Origin: a virus
IMG/VR virus record: IMGVR_UViG_3300001679_000002
Span: 1 to 43,711 of that record
Strand: one strand, 5' to 3'
Length of the DNA stretch: 43,711 nt
The position numbers and the translations under genes are program-made. Below, piece after piece: positions 1 through 43,711 of this stretch. Within the stretch, counting starts at the first letter, position 1; each line of letters starts with the position of its first letter. The notes below the pieces were generated by a model. It had not been told where the DNA came from. It made no database searches and saw only the letters and a list, made by a program, of their open reading frames with translations.

Positions 1-91
1 AAGGTAAGACGATAGACTATAACCACATCGAAACACTTTTGGGGCCTTACGATAATCCTCAGGTCATTTCAGAAGCATTAGCAGGCTGCAA
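1..91. repeat. terminal direct repeat from circular assembly (copy 1)
   Basis: Identical to 43621-43711. It lies inside the repressor coding sequence and restores its frame when the ends are joined, so it marks circularity rather than a functional element. Confidence 0.9.
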
Positions 92-470
92 TATTAAACC
101 TTTCGAAATGTCCGCGTTGAATGCTAGTGCATTTGGTCGGGGTCAGTTTGGAACGTATAAGTTGTTGGGTGATAACAACCACAAAGGTCTTGTAAATAAC
201 CATTCAAAAACTGTTATCAGTCAAGACATTCGTGATTTCTTTAATAAAGTTGAGAACGACAGCACTACCGCCTTTTTCACATTCTCTATGGATGACAAAC
301 TCGAAGTTTTGAACAAAATTATCGACTTTGCTGAACAGTATGATCTTGCGGACAAACTAGATAAAAAAACTAAGTTAGAGGTTGTTGAAACACTAGAAGA
401 GATGCACAAGCCCGTATCCCAAATCACGCCTACCGAAATAGAATTCGCAATACGAGCCAGTGTGCATTAG
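1..470 (+). CDS. cI-like repressor, 3' part (continues from 43257)
   Basis: C-terminal part of the only plus-strand gene. The window start is an arbitrary cut: the frame that leaves the right end at 43711 re-enters here because bases 1-91 repeat 43621-43711. The joined gene codes for about 277 residues. This portion (about 156 residues) is acidic and helical, and I do not recognise a LexA/S24 peptidase fold or a Ser/Lys pair in it, so cleavage of the RecA-stimulated kind is not supported. The stop TAG at 468-470 overlaps the stop of the convergent holin-like gene by three bases. It probably serves in oligomerisation or inducer binding; that is inference. Confidence 0.8.
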   Translation, partial: GKTIDYNHIETLLGPYDNPQVISEALAGCNIKPFEMSALNASAFGRGQFGTYKLLGDNNHKGLVNNHSKTVISQDIRDFFNKVENDSTTAFFTFSMDDKLEVLNKIIDFAEQYDLADKLDKKTKLEVVETLEEMHKPVSQITPTEIEFAIRASVH

Positions 471-1006
471 TACTTTTTAGGTGGGCGTTGCCCAAACCAC
501 CAAAAGAAAATAGTGGTGGCGATATACGCCACCATGCGCCAAATTTCCATTGCTGCGTTTAATCTTACTTCTGCACCAATTCCATTGACCGATTCAATAA
601 GTCCATTTGCCTCTACCAGAATAATCGTGGTAGCGACTGCCACATAAATTGTTAATGACGGACGAACGAGGCCGCGGATCACATCTACTATACCCAGTGC
701 TGCAACAATCCATGTTGGCGCCCCATTTTCTGGCATATAGTTTCGTTTGTCATGTTCGTAACTGGCCGTTTGCATAATAAATGCATTGTTATCAGCTTGA
801 GCAGCTGCTTCCTGCTGTGCAATTCTTAAGTTGGCATCAGCTTCAATGGTTACCATTTTTGCATCGTGAGCCAGCCTGATATTCTCTTGTTCGTTTTCCA
901 GTACTTTAGTTTTGAACTGAAAGTAACTTTGTACTGCAGAGCCTAAAATACCCGTTGCACCACCACCTACTACCGCCATTAGTGCGTCACCTATCCATTC
1001 AATCAT
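467..1006 (-). CDS. holin-like membrane protein (3-TM type)
   Basis: 179 residues. A glycine-rich hydrophobic N-terminus (about residues 8-25) is followed by a charged helical stretch rich in Glu/Gln/Ala (about 30-80). Two hydrophobic segments sit near residues 90-130 and 150-170, and the C-terminus is basic (GQRPPKKY). This layout resembles the '3-TM holin' family found in phages and gene transfer agents. The start at 1006 is preferred because GGGAG lies seven bases upstream; a longer reading from 1024 is possible. It is the last gene of the late operon, directly after a DUF5675 gene, as expected for lysis. A role in permeabilising the inner membrane is inferred from layout and position. Confidence 0.65.
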   Translation of the reverse strand: MIEWIGDALMAVVGGGATGILGSAVQSYFQFKTKVLENEQENIRLAHDAKMVTIEADANLRIAQQEAAAQADNNAFIMQTASYEHDKRNYMPENGAPTWIVAALGIVDVIRGLVRPSLTIYVAVATTIILVEANGLIESVNGIGAEVRLNAAMEIWRMVAYIATTIFFWWFGQRPPKKY

Positions 1007-1442
1007 GTTGTTTCTCCCAAGCATTGATAATTGTTATGCGTGCTGGTTTGCCAGCAAGAATGTTGTTGAAGTCGCCTATTGCTCTGCGTGTATCGAAAAT
1101 GGCGCGTTGGTTTTGATAGGTACCGACACGGTAACCTATTAATACACAGCCTAGAACGCTCGTCTTAAAGCCTTTTTCCTTGTTACCTGCAAAGGTTCCA
1201 GCATGCGCCAAAATACCGCTTCGTTGCGGCACGTTTTCTATGAGGTATAGATGAGAACGACCGCCAATGGGTTTACGAGTTTTAACTAAGCGTAATGAGT
1301 ATGTTCCTGCGCTAATGCAGCTAAGATTTGGAATGTTGTTGCGCCAAGGAAGTTCAAGTGTGTGTGCTGACCACGGCCCGATGAAAATGTTACCCGGTGT
1401 GCCTTCATCGTCGGTACTGTGCCGTAAAAGTTCAACGTTCAA
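999..1442 (-). CDS. DUF5675 family protein, probable lysis-associated
   Basis: 147 residues matching the DUF5675 pattern: an N-terminal strand with R/S/T-D-E-G-T-P-G, a central segment with the I-x-A-H-A-G motif (residues about 80-85), then a Cys-containing strand (GCVLIG) and a terminal repeat of strands. DUF5675 genes commonly sit next to holins and have been suggested to act as cell-wall enzymes, but the activity is not established. The start is TTG at 1442, overlapping the upstream stop (TTGA). Being between spanin-like and holin-like genes, it is one of two endolysin candidates; no classical lysozyme was seen. Confidence 0.7.
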   Translation of the reverse strand: MNVELLRHSTDDEGTPGNIFIGPWSAHTLELPWRNNIPNLSCISAGTYSLRLVKTRKPIGGRSHLYLIENVPQRSGILAHAGTFAGNKEKGFKTSVLGCVLIGYRVGTYQNQRAIFDTRRAIGDFNNILAGKPARITIINAWEKQHD

Positions 1443-1801
1443 AACTTAAGCTCTACTTTAACAAGGCGATCGTTTAGGTCTTTGTTCACCAACTGTTGTT
1501 CACGCATTTGGCTTTTTACTTCTTCAAACTGACGACGCCACTGTTCCTGATCTCGTGCAGCATCTTCAGTGGTATAGCGCTTTTGGTTAACAAGATTAAA
1601 GGTAGAAAGCATGGGGCCAATGCTGGTTTTTAGCTCAGCCATTTGAATGTTGAGTTTCTTAACTTCTTCTTGAAGCTGGCTGCCTTTTGACTGGATATCC
1701 TGAAAAACAAATTGGGTTAAGAAGATAAGTAACGACAGTATTAACGTCCCTGAATTGTGGTACAGCCAATTTGTTGGCCCTAGCTTTTCAGTTGTCGTCA
1801 T
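1439..1801 (-). CDS. small membrane-anchored coiled-coil protein, spanin-like
   Basis: 120 residues with one N-terminal transmembrane segment (about residues 16-34) followed by a long charged helical region with heptad-like spacing up to the C-terminus. This is the layout of an inner-membrane spanin (Rz type), and the gene sits directly before the DUF5675 and holin-like genes. No embedded lipoprotein (Rz1) was identified. It is the first gene downstream of late motif copy 1 (1861-1878), with a 60-base leader. Confidence 0.5.
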   Translation of the reverse strand: MTTTEKLGPTNWLYHNSGTLILSLLIFLTQFVFQDIQSKGSQLQEEVKKLNIQMAELKTSIGPMLSTFNLVNQKRYTTEDAARDQEQWRRQFEEVKSQMREQQLVNKDLNDRLVKVELKF

Positions 1802-1860
1802 AAATATTACCTGTCAATTCATCAAAGAGATTTACTAAGGCTATTTTTGATAATTGACTG

Positions 1861-1878
1861 GCGCAGTGTTAGGGCAAA
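1861..1878 (-). promoter_or_regulatory. late-operon motif, copy 1
   Basis: The minus strand reads TTTGCCCTAACACTGCGC, differing by one base from the core of the three other copies (15888, 21701, 27019). It sits 60 bases before the spanin-like gene. Each copy lies in an otherwise empty gap in front of a late gene group, so it is a candidate activator or RNA-polymerase recognition element. Confidence 0.6.
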
Positions 1879-1882
1879 TGTT

Positions 1883-2278
1883 TCAACTGTTGTCGATATA
1901 ATTTCCTTTGAAAAAAATTGGATACAGTTTTTCTCCCGGATAATCGTCAATGGGTGTGGGAATTCTAAAAAAATTATCATAGACAATGCCATCTACTATA
2001 AGCACGGCATGAGCTTGTTGCGCTGTGTGCGTCATCGCCCAAACTTCGCCGCCAATCTGTTTTTGCAACGTGAAAGCGAAATCCTCGCAGTCGCCGTAAA
2101 ATGGCGATGTTATTTCGGTGAAAGCTATATATGTCTCGTGGTCTGGTTTATCTTCGATATAGGTAAAATTTTCCAAGGCAGTATAAAATTCATCTTCATA
2201 CGGGTGATTGGGCCGAATTAGCAAGTACACCAAAGACAATAGGGTTACTAGTACTATCAACTTAATTACTACGTTCAT
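1883..2278 (-). CDS. membrane-anchored transglutaminase-like cysteine peptidase
   Basis: 131 residues. The N-terminus has a hydrophobic anchor (about residues 4-21). The rest shows the papain/transglutaminase-like pattern of bacterial BTLCP proteins: YGDCEDFA (Cys64), AHAVLIVDG (His90) and YDN (Asp101), in the order Cys-His-Asp. Length and spacing fit a minimal catalytic domain outside the inner membrane. It overlaps the upstream stop (ATGA) and lies between tail-spike genes and lysis genes, so it could trim the cell wall during lysis or process a surface protein. Target unknown. Confidence 0.7.
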   Translation of the reverse strand: MNVVIKLIVLVTLLSLVYLLIRPNHPYEDEFYTALENFTYIEDKPDHETYIAFTEITSPFYGDCEDFAFTLQKQIGGEVWAMTHTAQQAHAVLIVDGIVYDNFFRIPTPIDDYPGEKLYPIFFKGNYIDNS

Positions 2279-2622
2279 AAGCCCTCCAATGGAGCCGTAA
2301 AAACAGATTTTATTTGGACATTATTTTTGAATAAAGGTGGTAATTTATCTCCAGTACTGTTCCACGCAACTAGTTGATGCACATGTGGCCCTCGAAACGA
2401 ACTGTTAAGCAGATCATCGCCAATTCGTATGACAAATTTTTCATCTACAACATCAATTCCATTACCCAAACGAAGGTTTATTTTTACATTTCCAGTAATA
2501 TCGACTAGCAAGTATTGTGCATCTATAAAACTGCTTGCAGGTACAGTATCACCTGTTTCTTTGTCGCTAATTGGTGACGTGATGATGTTGTCAGTGTTTT
2601 GGTATAAACTATCTTTGTCCAT
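2275..2622 (-). CDS. hypothetical protein after tail-spike genes
   Basis: 115 residues, not recognised. The start at 2622 is chosen because GAGAGG lies four bases upstream. It seems mostly beta (DITGNVKINLRLGNG, DEKFVIRIGDD) with a GPHVHQLVAW segment, and has no signal peptide or membrane segment. It ends by ATGA overlap with the peptidase gene and begins about ten bases after the previous stop, so it belongs to the tail-fibre operon. A fibre accessory protein or trimerisation chaperone is possible but unproven. Confidence 0.6.
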   Translation of the reverse strand: MDKDSLYQNTDNIITSPISDKETGDTVPASSFIDAQYLLVDITGNVKINLRLGNGIDVVDEKFVIRIGDDLLNSSFRGPHVHQLVAWNSTGDKLPPLFKNNVQIKSVFTAPLEGL

Positions 2623-2630
2623 ATAGCCTC

Positions 2631-3338
2631 TCAAACCTTACTTGAAATGATCATTCTGTTAATCTCACCTTGTACATTGATAATGTTATTAAACAATTTT
2701 GGAGCCTCTGATTCAGAATAGATAAAATCCTTGCGAACATAGAACTTACTGCCTCCAATTTGCGCATTATTCAATTTCATTGCGGGAGAACTAGTAGTAT
2801 CTTTGTTTTGTAGTTCATCGTAGCTTCCTTGCAGTTTCCATTTATATTCGAATCCTCCTTTTTTTAATTTACAGTTAAATATTGCACCCGATATATGGGC
2901 TCGATTTGGCCTGTTACCCCAAAAGCATATATTTTCTTCCCCACTTAAAATCCATGTCCCATTATCAACCTCTGTATTATCTATACTAAGTGAAACAGCC
3001 CCATCCTTATCAACCTCAAGAGCGCAGAAGTAGACAGTGTTATGCGTCAAAGTTTCGTGGCTTTGAAGTAGTTCACCGATATCATTACCGACATAACAAT
3101 ACGCTCTAATTTTCGCCGCGTTTATGTCTATATAGATGCCATTAAATGATTCCTGCTGACCACTTAAAAGCGCACCATAGTTATTCTGTATAAAAAAATA
3201 GAAATAAACGCCGAACCCCTTTTTTCCAATTGTTACCGGTTCTTCTAGTTCCCAATGGGATTCTCTCGCATTATCTAAAGTTGTAATAAACCTGTTTTTA
3301 TCACTCAGAATGAGGTTGTTAGAAATAGTTATAATCAT
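2631..3338 (-). CDS. hypothetical beta-rich protein, possibly LamG/ConA-like fibre component
   Basis: 235 residues. Alternating strands of the type GVYFYFFIQ, FNGIYIDI, YFCALEVDKDGAVSLSIDNTEV resemble concanavalin/LamG-like carbohydrate-binding sandwiches found in phage fibre proteins (tentative, by pattern only). It sits four bases after the tail spike, with GGTAAG before its ATG. A sugar-binding or host-attachment role would suit the position. Confidence 0.55.
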   Translation of the reverse strand: MIITISNNLILSDKNRFITTLDNARESHWELEEPVTIGKKGFGVYFYFFIQNNYGALLSGQQESFNGIYIDINAAKIRAYCYVGNDIGELLQSHETLTHNTVYFCALEVDKDGAVSLSIDNTEVDNGTWILSGEENICFWGNRPNRAHISGAIFNCKLKKGGFEYKWKLQGSYDELQNKDTTSSPAMKLNNAQIGGSKFYVRKDFIYSESEAPKLFNNIINVQGEINRMIISSKV

Positions 3339-3342
3339 ATTC

Positions 3343-5871
3343 TTACCATTCGAGCCATGCGCGCAAATCTAGGCGATAGCTTCCACTGTTGAAGAAAGAA
3401 ACTTGTACTTCATTTCCACTGGGGAGTACCTTGAGACTAATATTGAGTGTCTTTAGATCATTTTCGTCGTACCATCCCTGTGTATATCCCTCTTCAAGTA
3501 TATTTATATTGCCGTATTTAACATCCATCCCAAAGTCAAACGATGAACGACTAACTATAAATGGATACTGAGCAAAAGCATCATCAGTTCGAACTGTTTC
3601 ATCACCAGACACGGCCAATATAAATGCTCTCCTAGAAAAGGTTGTTGATAGCGACGCCCTTGTTTTGAAAATTACTGATACCGTTTGCTGTGACTCTACG
3701 GCTATATTCGTATAGTCACGATATTCATCAGTTTGAATATCAGATTTCCCAAATGCTTCCTGATTAACTTGATAGTGAAGATTAATATTTGAAGTGGTTG
3801 CATCATCACCTGATAAGTTGACATAAATTGTATTGAAACCTAGAGAGTCGATATCGCCTACCCCCCACTCATTTTGACTTAGTGAATTAACCACTCCCTC
3901 TGTCAGTACAATAAAATTAGAAGATATACCATGAGGAGTATCTAACCATGGATTACCTCCTTCGTCGCTTGTCAAGTAATATACATTTGAATCAGATATA
4001 GACTGTTGCCATACGTATTCAGAACTTCCTAAAGTAGATAATGGGTTTGAAACTGAAACTGTTGAATTGTTTTTCCATACAACACCATGTGCATCAGCAA
4101 GGTTGCAAGGCGCATGAGGTGAACGAGGTCCGGCTATTGTAGAAGGCTGATGACGCCTAGACTGAAAAGTACATCCTGTTACCGAAACTCCTCGAATTTG
4201 AATTGTGGGAGATGCAAAGATTGAAACACGATTAGCAATACTTAAATCACTCCCCCATGCTGATCCTTTGAACATACATGCTGTAACATTGATATCTTCA
4301 GCTTCTTTGTCTCCAGATGAGATGAATTTAATGTCATGCCCAGAGTTTCGGTCATATTGAACTCCAGAAATTATTATTTCATTTGCATTGCTGTCAAAAA
4401 CCATACCATGAGCGGCTTCGTTACTTGTTGAGCGGTTCCACTCTACAAACCCACCGATAAACCTATTCTGGCCTTCATTACAATACCAACCTTGTATTCT
4501 GTTTGCCGACAGAGTAACAGATAAAAAGCAGCTGTCTCGCATTCCACGCATGCCCGTGTTGTTGTTTCTAATGACAACAAATAACAAGTGCATATTTCCA
4601 AGTGTTTTACTGCTATGTCCTTTGAGACCAGTGTGGCCCCCTATTAACTTGACACGCATTAACACGCCATCATCACCGTGGCCAACTCGGTCAAAAATAC
4701 AATCACCATAATTATTGGCTTGCCCTCCGTTGCCTTGTATATCTAAATCTTGTATTAGAAAATGCTCGGCTCCATTTATGTCGATCGCTGCTTGTTGTCC
4801 ATTGGGGCGGTAAAGAATAGACCCTGCTTGATTAGAGTTATTGGTATACCCACTGAATCCTTTACCGATTATTTGTATACCGGTAAAGAGAATGATTTTC
4901 GCAAAAAGAGAGCCATAGGGTAGATGCAATTGATATACTCCGTGATTTTGCATTGCAGCCGTTATTCTGCTGGATAATGCTGTTGCATCCATGTCGGTGT
5001 CTACATGACCAAAATCATAGAATTCATAGTGGTACTTAGCACGCTCTCTAACCCAACACCCCATATTGCTAGGCGCGGTTTCACCAATTCCATCGAGATA
5101 GTCAATAACATCAGCCGAAAATGGTACTGTTGGACTAATGACTGAACCACCATTGTGTTGAACTCTCGGTTTGTTAGGATCCCAAACGAATCGCCCACCT
5201 CCCTTACCGCTTCCTGAATGCCAGCCATATACCCAAACATGTTGAACATGATCATTTCCTATAACGCCATATAAGCCTGTTATATCTGTGACAATATTTT
5301 TAATGTTGTGAGGTAATGGAAAAGTAACCTTGACCCAAATGTTACTATCCCATGTGTAAAACCCATTTTCTGTCTGTGTACTATCCCAGATTAATGCCCA
5401 TATTTGGTTGTCTGGATACCCATTGCTAACTGGTGAACCAAAGCTATCCAATTGCGATTTATTTGCAAAAGGAATTGCACCATTTTGGATTGCCTTTATT
5501 TCTTCGAAATTTTCATCGACATAACTTTTATAGGACGACTCCAAACCTTGAAAACGCGTTAAAAGTTGTTGCGCAGTTAAAGTGACTGTATTTAAGGAGT
5601 CAATTGCTTCTTGGTGCTTAGACAAACTAGGAAATGGAACAATGGTAGCTGGTACATTAAGAGCGTCTTCCCCAGTCCAACTTTCAGTAAGAATTATCTT
5701 GCGATTTACTTCGTCAACTTCCTGAACGAAAAGAGGCCTATAACTGTCTAGCCACAGCATACTGCCAGGGATAATACCAAATACACTATCACTATTATTG
5801 ACATTCAAAGTATAACTATTGGTGCTAACTGAAACATCACTTAGTTTAAAAACATAACTGTTATCACTCAT
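3343..5871 (-). CDS. tail spike / tail fibre with beta-helix domain
   Basis: 842 residues. The N-terminal part (about 1-190) contains a coiled region and a WDSNIWVKV-type domain common in fibres. The middle (about 260-600) has short strand repeats such as IQIIGKGFSG, FLIQDLDIQGNGG, NEIIISGVQYDRNSG and INVTACMFKGSAWG, characteristic of pectate-lyase-like right-handed beta-helices of tail spikes. The C-terminus is a separate beta domain. It likely binds or cuts host surface polysaccharide. It overlaps gpJ by ATGA. The host-facing part of such genes usually evolves fast. Confidence 0.85.
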   Translation of the reverse strand: MSDNSYVFKLSDVSVSTNSYTLNVNNSDSVFGIIPGSMLWLDSYRPLFVQEVDEVNRKIILTESWTGEDALNVPATIVPFPSLSKHQEAIDSLNTVTLTAQQLLTRFQGLESSYKSYVDENFEEIKAIQNGAIPFANKSQLDSFGSPVSNGYPDNQIWALIWDSTQTENGFYTWDSNIWVKVTFPLPHNIKNIVTDITGLYGVIGNDHVQHVWVYGWHSGSGKGGGRFVWDPNKPRVQHNGGSVISPTVPFSADVIDYLDGIGETAPSNMGCWVRERAKYHYEFYDFGHVDTDMDATALSSRITAAMQNHGVYQLHLPYGSLFAKIILFTGIQIIGKGFSGYTNNSNQAGSILYRPNGQQAAIDINGAEHFLIQDLDIQGNGGQANNYGDCIFDRVGHGDDGVLMRVKLIGGHTGLKGHSSKTLGNMHLLFVVIRNNNTGMRGMRDSCFLSVTLSANRIQGWYCNEGQNRFIGGFVEWNRSTSNEAAHGMVFDSNANEIIISGVQYDRNSGHDIKFISSGDKEAEDINVTACMFKGSAWGSDLSIANRVSIFASPTIQIRGVSVTGCTFQSRRHQPSTIAGPRSPHAPCNLADAHGVVWKNNSTVSVSNPLSTLGSSEYVWQQSISDSNVYYLTSDEGGNPWLDTPHGISSNFIVLTEGVVNSLSQNEWGVGDIDSLGFNTIYVNLSGDDATTSNINLHYQVNQEAFGKSDIQTDEYRDYTNIAVESQQTVSVIFKTRASLSTTFSRRAFILAVSGDETVRTDDAFAQYPFIVSRSSFDFGMDVKYGNINILEEGYTQGWYDENDLKTLNISLKVLPSGNEVQVSFFNSGSYRLDLRAWLEW

Positions 5872-8800
5872 GAAGGACGTTCCTCAACACTTATTAAGCT
5901 AATATTTTGCCTATCAATGAATTGAATTTGGTGGTACCTGAATTGGTTTAACACTTTGAGTCGGTATGAGAATGTGCCCAACGATGCATCGGCGTCTGTA
6001 TATGTAAATGCAGCCTGCGTAGTCTCGACTACATTACACAGTCTACCACTAGGGTCTTGAGATAGTTCTGGTTCGAACAATTCTGTCATTGTAATTTCGC
6101 CGGTAACTGCATGGCTTTGAAGTTGCGACCATCCCCCTCCATCGATAGATCGCTCAAGGATAAGAGTACAGCTCGGTGTGAAATTATTTGTGGGGCAATA
6201 TCCGTCTATAGTGCTACGTCCTCGCCAGTAAACACTATAGCTAACCTGCTTTGGATTTCCGTTTGTCGTAAACGGACCGACGGGTAAAGAAGGTTCTAAA
6301 GAAATTAACGTAGAATCGCCACCATTTATTAATTGCCCAGTAGTGACTGAACCACCAAAGTATTCATTACCGTTTAAATCGCGCCAGCCAAGTGATGCAT
6401 TTTGCTTGGTCAATGCTAAATAATCAGGCTCATTGTTACTATCGAGAATAGGAGCCCCCTTCCAAATCCACAGATTATCAGGGCCAAAACCATCAGGGTC
6501 TTTAACTTCCATCACGTTTGCAGTGACTGTGACTTCCCTTGCAGCGCGGAGCGTACCAGTAAATTCCGTATTAGCACCGATTTCCAATTTACCTGTTACA
6601 GTACTTAAATTAAAAAAAACAACTCCCGCTTGGCTAGCAAATTTTAAATTATCCATGTAGAGGTGAATGGATGAATTATTATTGCCTCCCAATATACTTA
6701 AACCGGTAAACTGCTCATTTTCATCGATAACACCTAAATAGTATGTGGCCTCTAGACCGCCTACTGCATTTTCCAACGCCTGCATATAAGCGATTACAGA
6801 AACTTCCTCACCTTCAAGGTTGGTCACTTTCACTTCTTCAAATGCCTGCGCAAAAGCTGCGCCTTCTATCCACTCCCCATTTTCATCTGTATATCCTATT
6901 TGAGCGTTTTTGAACTCTGCAATTTGAGCACTAACACTCGAGTCACCAACTTTCTCAGAAATACCTAATATTTGTAACTGATTTGCCTGGTTTGCCGCGG
7001 CAACTTGAGTAACATTGTAAATTAGCGTTGAATAGTCTGTGCCTAACTGGCTACTTTGTTGAGACCAATTCTGGATATCATTTGAAATACTATCTATCGT
7101 ATCCCCTAGGTTATTGGGCAAACCTGACCATTGAACCAAAGCAAATGTTTCTGGGACGAACTCTTGTGCGTCTATTCCAACTAAGTTAGGTATTGTCACC
7201 GAGAGCCAATTAGGATCGGAAGATGCCCCATTCACCAACCTGTACCACACCGTAACTATTCCGTTATGTGGGGTATTGGTTATAACTAGTGTTAAGTTTC
7301 TGCCGCCGTCGATTGCTGAATCAAAGTGTTCCTGTTCACTTCCTTCAAATGAATATCGCCACTCATATGTGGCAGCATTATTAGGTGGAGTTGGGCCCGT
7401 TACAACAACACGACCAGGCAAAATATTCACACCTATGTTTTCAGTCGGTGTAGATGTAACACCTACATTAAAATTCGCACTTGTAGCAACACTAGACTTG
7501 TCAAATCGGTTTTGGGCTGAAATAGCAACGGTATAGTCACCAAGTTCTAGATTACTAATATCAACGGTTGCTTGAGTTGGATAATACACTTTACTGAAAT
7601 CATCAGCTGGTAACTTTGTTATAAGCACAACATATCGTCTAACGCTGTCAGGGGTATCGTGCTCCCATGAAATGACACCTTGTCTCCATGCATCGTTTGG
7701 TGTTGGTAAATAGCTAATATTTTCAGGCGCTGAAACTTGCGTATTATCAATATCCGTATTTGGTGTTAGGTCTCGTTCAGAGGGAATAACAGTGTCGTCA
7801 AATATGGCCGACGTAGTTTCTTTTAATATTAATGTCCAAAGAAATTGTTCACTATCAAACTCGTACTCTAAAACCTCATACTCTTTATTGATAATGCTAT
7901 GTTCGTTAAAGTTTACGTTTATGACTTTACCAGGGGGGCATTTAATACCTTTCCACCCCACAACAACACGTAACGTATCACCAGCTGCGGCACGTTCCAT
8001 ATAAATACGGTTTAGCCTCTGACACATAGTGTCGCTATTGGTATAGCCTAATTCCCTAGCATGCTGTAAATAGCGTTTATCGCGCACATCTCTATAGTAC
8101 TCGCTGTAAATTTCAGTGCAGTTTGTTTGCTGATAATAAGATTCTGGGTCGATGAAAGTAGCGACAACTGCATTGCAACGGTCTTCAAGAGGGGTATAAG
8201 GGTCGCGTTCTATGTCATCTTTGAGATCGTCGTCAGTCAATGTAACAGTAGCGGGTCCGCGATACGCTGCAGTAATAAGCCAAAACTTACCGCCTGCTTC
8301 TGCCCACCGAGCACCACAAGAGCGCAATAACTCTTCTTCTACAGAAGCTTGCCCTTTTGACAGGTCAATTACACCATTGCATGTCCAACGTTTTTCAGTA
8401 TGCGTTACACCATTTTTGTCAATGAATGTTACTTCTTCGTCGCACAAGTTAGCTTCCAATGCGATATTGGCTAAATCGAACATTTCTATTGGTAGAACAA
8501 TTGCACCACCAAAGCGCTTCCAGTAGAAATTAATTAACGCTGCGTTATCAGTCCATTCCCACGTGCTTTCATCATCAGCGCGGTGGGCTCCAATGCCGCC
8601 TGCTGTGCTGTCTAACCTCGGGTCATAGCAACGTAAGCCACGTACTTTAAATTTTACGTCTTGCACACCATTGGGAAAGATATCGGGGTTTACTTCATAT
8701 TTGTGGTACGCATACGTAACGCCATACCCAATAAACGTATCATCAATATTGACCATTTCTGTCATGGCAGACTGGTTCGCTGTGGTTTGAAGGCCTAATG

Positions 8801-9179
8801 CGACCTCAATTCGATACCCTGAACCAGATAGCGAAGTTCTACTTTTTCCATCTAATTGATATAGCTCTACGCTTTCACACGGATGCGCAGCCAGTGGTGT
8901 AAAAAACAAGTGGTACTCTTTTTGGTTGAACGTCCTTTTTTCGTATTTCGTGATCGGCCCACTAGTTACAGCTTCACCAACAATCATAAGTCGGTTGGGA
9001 TTGCTTTCTGTTCTTAAATCTTGGCTTCCGGTGCTAACACCGCCCGCGTCAGGGACCATTGAATCCATAAGCGCATCGAAGGCTATCGCACTGGCAGCCC
9101 CAATGGCCAACGCCACACCCACACTAACAACATTACTTGCGGCAAATGCTACAGCCGCACCAACAACAACTGTAGGCAT
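5868..9179 (-). CDS. tail tip host-specificity protein (lambda gpJ-like)
   Basis: 1103 residues. The N-terminus is hydrophobic and Ala/Gly-rich (residues 3-38). Then come the tip-attachment region with the RLMIVGEAVTSGPITKY motif, hub domains with DDLKDDIERDPYTPLEDRCN, fibronectin-III-like segments (about 470-620), and a DUF1983-like C-terminal region (about 740-900) preceding a receptor-facing end. Length and order match lambda J relatives. It follows the NlpC-like gene with no gap (TAA then ATG) and leads into the spike. It should form the central tip and contact the receptor. Confidence 0.9.
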   Translation of the reverse strand: MPTVVVGAAVAFAASNVVSVGVALAIGAASAIAFDALMDSMVPDAGGVSTGSQDLRTESNPNRLMIVGEAVTSGPITKYEKRTFNQKEYHLFFTPLAAHPCESVELYQLDGKSRTSLSGSGYRIEVALGLQTTANQSAMTEMVNIDDTFIGYGVTYAYHKYEVNPDIFPNGVQDVKFKVRGLRCYDPRLDSTAGGIGAHRADDESTWEWTDNAALINFYWKRFGGAIVLPIEMFDLANIALEANLCDEEVTFIDKNGVTHTEKRWTCNGVIDLSKGQASVEEELLRSCGARWAEAGGKFWLITAAYRGPATVTLTDDDLKDDIERDPYTPLEDRCNAVVATFIDPESYYQQTNCTEIYSEYYRDVRDKRYLQHARELGYTNSDTMCQRLNRIYMERAAAGDTLRVVVGWKGIKCPPGKVINVNFNEHSIINKEYEVLEYEFDSEQFLWTLILKETTSAIFDDTVIPSERDLTPNTDIDNTQVSAPENISYLPTPNDAWRQGVISWEHDTPDSVRRYVVLITKLPADDFSKVYYPTQATVDISNLELGDYTVAISAQNRFDKSSVATSANFNVGVTSTPTENIGVNILPGRVVVTGPTPPNNAATYEWRYSFEGSEQEHFDSAIDGGRNLTLVITNTPHNGIVTVWYRLVNGASSDPNWLSVTIPNLVGIDAQEFVPETFALVQWSGLPNNLGDTIDSISNDIQNWSQQSSQLGTDYSTLIYNVTQVAAANQANQLQILGISEKVGDSSVSAQIAEFKNAQIGYTDENGEWIEGAAFAQAFEEVKVTNLEGEEVSVIAYMQALENAVGGLEATYYLGVIDENEQFTGLSILGGNNNSSIHLYMDNLKFASQAGVVFFNLSTVTGKLEIGANTEFTGTLRAAREVTVTANVMEVKDPDGFGPDNLWIWKGAPILDSNNEPDYLALTKQNASLGWRDLNGNEYFGGSVTTGQLINGGDSTLISLEPSLPVGPFTTNGNPKQVSYSVYWRGRSTIDGYCPTNNFTPSCTLILERSIDGGGWSQLQSHAVTGEITMTELFEPELSQDPSGRLCNVVETTQAAFTYTDADASLGTFSYRLKVLNQFRYHQIQFIDRQNISLISVEERPS

Positions 9180-9587
9180 TTACCCAACCCTCCATACTTT
9201 CTGAATAGACAGAGGAGATACGGTTTCCAAGTGTAATGTACTTGGTACCACAACATCACCAAACATAATGCCCGCCGTATCTTCACCATTGTGTTTTATC
9301 AGCACAACATCACCACGGCGTACCAATAAACGAGGTGAAGGGTCACCCAAAATAGCGGTCAATGCTTCGTCAATACCTGAATACCCCTTGCGCTTCAGCG
9401 CCAACAATGCCCCTTTAGAGGTGCGGTAGCGCCCCCTGAACGCCTTTGCATAGTCGTGACCTGTCATTGCCAGTATCGCATCAGCGGCAAATAGGCAGCA
9501 GTCGTGCTTTCCCCACTGAAATTTTGAATACTGCCTGCTTTGCATAAACTGTGTGAGCCTAGTAGCCCAGTCCGTGTAACGTTGCAT
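9180..9587 (-). CDS. tail assembly protein, NlpC/P60-like (DUF6950 type)
   Basis: 135 residues. The pattern FQWGKHDCCLFAADAI (Cys near 28-29) and a later GDVVLI strand with AGIMFGDVVV are typical of the NlpC/P60-related DUF6950 proteins placed just before gpJ in many siphoviruses, the position of lambda K. The TAATG overlap with the upstream gene shows translational coupling. It may cut peptidoglycan during entry or act only in tip assembly. The conserved second His of full peptidases is not obvious. Confidence 0.75.
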   Translation of the reverse strand: MQRYTDWATRLTQFMQSRQYSKFQWGKHDCCLFAADAILAMTGHDYAKAFRGRYRTSKGALLALKRKGYSGIDEALTAILGDPSPRLLVRRGDVVLIKHNGEDTAGIMFGDVVVPSTLHLETVSPLSIQKVWRVG

Positions 9588-10183
9588 TATCGACTCCTAG
9601 TGGGGTATTGGAATCTGCGCCCACCGCTAACTGAATTGCTTCCGCTGTAGCTTGATAGTGGCCCTTTCGCTACCGCTTCTACATCGTCAAAAAAACTGTC
9701 ATTTGGATAAACTGCGCGCTGGCTTGCTTTGCTGTAAGTGGTGTAGCGTTTTGGTTGATTCCAACGGTGCGCATAACTGTTTACGTCAACCGATATTGTG
9801 GGGGGAGCACTGTAACGCACTGGGGTTTTGTTAATTAACCCTGCATATACAAGCTGTCGTGCTGTTAGCTGCTGATTTTCGTTGAACACGCCCAAATATA
9901 AACGAACGTCTCCGCCGGCAGCATCGTCTTTTATGGCTTCGCTTACTAACGCTGCATCACTGGTTTGTAGGTTCAGTTTTATGGTTGGAGCAGTACCTTC
10001 TTTAATGATATCCACACTACCAGCCCCACCAAGGCCATAGTAGCTCTCGCCTTGCCAAGTTAGCGTGCCTACTCCGTCGTGAAACCTTACTATGCCAGTA
10101 GGCCACTCTATTTCGCCCATTATGCACGCCATTTTACTGTCAGATGAAAGTAGGATTTCTATTTGTGGATCTACGTGTCTCAT
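9587..10183 (-). CDS. minor tail protein (gpL-like position, DUF2163-like)
   Basis: 198 residues. Beta-rich N-terminus (ACIMGEIEWPTGIVRFHDGVGTLTWQGESYYGLG), followed by VDIIKEGTAPTIKLNLQTSD and a C-terminal segment with VDVNSYAHRWNQPKRYTTYS. This matches tail-tip hub proteins encoded between tape measure and gpJ. ATGA overlap upstream, TAATG overlap downstream. Function is assigned by position and pattern only. Confidence 0.65.
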   Translation of the reverse strand: MRHVDPQIEILLSSDSKMACIMGEIEWPTGIVRFHDGVGTLTWQGESYYGLGGAGSVDIIKEGTAPTIKLNLQTSDAALVSEAIKDDAAGGDVRLYLGVFNENQQLTARQLVYAGLINKTPVRYSAPPTISVDVNSYAHRWNQPKRYTTYSKASQRAVYPNDSFFDDVEAVAKGPLSSYSGSNSVSGGRRFQYPTRSR

Positions 10184-10782
10184 GGGCGAATACTCGTAAA
10201 GCCGTTAATGCCAAAGTCTTGGATTACCAGTTTTCGGTTAGCGAAACTCAACCCCTGTTGATTGTCTGGCAACATCATTTTGTTCATAGGGTCGTTAACA
10301 ACCAAGCCGGTGCCATCGGTAGGTACAGTAAATAATTGAGGACGAATGCGCAGGGTGCACTCACCATTTTGGTCTGCTACAGCGTCTTCAACCAATTTGT
10401 ATAAATAGTTATCTAGTTGAAACCTATCACCGGCTGGGGCAATAAGGGTGTTGGGCACAGCGCCTCTTATGCTAAGCACTGTGCCAGATTGATTGGTACC
10501 GTCTGTAACAATGTTACCGGCCCAACTGCCTAGTTGCGTATGGGTAGAGTCCCACATCATAAACTCGCCGGCACTTCCGTCTAGTGCATCAATAAAATTG
10601 CTTAGCACTCTGCCGTCTGCATATCTAATTCGTGACCAAGTGCCACTAAAAACCCAGTAGGCTCCTGGGCGAGTCCAAACTTCCGACACTCTGCTAGGCG
10701 AGGAATTTACCATACTGTTTGGGATTATTTTGAACTGCAAACTACTGGGCAGAATAGTACGTGGAAAAATAGGTATACTCAT
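10180..10782 (-). CDS. distal tail / minor tail protein (gpM-like position)
   Basis: 200 residues, no membrane segment. Beta-rich with RVSEVWTRPGAYWVFSGTWSRIRYADGR and a conserved-looking C-terminus LVIQDFGINGFTSIRP. It follows the tape measure by an ATGA overlap, the place of distal tail proteins in siphoviruses. I recognise the genomic context more than the family. Confidence 0.6.
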   Translation of the reverse strand: MSIPIFPRTILPSSLQFKIIPNSMVNSSPSRVSEVWTRPGAYWVFSGTWSRIRYADGRVLSNFIDALDGSAGEFMMWDSTHTQLGSWAGNIVTDGTNQSGTVLSIRGAVPNTLIAPAGDRFQLDNYLYKLVEDAVADQNGECTLRIRPQLFTVPTDGTGLVVNDPMNKMMLPDNQQGLSFANRKLVIQDFGINGFTSIRP

Positions 10783-13700
10783 CGCGCCATCCTAAAGCCG
10801 TCATACACAGGCCCTTTACCTTGCTTAAGTTGCATGCCAGCTCTTGCCAATGTTTCTTCTTGTTGCTTTTTAAGTAACGGAGCTAGTTTTGTAATAACCT
10901 CATCTGAGTCTCCCCCCGATACATTCCACGTACTATTGTCGTTTATAACAACCGTTCTACCGCCACCATCGTTTGCGGCATGCCTATTTAGAATATTGGC
11001 GGTATCTACGCGACTGGTTACTGTGGCTGGCCCCTTGATAAACTCTGGGCCATATTCGCCAGCAATACCGAACTTACCCGATGGAATGTGGCCACCTTTA
11101 TCGAAAAGTCCTGCGAACATGGCGGCAATAGCTGCACCAACAGCGGCAATTGCTGCTATTGAACCAATAGAGTTTGTGCCCGCTGTTGCAAGTGTGGTTG
11201 CCGCTGCAGCTGGGGCCATAGCAGCAGTAATAGCTGCGCCAGATGCAGTTGCAGTACTTGTTGCAACTGCTGATTCAGTAGTGGCCGCTGTGGAGTTTAT
11301 TGCAGCCAAAGCTAAACGCTTTACACCTATCTCGACAAGCGTTGCAACGACCTGTTTTCCCATGCTGAGGAAAACATTTCTAAGTCCATCTCCCAAGTTT
11401 TCACTTTCAAAAAGCGCGTCTGCAGTTGCAGTGCCTATACCAGAAGCAAATCGGTCGAATGTATCTGACCACATAGCATCGATTTCAGATTTAGTACCAG
11501 CTTGTATCTCAGTCATCGCTGTAGCGTGACGGCGTTGCTCAGCTTCAATAAGCTGGTTAACTTCTTGGCGTTTCGCCAGATCACTTTCTGGCAGACTGTC
11601 TCGATAGGTTTCTAAATCTTTGATATTGCTCTTGTAGTTGGTCTGTTCTCTTTGCTGGGGCGTCATGGTGCCAACAGCAATACTTTCAACACGAGACTGT
11701 AGGGCTTTTGCTTGTGCTAAGTTGTCTAGCTCTTTGGCTTGTAAAAGTAGTTTCTTTTTGAGCTCTTCGTTAACGTTCTGAAGAGCACCAAACTCAATAT
11801 CGTATTTTACTTGGGCTTCACGACTAGTATTGCCGTAAAGGTTGATTTCTTCTTTCTGCTTCGCTAGTAGCTTGTCGACTTCATCTTTTAGCGCCGTGGC
11901 AGCATTCTTCTGTTGGGTACGTGCATCAATGTCACGTTTGTGAGAGTCGAGTTTTTTGGCGGCAAGAATGAGCGCTTCTTTTTCTTCAGTATTCAAGTCC
12001 TTCAGTGAGCCATGGGTAGTTTCATAAGCAATTCTAGCGGCCTCACCCACTTGGCCGTAAAGTACACGCTGGCGTTCTAAGTCAGCTAGCAGCTTGGCTG
12101 CTGATTCGCGTTGTTCCTCAAGCTCTGAGGTATTAACAAAGGTTGGTGCCTTAGCACTATCTCGAGGCAACACAGCTTGAAGCTGACCAATTAAATGCGT
12201 TAATCGCTCTACTTCTTTTTGAGCCGCAAGCACATCATCTGTCGTGTAGGTAGTAAAACTGGAGTTGTACAACCGCTTTCGAATGTCTTCAACGGCTTCC
12301 TTCGCCATGTCTAACTGAGCGGTGTATCGCTGTAGTGCACTTACCGCTTGCGTTCTCGTGTAATTAGAGAATGGGTTCAAGGTATTTTGAAGCGCTTTGA
12401 CTTCATCGTTTAATCCCTTTGTGCTATCGGCTGCATCGTCTGATGAAGAAACCCACTCATAAAGCGCATACGCGCTTAACATCAGCACACCGGGAACCCC
12501 ACCGACCGCGGCACCCAAGCCCCGAGTAACGGTGCTGGCAGCACGACCTATCATTGAATATTGCGCAGTAGCGACATTAAGCGCGGTCTGACTAGCAGTA
12601 ACTGCCTGATTCGCAGCAGCTAAACGCGTTAATGCGCCGGCACGCAATGTGTCATTTGCAGCAACTTCCAGTGAACGTTTGGCGGCCAGTTGTAAAGACA
12701 AATTATGTTCGTGTTGTTTTTTTGCCGCTGCCAGTGTGGCAGCTGTTGCAGTTTGCTGGGCCACGGCTTTTCTGCCTAACGCAATACCATAGTTGCTAAC
12801 AGCAGCTGCACCGCGCACTAACGCTACAGCGGTAAGTGTTTCAATAGCAGAGGTCAGTGACTCAGCGTTATCTTTTACATAGGTAAGTACTTCACCGGTG
12901 CTTTTTAACAGCTTTCCATACACATCACTGATCGGCTCTTCAAATGCCGCTATAGTTTGAATGCGTAAATCTTTAAGTTTTTGTTCCTGCGCTGTTATAT
13001 TTTCAATATTCGCTTTGGCCGCATTGTCATATTCCCCTAGTGCCTTAATAAGATCATCACGGAACATTTCGCTAGTTACTTTGCCGGAAAGCACCAAGTC
13101 TCGATAGGTTTGACCTTGCAACCCTGCTGCACGCGTCATTGCCTGCATTAAACCGGGCAATGGCTCCATCACTTGGTTAAATTCTGCGGTTTGTACTGTG
13201 GGCTGCGAAAGTGCTTGCCCCAAACCATACATTAGGTTGCCCAGCTGGTCGGTGCTAACGCCAAGTGCACTCTGCGCATTACTTAGCCCAGTCATTAATT
13301 CATATTGTTGCTGCTGATTAATGATGTCGCCTTTACGCAACGCCGCTAGGCTGGTGTAACTTTCGCCTAGCGTTAACACTGATTTACCGTGTTCGTCGGC
13401 CAACTGTGTTAAAAACGCCATCGAACGACCATAATCCGCAGTATCTTCACTTAAAAAACGAAGGCGAGTACTGAATTGCTGGTATTCAGCTAAGGTATCT
13501 TTAATGCCAATTGCTGCATTTTGCGCTGCCAGCACACCAAAGGCGCCGGCAATATAACCACCAAGTGGCCGAACGGCAGCACCCAAGCTTCTGCTTTGTA
13601 CTTCAAGCTGCTTTATGTTTCGGCTTGCTGCGCCGGCTGACGCGTCAGTATTACGTAAACTACGAGACAAACTACTTTGACTGGCAATAACATCACGCAT

Positions 13701-14024
13701 TTCACGCTGTAGTTGCTCTAAGGCATTCTCATAACGGTCTAGGCCATCACGGGCAGCATTGGTGTTTTGTTTAGAAAGACTAACTTCCTTATTAAGTGCG
13801 GCCTGTTGGCTCACTAATTCCTTTAGATGGTTGTCCAACTTACCAACCGCGTTTTCCAAAGTGGTAAAACTGCCTGCTTGGCTTGTGGCTTGAGAAGTGC
13901 CACGGGTAAGCTCTTTGTTAAGGGCTACCTGCTGTGCAATGGCCTGCTGATACTCCTTGCGCATACCTTTGGTATTGGCAAGTAAGTTAATCATTATATC
14001 TAGGTCACTTTTGCTCACTGGCAC
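10779..14024 (-). CDS. tape measure protein
   Basis: 1081 residues, the longest helical protein of the tail module. N-terminal coiled coils (about 20-150) lead into the lambda-type tape-measure domain (residues about 155-350, with DTLAEYQQFSTRLRFLSED and FNQVMEPLPGLMQAMTRAAG). More coiled coils follow, then a hydrophobic Ala-rich stretch (about 900-960), then a C-terminal FDKGGHIPSGKFGIAGEYGP motif typical of these proteins. The start is probably GTG at 14024 (another GTG at 14018), overlapping the end of the frameshifted chaperone. Tail length should scale with it. Confidence 0.9.
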   Translation of the reverse strand: MPVSKSDLDIMINLLANTKGMRKEYQQAIAQQVALNKELTRGTSQATSQAGSFTTLENAVGKLDNHLKELVSQQAALNKEVSLSKQNTNAARDGLDRYENALEQLQREMRDVIASQSSLSRSLRNTDASAGAASRNIKQLEVQSRSLGAAVRPLGGYIAGAFGVLAAQNAAIGIKDTLAEYQQFSTRLRFLSEDTADYGRSMAFLTQLADEHGKSVLTLGESYTSLAALRKGDIINQQQQYELMTGLSNAQSALGVSTDQLGNLMYGLGQALSQPTVQTAEFNQVMEPLPGLMQAMTRAAGLQGQTYRDLVLSGKVTSEMFRDDLIKALGEYDNAAKANIENITAQEQKLKDLRIQTIAAFEEPISDVYGKLLKSTGEVLTYVKDNAESLTSAIETLTAVALVRGAAAVSNYGIALGRKAVAQQTATAATLAAAKKQHEHNLSLQLAAKRSLEVAANDTLRAGALTRLAAANQAVTASQTALNVATAQYSMIGRAASTVTRGLGAAVGGVPGVLMLSAYALYEWVSSSDDAADSTKGLNDEVKALQNTLNPFSNYTRTQAVSALQRYTAQLDMAKEAVEDIRKRLYNSSFTTYTTDDVLAAQKEVERLTHLIGQLQAVLPRDSAKAPTFVNTSELEEQRESAAKLLADLERQRVLYGQVGEAARIAYETTHGSLKDLNTEEKEALILAAKKLDSHKRDIDARTQQKNAATALKDEVDKLLAKQKEEINLYGNTSREAQVKYDIEFGALQNVNEELKKKLLLQAKELDNLAQAKALQSRVESIAVGTMTPQQREQTNYKSNIKDLETYRDSLPESDLAKRQEVNQLIEAEQRRHATAMTEIQAGTKSEIDAMWSDTFDRFASGIGTATADALFESENLGDGLRNVFLSMGKQVVATLVEIGVKRLALAAINSTAATTESAVATSTATASGAAITAAMAPAAAATTLATAGTNSIGSIAAIAAVGAAIAAMFAGLFDKGGHIPSGKFGIAGEYGPEFIKGPATVTSRVDTANILNRHAANDGGGRTVVINDNSTWNVSGGDSDEVITKLAPLLKKQQEETLARAGMQLKQGKGPVYDGFRMAR

Positions 14025-14693
14025 GCTCGTTAAGTGTAGAGACTACATGGCGGCTAAGAATTCTTAACTTTTGGTAGTCCATTTTGCTGTACTTGCGGCC
14101 AACTGCTTGTGCATCGGCCATTACTGCTGGAATATCTAGCGCAACTCTGAAACCTTCGGTATAAACCCACAGGTCATCAACATCTAAAAACCAGTAAAAT
14201 GCTTTCTGATTTTCAGGAAGAAGTTCTAGCTCTCGGTCCTTGAAATCGTCATCTTCTTGCAGAACCGCGTTAATTTGCGCTTCATCCATACCGTAACCGT
14301 CTTTCAGTTGCGCTATGTATTCCTGTTTGTCGCTACGTGTAACGCTAGGGCCTACCCAAAACTGGGCGGCCTCTAGGAGTTTTTTTCCGCTACGCCTGCA
14401 TCCATTTTCAAGTAGGCGTTATAAAGACCAACACGGTAGTTGGTATCTGAAAGCAGCGAAGTTTTGTCTTCATCGTTTAGCTTTTCTAGGCCGCTCTCAG
14501 TTTCACCCGCTTCTAGAAGTACCGTTTTCAGTAAGGGGGTTTGGCCTTTACTGCCGGCGTCGTCGAATTCTTTTTCAGACAGGCGTTTAAAGCGAACGAA
14601 GAAACGATGTTCTTCAAGTGCACCACCGTCTGCCGGTATATTTACCAATACCGGCCATACCACACTTTCTTTGCGTTTAATTTTAAGTTGCAT
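14005..14693 (-). CDS. tail assembly chaperone G-T fusion made by -1 frameshift
   Basis: Predicted 229-residue product: 105 residues of the zero-frame protein, then a -1 slip at A-AAA-AAC (14385-14379), then about 124 residues in the frame that ends at 14005. The -1 frame is open from the slip site through LLEAAQFWVGPSVTRSD to the stop, and its own first ATG (14289) comes 90 bases later without a good ribosome site. The downstream part has a DUF1799-like look (LPENQKAFYWFLDVDDLWVY). Size, order and place between tail tube and tape measure match lambda G/GT. The fusion would recruit tail tube subunits to the tape measure. Confidence 0.85.
14373..14693 (-). CDS. tail assembly chaperone, zero-frame product (gpG-like)
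   Basis: 106 residues ending VAEKNS, with the stop TAG six bases after the slippery heptamer. It has a beta-rich N-terminus (MQLKIKRKESVVWPVLVNIP) and an acidic helical end, like G-type chaperones. It begins by a TAATG overlap with the tail tube gene, implying coupled translation. It is expected in excess over the fused form. Confidence 0.8.
   Translation of the reverse strand: MQLKIKRKESVVWPVLVNIPADGGALEEHRFFVRFKRLSEKEFDDAGSKGQTPLLKTVLLEAGETESGLEKLNDEDKTSLLSDTNYRVGLYNAYLKMDAGVAEKNS
14379..14385 (-). promoter_or_regulatory. -1 ribosomal frameshift slippery heptamer
   Basis: The minus strand reads A AAA AAC in zero frame (codons GAA AAA AAC, preceded by GCG and followed by TCC TAG), a canonical X-XXY-YYZ site. 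The zero-frame stop lies just downstream and the -1 frame stays open for 375 bases. Confidence 0.85.
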
Positions 14694-15646
14694 TAGCTCA
14701 CCGTAATTTTGTTTTTACCAATGGCGCCATACGGCATCACAAACGTGCGCTTACCTTCAAATTCACCGTAGCCCACACCTAGAATTTGTAACTGGGGGTT
14801 GGAAAAGGTAACAATATTGCCTGCTGTGGTACCGTGTTGAAGCGAAAAAGGCAGAAACACCTCCGCTTCGCTGTTCACAATGGCGAAGGGGTCGAAGTCA
14901 GCGTGATCAGGTGCAAGAATTTCAATTTCACCTTCTGGCGCAATATCATCAATACTCACACCTTCATAACCAGGCAAGTCGGTGTAATTCACTTCGTTGT
15001 TTTGGTCAGAAGAGTAGTTAACCAGCACATATTCACTACCATCTAGCGTAAACGTGGTGTATTGGTTACCCACTTTTACAGGCTTAATTTGGCTGAACGA
15101 TGGCGTGGGCATAGCTTGTTTCAGTACGCCGCCATAGGTACCGGTAATAGTAAGGGTGTAAGTAGGAAGTGCACCGTTTGCAACGGTTACGCTTAAATTA
15201 GCTTGGGCAGAAAGTACCTTATGGTTTCTACCTGCATGAAAAAAGTAAATGGTGGCATCGGGCCAGCTGTCATCGTCTAGCTGCTCATACTCTACATCAG
15301 TACCGGCATTCACTGTTTCAGAGAAAGCGCTAATTTTGATAAGGTCGTTATAAGTGGGGGCCGTGCCTGCGGTACCAGAACCAGCAATTTCCACTTCGGT
15401 TGAAATAGTAAAATGCTGGCCTACCAACAACTGAGGTTTATAACCCAATGTAGCATCGTCCAATTCTCGGTCGATACTTTCAATTTCTAGCGAAAGTTCA
15501 GCGTTCTTGGTTTGTATATGCTTTGGCGTTTCACCTGCCGCAATATAATCTTCACCAACGACTAAAGCTGGGTTAGCTGCAGCGTTAAACACCGCCATGC
15601 TTAACAGCAGACGTTTTACCTTATACTTTTGATACTTAGCGCTCAT
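14693..15646 (-). CDS. major tail tube protein
   Basis: 317 residues, beta-rich. The N-terminal LLLSMAVFNAAANPALVVGEDYIAAGE is like tail-tube proteins of Mu-headed siphoviruses. In the middle are GKDI-like strands (ATIYFFHAGRNHKVLSAQANL, ALPTYTLTITGTYGG), and the C-terminal third carries another domain. It sits immediately before the G/GT pair, the fixed place of the tube protein. TAATG couplings on both sides. Assigned from position, size and composition. Confidence 0.8.
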   Translation of the reverse strand: MSAKYQKYKVKRLLLSMAVFNAAANPALVVGEDYIAAGETPKHIQTKNAELSLEIESIDRELDDATLGYKPQLLVGQHFTISTEVEIAGSGTAGTAPTYNDLIKISAFSETVNAGTDVEYEQLDDDSWPDATIYFFHAGRNHKVLSAQANLSVTVANGALPTYTLTITGTYGGVLKQAMPTPSFSQIKPVKVGNQYTTFTLDGSEYVLVNYSSDQNNEVNYTDLPGYEGVSIDDIAPEGEIEILAPDHADFDPFAIVNSEAEVFLPFSLQHGTTAGNIVTFSNPQLQILGVGYGEFEGKRTFVMPYGAIGKNKITVS

Positions 15647-15843
15647 TATTTAGGCTCCTTTGCTGGTTTAGCAGCAGGCGCCTGCTTTTGGGTGTGCTTT
15701 ACGCTTAGTGCCGTAACTGGCTCTAACTGGGCTAGTTGGGCATGGGAAAGCTCACCGTCTTCAAACGTATTTGCACCTGGTGCGAAGTTAACACCAGCAC
15801 TACGCACTGGCTTAGTAGATGAGTTGGTAACTGTAATAGGCAT
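15646..15843 (-). CDS. small Mu-gp35-like (FluMu N-terminal type) protein
   Basis: 65 residues. The segment VRSAGVNFAPGANTFEDGELSHAQLAQLEPVTALSV fits the FluMu/Mu gp35 N-terminal pattern (R-x-A-G-hydrophobic, F/G, then E-L-x-x-x-Q-L-x-x-L). The C-terminus is Lys/Ala/Pro-rich. It is the first gene after late motif copy 2 and is coupled to the tail tube gene by TAATG. In Mu-like phages such proteins sit in the head-tail region; role unknown. Confidence 0.6.
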   Translation of the reverse strand: MPITVTNSSTKPVRSAGVNFAPGANTFEDGELSHAQLAQLEPVTALSVKHTQKQAPAAKPAKEPK

Positions 15844-15887
15844 GGTTGCCCCCTTTTGCTGTAGTGCTCAGTGTGGCAATGAGGGGG

Positions 15888-15905
15888 GCGCAGCGTTAGG
15901 GCAAA
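15888..15905 (-). promoter_or_regulatory. late-operon motif, copy 2
   Basis: The minus strand reads TTTGCCCTAACGCTGCGC, 45 bases before the gp35-like gene and just downstream of a terminator. This is the arrangement expected where one transcript ends and another begins. Shares GCCACACT a few bases further down with copy 3. Confidence 0.65.
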
Positions 15906-15908
15906 AGT

Positions 15909-15936
15909 TAAAGAAAACCCCTCGTGTTGAGGGGTT
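15909..15936 (-). terminator. rho-independent terminator of antirepressor cassette A
   Basis: Minus-strand hairpin AACCCCTC-aacac-GAGGGGTT followed by TTCTTT. It closes the cassette whose last gene ends at 15967. Confidence 0.75.
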
Positions 15937-15966
15937 GGTATTAAGGCTTAGTTTATTGTGGTGGGC

Positions 15967-16146
15967 TTAGCGTTCTGCACGAACCAGTGCCGTTATCTTT
16001 TCGGTGGCAGGCTTTAACAGCTGCACCATTTGAAACGCTTGTAAGTGCTCAACAGGGCCGTCGTTCATATTTTCGAACAGGCTTTGCAAACCCAACAAAT
16101 ACTCTTGTAGTTCAAAAGCCGTTTGGTAGCGGTTTTCTCTAGCCAT
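15967..16146 (-). CDS. 59-residue partner protein of antirepressor A
   Basis: 59 residues, acidic/helical, not a known family to me. It has a close paralogue of identical length at 31916-32095 (shared core GLQSLFENMNDGPVEHLQAF and MVQLLKPATEKI). The start at 16146 is preferred over an upstream TTG because AGGTG lies eight bases before it and it matches the paralogue. In both cassettes the ATG follows the antirepressor stop after one base, so the two proteins are probably made together. A partner, inhibitor or co-effector of the BRO-like protein is inferred from the conserved pairing. Confidence 0.7.
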   Translation of the reverse strand: MARENRYQTAFELQEYLLGLQSLFENMNDGPVEHLQAFQMVQLLKPATEKITALVRAER

Positions 16147-16147
16147 G

Positions 16148-16714
16148 TTACACCTCAAGCGCTAGCTGGTCGGGCTTTTTAGTGATAAGGCTTAAGTCTG
16201 GCTGCATATCGCCAATCAAGTCGCTTAAGTGTAAAAGCCGTGCTTCCAGCACTTTATACACCATGGCGTTTTTGGTGCTGGCCAACTGCGACGCTATAGC
16301 AACAATGGTTTTGGTAATAGCCAGAATTTGTGACGTGGTCATATCGGCACGTTTGCGTGTGGCCTCTGAGTAGTGAAACACAAATTTGGCTACCGCTTCT
16401 TTCATCGCTTTCGCTTTTGGCTGAGCCGACTCCATGACGATCAACAAAAAACCGATGGGATGGTACACCCGAGTCTGGTAATTTTTGCCGTCAGTGGTCG
16501 TCAAACTGACGACCACTGAATAGTTTTTTATGTACTCGTTGCGAGAAATTAGCTTCGAAATAGCCTTTTTTGGCTCTAAATACCCCAGCCAATCAGCAAT
16601 AGAAATGCCAGTTGCATGGGGAACATTGTCAATCATTAACGTTTGAGATAAGGCGATATCGCCCCATTGAAAAGCGTCAAGGCTGTCAGGGGTGTTGTTT
16701 TGTAGATAAGTCAT
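16148..16714 (-). CDS. BRO-N/Ant-like antirepressor A
   Basis: 188 residues. The N-terminal part (about 20-120) has a BRO-N-like layout: ISIADWLGYLEPKKAISKLI, a strand with TRVYHPIGFLLIVMES, then AKAMKEAVAKFVFHY. The C-terminal helical tail ends TKKPDQLALEV, resembling the tails of the proteins at 32097 and 32916 (KK-x-x-QL). Such proteins often act as antirepressors or DNA-binding regulators. The gene lies within the late region but has its own promoter, leader and terminator, so it behaves like a moron. CAGGAG lies six bases before the ATG and is part of a complementary RNA element. Confidence 0.7.
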   Translation of the reverse strand: MTYLQNNTPDSLDAFQWGDIALSQTLMIDNVPHATGISIADWLGYLEPKKAISKLISRNEYIKNYSVVVSLTTTDGKNYQTRVYHPIGFLLIVMESAQPKAKAMKEAVAKFVFHYSEATRKRADMTTSQILAITKTIVAIASQLASTKNAMVYKVLEARLLHLSDLIGDMQPDLSLITKKPDQLALEV

Positions 16715-16931
16715 GGAAGACTCCTGTTTGCTATTTTGAGATTAAGACTTGGGTGTCAGGAGGCTCAAAACCTGCAAACAGACAGGCGGGCTTATTCCCC
16801 AAAAAGGGTATTGTATTCACCGCCCTCCCGACATAGTAAGGATATCAGCTTTGTGCCATAAATAGCAGGCACAAAAAAACCGCATGCTGACGGGGCGGAA
16901 ATCCGCTGTTTGAAGAGGTTTTGAGTCCTCA
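16715..16931 (-). promoter_or_regulatory. structured RNA leader A (C4-like candidate)
   Basis: On the transcript: element 1 (16928-16906), a GC hairpin with GCGGTTTTTTTGTGCC (16883-16868, terminator-like), a conserved core with AATACAATACCC (minus strand of 16806-16824), element 2 (16781-16764) and element 3 (16740-16724) next to the ribosome site. Element 2 is complementary both to element 1 (7 plus 10 bp) and to element 3 (8 plus 7 bp), giving two exclusive structures. Leader B keeps the layout with different pairing sequences. Confidence 0.65.
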
Positions 16932-16937
16932 TTGCAG

Positions 16938-16966
16938 AGACTAGCGCGAGTGTGTGGCGTTGTCAA
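16938..16966 (-). promoter_or_regulatory. sigma70-like promoter of cassette A
   Basis: Minus strand TTGACA, 17 bases, TAGTCT. A start near 16931 would put element 1 at the very 5' end of the RNA. The -35 is preceded by AAAAAGCGCAATAG, as in cassette B. Confidence 0.55.
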
Positions 16967-16967
16967 C

Positions 16968-16987
16968 TATTGCGCTTTTTGTTTTGA
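16968..16987 (-). repeat. 20-bp repeat at upstream edge of cassette A
   Basis: The minus strand of this segment is identical to the plus strand at 31862-31881, at the downstream edge of cassette B. A related 13-14-bp sequence lies at 32893-32909. The core is AAAAAGCGCAAYA. Confidence 0.6.
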
Positions 16988-17048
16988 AAGCGCAATAGTC
17001 TTTTCATTATTAACGAGATTAACTGATTCTACTGCTTGTTTGAGGTGC

Positions 17049-17073
17049 AGTACCCGTCAATTTGACGGGTACT
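17049..17073. repeat. 25-bp perfect palindrome
   Basis: Arms AGTACCCGTCAA / TTGACGGGTACT around one base. It lies between the connector operon and cassette A and has no T-run on the transcribed (minus) side, so it is not an ordinary terminator. An operator or a factor-dependent stop is possible. Confidence 0.5.
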
Positions 17074-17096
17074 GAAAATATATGGGGGGTTGAAGT

Positions 17097-17504
17097 TTAA
17101 AGGTCGTTAAAACGCAGTTCGAAGAGTACCCAAGCGTGTATCGGGTCCATCTGGCGCGAGGTTCTGGCGCTAACTAGTTCAAGGTTAAGCGGTTCGTTTG
17201 CTTCACCATCTTGGGCAACTAAGTTTTTAATCACTTCCAGCATAGTAAATTCAATGGCTTCTTTTTGCTCGCCAGTGGTGTTTTCATTTACCAGCTGCTG
17301 CGCCACTATCATAAAGTTATGCACTTCGTCTTCGGTGTCGTACAAGCTACCGAACTGCGGAAAGCCAGAGGACAATACGGCATAAATGCGTTCATGCTTA
17401 TCCATCTCGGTGTCTAAATCGCTGTAATTTCGCGTTACATAGTGCGTACCAACCAATTGCTGAAGGTTATCTTTAACCGTATTAAGCCGCTGTTCTGGGG
17501 TCAT
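17097..17504 (-). CDS. head-tail joining / tail terminator-like protein
   Basis: 135 residues, helical N-terminus and beta C-terminus (DPIHAWVLFELRFNDL), the profile of tail terminator proteins, and it sits between a tail-completion protein and the tail genes. ATGA overlap with the upstream gene. Family assignment rests on size and place; no definite motif. Confidence 0.5.
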   Translation of the reverse strand: MTPEQRLNTVKDNLQQLVGTHYVTRNYSDLDTEMDKHERIYAVLSSGFPQFGSLYDTEDEVHNFMIVAQQLVNENTTGEQKEAIEFTMLEVIKNLVAQDGEANEPLNLELVSARTSRQMDPIHAWVLFELRFNDL

Positions 17505-17992
17505 TTTGTTTTAACCTCTAATGCAGTTTTAAAGTAGGTCAACGCAAGGCTTGGTGCTTTCGCTTTTATATGTTCAAACGCGGGTTTCATAAACGGCTGC
17601 GCTGGGGTGCCTTGAGTGAAAATTTTCTTTTGAATAACGTACATCAGGTCTTCCATGCTCATGTCTTCGTTATCTGGTGATATGCCTTTAACGTTCATCC
17701 AGTCGAGCATAGTTTGGTCAGGAACCCAGCCCCCTTTGTCCGTTCCCTCTTCCACGTACCTAGCATAATGAACACCTGCCACAATTTGATGGAAACTTGC
17801 AGATTGCTGTTTTTCGCGTATTGAATTGGTTAAGGTGCTTTCTGCTTTGGGGGCATGGCGCCTAGCTTCTCTGGCACCCTCTTGTGATAAGCGGCGAAGT
17901 AATTTAGCTGCGGTTCCATCGATAACGCTAACACTGCGCTCTAAATAGTTGATAAGAGCGCGAGTATTAAGGTCTAAAATAATTTCATTCAT
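17501..17992 (-). CDS. tail completion protein (HK97 gp10 / Mu virion-morphogenesis type)
   Basis: 163 residues. An N-terminal helix (LLRRLSQEGAREARRHAPKAESTLTNSI), then GVHYARYVEEGTDKGG and a PAQPFMKPAFE motif. This trio (helix, h-Y-a-x-x-v-E-x-G, P-F-hPaF) is characteristic of gp10/virion-morphogenesis proteins that join heads and tails. ATGA overlaps on both sides indicate coupled translation. Confidence 0.8.
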   Translation of the reverse strand: MNEIILDLNTRALINYLERSVSVIDGTAAKLLRRLSQEGAREARRHAPKAESTLTNSIREKQQSASFHQIVAGVHYARYVEEGTDKGGWVPDQTMLDWMNVKGISPDNEDMSMEDLMYVIQKKIFTQGTPAQPFMKPAFEHIKAKAPSLALTYFKTALEVKTK

Positions 17993-18591
17993 AGCGATTT
18001 AGCTACGCGGTGGGCTTCCTCTTTCAACGCATCAAACGCTAATTTAGGGCTGCCGTACTGAATTTTACCTGCATTCCCTTTGGTAGTAACTTGCGTGCCT
18101 GGCTCTCGAAGCACCAATAATTTCATTACTTCCATTTGGCACAGTAAAAGTAGCAATGCCTGTTTTCGTGGCTCTATCTCTATGGCGCCATTGTTTACTT
18201 GATAGCGAGCATAGTAAAAATAGGTAAATCGACTGCCTAAATTACTAATCATTTGCGCGGTTGGTGCAAAGCTGAAGTAAATATTCCCCTCGTTGTATGT
18301 CACATCTGGCATTCTAGACACATAACCAGGTTCCCATGGTGCAACAGTTTGGTCGAATCCCCATGACGTTTCTTTGTATGCCCAAAGGTTGTCTGGTGCG
18401 GCATAAACTTGTACACCAGGCTGCAATAAAATGGTATCAATGCCCGTTGCCGGCGCTAACCTAGATAGTGCATTTAACGCATTATCAACAATGGTATCAG
18501 TTACCGTAATATCGGCAGTATCAAGCAGCTTAGTACTGCTTGATACCGATGCCAATAAGCTTGCTACAAGGTCCGCTTTATTTATTGCCAT
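17989..18591 (-). CDS. head-tail connector / adaptor protein
   Basis: 200 residues. N-terminal helices, a middle beta region (DVTYNEGNIYFSF, SRFTYFYYARYQVNNGAIEI) and a C-terminal helical part (KQALLLLLCQMEVMKLLV). It lies between the capsid and the gp10-like gene, where head-completion adaptors are found. No specific family recognised. It overlaps the upstream gene by 14 bases. Confidence 0.5.
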   Translation of the reverse strand: MAINKADLVASLLASVSSSTKLLDTADITVTDTIVDNALNALSRLAPATGIDTILLQPGVQVYAAPDNLWAYKETSWGFDQTVAPWEPGYVSRMPDVTYNEGNIYFSFAPTAQMISNLGSRFTYFYYARYQVNNGAIEIEPRKQALLLLLCQMEVMKLLVLREPGTQVTTKGNAGKIQYGSPKLAFDALKEEAHRVAKSL

Positions 18592-19030
18592 TCTTTTGCT
18601 GCTCTGCCCGTATTGCTATTTCATCGTTTACCATTGCTACCTTGGTGTCGTCGTTAGCTACATCAAGTAGCAGGGCATCTAAGTCTTCAACGCTTGAAAG
18701 TGCTAATGCAAATTCTTCTAGCTCGGTACTGTATTCACGAGACTGAATTTCATCCGCAATAGCATCTAATGCACCTTTTCTGTTTTGACCCTGCTGTTCT
18801 TCAGCATGAAGCTGATGAAGTTGGTCTTGTGTAAACTGCTCAAACTGCTCTTTTAACTTAGTTACCGATGTCGACAGAGTAGCTTTGGCATCAAATAACA
18901 TTGTGGACACTTGAGGTGATTTTGACGGTTTTAAAACGTCAACAAGACGGGTTTCACCGGGTTGAATCATTTTACCAGCTACAAACATTATTGCGGCACT
19001 GGTATTTGTAATAGCTTCTTTTGCTTTCAT
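18578..19030 (-). CDS. hypothetical head-region protein
   Basis: 150 residues. The start at 19030 has AAGGTG seven bases upstream. The N-terminus KAKEAITNTSAAIMFVAGKMIQPGETRLVD looks like a small beta domain of FluMu/gp36 type; the rest is acidic and helical, with a repeated E-L-E-E-F pattern. It is the first gene after the capsid terminator. Function unknown; head decoration or completion is possible. Confidence 0.55.
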   Translation of the reverse strand: MKAKEAITNTSAAIMFVAGKMIQPGETRLVDVLKPSKSPQVSTMLFDAKATLSTSVTKLKEQFEQFTQDQLHQLHAEEQQGQNRKGALDAIADEIQSREYSTELEEFALALSSVEDLDALLLDVANDDTKVAMVNDEIAIRAEQQKNGNK

Positions 19031-19055
19031 GGTTTTCACCTTTTAGCCAGTTAAT

Positions 19056-19087
19056 AAAAAGGGCAGGCAATGTGGCCTGCCCTTTTT
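19056..19087 (-). terminator. strong hairpin terminator after the capsid gene
   Basis: A 13-bp stem AAAAAGGGCAGGC / GCCTGCCCTTTTT with a six-base loop. The capsid gene ends at 19105 and the next gene begins at 19030, so it separates very high capsid expression from the downstream head genes. Confidence 0.8.
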
Positions 19088-19104
19088 GGGGTTACATGAC
19101 TGGC

Positions 19105-21657
19105 TTAGCGGCCAGTAGCTGAGTACACAACAACCGAAGTGTAACGGTCGGCCAGTGGCTTAGGCGTGTGAATAGCATTGTATTCTTCGCCGTATGCTTC
19201 TTTGGTACCGTTCATTTCACCCGTTTCAGGGTCGCGCCCTTCTTGCATTTCGCTCATAGCAAACGCTTTTGCTACGCGATAGTGAGTAGTACCACGCTGG
19301 CCCATTAAGATACGTTCGTCTCCTAAATCGATACCAGGTGCATTGGTTGACCATGCTGGCATTGCTTTAATGGCGGCCAAATCGCCCATACCGTTGGTGT
19401 CGCTACCGTCACGCTTAAGGCTAACCACGAATTGTTCTGCGTTAGTACACATGTCGTTTAGGGTATTGCTCATAAGCAGGAAGTTAGGCGCTTGGAAACG
19501 GTCATCTTTCATTACCGCTTTACGGTTGCCAATTTTACGTAACAAACCGTTTAAGTGCTGTTCAAGCTTGGTGTCAGCTGGCAGATCAATGTCGAACATT
19601 GCAACGTTGGTAGCGCGACTATATGAAATAGTGGCTGTTGCTTCATTTGGCGTAACCACTTCACCGGTTTCATCCACAAACTGGATATAACCAAGGTTAC
19701 AGTTTGCTAGCACGTAGTAAGTGCCAGCGGCCTGCTTACCTGAACCATCAAAAGGTAAGATTTCAGTTGCACCAAACATAATGGTTATAGGGTTAGATGT
19801 ATTACCAACCGTATTACCTTCTAGGTCGAAAACCTGATGTGGGCGAACAATTGGGAACGCACTTGTCTTAACTACCGTGTTTGAGCCATCTAGTTGTGAA
19901 GCAATGTTCTCTGCAGTGACTTCAACCGCCGCTAGGCTGTCAGAAATACGCAGCATTTCATTTGCTAAGCGACGCACAACGATTTCACGCAAAATACGAG
20001 AACAAGTAGCAACGTGACGGCCCCATGCATCCCAATTCACACCGCTAACGCGGGTAAAGTGCATCATTTCATTGGAAACATTGAAGGCAATCTTCATTGC
20101 ATTAATGTATGCCATGTCCATTTTTTGAGTAACACCAGCCTTTGGAATACCGCCACGCTCGAATACTAACCCATCGTTACGGCCTTTGAACGCCTTGCGC
20201 TGCTCATAAGGAATTTGTGTAGTTGCTTGTGCACCAGGGTCTGTCTCTGCTGCTACAAGCTGAAGAATGTTCATATCGTGCAGTGCTTCACGAATGACTT
20301 CACGACGGAAAGCATATGGCAGTGATGTGTCAGATATGCCACCTTCTTCACCACTTAATACCTTATACTCACGGTTCAGCTGCTGGTTATACTGCCCATC
20401 AAAAAGAGAAAGTACTTTATCTACAAACGGGTCGACAGTTTCAGATAAACGAATAGCGCCATTCGAGAATGACGACGTTTGCTTAAGCTGCTTACGCACA
20501 TCTTCGGCAAGTTTCATTGCGTTGGCATTGTGACCAGACGCCAGTACAACAGATCCCATTGGGCCATTGCCACCTTGGAAACCCATACCTGCTAATTTGG
20601 TTTGTGCCTCTAGTTCTTCACCCAACACAATTTGCTGTGTTGCCAGTGCCTTTACTTGGCCGTCTGTCATATCGGCAGTAATAAGTTCAGCCGATTTTAG
20701 CAGCTTCGCTTTTACACCATCAGAAAGGCCTTCAGTGCCATTTACCTGTTCAGTAAACAGCTTAACGTTCGCATTGCGCTTTGCTTCAGTGTCTGACAAC
20801 GCTTTGGCTTTGTCAGCTTCTAGCTTTTCAAATAGTGATTTTACGGCTTCTTCCGTTAAGCCAGTAGACGTATTAACCGTAACGTTAGGTACAGTCTCTG
20901 GTGAGGTTTCAGCTAGTGCTAATGCCGTTTCTTGCAGATTCGCCATGAGTGTTTTTTGTTGGGTTTCATCGGAAATTCCCTCAAGCACTTTTTTGGCCGT
21001 TTCTACCCATTTTGCAATGGCCGATTCGCTTAGCTTTTTATTCGCAAGCGCCTCTTTAAATAACTTAATTAACTTATCCACGTTTGATTCCTTAGAGAAT
21101 TGAACCGCCAGCTGCTGTGAAATTAGCTGTATGCCATCAAAGTTTTCACTTTCTGATAGCTCTACACGGTCTAGATTTTTAATACAGGGGCGAACCACCA
21201 AACCAGCCGCTAAAAGCGTGGGACCAAATTCGGTATGGGGCTCTTCGTTGCTGACGAAATTTTCAATAAATTCCGCTGACAAGTAGCGATAACCTTTCTT
21301 TTCAATCAGTTCTTGACCGAAAGGCGTCCACGCCACTTCACCACGCAGTTTGTTCCCATCCAGGAATAAGCGTGTAATTGTGCCTGCTGCACCATCACTT
21401 GGGTTATGGGCTTTATCTATGAATATATCCTGACCAAAAACACCTTTATTGAAGTTGTCCACCATGCTTTGCAACATTGTGGTGCTAATTTCAAAATGTC
21501 CGTAGCGAGGGTCAAAGAATTTACCCGTTCGGGTAATGGTAACCACTGAGGTTTTTTGTTCGGCATCCACCGAAACTGCAGAGGCAAGAAAGCGCACCGT
21601 TTTTGCAGGAGTAGGTGCTTCCAATTGGATTTTTCGGTTGTGTTGGCTCATGTCCAT
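19105..21657 (-). CDS. fused prohead protease-scaffold-major capsid protein
   Basis: 850 residues in one frame. Residues about 1-170 match Mu-I-type proteases: FIDKAHNPSDGAAG (His), RLFLDGNKLRGEVAWTPFG, then GYRYLSAEF (Ser). About 170-370 is a charged, coiled-coil scaffold (LFEKLEADKAKAL). About 380-850 is an HK97-like major capsid (FVDKVLSLFDGQY, ISDTSLPYAFRREVIREAL, FNVSNEMMHFTRVSG). In Mu these parts are genes I/Z and T. Self-cleavage between scaffold and capsid is expected. Starts at 21663 (TTG), 21657 or 21651 are possible, none with a strong ribosome site. Late motif copy 3 lies 44 bases upstream. Confidence 0.85.
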   Translation of the reverse strand: MDMSQHNRKIQLEAPTPAKTVRFLASAVSVDAEQKTSVVTITRTGKFFDPRYGHFEISTTMLQSMVDNFNKGVFGQDIFIDKAHNPSDGAAGTITRLFLDGNKLRGEVAWTPFGQELIEKKGYRYLSAEFIENFVSNEEPHTEFGPTLLAAGLVVRPCIKNLDRVELSESENFDGIQLISQQLAVQFSKESNVDKLIKLFKEALANKKLSESAIAKWVETAKKVLEGISDETQQKTLMANLQETALALAETSPETVPNVTVNTSTGLTEEAVKSLFEKLEADKAKALSDTEAKRNANVKLFTEQVNGTEGLSDGVKAKLLKSAELITADMTDGQVKALATQQIVLGEELEAQTKLAGMGFQGGNGPMGSVVLASGHNANAMKLAEDVRKQLKQTSSFSNGAIRLSETVDPFVDKVLSLFDGQYNQQLNREYKVLSGEEGGISDTSLPYAFRREVIREALHDMNILQLVAAETDPGAQATTQIPYEQRKAFKGRNDGLVFERGGIPKAGVTQKMDMAYINAMKIAFNVSNEMMHFTRVSGVNWDAWGRHVATCSRILREIVVRRLANEMLRISDSLAAVEVTAENIASQLDGSNTVVKTSAFPIVRPHQVFDLEGNTVGNTSNPITIMFGATEILPFDGSGKQAAGTYYVLANCNLGYIQFVDETGEVVTPNEATATISYSRATNVAMFDIDLPADTKLEQHLNGLLRKIGNRKAVMKDDRFQAPNFLLMSNTLNDMCTNAEQFVVSLKRDGSDTNGMGDLAAIKAMPAWSTNAPGIDLGDERILMGQRGTTHYRVAKAFAMSEMQEGRDPETGEMNGTKEAYGEEYNAIHTPKPLADRYTSVVVYSATGR

Positions 21658-21700
21658 ACTCAACTATTATTAACCTAGTTTGAGTGTGGCAGCGTAGAAA

Positions 21701-21718
21701 ACGCAGCGTTAGGGCAAA
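21701..21718 (-). promoter_or_regulatory. late-operon motif, copy 3
   Basis: The minus strand reads TTTGCCCTAACGCTGCGT, in the 64-base gap between the MuF-like gene and the capsid gene. It probably gives the capsid its own start of transcription, matched by the terminator at 19056. Confidence 0.65.
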
Positions 21719-21721
21719 CTT

Positions 21722-22771
21722 TTAACCAAAACGTTTTTTCAAGGTCTTCACTTTTGACCTGATCATGGTTTCTTTTAACAGGTCATTTTGTAGCAAGTTG
21801 TTCTTATAAACACCCAGTACACCAATGCGAATATTGCCCGATTGATTGCTTAACCACTCTATTCGGTCTTGCTTGGTGGCTCGGTCTTCGTCGGTCACTT
21901 CATCGGTAAATACAGCTTCTACATAGCTAAGGGTATTCGGGTGAGCAGGCCACGGGTTTTTGCCTTTTGGGTAAACGCCTCTGCCTAGGCCAAATCGATT
22001 CACGCTTGCATGCATGTCGCAAATATCCACCCTTGGATGATTAGGGCTAAGTAAAAAGCGTGTACCTATAATGTCGTCATCATCTGCCAGGCTATTTTGA
22101 TAAGCCATGCCATGAGCACGATTTATTTCTGTTCTAAACAAACGCCTGGCTTGCCAATAAGCTGCATCTTCATCCTTACTTTGTGCTTTGAGCACGTTTC
22201 CTATCTTCTCTGCAGATGCATTATTGACTTTGTTTTGAATTTCTTTAGTGGGCAGCTCGTTGTTGGCTACCAAACTGGCCGCCGCTTCGCTGGCCGAATG
22301 CCCTTGAATAACTGCGCTGTTTATCGCTCTTAGCACTTTATTCTTATTGTTATCGTTAATTATCCAAAGTCGGTCAGATAACTGTAAACCGTCTTCGCCA
22401 GTGAATTGTTTAACGAAACGCGTTGTTCGCTGGGCAATATCTAACGCCGATTCAGCTGCTGAGTGTGATAAAAAAGGTTTTACACCAATATTGGCAGAGG
22501 CCAATAAACTTCTGTTTAGCAGTTCGGTTTGCAGACCTGCCAGATTATTAAGCGCACGTTCTATGTCGGCTCGTAGTGCGGAAAGTTGTTGTAAGCGAAT
22601 AATGCCGATACTGTCAGCATAGAAAAGTAAAATGGTTATCACCTCTTCCAAGCTGCTTTCGTAGTAACTCTGCAATTCAGCCAGCGCGCTAAGGTCGAGG
22701 GCAAAGTACTCTTTTAAAGCTAATGCCTGAGCCCTTTTTATTATTGCTTTCTTGCGTGATAATTCGCTCAT
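21722..22771 (-). CDS. MuF-type minor head protein (SPP1 gp7-like)
   Basis: 349 residues. A long helical N-terminus is followed by the MuF core near residues 205-280: WQARRLFRTEINRAHGMAYQ, then RFLLSPNHPRVDICDMHA and PWPAHPNTLSYVEAVF (Asp/Cys and HP motifs). Such proteins sit at the portal and may be injected with DNA. The start at 22771 is favoured over a GTG at 22777. It lies between the co-chaperonin and the capsid, as in Mu-like head modules. Confidence 0.85.
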   Translation of the reverse strand: MSELSRKKAIIKRAQALALKEYFALDLSALAELQSYYESSLEEVITILLFYADSIGIIRLQQLSALRADIERALNNLAGLQTELLNRSLLASANIGVKPFLSHSAAESALDIAQRTTRFVKQFTGEDGLQLSDRLWIINDNNKNKVLRAINSAVIQGHSASEAAASLVANNELPTKEIQNKVNNASAEKIGNVLKAQSKDEDAAYWQARRLFRTEINRAHGMAYQNSLADDDDIIGTRFLLSPNHPRVDICDMHASVNRFGLGRGVYPKGKNPWPAHPNTLSYVEAVFTDEVTDEDRATKQDRIEWLSNQSGNIRIGVLGVYKNNLLQNDLLKETMIRSKVKTLKKRFG

Positions 22772-22781
22772 GATCACTCAC

Positions 22782-23060
22782 TCATAATATGGCTTGTACA
22801 TCATTAATAGAAAGCAGGCGAACCGTGGTATCAGCAAGTTCATACCTAAAACCAGCATACCTACCTAGTAAAACTCTATCCCCTGGCTTAACTATCATCG
22901 GCGCCCGTTTACCGTTTTTAAGCACGCGACCTTCGCCAACAGCTAACACTGTGGCTAGGTTTGACGGGCGACTGTCAATAACCTCTAAAACAGACGACTT
23001 ATCTGGTTTTTCATCAGTAACAACTAGATTATCACCAATGGGTTTAAGCGTTTCGGACAT
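22782..23060 (-). CDS. GroES-like co-chaperonin
   Basis: 92 residues, close to the size of bacterial GroES. The pattern is LKPIGDNLVV at the N-terminus, then VLAVGEGRVLKNGKRAPMIVKPGDRVLL (the roof and barrel strands), then a C-terminal LLSINDVQAIL like GroES '...SESDILAIV'. The central mobile-loop region (DEKPDKSSVLEVIDSRPS) is present. The gene overlaps the portal 3' end by 17 bases and precedes MuF, so it is part of the head operon. By analogy with T4 gp31 it could adapt host GroEL to fold the large capsid precursor. Confidence 0.85.
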   Translation of the reverse strand: MSETLKPIGDNLVVTDEKPDKSSVLEVIDSRPSNLATVLAVGEGRVLKNGKRAPMIVKPGDRVLLGRYAGFRYELADTTVRLLSINDVQAIL

Positions 23061-24441
23061 AGGTTGCAGACTCACCTTTGGGCTCATTACCAGGTGTAAC
23101 CTTAACACGAGGTTTGAGGCCGTCGTTGGTTAGCGTGCCGTCATCATCGTCTTGTTCGCCAGGATAAGGATCACCACTCGACTTCTGGTCTTTAATTTTA
23201 TCCATAACGTAAGCAGGTTCGAAGCCTGCCGTTTCCCATACTAATGAGTCTGGTACACCCAAAGCTTGATACTTAAGCGCCAGGTCTGCTTTCTGATTAC
23301 GTGTTTCCGTTTTGCGCTCGGTGAACTGCACATTGAAGTTATATGAGTCGGGATTAATACCGGCTAACAGCAGCTGCAGGCGAAAGCCCTCAAAGTAAAC
23401 CTGTGAAAGTACGTCCTGTAAATCTTCCACTTCTTCAAAATAGTCCTTTTTGAGGTCTTCTAGAATGTCCCGATTTAAGCCGTCTGCGTATCCGAACAAG
23501 CCTTTTGGCGCTGGCGCTCCGCTAAAGAACGTGTCGAGCAAATGCACAACATCGTTGATTTGGTCTAAGTTGGCATCACCATTTACCCCAGTTACCCCAC
23601 CCTTTCTGTTTGAGTAGAAATCTGTGGTCATTAAACCCTTTTCGTTTTCAATACCGTTTTTATACTTCTGAAGCTCTTCCTGTGTGGCGCCATCAAGAAC
23701 GTGGCTAAACCTTTGGGGTGCACGTGTTCGCCTGCGAATAACTAGGTCGTCTTCAGTCATTTGCAGCTGCTTCCACGTTTTTCGCGTAGCATCTAAATAA
23801 GGGCGACCATTACAACCAAAATCGTCGTAGTTGTCGGGGTCAAGCCTTGCAACAGATAGCTGCCAAAAAGCAAACTCGGCAATAATCTGGTATCCACCAA
23901 CGGGATCTAGTTGTTTATACGCAGCCGCGATGTTTTTAAGTTGGCCTGTTGGCAACGTATCAGCAAGAATAGTTTCGGCTGGCATGCGCAGGCCAGACAC
24001 CATGTTTCGCTGGTCGTTTACAACCCATTGCATTGCAAGTGCACCTTCCATTACTGTGCCTCGAGCATCAGAACGAAGTTTTTCAGGGTTATTAAGCCCA
24101 AGACGAGCAACCCATACCTTGAAAAGTCGACTTATGCGGTCGTTTTCTTTTCCATTCCATTGCAAGCGAATGCCATTCTTTGTTGCATCTCTGGCCATGC
24201 GTCTATGAATTCGTTTAACACGAGGGTCAGTACGGTCCATTTCTCTAATGTGGTGAACTGACGCTTTATAATCAGGGGAAACATATAGTTCGTTGTATAA
24301 ACGTCTTACATAGTTTTCAGTATTAACCGTGGTTCCACCACGCGTGTTTTGTTTGTGCTGTAACTCTTCACTTTTACTTACAGCGTCTACCGAGGAAGTA
24401 TGGCGACCAATTGCTCGATTAATTGTTGATATAATTCCCAT
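23044..24441 (-). CDS. portal protein
   Basis: 465 residues from the ATG at 24441, just after the terminase stop. Motifs seen: DRTDPRVKRIHRRMARDATKNGI, then LWG-like middle and a GAPAPKGLFGYADGLNRDILEDLKKDYFEEVEDLQ segment typical of the crown/stem of portals, and an acidic Asp/Glu C-terminus. Place between terminase and MuF is diagnostic. A longer reading upstream overlaps the terminase and is unlikely. Confidence 0.85.
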   Translation of the reverse strand: MGIISTINRAIGRHTSSVDAVSKSEELQHKQNTRGGTTVNTENYVRRLYNELYVSPDYKASVHHIREMDRTDPRVKRIHRRMARDATKNGIRLQWNGKENDRISRLFKVWVARLGLNNPEKLRSDARGTVMEGALAMQWVVNDQRNMVSGLRMPAETILADTLPTGQLKNIAAAYKQLDPVGGYQIIAEFAFWQLSVARLDPDNYDDFGCNGRPYLDATRKTWKQLQMTEDDLVIRRRTRAPQRFSHVLDGATQEELQKYKNGIENEKGLMTTDFYSNRKGGVTGVNGDANLDQINDVVHLLDTFFSGAPAPKGLFGYADGLNRDILEDLKKDYFEEVEDLQDVLSQVYFEGFRLQLLLAGINPDSYNFNVQFTERKTETRNQKADLALKYQALGVPDSLVWETAGFEPAYVMDKIKDQKSSGDPYPGEQDDDDGTLTNDGLKPRVKVTPGNEPKGESATYVRNA

Positions 24442-24446
24442 ACTCT

Positions 24447-26048
24447 CTATACCCCTGGTAATAAAATGGTGGTGCCAAGTAAATCTTCGCGACTTCGAGA
24501 AGATGTCATTACGGCTGTATTTGGTTTCGGCTGGCCTCTTGTCGCTAGCGCCCACACAGATGCCATAGCAGCGTCAAATAAGTCATCGCCTATTTTCTTT
24601 AGCACCATGACGTAACTTGAATAACTCTTACTGGTTTCTTCTGGCTTGATGTTCGACAGCTGCTTAATAAACGTTTTCATATCTGAAATGGCTAAACTAT
24701 CGATATCTAAGCCAGACGGTTCTAAATGTTCAACGTAAGGAATAACGGCATGGCCGTGGTGGAAAATCCCTCTTAATGCCTGTGCCATACTGTGTTTTAT
24801 TGAGCCTTCAAAGCGAAGAGGTGCAAAGGCCCAATCATTCCATGCTGAAGCATTCGACTCACCATCATTAATCGCTCGAATATCTACTGGGGAGAGGCCT
24901 TCATAATAAAGGTCGTGGTTTAACTGGGTAAGCATACCTAAGCCATAAGCGTCGCCGATAGCGTAGTCGGGGCGAAAGTAACGCCAGAACGCAAGTAAGT
25001 CATTTTTAACAACCGAATCGTCGGTACCTGCGGCCCATGTTTTGGCAAATACGAAAACAACATAATTGCCCACTTGCTCAGTAACAATAAAAGCATGCTT
25101 TGATGCTGTAGCGCTTTCACCATGACCTGCAGCATCGTATCCAAAACTTAATAAACCGCGTTTTCTATATCTGGCACCAGGCTCGGGTATAACCATTTCA
25201 ATGTTGGTTTTTGCGCCCATTTGAATGGCAGCACGAATATACTTTTCCCAAATTAAGTTGGTAGAACTGGTATTAATGCACAGCAGCTGGCGAATGTACT
25301 CTTCGGGTGAAAGCTGCACTTTCATGTCGTCGATAAACTTACCATTTAGGATCCCAAGCTCCACGCCTAAGTGACAATCGACCGTTGGCAATAAGTGGTA
25401 CTTCTTCGTTTCTAACAAACTTGAAAGTACCGACGCCCCTTTGAATACACCTGTAATTCTAATTATCGGTTCATTCTTGGCGTTTTCATCTGCACCTAAG
25501 CGACGTGTCGAGCCCATTGTAAGAAGGAAACGTGAATTTAGCCGCTCTTGGTCCAAGTCGTCGACTTCTTCGATAGAAGCCAAGGTCAAATCGCCCCCGT
25601 CGATTTGAGAGAAGATACCGTAACCTCGCGCTATGCTTCGATTGCAGAACCTAAAATAGGTATCGCTCATTTGCTTACGGCCATTACGGTATTCAATAAA
25701 GTTACCGAGAATTTCAGACCGACGAATAGCGTCTAGGTGGTAGTTAAGGTTAACCAGACTTTGGGCTTCTTTTGGCGCCACAATGCCCAGTTCTTGGTCA
25801 GGGTTCGTTGCCAGGTATTCAAGGTTCCACATTTCTTTAACTGCGGTTTTACCTGTACGACGGCAACTGTTATCAATGGTGTTTGGGTACCTATCCATTT
25901 CATAACACTTAAGTACCTGCATTGGGTCTAGTGTTATGTCGTGAACATGCTTATGCCACAGGGAATGGTCGCCTTTGTAGCGCATAATTTCAGCTTCAGC
26001 CAAATGCTGCAGGCGCTGCCTTTCTTTTGCTGTTACACGTTCAGCCAT
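24447..26048 (-). CDS. terminase large subunit
   Basis: 533 residues. ATPase: Walker A at residues 61-69 (SCRRTGKTA), Walker B/catalytic Glu region LASIEEVDDL, and a coupling motif ITGVFKG. Nuclease: FGYDAAGHGES (first acidic residue) and a second acidic region YAIGDAYGLG, with a late DDLFDAAMAS. ATGA-type overlap with the small subunit upstream and direct follow-on to portal. Together these would cut and pump DNA; the packaging mode cannot be told from here. Confidence 0.9.
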   Translation of the reverse strand: MAERVTAKERQRLQHLAEAEIMRYKGDHSLWHKHVHDITLDPMQVLKCYEMDRYPNTIDNSCRRTGKTAVKEMWNLEYLATNPDQELGIVAPKEAQSLVNLNYHLDAIRRSEILGNFIEYRNGRKQMSDTYFRFCNRSIARGYGIFSQIDGGDLTLASIEEVDDLDQERLNSRFLLTMGSTRRLGADENAKNEPIIRITGVFKGASVLSSLLETKKYHLLPTVDCHLGVELGILNGKFIDDMKVQLSPEEYIRQLLCINTSSTNLIWEKYIRAAIQMGAKTNIEMVIPEPGARYRKRGLLSFGYDAAGHGESATASKHAFIVTEQVGNYVVFVFAKTWAAGTDDSVVKNDLLAFWRYFRPDYAIGDAYGLGMLTQLNHDLYYEGLSPVDIRAINDGESNASAWNDWAFAPLRFEGSIKHSMAQALRGIFHHGHAVIPYVEHLEPSGLDIDSLAISDMKTFIKQLSNIKPEETSKSYSSYVMVLKKIGDDLFDAAMASVWALATRGQPKPNTAVMTSSRSREDLLGTTILLPGV

Positions 26049-26994
26049 CGCCGTTCGCTTTCTTATGTTCTAGCAATATTTCATCTTGGCTAAGCGCATT
26101 CTGAGAATTCACTATTTTTTCGCGCAAGCTATCAAGCAGTTCATGCTGTTTACTTTGGAAGTCGGACAAATTCTGCTTATCTTTTCCTTCTTGCTGTAAG
26201 CGGCCCATCTGAATTTCACTTTCTTCACGTACTTTTTGTGTCATACCCAAATCGGCAAGCGAAAGATTGTTTTTGCTTAATAAATCGAAGATAGGCTTAA
26301 GCAATGGGTTAGCTTTAGTGTCCATAATGGTGGTTTTTTTGCCCGTTTCGCTATCAGTAAACTGAGCAAGATGAAAGCCGCCGTCTTTATCAAATGAATA
26401 GGCTGGTGATTCCAGTAGCACACCTTTATTAATTACACTTATCAGCATGTCATCCATTAACGAAGCAAAGTTAGCCTGTTGCATCGCTTGATGCTCTCGC
26501 AACATTTTCGGGTCGTGGCTTTCTATAGCGATCAGATGACGCATGAATAATTCAGTCTTGCGAGTACAAGCCACTTGCTGGCTACAGTAGTCAAAATCAA
26601 TATCACAGGTATCACACGCGTCATATTTGCCAGGCTTAGCAGGAAAATAGAGCGCTTGCTTTGCCGCCGCTCCGTGTTTCAACGCATTGAATCGCGTTCT
26701 TAACGCTTCCTCAGGTGTAGGGTGACCATCCAAGTTTGCAGCAGAGGCCGCTTTTCCTTCTAAGGTTTTTGGGCCTGTTGATTTTACATAGCTACTAAAT
26801 AACCCTCGCTGCCAAGGTATTTGCTGTGAACGGGATCTACAAGACGGACAAGTAGAAAAATATCGATAGGGATGAGACAGAATATCGTCATCAATTACTT
26901 CTTCAGGCTCAGAATCCCACACATGGAGACACACATCACATTTAAATGTAATGTCGTTGCGTGGGGCTAAAAACTTGCTTTTGTCCGTTTTCAT
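26041..26994 (-). CDS. terminase small subunit-like, zinc-ribbon protein
   Basis: 317 residues, long for a small terminase. N-terminal zinc ribbon: CDVC (about 19-22) and CPSC (about 49-52). Then GPKTLEGKAASAANLDGH...RFNALKHGAAAK, a motif common near terminases, and a second Cys cluster (CDTCDIDFDYC). C-terminal half is helical. It precedes the large subunit with overlap and follows late motif copy 4. DNA recognition is the inferred role. Confidence 0.7.
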   Translation of the reverse strand: MKTDKSKFLAPRNDITFKCDVCLHVWDSEPEEVIDDDILSHPYRYFSTCPSCRSRSQQIPWQRGLFSSYVKSTGPKTLEGKAASAANLDGHPTPEEALRTRFNALKHGAAAKQALYFPAKPGKYDACDTCDIDFDYCSQQVACTRKTELFMRHLIAIESHDPKMLREHQAMQQANFASLMDDMLISVINKGVLLESPAYSFDKDGGFHLAQFTDSETGKKTTIMDTKANPLLKPIFDLLSKNNLSLADLGMTQKVREESEIQMGRLQQEGKDKQNLSDFQSKQHELLDSLREKIVNSQNALSQDEILLEHKKANGDG

Positions 26995-27018
26995 ACCGCC
27001 ATTTTGGTGCAGCAGAAA

Positions 27019-27036
27019 ACGCAGCGTTAGGGCAAA
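27019..27036 (-). promoter_or_regulatory. late-operon motif, copy 4
   Basis: The minus strand reads TTTGCCCTAACGCTGCGT, 25 bases before the terminase small subunit start. It opens the whole packaging/head operon. Confidence 0.65.
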
Positions 27037-27070
27037 TTCATATTAGGGGAACTATTTAAAAAACGTACCG

Positions 27071-28693
27071 CTATGCAGCTTTTACTAAGCGTGACGGCAA
27101 CTTACGCTTAAATTCAATCATAGGTACGTTAATAGTTCCCAGTAAGGAGGGCTCGGGGAGCCACTTTCTCTCACTGGGAACTATTTCAGAGTTCACAGTT
27201 ATAAGTGCCTCCGGTCTGTATTTCACTTTAATTTCATTGTCTTGCAGCATAATGCTGTGAATAAACGTCTTAAAGAATTCACGAACTTTACCCGGTTTAT
27301 TGGTGGTTTTGATGATATCAACCAGTAATTCGCTCAATTCGGTAAGGTCAGTTTCAGAAATTTCCAACTGTGGTGGTTTTTCCGTTTCGGACACGGCTAA
27401 TTCAGTATTTAATTTCCTAATGGTTTCGTTGTTAGAACGTAAACGCGGTGCAAGGTCTTGCACGTTGTAAATGCCTGTATCGTCTTCCAGTAGTTCATAT
27501 AAGCGCGAGTTCTTTCGCTCATACTCTTTAATTTGCTGAACAATTTCGTTGCATCTGTCTCGCTTTTTTTGCGCCCAAGAGCCGCACAGGTCGTTAAGCT
27601 GCAATAGCAAGTCTTTCAAATTTCGCTCTGTAAGCACCTCTGCGCAGATAACATCAGTCATCCAAGGGTCGAATATGGCTGAATTAATTCTACGGTCTTC
27701 ACAGCCCAAACCAGCCTGTTTAGTGCTGCAGTTGTAATAGTAATAAGTCTTCGTTGCGCCTTTTGCCTTTTCTATCTTCATCGACTTACCGCATTTGCCG
27801 CATTTCAATAGGCCAGTAAAAAAACGAGTGCTTTTGGGCGAACCACCCTCTTTCACTGCTTTTTGAGTTTGACTGTCCATTGTTTTTTGCACAGCGTCGT
27901 ACAGTTCGTAAGAAACAATGGGTTCGTGACTGTCTACTACGATCCATTCAGAACGGGGTAATGAACCCTCACGGCCCTTTTTACCAAATGCAATTCTGCC
28001 AACAACGCGTTCGTTACGCAGTAAGCCAAGAATAGAGGTTTTATTCCATTTTTTGCCACGGTTAAGACGTCCTTCAGCATTAAGCAGCTCAGCTATCTGT
28101 TTTCCACCGTAACCTGAAAGCTTTAGTTCAAATATTCTGTTAACAGTGCCAACTTCCATCGGATTTGGAATGAGCCTAGTCTTATTTTTCTCACCGAGAA
28201 CTTTTTCTACCTGGTATCCAAATGTTAAATAACCTCCATTGAAATAGCCTTTTTGTGCATTTGCTATCATTGAACGTTTTGTATCTTGTGAGACTTGACG
28301 AGAATAGTACTCGTCGAATAACTCTAAAATCCCCTCGTAAATAAAGCCTGAATCGCCCTTATCGATATTTTGAGACACATAGCTTATTTTGGTACTGCTA
28401 TTGGCTAATCGTCGCTTATTAAGCTTTGCTTCAAGCGCGTTTCTAGCAAAGCGTGAAGTACTCCAACAAATAAAGTAATCAACGTCGAAGTTTTCACAGT
28501 ATGAAATGGCTTGTTGGAATGCAGGACGGTTATCAGTGGCGCCAGAGATACCTTCGTCTGTGAATACTTTCTTCACATCGGCCCCGAGCGATTTAGCGTG
28601 GGCTAGGCATTTGTCTATTTGGCTTTGAACAGGAAGTTCCTTTTCGGCTTGTTTCGCAGTGGAAACACGCGCATATATTACACAAGTGGTCAT
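27071..28693 (-). CDS. large serine recombinase (integrase/resolvase family)
   Basis: 540 residues. Catalytic domain 1-150 with YARVSTAKQ (Ser11), then DEGISG, and the R-x-x-R-type motif CWSTSRFARNALEA. The recombinase domain follows (LIPNPMEVGTVNRIFEL, KKWNKTSILGLLRNERVVG), then a zinc ribbon near 297-335 (CGKCG and two later Cys), then a coiled coil (about 360-430). All catalytic features are present. The ribosome site AGGAACTAACA is the one used by several early genes. It should catalyse phage integration or inversion; no attP core was proved. Confidence 0.9.
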   Translation of the reverse strand: MTTCVIYARVSTAKQAEKELPVQSQIDKCLAHAKSLGADVKKVFTDEGISGATDNRPAFQQAISYCENFDVDYFICWSTSRFARNALEAKLNKRRLANSSTKISYVSQNIDKGDSGFIYEGILELFDEYYSRQVSQDTKRSMIANAQKGYFNGGYLTFGYQVEKVLGEKNKTRLIPNPMEVGTVNRIFELKLSGYGGKQIAELLNAEGRLNRGKKWNKTSILGLLRNERVVGRIAFGKKGREGSLPRSEWIVVDSHEPIVSYELYDAVQKTMDSQTQKAVKEGGSPKSTRFFTGLLKCGKCGKSMKIEKAKGATKTYYYYNCSTKQAGLGCEDRRINSAIFDPWMTDVICAEVLTERNLKDLLLQLNDLCGSWAQKKRDRCNEIVQQIKEYERKNSRLYELLEDDTGIYNVQDLAPRLRSNNETIRKLNTELAVSETEKPPQLEISETDLTELSELLVDIIKTTNKPGKVREFFKTFIHSIMLQDNEIKVKYRPEALITVNSEIVPSERKWLPEPSLLGTINVPMIEFKRKLPSRLVKAA

Positions 28694-28711
28694 TGTTAGT
28701 TCCTAAAATCA

Positions 28712-29065
28712 CTATCTAAGGGGTACTTCCCCCAATTCGTATTTTTTCGCTATTCGTCTAATTGTATCAGGAGAACGAGACATTCCGTGTTTTTCAAGCT
28801 CTTTGGTTATTTCGGTGCAGGACATCTTTCGTTCTATAAAGCACTTAATGATTTGTACGCACTGGTACTCTTGGTATTTTTTTATGGAAGGGACGTAAAT
28901 TTTATCCTGCTTCCACTGGTTCTCAGGGCAGCTGGCGGCACGCCAAATTTTAATGAACATTTCTGGACCAGCGATGTGTGCAATTTCTCGCCAGAACTTA
29001 GGTAAGTTCAATTTATCCAGTTCGGCCATTTTCAGTGAATCTATTTCTGCTGTTCTTTCACTCAT
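28712..29065 (-). CDS. Mor/C-like transcription activator
   Basis: 117 residues. FWREIAHIAGPEMFIKIWRAASCPE resembles the Mor dimerisation part (IA-x-x-IG...), and CTEITKELEKHGMSRSPDTIRRIAKKYEL is a C-terminal helix-turn-helix. In Mu-like phages Mor/C activate middle and late promoters. It lies 18 bases upstream of the serine recombinase and before the late genes, so it is the prime candidate to recognise the four late motifs. Family call is by pattern. Confidence 0.6.
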   Translation of the reverse strand: MSERTAEIDSLKMAELDKLNLPKFWREIAHIAGPEMFIKIWRAASCPENQWKQDKIYVPSIKKYQEYQCVQIIKCFIERKMSCTEITKELEKHGMSRSPDTIRRIAKKYELGEVPLR

Positions 29066-29342
29066 TATTTTTGCCTTATAACAGAGTTTAAAATCAGTGC
29101 AGATATGCTGGTACCCACCCTACCCTATTCAAGAAGCTCTTTATACTTGCCGAGCCCCCACCCCTCTAATAGTAATGCATGAAGGAGGTGGATTGCAGGA
29201 TATTCGAGCAGTAAGTGTGTGTTTAAGTTGTATTTCTATTTTTTATTGCGTTTTTTATTAAATATGTGTGGCTGCAGGCATTGTTCTTACGTGGTGGATT
29301 GGTTGTGTATTGCGTATTTTGTATATAAAGCGCAGTTACTAG

Positions 29343-29357
29343 TTCCACGCACCAAAA
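29343..29357 (+). repeat. 15-bp direct repeat, copy 1
   Basis: TTCCACGCACCAAAA, repeated exactly at 29451-29465 with 108-bp spacing. Confidence 0.7.
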
Positions 29358-29450
29358 TGATATTGTCCGTTATTTAAGAGAGTTTCAAAGGGTGCTGCGC
29401 ACACCTGCAAACATTCATTATCTATTAGTTGGTGGTGCAGACTATATAAT

Positions 29451-29465
29451 TTCCACGCACCAAAA
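29451..29465 (+). repeat. 15-bp direct repeat, copy 2
   Basis: Second exact copy of TTCCACGCACCAAAA. It lies in the gap next to two recombinase genes and could bind one of them or the Mor-like protein. Confidence 0.7.
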
Positions 29466-29588
29466 AAGAACCAAAGGCGTGTCTGTGTAAAGCTTTCTGG
29501 TAAATTTTATGTTCTAGTGACAGAGGGGTTTGCTATAGCGCTGAGGGAATTGGCCCAGTGCTATAGTCATGGTAAGAATGTAGGAAAT

Positions 29589-30587
29589 TTATTTCTTTAG
29601 GGCGTGAAGAAGTGGTGTTACTGCAGTAGTAATCTTTCCTAATGGATTACCCTTATCCACTTGTTTGGTAAGCTTCCGTAATGCAAGTTGAGTGTATATC
29701 TCTGTGGTTTTTGGGTCACTGTGGCCTAGCAGTGTTTGCCTGGTGATAATGTCTAAGTCTTCTTCTGCGTATTCGGTACCTGTAAGGTGGCGTAGCGCAT
29801 GAGGGTGAGCCTGATTGGCAGGAACGCCAGCTGCAATGCCTCGCTTATTAATCATCTTCTGGATAGTGCGCGGTGATATTCTTCTGTTTTCGCCGTAATA
29901 ATCCCAGGGCTTAACACGACGGTTATTGGTGCTAATGAATAACACCTGATCACCATTGGGTAATGTGCGGTCAATATGACGTAAATCAGGATGACCAATG
30001 TAAACACGCAGGAATAACTGCACTTCCATTGGCAAAGGAACCTGACGTTCTTTCTTACCCTTCTCGATAACACGAATAGCTAAACGGTCAGTTCCCTCGT
30101 GTTCAAATGCAACGATATTTGAAAGGTTAAGTGAAACAATTCCGGCCAAGCGAAAGCCACAGCCCCCCATAAGCGCGATAATCGCTGCGTCTCGTATTCC
30201 GATAAATGTTTCTAAGTCACAACTCTGTAGCAGCTGCTCGAAAGAACGTAACCCCATAGCAACAGGTATTTTTTGTGACGATGCTGGGTAAGGTAAAGAT
30301 GCAGCAAAGTTGGAACGAGTATGCCCTTTGTCAAATAGGTATTCGTAGAACCCACGAAGTGCAGCCACAGCGGTTCGTCTACTTTGTGGTACCAACTTCA
30401 TTTGGTGCAGAAATAGGCCGGTGAACTGCTCTAGCTGCAACGGTTTAGGCTGGTAAGGGTCAACTACTGACTTTTCGCAAAATGAAAGATACAGCGTTAA
30501 GTAGTAGCGGTACTTCTTAATGGTTTCGACTGAACGGGCTTCATTCAGCTGTTTAAACTGCAACCACTCATTTACCAACATCTGCAT
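29589..30587 (-). CDS. tyrosine recombinase, full length (XerC/D-like integrase)
   Basis: 332 residues from 30587 (344 if read from 30623). N-terminal core-binding domain (VNEWLQFKQLNEARSVETIKKYRYYL). Catalytic residues, numbered from 30587: Arg146 (GCGFRLAG), Lys near 176-178 (IEKGKKERQVP), His263-x-x-Arg266 (HALRH), His289 (LLGHSD) and Tyr298 (TEIYTQ). All are intact. The start at 30587 is favoured weakly by GGA nine bases upstream. The upstream region carries CGGACAG repeats that could be arm-type or accessory sites. Integrase or dimer resolvase. Confidence 0.85.
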   Translation of the reverse strand: MQMLVNEWLQFKQLNEARSVETIKKYRYYLTLYLSFCEKSVVDPYQPKPLQLEQFTGLFLHQMKLVPQSRRTAVAALRGFYEYLFDKGHTRSNFAASLPYPASSQKIPVAMGLRSFEQLLQSCDLETFIGIRDAAIIALMGGCGFRLAGIVSLNLSNIVAFEHEGTDRLAIRVIEKGKKERQVPLPMEVQLFLRVYIGHPDLRHIDRTLPNGDQVLFISTNNRRVKPWDYYGENRRISPRTIQKMINKRGIAAGVPANQAHPHALRHLTGTEYAEEDLDIITRQTLLGHSDPKTTEIYTQLALRKLTKQVDKGNPLGKITTAVTPLLHALKK

Positions 30588-30623
30588 TTTATAGGATCCC
30601 CAGGGGCATATTTTCACGGACAT

Positions 30624-31140
30624 TTGGACATTTAGCCCTTTTTAGCGATGTAGGCCGCGCAGAACAAGGGCAAAGACCTGTCCGAAACTGTCCAAAATTT
30701 ACGGACAGGCTCTTTTTTTTCGGACAGTTCCGACCAGTTACTATTTTAAAACCGGACAGCTCCCTTTTATATATATTTTTTTATCTTATTAATTCTTAAA
30801 GAAAAATAATAATAATAAAAGAAACGATGAAACGCAGAAAAACACAAAACGGACAGGAATAGGATGAAAACGGACAGGAATAAGCACAAAACGGACAGCA
30901 ATAAAAAGCGCAATAAAAAATAATCGAATAAAAACAGCAATTTAAATTAAAGATAAGCAATTAAGATTAAAATTGTCCAATGTCCAACATTTTTACCCCC
31001 GAGTGGAATGATATTTATCTGGCTAAATAGACTAAAATCCGCTTTGCGCTTTCAGGTAACGTTTACGGGCTGAACCAATATCGAAAGCAATGAATGTTTG
31101 ATGTGAGTTGAGAAGAAGTATTTTATTTCGGTGTAGATAT
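30624..31140. other. non-coding region with CGGACAG repeats and AT-rich tract: origin or attP-arm candidate
   Basis: CGGACAG occurs on the plus strand at 30702, 30721, 30753, 30850, 30871 and 30892 (the last three exactly 21 bp apart), with inverted CTGTCC at 30678 and 30688. The two clusters flank a strongly AT-rich tract (about 30762-30835). No gene is visible. Iteron-plus-AT layout suits a replication origin; being next to an integrase suits attP arms. Confidence 0.55.
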
Positions 31141-31153
31141 TAATGTGGCCATG

Positions 31154-31179
31154 AAAAAAGCCGCTAAAAAGCGGCTTTT
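31154..31179 (-). terminator. rho-independent terminator after hicB-like gene
   Basis: Stem AAAAGCCGCT / AGCGGCTTTT with a four-base loop; T/A runs on both sides could make it bidirectional. Confidence 0.8.
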
Positions 31180-31216
31180 AAAACATTAACCTAATATTTG
31201 TAATTCATTTATCTAG

Positions 31217-31495
31217 CTACCCATTGATAGGGGTAATGTCTACCTCAACAAACGACCAAATAAAATCCTTAAAGTCTTTGTTGTTTTTATGGCTATCTAT
31301 ACTTCCCGCCTCTGGTATTTCGTCACCATCCGCAAAACCTAACTCTAAAAAACCCTCCAATGCTTCTTTTGCATTTTCAATAGCTTCGCCTAATGTGTCT
31401 CCAGCTGAGTAACAACCAGGTATATCCGGAAACACAACACCATACGCGTTATCACTTCCGGAAAGCTCTACTGCAATAGGATACTTTCTTTTCAC
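31217..31495 (-). CDS. HicB-like antitoxin, short and without visible hicA
   Basis: 92 residues. The HicB partial RNase-H fold is clear: YPIAVELSGSDNAYGVVFPDIPGCYSAGDTLGEAIENAKEAL. It then has the FADGDEIPEAGSID stretch and SFVEVDITP. Related HicB proteins continue with a C-terminal ribbon-helix-helix; here the frame stops right after VDITPING, so DNA binding is missing. GTG start with GGAG seven bases upstream. No HicA-like (about 60-residue dsRNA-binding) gene is seen on either side. It could be a leftover, or neutralise a host HicA. Confidence 0.75.
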   Translation of the reverse strand: MKRKYPIAVELSGSDNAYGVVFPDIPGCYSAGDTLGEAIENAKEALEGFLELGFADGDEIPEAGSIDSHKNNKDFKDFIWSFVEVDITPING

Positions 31496-31520
31496 AACAA
31501 CTCCAGTAACTCTATAATTT

Positions 31521-31823
31521 CTATTGTTTGGTAGTGCTAGCTGTTTCTTGATTAGTTTGGGTCGAATCTTTTCTAACGCTCTTGTCTAGGCATTCACAAA
31601 TAAAAGCTATGCCAAATATAATTGAAGAAAGGAACAAACCCGTAAGCATGTAGGATAAAGAAAAAACATAGTGAATTAGTTCTCTCTCTTGGCCGCGTTC
31701 ATATTCAGGGAGAAATACAAAGGCAAAAACCAAGCACATAAATAGCATTAAAAAAGCTACAAATTTTAACCCGTCCGGCACCATTGATTGGTTGTCATAT
31801 TTGTTTTGGTATTCGTCTTCCAT
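31521..31823 (-). CDS. small two-TM membrane protein
   Basis: 100 residues with transmembrane segments near 19-38 and 51-74, a short charged loop (PEYERGQERELIHY), and a Thr/Gln-rich tail. GGAG lies eight bases before the ATG. Family unknown. Small membrane proteins in regulatory islands of temperate phages often act in superinfection exclusion; that is only context. Confidence 0.6.
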   Translation of the reverse strand: MEDEYQNKYDNQSMVPDGLKFVAFLMLFMCLVFAFVFLPEYERGQERELIHYVFSLSYMLTGLFLSSIIFGIAFICECLDKSVRKDSTQTNQETASTTKQ

Positions 31824-31861
31824 TATTTTACTCCGTGCTTTAAAAACTCAGAGTAATACAA

Positions 31862-31881
31862 TCAAAACAAAAAGCGCAATA
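31862..31881 (+). repeat. 20-bp repeat at downstream edge of cassette B
   Basis: Identical to the minus strand of 16968-16987 and inverted relative to the related AAAAAGCGCAACA at 32893-32909 upstream, so cassette B is bounded by inverted copies of about 14 bp. Confidence 0.6.
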
Positions 31882-31908
31882 AAAAGCCCACGTTAATCAG
31901 TGGGCTTT
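31881..31908 (-). terminator. rho-independent terminator of cassette B
   Basis: Minus-strand stem AAAGCCCAC / GTGGGCTTT followed by TTTTTATT, eight bases beyond the last gene of the cassette. Confidence 0.8.
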
Positions 31909-31915
31909 AGTTTGT

Positions 31916-32095
31916 TTAGCGTTCGGCTTTTACCAGTATGTCTATTTTTTCAGTGGCTGGTTTTAACAGCTGCACCATCTGAAATGCCTGTAAGTGCTCT
32001 ACTGGCCCATCGTTCATGTTTTCAAACAAGCTTTGAAGGCCTTTTAAATATTCGCTTAACTCGTAGGCGGTTTGATATCGGCTTTGACTTCGCAT
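31916..32095 (-). CDS. 59-residue partner protein of antirepressor B
   Basis: 59 residues, too short for many gene finders. Paralogue of 15967-16146: same length, shared GLQSLFENMNDGPVEHLQAF and MVQLLKPATEKI, differing mainly at the ends (MRSQSRYQ; DILVKAER). The ATG follows the antirepressor stop after one base, exactly as in cassette A. Strong conservation of the pairing while the antirepressor partner has diverged suggests a functional unit. Confidence 0.75.
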   Translation of the reverse strand: MRSQSRYQTAYELSEYLKGLQSLFENMNDGPVEHLQAFQMVQLLKPATEKIDILVKAER

Positions 32096-32096
32096 G

Positions 32097-32648
32097 CTAC
32101 ACCCCTAGTTCAAGCTGGCTTGTTTTTTTACCCAGCAGTGCAACATCTGGCATAGGCTCGCCAAGTAAGTTGCACACATTACGTAAACTGGTGATATACG
32201 CTGCTTTAGCAAATTCATCACGGCAATTCACTAATTCCTGCAACAGCTTGATTTTCTGATAACGAAGGGTGTTCAGTTCTTTGATAGGAATATTGCCGTA
32301 ATAACCCTGCTGCTTAATAGCAGGAAGCACTTCTTCACAAACCCATTGCGTAAATTTAACCGCTTCTAGCTTACTTGATCTAAAAGCAAGCATGAATAAA
32401 GCTGGTTCATTTATAAAAATAGTCTCTTGAGTACCAGAAGGTGTTGCAGAAAGTGCAATAGCTCGCCACTTTTCAGGTATGTTTTTGAGGGATAAATTAC
32501 CTCTCCATGTCATTTCAAGCGCTGTGACTACATCTTTAGCACCAAAAAACACATGACCGTTTTCGTCAATGGCTGTGCGAATTTCTGTGCTTGAAAAAGA
32601 GAATGGGTTATTTGTTGCCTGTGAAGGCATAAGAACTGTGTTAGTCAT
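32097..32648 (-). CDS. BRO-N family antirepressor B
   Basis: 183 residues. BRO-N domain (about 12-110): FSFSSTEIRTAIDENGHVFFGAKDVVTALEM, then LINEPALFMLAFRS-like and KFTQWVCEEVLPAIKQQGYYG, all hallmark blocks. A helical C-terminus contains SLRNVCNLLGEPMP and ends KKTSQLELGV; both features recur in the protein at 32916. Likely DNA-binding regulator or antirepressor of lysogeny. AGGTG lies before the ATG, next to RNA element 3. Confidence 0.85.
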   Translation of the reverse strand: MTNTVLMPSQATNNPFSFSSTEIRTAIDENGHVFFGAKDVVTALEMTWRGNLSLKNIPEKWRAIALSATPSGTQETIFINEPALFMLAFRSSKLEAVKFTQWVCEEVLPAIKQQGYYGNIPIKELNTLRYQKIKLLQELVNCRDEFAKAAYITSLRNVCNLLGEPMPDVALLGKKTSQLELGV

Positions 32649-32861
32649 GATATGACACCTTTTGATTTAAGTAGTATTAAAGCCACCATTGGGTGGCGAG
32701 TCTCAACTAAAGCTCAAAAGAAGCTCCGGGCCTATTTCCCTCACGGGTATTGTATTACGCCTCTCAACTCGCCATAGATAGAATTATGGCGCGCGACTGC
32801 TTTACAGGCACAAAAAAACCGCAAAGGCTAACGGGTGCGGATTACCGCTTTTGATTTTAGT
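32649..32861 (-). promoter_or_regulatory. structured RNA leader B (C4-like candidate)
   Basis: Same order as leader A. Element 1 (32861-32848) and element 3 (32672-32659) are near-identical (13/14), and element 2 (32720-32706) is complementary to both. A conserved terminator-like GCGGTTTTTTTGTGCC (32822-32807) and core AATACAATACCC (minus strand of 32745-32761) are shared with leader A. Inverted ACAGGCAC/GTGCCTGT (32804-32811, 32860-32867) enclose the 5' part. A hairpin GCCACC-attg-GGTGGC lies between elements 2 and 3. Confidence 0.65.
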
Positions 32862-32868
32862 GCCTGTA

Positions 32869-32897
32869 AAATTACCCCGTTATTCACGGGGTGTCAA
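32869..32897 (-). promoter_or_regulatory. sigma70-like promoter of cassette B with operator-like spacer
   Basis: Minus strand TTGACA, 17 bases, TAATTT. The spacer is itself a perfect inverted repeat (ACCCCGT / ACGGGGT, 32874-32892), which could be an operator or the terminator of the upstream BRO gene. Predicted RNA start at the 5' end of element 1. Confidence 0.55.
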
Positions 32898-32915
32898 TGT
32901 TGCGCTTTTTGTTAG

Positions 32916-33467
32916 TTAAATATCGAATGCGAGTTGTTCAACTTTCTTACCGATTTTACTTGTGGCTGGCATTGGTTCGCCGAGTAGATTGCATACATTC
33001 CTAAGGCTGTCTAACACCGCTTCAAACGAAAACTGGTCACGACAATGGTTAAGCTGCTGAATTAACCTTAGCTTCTGCTCCCTATATTTAAATTGTTGAC
33101 CTTCAGTAAGGTTCCCGTAATAGCCTTGCCGCCGAAGTGTTGGCACCACATCTTCGAATAACCAATCAGTAAATTTTTCTGCGTTGGGTTTATTCGAGCG
33201 AGTTGCAATAACATATACAGCGGCTTCATGAACAAAAATGGTTTCTTTTTCGCCAAAGCTGGTAGTGCGATAGACTACCAGCTGCCACTTTTTCCGCACG
33301 TTTTTAAGACTTCTTGCACCGTTCCAGCAGATATCTAATGCTTTAAACACATCTTTAGCACAGAAAAATGCTTCGCCATTCTCGGCTGTAGCGGTTCTCA
33401 CTTCGCTATCTATAAATAAAAAAGGGTTTTTAACTTCGTTTATTGGCATAAATATTTGGTCGTTCAT
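32916..33467 (-). CDS. BRO-N family antirepressor-like protein C
   Basis: 183 residues, same length as antirepressor B and clearly paralogous: NPFLFIDSEVRTATAENGEAFFCAKDVFKALDI, TIFVHEAAVYVIATRS, WLFEDVVPTLRRQGYYGN, and the shared SLRNVCNLLGEPMP. It lacks the 59-residue partner and its leader is of another type (33468-33721). AGGAA lies before the ATG. Probably a regulator with different target or timing. Confidence 0.85.
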   Translation of the reverse strand: MNDQIFMPINEVKNPFLFIDSEVRTATAENGEAFFCAKDVFKALDICWNGARSLKNVRKKWQLVVYRTTSFGEKETIFVHEAAVYVIATRSNKPNAEKFTDWLFEDVVPTLRRQGYYGNLTEGQQFKYREQKLRLIQQLNHCRDQFSFEAVLDSLRNVCNLLGEPMPATSKIGKKVEQLAFDI

Positions 33468-33721
33468 AGTTTATTCCTGGTGTTAATTTCGACGGACTTA
33501 AGGCCGTTGCATTGAATTATTCGCACCCTTAAAGGTGCGAAGTTTCCGGTCCCGCACTCACTTTTGGTGTTTCGTGGCGGGTTTAGAACCCTTTAAAGGG
33601 TTCTTTTTCCGGAGCAACCCGCCATTTCACAGCCCGAGTTCCTGGTTAGGACCTCTTAAGAGGTCCTGTTAAGACAGATACCCCCCTTAAGGGGGTCAGT
33701 TTGTTGGTTACGAGCGTAATT
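33468..33721 (-). promoter_or_regulatory. leader C with a chain of TTAA-centred hairpins
   Basis: No gene. Palindromes centred on TTAA at 33492-33507 (one mismatch), 33521-33540, 33586-33603 (18 bp, perfect), 33648-33667 (20 bp, perfect) and 33682-33695; a sixth copy lies inside the upstream gene (34062-34077). The third is nested inside a 9-bp stem TGGCGGGTT / AACCCGCCA (33575-33583, 33616-33624). In RNA each would be a stem with a UUAA loop. ACCAGGAA near the ribosome site is repeated upstream. Confidence 0.6.
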
Positions 33722-34264
33722 TCACACATCCATACCCAGTTGCTGATTGACTGGCAAAGATAAACCAAACTCGGCATTTATCTCTTTAGTGCATTCAGCC
33801 CTGAGTGCAGGGTCTTTAATTTTGTCCAATTTAGTTAATGCACTGAATTTGTCGCTTATCTGTGCCCGCAGTGCTTTGCCCACCTTTTCGTACTCATGAA
33901 TCACCTGATCCCACTCTTCATGCTTAGCTTCAAGCCAATCTGCAGCACTATGATTTCCATTGACACGTACCCGAGTAGGGTCGATTGTATTCATAAACGC
34001 TTCAACACGGTCCAGCCTGATACAGATGTGACTCTTAACCCCTGATTCTGGAGTAGTATCCCCCCCCTTAAGGGGGGTCAGTTTTATACCTAAACGCCTA
34101 TATAAATAGGTCCCCTCACAGATTTTCCGGTTCAGTGTTTTCCAGTTGAGCCCAATTTCGTCACTTATTGGCTTGAGCTGGACGCGCGCAAAACCATCAT
34201 CGCAATCAATAACTGGCAACTCTTTGCTTCCGAAGGTAATAATACTTTTTACTAATTTGGTCAT
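33722..34264 (-). CDS. P22_AR_N-type phage antirepressor-like protein
   Basis: 180 residues. VIDCDDGFARVQLKPISDEIGLNWKTLNRKI matches the N-terminal antirepressor domain, as does CIRLDRVEAFMNTIDPTRVRV followed by a helical WLEAKHEEWDQVIHEYEK. It ends NQQLGMDV. A loop between the two blocks is coded by a C8/G6 TTAA palindrome (TPLKGGD), also found in leader C, which looks like an inserted or regulatory hairpin. Ribosome site AGGAACTAACA. Confidence 0.75.
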   Translation of the reverse strand: MTKLVKSIITFGSKELPVIDCDDGFARVQLKPISDEIGLNWKTLNRKICEGTYLYRRLGIKLTPLKGGDTTPESGVKSHICIRLDRVEAFMNTIDPTRVRVNGNHSAADWLEAKHEEWDQVIHEYEKVGKALRAQISDKFSALTKLDKIKDPALRAECTKEINAEFGLSLPVNQQLGMDV

Positions 34265-34266
34265 TG

Positions 34267-34485
34267 TTAGTTCCTTAATGTAAGTAATATCAGCGATAAA
34301 ACGCCAACTGCTGAAGAATAAAATAGGCCCGTTGATAAATGCTGCATTGTGTTTTTAAACCACTGGGGGTCGTGAGCACAGCTTAAGGCAAACAAGCGAA
34401 TTGACACTTGCATGCCCACTAACAGGCCGCCAGCACAAACGCAGCTTATTGCTGCGCAAATGCCAATGATCGCGTAGGCTTTCAA
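34267..34485 (-). CDS. small two-TM protein, copy 2
   Basis: 72 residues, TTG start overlapping the previous stop (TTGA), AAGGAG upstream. Two transmembrane segments (about 3-30, 51-69) around SCAHDPQWFKNTMQHLSTG. Nearly identical to the protein at 35191-35409, so the genome keeps two copies within 1 kb. Function unknown; small membrane proteins like this may affect superinfection or membrane potential, but nothing here proves it. Confidence 0.7.
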   Translation of the reverse strand: MKAYAIIGICAAISCVCAGGLLVGMQVSIRLFALSCAHDPQWFKNTMQHLSTGLFYSSAVGVLSLILLTLRN

Positions 34486-34676
34486 GATGATGACTCCTTT
34501 TTGGCATCATCTATAAGCTTTTGCATATCCTGAATAGCTGTTACTCCATCAGCTACAATAGCTAACCTCACAAGCGCTCTTGCCATTTCATCAGGGCGAT
34601 AATGGCTTATGTCTCTTAGCAGGCAGCTAAAATTTTCTTCGAAGTAATCTTGGTCTAGGCCAAATCTGTTTTTCAT
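34482..34676 (-). CDS. hypothetical small protein
   Basis: 64 residues, mainly helical, acidic, ending KKESSS. Begins by ATGA overlap and ends by TTGA overlap, so it is translated with its neighbours. It contains YRPDEMARALVRLAIVADGVTAIQ. Not recognised. Confidence 0.6.
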   Translation of the reverse strand: MKNRFGLDQDYFEENFSCLLRDISHYRPDEMARALVRLAIVADGVTAIQDMQKLIDDAKKESSS

Positions 34677-35188
34677 TCGTACAGCTCCCACACCTTTAAG
34701 CCCATGCTTTTTGCCATCTCAAAGTCTTCAATACCGCGGCGCTGTTCCTTATCCAAATTGTCACAGTAAAGCAGAGCATCTTTCGCCAAATACGAGAGGT
34801 ACACCTTTTCCGGAAGATTGCGGTCAAGTGTAGAGATGTAGTCTTTAATTCCTTTCTTCTGCTGGTTTATGGCGAATTTGTTTAGCGCATCGACTGAAGA
34901 CCCTTCTATAAAAGCTTCATAAATATCGTCTGCCAGATGACACCTTGTATAGTACTCGCCGTCTTCTTGCATATCCAAAAGCGGCTCAATTCGCTTTGTG
35001 AGTAATTGATGTTGAAACTCCAGTTCAGCAACACGCTCATTAGCCTTTGCTAGTTGCTTATTTAAACAAGTAATCTGCTCTAGTAGCCCAGGTATATCTT
35101 CAACGTAGTAGAGCTTTTTGCCATCAGCCCAGGCTTCTTTTAATTCACAGGTATCTTTCATACCCGGGTCAAAGTTTTTATCACTCAT
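34673..35188 (-). CDS. hypothetical coiled-coil protein with duplicated C-terminal tail
   Basis: 171 residues; AAGGTG precedes the ATG at 35188. Residues about 35-70 form a coiled coil (LLEQITCLNKQLAKANERVAELEFQ). The last 20 residues (IEDFEMAKSMGLKVWELYE) are the same as the end of the otherwise different protein at 35406, and the DNA of the two ends is nearly identical for about 70 bases. Unknown function. Confidence 0.65.
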   Translation of the reverse strand: MSDKNFDPGMKDTCELKEAWADGKKLYYVEDIPGLLEQITCLNKQLAKANERVAELEFQHQLLTKRIEPLLDMQEDGEYYTRCHLADDIYEAFIEGSSVDALNKFAINQQKKGIKDYISTLDRNLPEKVYLSYLAKDALLYCDNLDKEQRRGIEDFEMAKSMGLKVWELYE

Positions 35189-35190
35189 GA

Positions 35191-35409
35191 TCACACCTTA
35201 AAAATAACCAGCATTAGCGAGATAGCGCCAACAGCTGCAGAATAAAATAGGCCCGTTGATAAATGCTGCATTGTGTTTTTGAACCACTGAGGTTCGTGTG
35301 CACAGCTAAAGGCAAACAAGCGAATTGACACTTGCATGCCTACTAACAGGCCGCCAGCACAAGCGCAGCTTATCGCTGCGCAAATGCCAATGAGAACGTA
35401 GGCTTTCAT
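35191..35409 (-). CDS. small two-TM protein, copy 1
   Basis: 72 residues, ATG overlapping the upstream stop (ATGA). Two hydrophobic helices, ICAAISCACAGGLLVG and LFYSAAVGAISLMLVIF. Differs from the copy at 34267 at about ten positions, most of them in the last helix. Both copies follow a gene of the short-ORF chain, and copy 1 directly follows the WELYE tail, so the duplicated block was about 300 bp. Confidence 0.7.
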   Translation of the reverse strand: MKAYVLIGICAAISCACAGGLLVGMQVSIRLFAFSCAHEPQWFKNTMQHLSTGLFYSAAVGAISLMLVIFKV

Positions 35410-35579
35410 TCGTAAAGCTCCCACACCTTTAAGCCCATGCTTTTTGCCATCTCAAAGTCTTCAATGCGGTGGCGCTGTTCACGAGTTACTTTTTTGCGTT
35501 CTTTCGAGCGCTTGGGAAGCGTGTTGCTGTTTCGGTTACGTAGTGAACCTACTTGTAAAAATGGGTTTTCTTCAATCAT
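35406..35579 (-). CDS. small basic protein with the duplicated WELYE tail
   Basis: 57 residues, short but well supported: AAGGAACTAGCA ribosome site, ATGA overlap with the next gene. Lys/Arg-rich middle (LPKRSKERKKVTREQRHR), then the tail IEDFEMAKSMGLKVWELYE shared with 34673-35188. The basic part suggests nucleic-acid contact. Not recognised. Confidence 0.65.
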   Translation of the reverse strand: MIEENPFLQVGSLRNRNSNTLPKRSKERKKVTREQRHRIEDFEMAKSMGLKVWELYE

Positions 35580-35609
35580 TGCTAGTTCCTTGGTTTATTT
35601 ATTAGTTGG

Positions 35610-35626
35610 CCCGTCTGGTCCACGGG
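35610..35626 (-). promoter_or_regulatory. GGACCAG-loop hairpin, copy 1
   Basis: Minus strand CCCGT-GGACCAG-ACGGG, in the gap between 35628 and 35579, about 30 bases before the start codon of the small basic protein. Confidence 0.6.
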
Positions 35627-35627
35627 G

Positions 35628-35894
35628 TTAATTAGCTTTGCCTTTCCACGAAGTTTCTAGAATGTTGTATTTACATTCGTCGATATCTTCTAGGTAAGTT
35701 ACTTCGGCTTTGATGGTGTAAACACCTTCTTCCGGCTTAACATGCTTTGATAAGCGGTCGTGCCAGTCGTCGGTTCCCCAGTTCTCAATGTCGCCGGTGA
35801 TTGTGTCTGGCGAATCTGAGGTGACACTTAAAACGCACACGCCTAATAGGCCAGTGCATACAACAATTTCAGCTGTATCTATTTCAGTTTGCAT
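35628..35894 (-). CDS. hypothetical early protein
   Basis: 88 residues from the ATG at 35894 (AAGGAG lies upstream at a long ten-base spacing). Beta-type N-terminus (TAEIVVCTGLLGVCVLSV), then an acidic region with DIENWGTDDWHDRL. Overlaps the upstream gene end by 11 bases. Not recognised. Confidence 0.55.
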   Translation of the reverse strand: MQTEIDTAEIVVCTGLLGVCVLSVTSDSPDTITGDIENWGTDDWHDRLSKHVKPEEGVYTIKAEVTYLEDIDECKYNILETSWKGKAN

Positions 35895-36513
35895 GACTAG
35901 CGCGCTCCTTAAGTTCATCCATGTATTTATCAACTTCCCACTCTTTCACCTCTTCCATGCTTTCGTGAGGGTTCCATTCAGTGAGAAACTTAAGCTCGCT
36001 ATCATAAGAATTAGAGTCTTTCTTATAAGCTTCTAATTTTTCATTTGATACTTCTTTCCATGGAACTGAAATGAAGTAGATTTTTTCTGAGTGAGAACCA
36101 CAGTAGTATGCACTTAGCGCTTTACCTTCTCTGCACATAAATATCAGAGGATAGTTATTGGGAAGCCCAATAGCAGCCAATGCTTCACTCAAATCTCTAT
36201 GTTTAGGAATGGCATCAAGCTCTTTACTAACCTCGTTTCCTTTCTTACAAGACTTTTTAGGCAGCACCTTTATACCTTCTATTTCATCGAGTGCTTTTCT
36301 CCGAATTAATTTCCAGTCTCTACCTGGGTCTTCATCAAAAACAAACGCAGCAATTCCCCCTCTATTCCAGTAAATCACCGACTTGCCGCCATGCTTTTCA
36401 CACAGTGATTGTGCTTGCTGGTAGTTCTCTTCGTTTTGAGCTCGTATCTCGTTCATTGCGTCGACAAATGGCCCGTCGGTTACTTTAAAAAATCTTCTAT
36501 ATACTTTTGACAT
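35884..36513 (-). CDS. hypothetical early protein, 209 residues
   Basis: Starts at the second of two adjacent ATGs (36513) so that AGGAACTAATG aligns with the ribosome site of sister genes. Sequence begins MSKVYRRFFKVTDGPFVDAM and contains SVIYWNRGGIAAFVFDEDPG and a Lys-rich middle; ends in an acidic helix. Globular, no membrane part. I do not recognise the family. Placed between SSB and small regulatory genes. Confidence 0.65.
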   Translation of the reverse strand: MSKVYRRFFKVTDGPFVDAMNEIRAQNEENYQQAQSLCEKHGGKSVIYWNRGGIAAFVFDEDPGRDWKLIRRKALDEIEGIKVLPKKSCKKGNEVSKELDAIPKHRDLSEALAAIGLPNNYPLIFMCREGKALSAYYCGSHSEKIYFISVPWKEVSNEKLEAYKKDSNSYDSELKFLTEWNPHESMEEVKEWEVDKYMDELKERASHAN

Positions 36514-36534
36514 CATTAGTTCCTTAGTTTGTAA

Positions 36535-36553
36535 GCCCGCCTGGTCCACGGGC
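36535..36553 (-). promoter_or_regulatory. GGACCAG-loop hairpin, copy 2
   Basis: Minus strand GCCCGT-GGACCAG-GCGGGC (one T-G wobble) between SSB and the gene starting at 36513, about 22 bases before that start. Confidence 0.6.
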
Positions 36554-36560
36554 ATGGGTG

Positions 36561-36923
36561 TTAAATACCTTGTGCTTCTTTTTTGCCGAGCAGCTGCACG
36601 TCGCCGCTTTGGTCTACTATGATTTCGCAAATCGAGCGTTCTTGGCCGTTGCTGTCTGTGTATTCGCGTGTTTTCTTTTTGCCTTCCACATACAACTGAT
36701 CGCCTTTCATTCTGAACTGCCCGACAATCTCTGCGCGTTTGCCCCAAATGATGCAGCGGTGCCACTCGGTTTCCTCTTTGGCATTACCGTTTCTGTCTTT
36801 GAATATTTCGGTAGTTGCCAAGTTAACCACGCATTTAGCCGTCCCATTTGGTAGATATTGAACGTCAGGGTCTGCACCCAAGTTGCCAATAATCTGGACC
36901 TTATTTAGTCCTTTTGTCGCCAT
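36561..36923 (-). CDS. ssb: single-stranded DNA-binding protein
   Basis: 120 residues, OB fold: KVQIIGNLGADPDVQYLPNGTAKCVVNLATTE, then EWHRCIIWGKRAEIVGQF and LYVEGKKKTREYTDSNGQERSICEIIV. It lacks the acidic C-terminal tip of host SSB (ends GKKEAQGI), so it may not bind the same host partners. The start at 36923 has GGAGG seven bases upstream. Works with the primase-helicase. Confidence 0.95.
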   Translation of the reverse strand: MATKGLNKVQIIGNLGADPDVQYLPNGTAKCVVNLATTEIFKDRNGNAKEETEWHRCIIWGKRAEIVGQFRMKGDQLYVEGKKKTREYTDSNGQERSICEIIVDQSGDVQLLGKKEAQGI

Positions 36924-37092
36924 TGATGCGCCTCCACATTTTGCTTTGTTGAACATGGCGAGAACGACGTTCTGCAACCAGCATCATAAAAATTAATAGA
37001 ATTAAACACGCTTGTAGTGCGTCACTTTTAAAGTACACCGACGCCACCGTTACAAGCCCCAATAGCGCTAACAGTGCGTTAATCAATTTCAC
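36901..37092 (-). CDS. small membrane protein
   Basis: 63 residues, GTG start overlapping the previous stop (GTGA). Two hydrophobic helices (about 3-20, 25-40), then a basic tail RRSRHVQQSKMWRRING. No family recognised. Confidence 0.55.
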   Translation of the reverse strand: MKLINALLALLGLVTVASVYFKSDALQACLILLIFMMLVAERRSRHVQQSKMWRRINGDKRTK

Positions 37093-37322
37093 TTGTACCC
37101 CCTCTTTAAAACGCGGGTTCTGCGGTGAGGTAAACGGTGTTCACTGTGCAGTACTTCACCTGGTAACATTTCGCGCCACCCTTCCACCACGTTTGGCCCT
37201 TTGCCTTCCCACTCAAAATCTTTTGCTGGCCCTTCAAAAAAACTGTTGTCTTGCAGAATGACGCTAACGTTCTGCTCTTCGCTAACAGGCATTTGCCCGA
37301 AATTTGGTAAAAATGACATCAT
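37089..37322 (-). CDS. hypothetical small protein
   Basis: 77 residues (76 if the second ATG is used). Acidic N-terminal half with SFFEGPAKDFEWEGKGPNVVEGW, basic C-terminal RLPHRRTRVLKRGYK. Start follows a GTGAACTAACAAC variant of the common early leader. Not recognised. Confidence 0.55.
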   Translation of the reverse strand: MMSFLPNFGQMPVSEEQNVSVILQDNSFFEGPAKDFEWEGKGPNVVEGWREMLPGEVLHSEHRLPHRRTRVLKRGYK

Positions 37323-37345
37323 AAAAAAATCCTCAATGGTTGTTG

Positions 37346-37540
37346 TTAGTTCACTTTAAGGTGTGACACGCAGACGCCCCCACTGCGGCCAGATAGTTTT
37401 ACAAGTGCATGGCGGCTACTTGGGATGTCCCATGCAGGTGAAGAGGTTCTTACAATTTCAAAGTTGTAATTCCCCTTTATTGGGAAGTACTTAAATTGGG
37501 TACCTACTGGGTAGGTTTTATTGAAGTATTGCGCTTTCAT
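37346..37540 (-). CDS. hypothetical small protein after primase
   Basis: 64 residues, starts by ATGA overlap with the primase stop. Beta-type, basic: YPVGTQFKYFPIKGNYNFEIVRTSS, ending GGVCVSHLKVN. It may be a small SH3-like barrel; unproven. Confidence 0.55.
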   Translation of the reverse strand: MKAQYFNKTYPVGTQFKYFPIKGNYNFEIVRTSSPAWDIPSSRHALVKLSGRSGGVCVSHLKVN

Positions 37541-40290
37541 AACATCGGCTCTCTGTGGGCACGTAGCGTCTCTGGTGCTGTTACGCTAATGCCGTATTGT
37601 TCAAGTTTCTTAACGTCTAGCTGTTGCATGTGGCCGCTACGGGTACCGTTAATGCTGCGTACTACGCTGTCGTTGTGAATAACGCCTGCTTGCTCCATTT
37701 GGTGCTTAAGTACTCGCGCTGTTTTCACGGGCATGTTGTTGTACTTTTCACGCAGGGCCACGCTGGTAGATAAATGGGCCATCATGTGTTTTACACGCAC
37801 ACATAGGTAACGTGGCTCTTTGTCGTTGTATGGCTCACATTCAAATACATAGGGGTACACGTAACGGCCAGCGGCAATTTCGTCCATGATGATTTCAACA
37901 ATCCAAATCCATGGGTCGCGGTCGTTAGTGGTATCTGAAATATGACTGTTCATTTCAGCAATTAAGTCACGTTCGAAGTCGCCGTTAATGTCCTCAATAC
38001 CGGCAAAAACCGTTAGCAAACGCCACGCTGTCATCAGGGCAGAATAGTTATCTACCATCCGATCGGCGCCTTTGTCGTTGTCCTGTGCACGGTTGTAGGC
38101 TTTACATTTTTGTTGGGCTATTTCGTAGTTTTCTTGAACCGTTTTACGGCCTAGCTTCGCTAACCATTCCATCCATTCGTACATAGGGAACTTAGGTAGG
38201 CTCTCGTTAAGCATGGGGCCTTTACGATTGCTTAAATCGGTACGCACGGTTTTACCCGTTAAGCTTTCTACCGGCACGTCTTCACCTGCTAGCAATACAG
38301 GCGCGGCGATAAGGAACGGGGTTTGTGCACTGCCACGGGTTGTCTCGGTGTAGTTGTAGCTTTCCTGCAAAAGTGAAACGGCTCGGGCAATAACATCTGC
38401 TTTTTTCGCGCTCAATTCTTCCCAGCCTACGGGGTGGCTAGTACCTGATACAGAGGTCATTAATCGGTACTCGGTACCAATGCTTTGACCACTGAGAATT
38501 TTCATGCCTGTGGTACGTGATAAGCGCTTGAGCAACGTTGATTTACCGCTGGCCTTGCCTGCTTGCATTATAAAGTGCGGCCAAAAACCAAGATAAAGTT
38601 TCAATTGTGCGCCAACAATCCACACCAACGCCCTAGCTGCAGCGTTGTCTTTGAATGTCTCTTGATAGGCTTCAACCACTTGCCCAGCATGACCACGCAT
38701 ACCTCTAGGGAATGCAAAGTTGTGATATGGGCTTTGCTGCGCTGGCTCTGTGAAAAAGCAGTCTTTGCCTTCGTTCACTTTTGGTTTACCTGCTAAGTAG
38801 CACAAGCCCACAAAGTTGGCTGCTTGCACACTCCCAATACCAATAGTGCGCTCAAAAATATTCAGCATGCGAGAAAAAGCGCGGGGGTTATAAATTGGGC
38901 CGCTTTTGCGCCAGGTATCGAGGTTGTGCAGCTGCTCGTCGTTCATTACTCTGCGTTGCAGCGTTTCGTCATGCCTGGCTGTTTGATACATGGCAACAAA
39001 CTGAACGTGAGGACTGTCGTCATGCTCTCCCGTTGTGGTTGCACTGGCACTAGCAATTTCAACACGGCTAATACCAGCTACTCTAAAGCCAGCCACATCA
39101 ACAAACTCTAATTTTTCTTGGCCGTCATCGTCTCTCGACATTTTGGCCAAACTGGTAAAGTCGTCTTTTACCCTGAATTTCCAATACTGCTGGTAGTCGT
39201 GAGTAGGCAACCATAACCGTGGCTTGTGGGGTTTATCTTCGCTGTTTCCTGCTAAGCCTGGTATTAACCATGGTTCACGTTTTGTAAAAGGTACCTTGCT
39301 CTTAGCGTCTTTATAAACATCATTAGCATCTTGCCCGTATTCCCATTCGCTACGGTCAACAAAAAAGCAAGGTACTCCTGCAGCAAGACAACCTTCGTGA
39401 ATGCGCCACTCGGCCTCTGCAGAATAACAACGGTCAGGTCCGGTGGGGTTTCTTTTATCTGGCTTTGGTTTATCCTTGTCGTAACAACTTATTACGGTTT
39501 TGCCCAAGAATAGTTGCCAGTTAACTTGTACTTGGGTTCCTCTTAGCGCTATGGCACATGTAGTGGGGTCGTTGCTAAAAGCTGCTTCAATACTTAATGC
39601 ATCTAGCGGCCCTTCAACAGCATAAACGGTTTTTGCTTGGCGAAGTGCACGAGGGTCTAACATCCAAAACACGCCATTCTTTTGGCCTAGTGATTTGGTT
39701 TTCATGCCTCCGTTTAGCTCAGGTACGTAGTAACGATAATCAACAGCAGCTAACATTTTGGTATTTGGCTGATACGTAATAAAGCTTACCGCTTCGCCAC
39801 CCCAGTGGGGTTCGCCTTGGGCAACGTTTGGATTGGTGTAGTTTGTCCAGCCTAACGTTTTTTGTTTGATACCTTCGCTAATGATGTGATCGGGAATACC
39901 ACGCTCATTTTTTAAGTAAACACGGCATCGCTCTTGGTCTTCTAGACTTTTGCCAGCAATATATGCCAGCTTAGCCATGTCGTCTGTGGCATCTTCGGTT
40001 TCTTCAGGAAGGGTTAAAAATGGTAGAAAGTACAATTGATGTACTTTTTTGTTCGCAGCTGGATAATCGATATCAAATACCCACATGGCCAAATCGATGA
40101 CATGTCCGCCATTTTGGTTATTGCGGTCTCGCCATACCTGATATTTAACACCAATGCTTATTTCAGGTCTTTCAGCACCTGCTCGTTTCCAGAGTTGCTG
40201 TTCACCGTTATCGCTTACTTTAATAAGGCCCATTCTCTCTGCGGCATTTTGCAAAGACACGTGCTCTTTTAACTGATCTAGCGTCAGCAT
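37537..40290 (-). CDS. phage primase-helicase
   Basis: 917 residues. N-terminal primase-like part: LWKRAGAE, GGHVIDLAMWVFDID (no Cys/His zinc cluster seen). Toprim: VYAVEGPLDALSIEAAF (about 217-235) and VISCYDKDKPKPDK (about 270). Helicase: Walker A QAGKASGKSTLLKRL (about 578-592), followed by HPVGWEELSAKKADVI. This toprim-plus-P-loop architecture fits phage replicative primase-helicases that work at a phage-owned origin. Largest early gene, followed by SSB. Confidence 0.9.
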   Translation of the reverse strand: MLTLDQLKEHVSLQNAAERMGLIKVSDNGEQQLWKRAGAERPEISIGVKYQVWRDRNNQNGGHVIDLAMWVFDIDYPAANKKVHQLYFLPFLTLPEETEDATDDMAKLAYIAGKSLEDQERCRVYLKNERGIPDHIISEGIKQKTLGWTNYTNPNVAQGEPHWGGEAVSFITYQPNTKMLAAVDYRYYVPELNGGMKTKSLGQKNGVFWMLDPRALRQAKTVYAVEGPLDALSIEAAFSNDPTTCAIALRGTQVQVNWQLFLGKTVISCYDKDKPKPDKRNPTGPDRCYSAEAEWRIHEGCLAAGVPCFFVDRSEWEYGQDANDVYKDAKSKVPFTKREPWLIPGLAGNSEDKPHKPRLWLPTHDYQQYWKFRVKDDFTSLAKMSRDDDGQEKLEFVDVAGFRVAGISRVEIASASATTTGEHDDSPHVQFVAMYQTARHDETLQRRVMNDEQLHNLDTWRKSGPIYNPRAFSRMLNIFERTIGIGSVQAANFVGLCYLAGKPKVNEGKDCFFTEPAQQSPYHNFAFPRGMRGHAGQVVEAYQETFKDNAAARALVWIVGAQLKLYLGFWPHFIMQAGKASGKSTLLKRLSRTTGMKILSGQSIGTEYRLMTSVSGTSHPVGWEELSAKKADVIARAVSLLQESYNYTETTRGSAQTPFLIAAPVLLAGEDVPVESLTGKTVRTDLSNRKGPMLNESLPKFPMYEWMEWLAKLGRKTVQENYEIAQQKCKAYNRAQDNDKGADRMVDNYSALMTAWRLLTVFAGIEDINGDFERDLIAEMNSHISDTTNDRDPWIWIVEIIMDEIAAGRYVYPYVFECEPYNDKEPRYLCVRVKHMMAHLSTSVALREKYNNMPVKTARVLKHQMEQAGVIHNDSVVRSINGTRSGHMQQLDVKKLEQYGISVTAPETLRAHREPML

Positions 40291-40304
40291 TATTTACCTC
40301 TTTT

Positions 40305-40571
40305 TTAATTAAGCGGTGAAGATTTAGCTAAGCTAATAGCTATATTGACCAGAGACTTAATAACGATTAGTTCTGCATAGGTTTCAACAATGTCGGTGTT
40401 GTTCACTATGAAATCGCTTAGCGCTTCTGAATTAGGCAATAGTTCACACCACTCACCTTCTTGCTTAGTTTTCATTGCTTTCAAGCGCTCAATTAAGTCT
40501 GCTTCAGCAATGGCGAGTTGCGCTTCTAGCTGTTGAACATCACTCTGATTAAAGGGGTTACTGATAGACAT
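40305..40571 (-). CDS. hypothetical early protein
   Basis: 88 residues from 40571 (GGAGGGG upstream). Helical, with NPFNQSDVQQLEAQLAIAEADLIERLKAMKT and an aliphatic C-terminus. Not recognised. Confidence 0.55.
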   Translation of the reverse strand: MSISNPFNQSDVQQLEAQLAIAEADLIERLKAMKTKQEGEWCELLPNSEALSDFIVNNTDIVETYAELIVIKSLVNIAISLAKSSPLN

Positions 40572-40573
40572 TT

Positions 40574-40843
40574 CTAACGCCCCTCCAAACGCAACCACTC
40601 GCTCATAATGCTAGTGCTTGATCCTGTGTGCATGACTTGTTGAATGGCTTGATGGTTATGCTTTTCAGTTACCAAGCCTGTGTAACTTTTTTTTATATTC
40701 CAATGACCTGAGCACCTATCTTCGCAATTGACAATGGTTAACCATACCGGCCCCATTCCTGGCATATGCATAGGAAAATAATTCACCATTCCCAATGTGG
40801 TACGTAGGTTTTTGTCCTGGTTGTAAATGTAGTTATCTTCCAT
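40574..40843 (-). CDS. hypothetical early protein
   Basis: 89 residues; AAGGAG precedes the ATG inside the end of the preceding short gene. Has VNYFPMHMPGMGPVWLTIVNCEDRCSGHW, Cys and His scattered. Not recognised. Confidence 0.55.
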   Translation of the reverse strand: MEDNYIYNQDKNLRTTLGMVNYFPMHMPGMGPVWLTIVNCEDRCSGHWNIKKSYTGLVTEKHNHQAIQQVMHTGSSTSIMSEWLRLEGR

Positions 40844-40982
40844 GTTCGCCAGCTCCTTCGTTGCATTGAGTTAATAAACGCTTGTCTTCTTTTTCACGTC
40901 GTCTGGCGTCAGCTAACAGTCGTTTACGCTGACTCGCTATTTCCTCACGCAGTGGCTTGAATGCTTTCTTTACGAAAATCAT
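40833..40982 (-). CDS. small very basic protein
   Basis: 49 residues, ATGA overlap with the small recombinase stop. IFVKKAFKPLREEIASQRKR then LLADARRREKEDKRLL. Strong coupling supports it as real. Possibly a DNA-binding accessory (excisionase-like) given its place, but no motif proves it. Confidence 0.55.
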   Translation of the reverse strand: MIFVKKAFKPLREEIASQRKRLLADARRREKEDKRLLTQCNEGAGEHGR

Positions 40983-41611
40983 AGTGCTGCCTCCTGCATA
41001 CTTTTGCGTAAATCGTCACGGCTTGGTTGGGTATAAACTTGGGTAGTTGTTATATGCTCATGACCTAGAACTTCTTGTACTTCTCTTAATGCTGCGCCGG
41101 TTGTTGCGTTCTGAAGTCGTCTAACGGCCCACGTGTGTCGAAGCCAATGAGGGGATGCCTTGACGATACCGGCCGTATTACACCAGTGAGTCATTCGCTC
41201 TTGATAACTGCGAATGCTCATGCGCTGGCGGCGTCTAGAAAGAATTAATGCCGTGTCGTCGTGCGCTTTTTCTGGTGCTGCAGCAATCATGCGCTTACGA
41301 ATTTTTAGCAGCGCTTCAAGGGCACGACGTGCAGCGTCGACAAGGTAAATTTCCTGCTTTTTGTTTAAGCCGCGCTTGTTACCTTGCTTACCACCTTTTT
41401 GCATGTGTGACGAAATGTGCAGATAGCCTTTATCCAGTGCTAGCAGTGCGTCATCTACGTTCAGCAAATGTACCGTTTCAACACGACGGGCCGTGTAGCG
41501 CATTAACAGCATCCAGTTAAGGTCACGCTCTGCTTCAATGTCTTTGAACTTGCGTATTGTGCTAAATAGCACCTTCTCTTCTTCTCTCGTGAAACTTTTA
41601 ACCTCAGCCAT
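40979..41611 (-). CDS. small tyrosine recombinase, catalytic domain only
   Basis: 210 residues. Arg42/43 (YTARRVET), Lys72/75 (QKGGKQGNK), His155-x-x-Arg158 (HWLRHTW), His184 (LGHEHITT) and Tyr193 (TQVYTQ) are all present, but the usual N-terminal core-binding domain is absent. It sits in the early operon, transcribed before replication genes, unlike the other two recombinases. Could be an integrase, a resolvase or an inversion enzyme. Confidence 0.85.
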   Translation of the reverse strand: MAEVKSFTREEEKVLFSTIRKFKDIEAERDLNWMLLMRYTARRVETVHLLNVDDALLALDKGYLHISSHMQKGGKQGNKRGLNKKQEIYLVDAARRALEALLKIRKRMIAAAPEKAHDDTALILSRRRQRMSIRSYQERMTHWCNTAGIVKASPHWLRHTWAVRRLQNATTGAALREVQEVLGHEHITTTQVYTQPSRDDLRKSMQEAAL

Positions 41612-41786
41612 TAGCGCACTCCTTGTTCTTTTGTTTTGCTAATAAGCGTTCTGCCAGCTCCTCACCAAAAAACAAACCAATTGCGCCAGGCTTTAGAACA
41701 AGGGTTTGATTAGCACTTCGGTTCGTACTTACAGAGTGAATGCCTGCCTTTCGCAAAGCGGTTGGAACACTGTAAACATCAGTCAT
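41604..41786 (-). CDS. hypothetical small protein
   Basis: 60 residues, eight-base overlap upstream and downstream. Contains VPTALRKAGIHSVSTNRSANQTLVLKPGAIGLFFGEELAERLL. Not recognised. It sits directly upstream of the small recombinase, the usual place of a directionality or partner gene. Confidence 0.55.
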   Translation of the reverse strand: MTDVYSVPTALRKAGIHSVSTNRSANQTLVLKPGAIGLFFGEELAERLLAKQKNKECANG

Positions 41787-42033
41787 TAGGAAGCTCCATC
41801 TTCAGCATGTTGGCGTTAATGCGAACCACCTCGTTAAGCCCTTTTCGTTGACGCTCGTTCAAATCTGCGTACTGTAAATTGAGTAGCGCTTTCAGCATGG
41901 TCTCTTGAAGACAAAGCTGAACTTTCTGGCGCTTTATAATGAGTTGAAGTTGCAATGGTGACATGTCGCCTCTCTCTCTTTGTGAAGCTTCACTCCCATG
42001 CAATGGCAACGGCTTAACGTTTGAATGCTGCAT
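41779..42033 (-). CDS. hypothetical early protein
   Basis: 84 residues from 42033 (GGAGG seven bases upstream). Helical, Gln/Leu-rich, with LQLIIKRQKVQLCLQETMLKALLNLQYADLNERQRKG. Not recognised. Confidence 0.55.
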   Translation of the reverse strand: MQHSNVKPLPLHGSEASQRERGDMSPLQLQLIIKRQKVQLCLQETMLKALLNLQYADLNERQRKGLNEVVRINANMLKMELPND

Positions 42034-42520
42034 GGTCTGCCTCCGCTTTGTTTTGAAGAACAACTTGCATCTTGAACCAGTGTGCAACTTTGATGTTTCC
42101 GGCACGTGTGATGCTGTTTAATTCAAGGGGGGTAATGACATCATCTTCAATGGCGTCATAAATGCTTTGGCACGTTTGACCAACGGATGCCTGCCATTCA
42201 CAGAACTGGTCAAGAAGCTTACCTTCTGTTTTTGCACTTGCTTCAACAGGCACAGCCACAAAACCCAACAAGGCGTTAATTTGATAGAGCAAGCTGAAGC
42301 AGTTAGTTGTAGCCATCATTTCGATGGCATCAATAAGGCCTAATTTGTGGTTGGGTAAATTAGGGTTTAGTTCATTTCTAACGGTATTCGCTGTTTTACC
42401 CAAGGTGCAAGCGAATAGCTCAGCAGCTTGTGGGTGGCTTTTGAGCAACAGGTGCGCAGAATGTAAAACTGCGTTATAGTTACGCTGACTTTGCATTAGA
42501 TCATCCTCATGGTTATGCAT
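42014..42520 (-). CDS. CII-like phage regulatory protein
   Basis: 168 residues. LGKTANTVRNELNPNLPNHKLGLIDAIEMMATTN is the hallmark of the phage regulatory CII family (N-x-L-N-P, then L-x-x-x-E-A-x-x-h). AGGAACTAACA precedes the ATG. Third gene of the early operon after the divergent immunity promoter, as expected for the lysis-lysogeny decision. Confidence 0.8.
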   Translation of the reverse strand: MHNHEDDLMQSQRNYNAVLHSAHLLLKSHPQAAELFACTLGKTANTVRNELNPNLPNHKLGLIDAIEMMATTNCFSLLYQINALLGFVAVPVEASAKTEGKLLDQFCEWQASVGQTCQSIYDAIEDDVITPLELNSITRAGNIKVAHWFKMQVVLQNKAEADHAAFKR

Positions 42521-42950
42521 TGTTAGTTCCTGCCATGGGCACCTGGTCCGTGCCCGTGGCAATCACTTCTTCTTCGCTTGTTGAAAGCAAATTCAATTCA
42601 TCGTTTACTACTTCTGGTTTAAATGCGTGGAAAAGTCCGCGGAAATCATCAAGTGAAATAGACTGAACATAAGAAATACAGTCACCAAGCATTAAAAACA
42701 TGCTTGCCTTCTTTATCACTTTGTCCTTATAAACAACCTTAAAACTTCTAATTTTGAGGGTTGAACCGTAGGCCATGTGATAACAATTCGCTTCCATGTT
42801 AGTGAGGCTGTATCCGTTTTTATCCTTCTCAATTTCTGTATTTAGAGAAAGCTTTACTCGCAATACTCCTTTAAGAGCATGTGAATTATTAACCTTTTTT
42901 CTTACAGCGCTTTCAGGCGCACTGTGCTTTACTTCAACAAGTGAAGACAT
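42513..42950 (-). CDS. hypothetical early protein
   Basis: 145 residues. VLRVKLSLNTEIEKDKNGYSLTNMEANCYH and KIRSFKVVYKDKVIKKASMFLML give a beta-rich core. The last codons (ATGTDQVPMAGTNNA) are also the DNA of the GGACCAG hairpin, so the end is shaped by a second signal. Not recognised. Confidence 0.6.
   Translation of the reverse strand: MSSLVEVKHSAPESAVRKKVNNSHALKGVLRVKLSLNTEIEKDKNGYSLTNMEANCYHMAYGSTLKIRSFKVVYKDKVIKKASMFLMLGDCISYVQSISLDDFRGLFHAFKPEVVNDELNLLSTSEEEVIATGTDQVPMAGTNNA
42532..42560 (-). promoter_or_regulatory. GGACCAG-loop hairpin, copy 3
   Basis: Minus strand GGGCAC-GGACCAG-GTGCCC, extended by GCCA/TGGC beyond one mismatch. It overlaps the 3' end of the previous gene and lies about 15 bases before the CII-like start. 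Confidence 0.6.
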
Positions 42951-42956
42951 GACGAC

Positions 42957-43136
42957 TTACTCCTGAATTGCTGCAGTAGCGAAAGATGCTGATTCAAGCT
43001 TTTGAATCCCTTCTTCAATAGCCAATAAAATAATTTGGGAGCTAGAACGTCGTTCCTTTTTTGCGACGGCTTTAATGCGCTGCTTCAATTCAGCACTGGG
43101 GCGAAAGCTCATAGGGGTGTTATTTGCACTAGACAC
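42957..43136 (-). CDS. ribbon-helix-helix (Arc-like) regulator, Cro position
   Basis: 59 residues, GTG start with GAGG eight bases upstream. MSFRPSAELKQRIKAVAKKERRSSSQIILLAIEEGIQKLE is an Arc/MetJ ribbon-helix-helix: strand, helix, turn, helix. First gene of the early operon, transcribed away from the repressor, hence likely the Cro/Arc counterpart that switches off the repressor or itself. Confidence 0.75.
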   Translation of the reverse strand: MSSANNTPMSFRPSAELKQRIKAVAKKERRSSSQIILLAIEEGIQKLESASFATAAIQE

Positions 43137-43256
43137 TGCGAAATCCTCTTTTTTGAGTTAATATGTATACAAGTAAATACACAAATCATTATAAGTTCAA
43201 TATTTGGGATTTGAATTCATTTTTTGGGTTTTTTAATACCGATTTAGAATAAAGAT
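43137..43256. promoter_or_regulatory. divergent immunity promoters and operator region
   Basis: Early promoter on the minus strand: TTCAAA (43215-43210), 16 bases, TATAAT (43193-43188). Repressor side on the plus strand: TAGAAT at 43245-43250, which would start the RNA at the repressor ATG (43257). Inverted sequences (TGTAT/ATACA near 43164-43179, TGAATTCA at 43212) are operator candidates. Confidence 0.55.
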
Positions 43257-43711
43257 ATGCATCATCCACACGAAAATGAATTTACAGCGCGCCTAGAATG
43301 GGTAGTAGCTGATAGAAAAATAACGCCTTGGGCTAAGAAATTAGGCTTGTCGTCGGGAACCGCTGCGCGTTTGCTTAGCAATGTTGTACCAGGTACTGAC
43401 ATACTGACTGCCATCATGCGAACTGAGCATGTAAACCTAAATTGGCTGTTAGAAGGTAAGGGTTCGCCATTTATGCTGGATAGCTACACCGATGTAGCAG
43501 AATTTGAAAATATGCTTCGGGTTCACGCGCAAGACGCGCCTTATGATGCATATGTAAATATGAATGAGCGTAGCCATACAACTGCCGTGATATTGGTACA
43601 ACCCGCATCATATGAATTCAAAGGTAAGACGATAGACTATAACCACATCGAAACACTTTTGGGGCCTTACGATAATCCTCAGGTCATTTCAGAAGCATTA
43701 GCAGGCTGCAA
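43257..43711 (+). CDS. cI-like repressor, 5' part (continues at base 1)
   Basis: Residues 1 onward of a 277-residue protein. N-terminal helix-turn-helix like phage CI proteins: FTARLEWVVADRKITPWAKKLGL, SSGTAARLL, ending NLNWLLEGKGSPF, the usual end of the CI HTH domain. The following part is not an S24 peptidase that I can see. Divergent from the ribbon-helix-helix gene. It should hold the early operon silent in the lysogen; antirepressors elsewhere are its likely opponents. Confidence 0.8.
   Translation, partial: MHHPHENEFTARLEWVVADRKITPWAKKLGLSSGTAARLLSNVVPGTDILTAIMRTEHVNLNWLLEGKGSPFMLDSYTDVAEFENMLRVHAQDAPYDAYVNMNERSHTTAVILVQPASYEFKGKTIDYNHIETLLGPYDNPQVISEALAGC
43621..43711. repeat. terminal direct repeat from circular assembly (copy 2)
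   Basis: Exact copy of bases 1-91. Unique genome length is therefore 43,620 bp. Confidence 0.9.

Follow-up and report, generated by a model that had tools for sequence, protein, structure and literature searches.

A leader with an sRNA-Xcc1-type core upstream of a phage antirepressor gene is probably a C4-type antisense-RNA control region

The window analysed here is a 43,711-nt stretch of viral DNA (IMG/VR record IMGVR_UViG_3300001679_000002). On its minus strand a leader, called leader B, precedes a gene for a Bro-N protein whose product matches PF02498 (E 6e-16) and the PHROG family 'anti-repressor Ant' (E 7e-26). The parts of the locus, in the order of the minus strand, are as follows.

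32892–32897, minus strand: putative -35 element TTGACA of the leader B promoter, read from the sequence
32875–32891, no strand assigned: palindrome CCCCGTGAATAACGGGG, candidate operator, filling the 17-nt promoter spacer
32869–32874, minus strand: weak, presumed -10-like element TAATTT, read from the sequence
32848–32861, minus strand: segment 1, ACTAAAATCAAAAG, upstream target of the predicted antisense RNA, at the transcript 5′ end; a1 ACTAAA (32861–32856) and b1 TCAAAAG (32854–32848)
32812–32848, minus strand: attenuator-like element GCGG-UAAU-CCGC-N14-GCGG-U7, from the sequence and its alternative folds
32687–32773, minus strand: predicted sRNA-Xcc1/C4-like antisense RNA core (RF02221) with stem P1, P2 with AATACAATACCC, P3, junction and 3′ CCACCC
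32706–32720, minus strand: segment 2, CTTTTGAGCTTTAGT, the P3 loop and junction side of the core; b′ CTTTTGA (P3 loop, 32720–32714) and a′ TTTAGT (P3/junction, 32711–32706)
32659–32672, minus strand: segment 3, ACTTAAATCAAAAG, overlapping the Shine-Dalgarno (SD) sequence AAAGG of the antirepressor gene; a2 ACTTAAA and b2 TCAAAAG (32665–32659)
32097–32648, minus strand: Bro-N antirepressor gene downstream of leader B, 183 aa (PF02498, PHROG)

The original prediction had proposed three complementary segments in this leader, and both their positions on the minus strand and their complementarity can be read directly from the sequence. Each segment has two parts, an outer one (ACTAAA/TTTAGT/ACTTAAA), which carries one bulged base in segment 3, and an inner 7-mer (TCAAAAG/CTTTTGA/TCAAAAG). 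In the attenuator-like element, the first G of GCGG is also the last base of b1, and CCGC is able to pair with either GCGG. Judged from these alternative folds, pairing at b1 would favour the terminator form. An automatic scan of leader B reported no promoter and no terminator, the former because the -10 is weak and the latter because a 4-bp terminator lies below the scan threshold. The examined stretch covers the expected position of the -35 element in 55 of the 110 relatives described below; most of these have TTGAC 41–57 nt 5′ of site 1. No further match of the same kind as the palindrome CCCCGTGAATAACGGGG occurs in the window. In L009, a relative, this position is taken by a different palindrome, so the spacer palindrome could be an operator for a repressor, with a specificity of its own.

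Several other features lie nearby. A second Bro-N antirepressor-like gene (32916–33467) is located directly upstream of leader B without an sRNA-Xcc1 leader of its own, and a P22_AR_N gene (33722–34264) lies further upstream. Around the leader of this second Bro-N gene and inside the P22_AR_N reading frame, five perfect palindromes of 14–22 nt, all centred on TTAA and with unrelated G+C arms, occur within 557 bases (33520–34077) and constitute nearly all the perfect palindromes of that length in the window. Among 351 fetched loci the cluster recurs only in a near-identical contig (L039) and in L250, which is the window's own sequence. A HicB-like antitoxin gene (PF15919, 31217–31495) lies close to the integrase.

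Elsewhere in the window a second leader, leader A, repeats the plan of leader B in different letters.

16906–16925, minus strand: segment 1 of leader A; a1 CTCAAAACCT (16925–16916) and b1 CAAACAG (16912–16906)
16747–16832, minus strand: leader A core, sRNA-Xcc1 (RF02221, 67 bits)
16781–16775 and 16770–16764, minus strand: segment 2 parts of leader A, b′ CTGTTTG and a′ TTTTGAG, respectively
16724–16740, minus strand: segment 3 of leader A; a2 CTCAAAA (16740–16734) and b2 CAAACAG (16730–16724), at the SD CAGGAG
16148–16714, minus strand: Bro-N antirepressor-like gene downstream of leader A, 188 aa (PF02498, PHROG)

Segment 1 of leader A is followed by GCGG..CCGC..GCGG-U7, and the downstream gene product matches PF02498 (E 2e-6) and the PHROG anti-repressor family (E 7e-10). 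Each leader contains one copy of the motif AATACAATACCC, and the window holds no others. The segments of leader B had been described as unrelated to those of leader A. This holds with respect to homology, but A-rich words (CAAAA) are common to both.

The core of leader B was aligned by cmscan with the full length of the sRNA-Xcc1 model RF02221 (1–87) at 52.7 bits (E 8e-9), 0.3 bit short of the gathering cut-off of 53 bits. The model consists of a stem P1 enclosing P2, with AAUACAAUACCC as one strand of its internal loop, a hairpin P3 and a 6-nt single-stranded junction. The alignment of leader B shows the P1/P2/P3 fold with the AAUACAAUACCC strand and one pair marked as non-standard. Segment 2 coincides with the P3 loop and the junction side, exactly the parts of the core left free to pair. 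The models for C4 (RF01695) and isrK (RF01394) gave no match in leader A or leader B at E values up to 10. Membership of leader B in RF01695 is therefore rejected, and the leader is named C4-type rather than a member of that family. In Rfam, sRNA-Xcc1 belongs to no clan, and neither the a/b pairing nor a relationship with C4 is recorded there. A sample of 369 genomes from one class contains RF02221 in 26. The RNA is known from Xanthomonas as a discrete 88-nt species with mapped ends (PMC2996969); in the EHEC strain EDL933 it is 89 nt long and abundant, and is only very sparsely covered by ribosomes (PMC5331693).

For leader B alone, the double 7-nt match has a joint p of about 0.002 in dinucleotide shuffles, which is only moderately unlikely, while for leader A none of 5000 dinucleotide shuffles reaches its double match. 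Chance complementarity in A-rich leaders could be read from the figure for leader B, and the comparison of homologues decides the matter. The homologues were collected with patterns that fix none of the three segments. One set was found with only the terminator and AATACAATACCC fixed and 40–70 free bases in between, and the other with only AATACAATACCC and the following GGGGAATA or GGGAAATA. The parts of each leader were located with a hairpin parser instead of a covariance model from an alignment; a model built from a plain MAFFT alignment kept only 3 pairs, owing to misalignment of P1 and P3, and was discarded. Because duplexfold also pairs bases of the P3 stem and the flanks, its duplex energies gave no clean distinction between own and foreign sites, and the comparison was based on run lengths against permuted controls.

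Among 212 non-identical cores, 114 (75 distinct loops) have a complement of the P3 loop of at least 7 nt both upstream and downstream, while in controls that set a loop against the flanks of another leader a match of 7 nt is reached in about 3% of draws on the upstream side and 5% on the downstream side. A nonredundant set of 110 leaders matching at least 6 nt at both expected positions contains 101 different loops. Within this set the junction finds a match of at least 5 nt just 5′ of site 1 in 96 leaders and just 5′ of site 3 in 83, against about 14% and 19%, respectively, under permutation. The loop and both target sites thus vary together across homologues, as the prediction that compensated change in three segments reflects RNA pairing had anticipated. 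In 77 of the 110 leaders the first G of the GCGG stem is also the last base of the upstream site. The downstream part b2 mostly ends 7–12 nt before the start codon, with an SD-like triplet in the site or the next 5 nt in 104.

The sharpest test of pairing comes from the closest relatives of leader B, in which three distant sites have switched together. L009, L018 and L016 are nearly identical to leader B through the terminator and core and carry TATACAAG/CTTGTATA/TATACAAG, where leader B and L030 carry TCAAAAG/CTTTTGA/TCAAAAG. Since the loop and sites covary in about 100 specificities beyond the permuted controls, and switch in concert in these relatives, chance complementarity is refuted and can practically be dismissed. 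For the same reason each leader is taken to have its own specificity, expressed by the loop, the junction and both sites.

Leaders in which a segment has changed without compensation, named beforehand as the case against pairing, do exist but form a minority. Segment 1 is truly unmatched in L209 and L211, and segment 3 has been lost together with the cargo in L035 and L204; such leaders look like mosaics. When one G-U pair is allowed, with permuted match rates of 9–10% per site, 135 of the 212 cores match both sites, 33 the downstream site only, 23 the upstream site only and 21 neither. Part of the non-matching cores are misparsed hairpins and sequence ends.

The presence of two leaders in one phage had suggested two independent specificities. 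Several cores in one phage are indeed common, with two to five in 24 of the 50 phage records that have a core. A core and its own sites reach a summed match of at least 14 in 43 of 60 copies, as against 7 of 96 ordered pairs of different copies within one record, which is the background level (6%) seen between unrelated phages. For leaders A and B themselves, however, functional independence is not clean as judged from their letters. Core A has only 6-nt runs with the sites of leader B, but core B has 7-nt runs with the outer sites of leader A (CTCAAAA), equal in length to those with its own sites, and the independence of this pair is therefore in question.

The cargo of sRNA-Xcc1 leaders is mostly antirepressors and sometimes SymE toxins. 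The commonest Pfam domains in 115 downstream proteins, several of which may occur in one protein, are Bro-N (35), P22_AR_C (20), pRha (16), KilA-N (15), P22_AR_N (10), AntA (10), SymE (7) and ORF6C (7). The seven leaders followed by SymE toxin genes (L040, L043, L047, L048, L049, L053 and L055) all have both target sites. They agree with the published Xanthomonas integron cassette composed of sRNA-Xcc1 and symE, whose regulation was called divergent (PMC12444791). By eye, several flanks of the SymE loci have GTTAGGC-like ends typical of integron attC sites. Other arrangements also occur. Two cores lie about 245 nt apart on one strand in L028 (1896–2145) and L085 (7043–7286), where the first core has a different loop and no gene of its own, and in L201 the core is followed by another promoter in place of a gene. 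These tandem or detached cores are possibly cargo-less immunity RNAs.

Taken together, leader B is very probably a C4-type antisense-RNA control region, an immunity circuit, for the phage antirepressor; we put the probability at about 85%. Part for part it can be equated with a C4 locus having an sRNA-Xcc1-type RNA, because its plan matches those of the P1 and Gifsy-1 loci, and we further conclude that sRNA-Xcc1 is likely a C4-like antisense RNA. By analogy with P1 C4, P4 CI and Gifsy-1, the circuit would involve processing, translational repression and an effect on termination. The start of transcription would lie a short way 5′ of segment 1. RNA that reads through the compact terminator would be cleaved at the foot of stem P1, with RNase P as the probable enzyme, yielding an RNA of about 87 nt with the sRNA-Xcc1 fold. 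The 88-nt and 89-nt RNAs mentioned above (PMC2996969, PMC5331693) support such processing, and the stem P1 with its 5′ GG and 3′ CCACCC appears compatible with it. The P3 loop (b′) and the junction (a′) would then pair with segment 3 over the ribosome-binding site, so that translation of the antirepressor would be blocked and the lysogen kept quiet. This repression at segment 3 is the best-supported step on the analogy with C4, a processed RNA that represses antirepressor translation in trans (PMC5320573). The same b′ and a′ would also pair with segment 1 in nascent leaders, probably favouring the terminator form and giving negative feedback. Attenuation at segment 1, as by P4 CI at seqA in the published summary, is suggested because blocking the first GCGG would free CCGC for the terminator strand. 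Some observations speak against the C4-type reading. The own matches of leader B are only 7 nt and a2 is imperfect; in silico the fold of the unprocessed transcript is ambiguous, segments 1 and 3 both competing for segment 2; the Rfam C4 model has no match in the leader; some relatives have only one of the two sites; and a1/b1 of P1 are annotated as targets only 'putatively'.

For segment 1, attenuation competes with activation of the IsrK kind. In the latter, a short RNA ending at the U tract and containing segment 1 would act in trans as an anti-antisense RNA, pairing with segment 2, freeing segment 3 and turning the antirepressor on, so that segment 1 would be the activator. Short IsrK of Gifsy-1, from a locus that Rfam identifies as a C4 locus, activates anrP translation in trans (PMC4825925), and in folding calculations segment 2 of leader A folds strongly onto segment 3 in cis and hides the SD. 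Covariation of segments 1 and 2 is also demanded by such activation, yet it is not specific, since attenuation predicts the same, and the counterpart site in P4, seqA, serves termination by the CI RNA according to the summary in PMC4825925. We regard activation as possible if doubtful, and the two can coexist. Folding calculations in which full readthrough transcripts pair segments 1–2 and 2–3 in cis would also suit a pure cis attenuator or riboregulator, in which all pairing of the segments is confined to a single transcript and no RNA is set free to act in trans. This is quite unlikely, as small RNAs of this family have been found as discrete, abundant species (PMC2996969, PMC5331693) and the homologous C4 is a processed RNA acting in trans (PMC5320573).

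A host role has also been suggested for Xanthomonas and Xylella (PMC12189769, PMC12444791), and the Xylella copies of sRNA-Xcc1 have been discussed as virulence or vesicle RNAs (PMC12189769). That sRNA-Xcc1 is primarily a regulator of host virulence with many chromosomal or plant targets, the phage leaders being incidental, is very improbable. Most loci have, within one and the same leader, sites that match both specificity parts, and the closest gene generally codes for an antirepressor or SymE. The virulence role is thus largely refuted for loci with both sites, though it could hold for cargo-less copies.

The C4-type reading would provide a testable function for sRNA-Xcc1, an RNA discussed in recent papers as a virulence RNA. 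Its predicted target is the ribosome-binding site that follows it at a distance of a few dozen bases, and this would also explain its position before symE in integron cassettes. The 7–9-nt loop together with the junction would allow a prediction of whether one prophage can silence the antirepressor of another. More tentatively, and in our view rather improbably, the C4-type immunity RNAs may include sRNA-Xcc1 as a second branch, highly diverse and with interchangeable specificities numbering in the hundreds. Cargo-less copies (the tandem ones of L028 and L085, the detached one of L201 and, by extension, five clustered Xylella copies) might then be kept as RNAs acting in trans to silence the antirepressors or toxins that other phages and mobile elements carry, together forming a superinfection-immunity repertoire encoded in RNA. 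A literature search found no paper linking sRNA-Xcc1 with antirepressors or C4; most subscription journals were outside the search, and earlier recognition is possible.

Among known systems, the C4 locus of P1/P7 (RF01695; targets RF03163) has the same plan as leader B, running from a promoter through a1/b1, GCGG..CCGC..GCGG with a U tract and the processed RNA to a2/b2 at a ribosome-binding site and the antirepressor operon. The P1 record is annotated in the order a1, b1 ('putative' target sites), C4 RNA, a2/b2 at the icd ribosome-binding site, and ant; segment 1 of leader B lies at the place of a1/b1. Upstream of P1 C4 the sequence reads TTGACAG..GTTAGTG-CGG-ACAA-CCGC-N14-GCGG-TATTTTT, with b′ CACTAAC in the P3 loop and a′ CTGTCAA in the junction. 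On this locus Rfam reports C4 and c4-a1b1, and isrK below the cut-off. RF01695 and RF02221 have a common topology, P1[P2 P3 junction], whereas the core of leader B differs from P1 C4 in its RF02221 sequence, in a P2 with the AATACAATACCC/AAUA internal loop and in a stem P1 of 9 bp instead of 17. The antirepressor follows leader B directly, while P1 has the icd reading frame before ant. The Gifsy-1 IsrK locus (RF01394), on which Rfam finds c4-a1b1, isrK and C4 upstream of an antirepressor-like gene, similarly combines a terminated leader RNA and a readthrough transcript with an antirepressor and, downstream of the leader RNA, STnc1160, an RNA of about 80 nt. It differs in that its core is RF01695, a short orf45 intervenes and the short RNA was published as an activator. 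The P4 CI RNA (seqA/seqB/seqC), compared here by its description in PMC4825925, is likewise a single processed RNA that has complementary sites on either side of it in the transcript from which it derives, but it is described as ending transcription of replication genes prematurely, and no antirepressor is involved. The sRNA-Xcc1 model covers the cores of both leaders over its whole length. The papers on sRNA-Xcc1 consulted here describe no targets within its leader; such predicted targets are present in leaders A and B. P1 C4, Gifsy IsrK, P4 CI and sRNA-Xcc1 would thereby be joined as one architectural kind.
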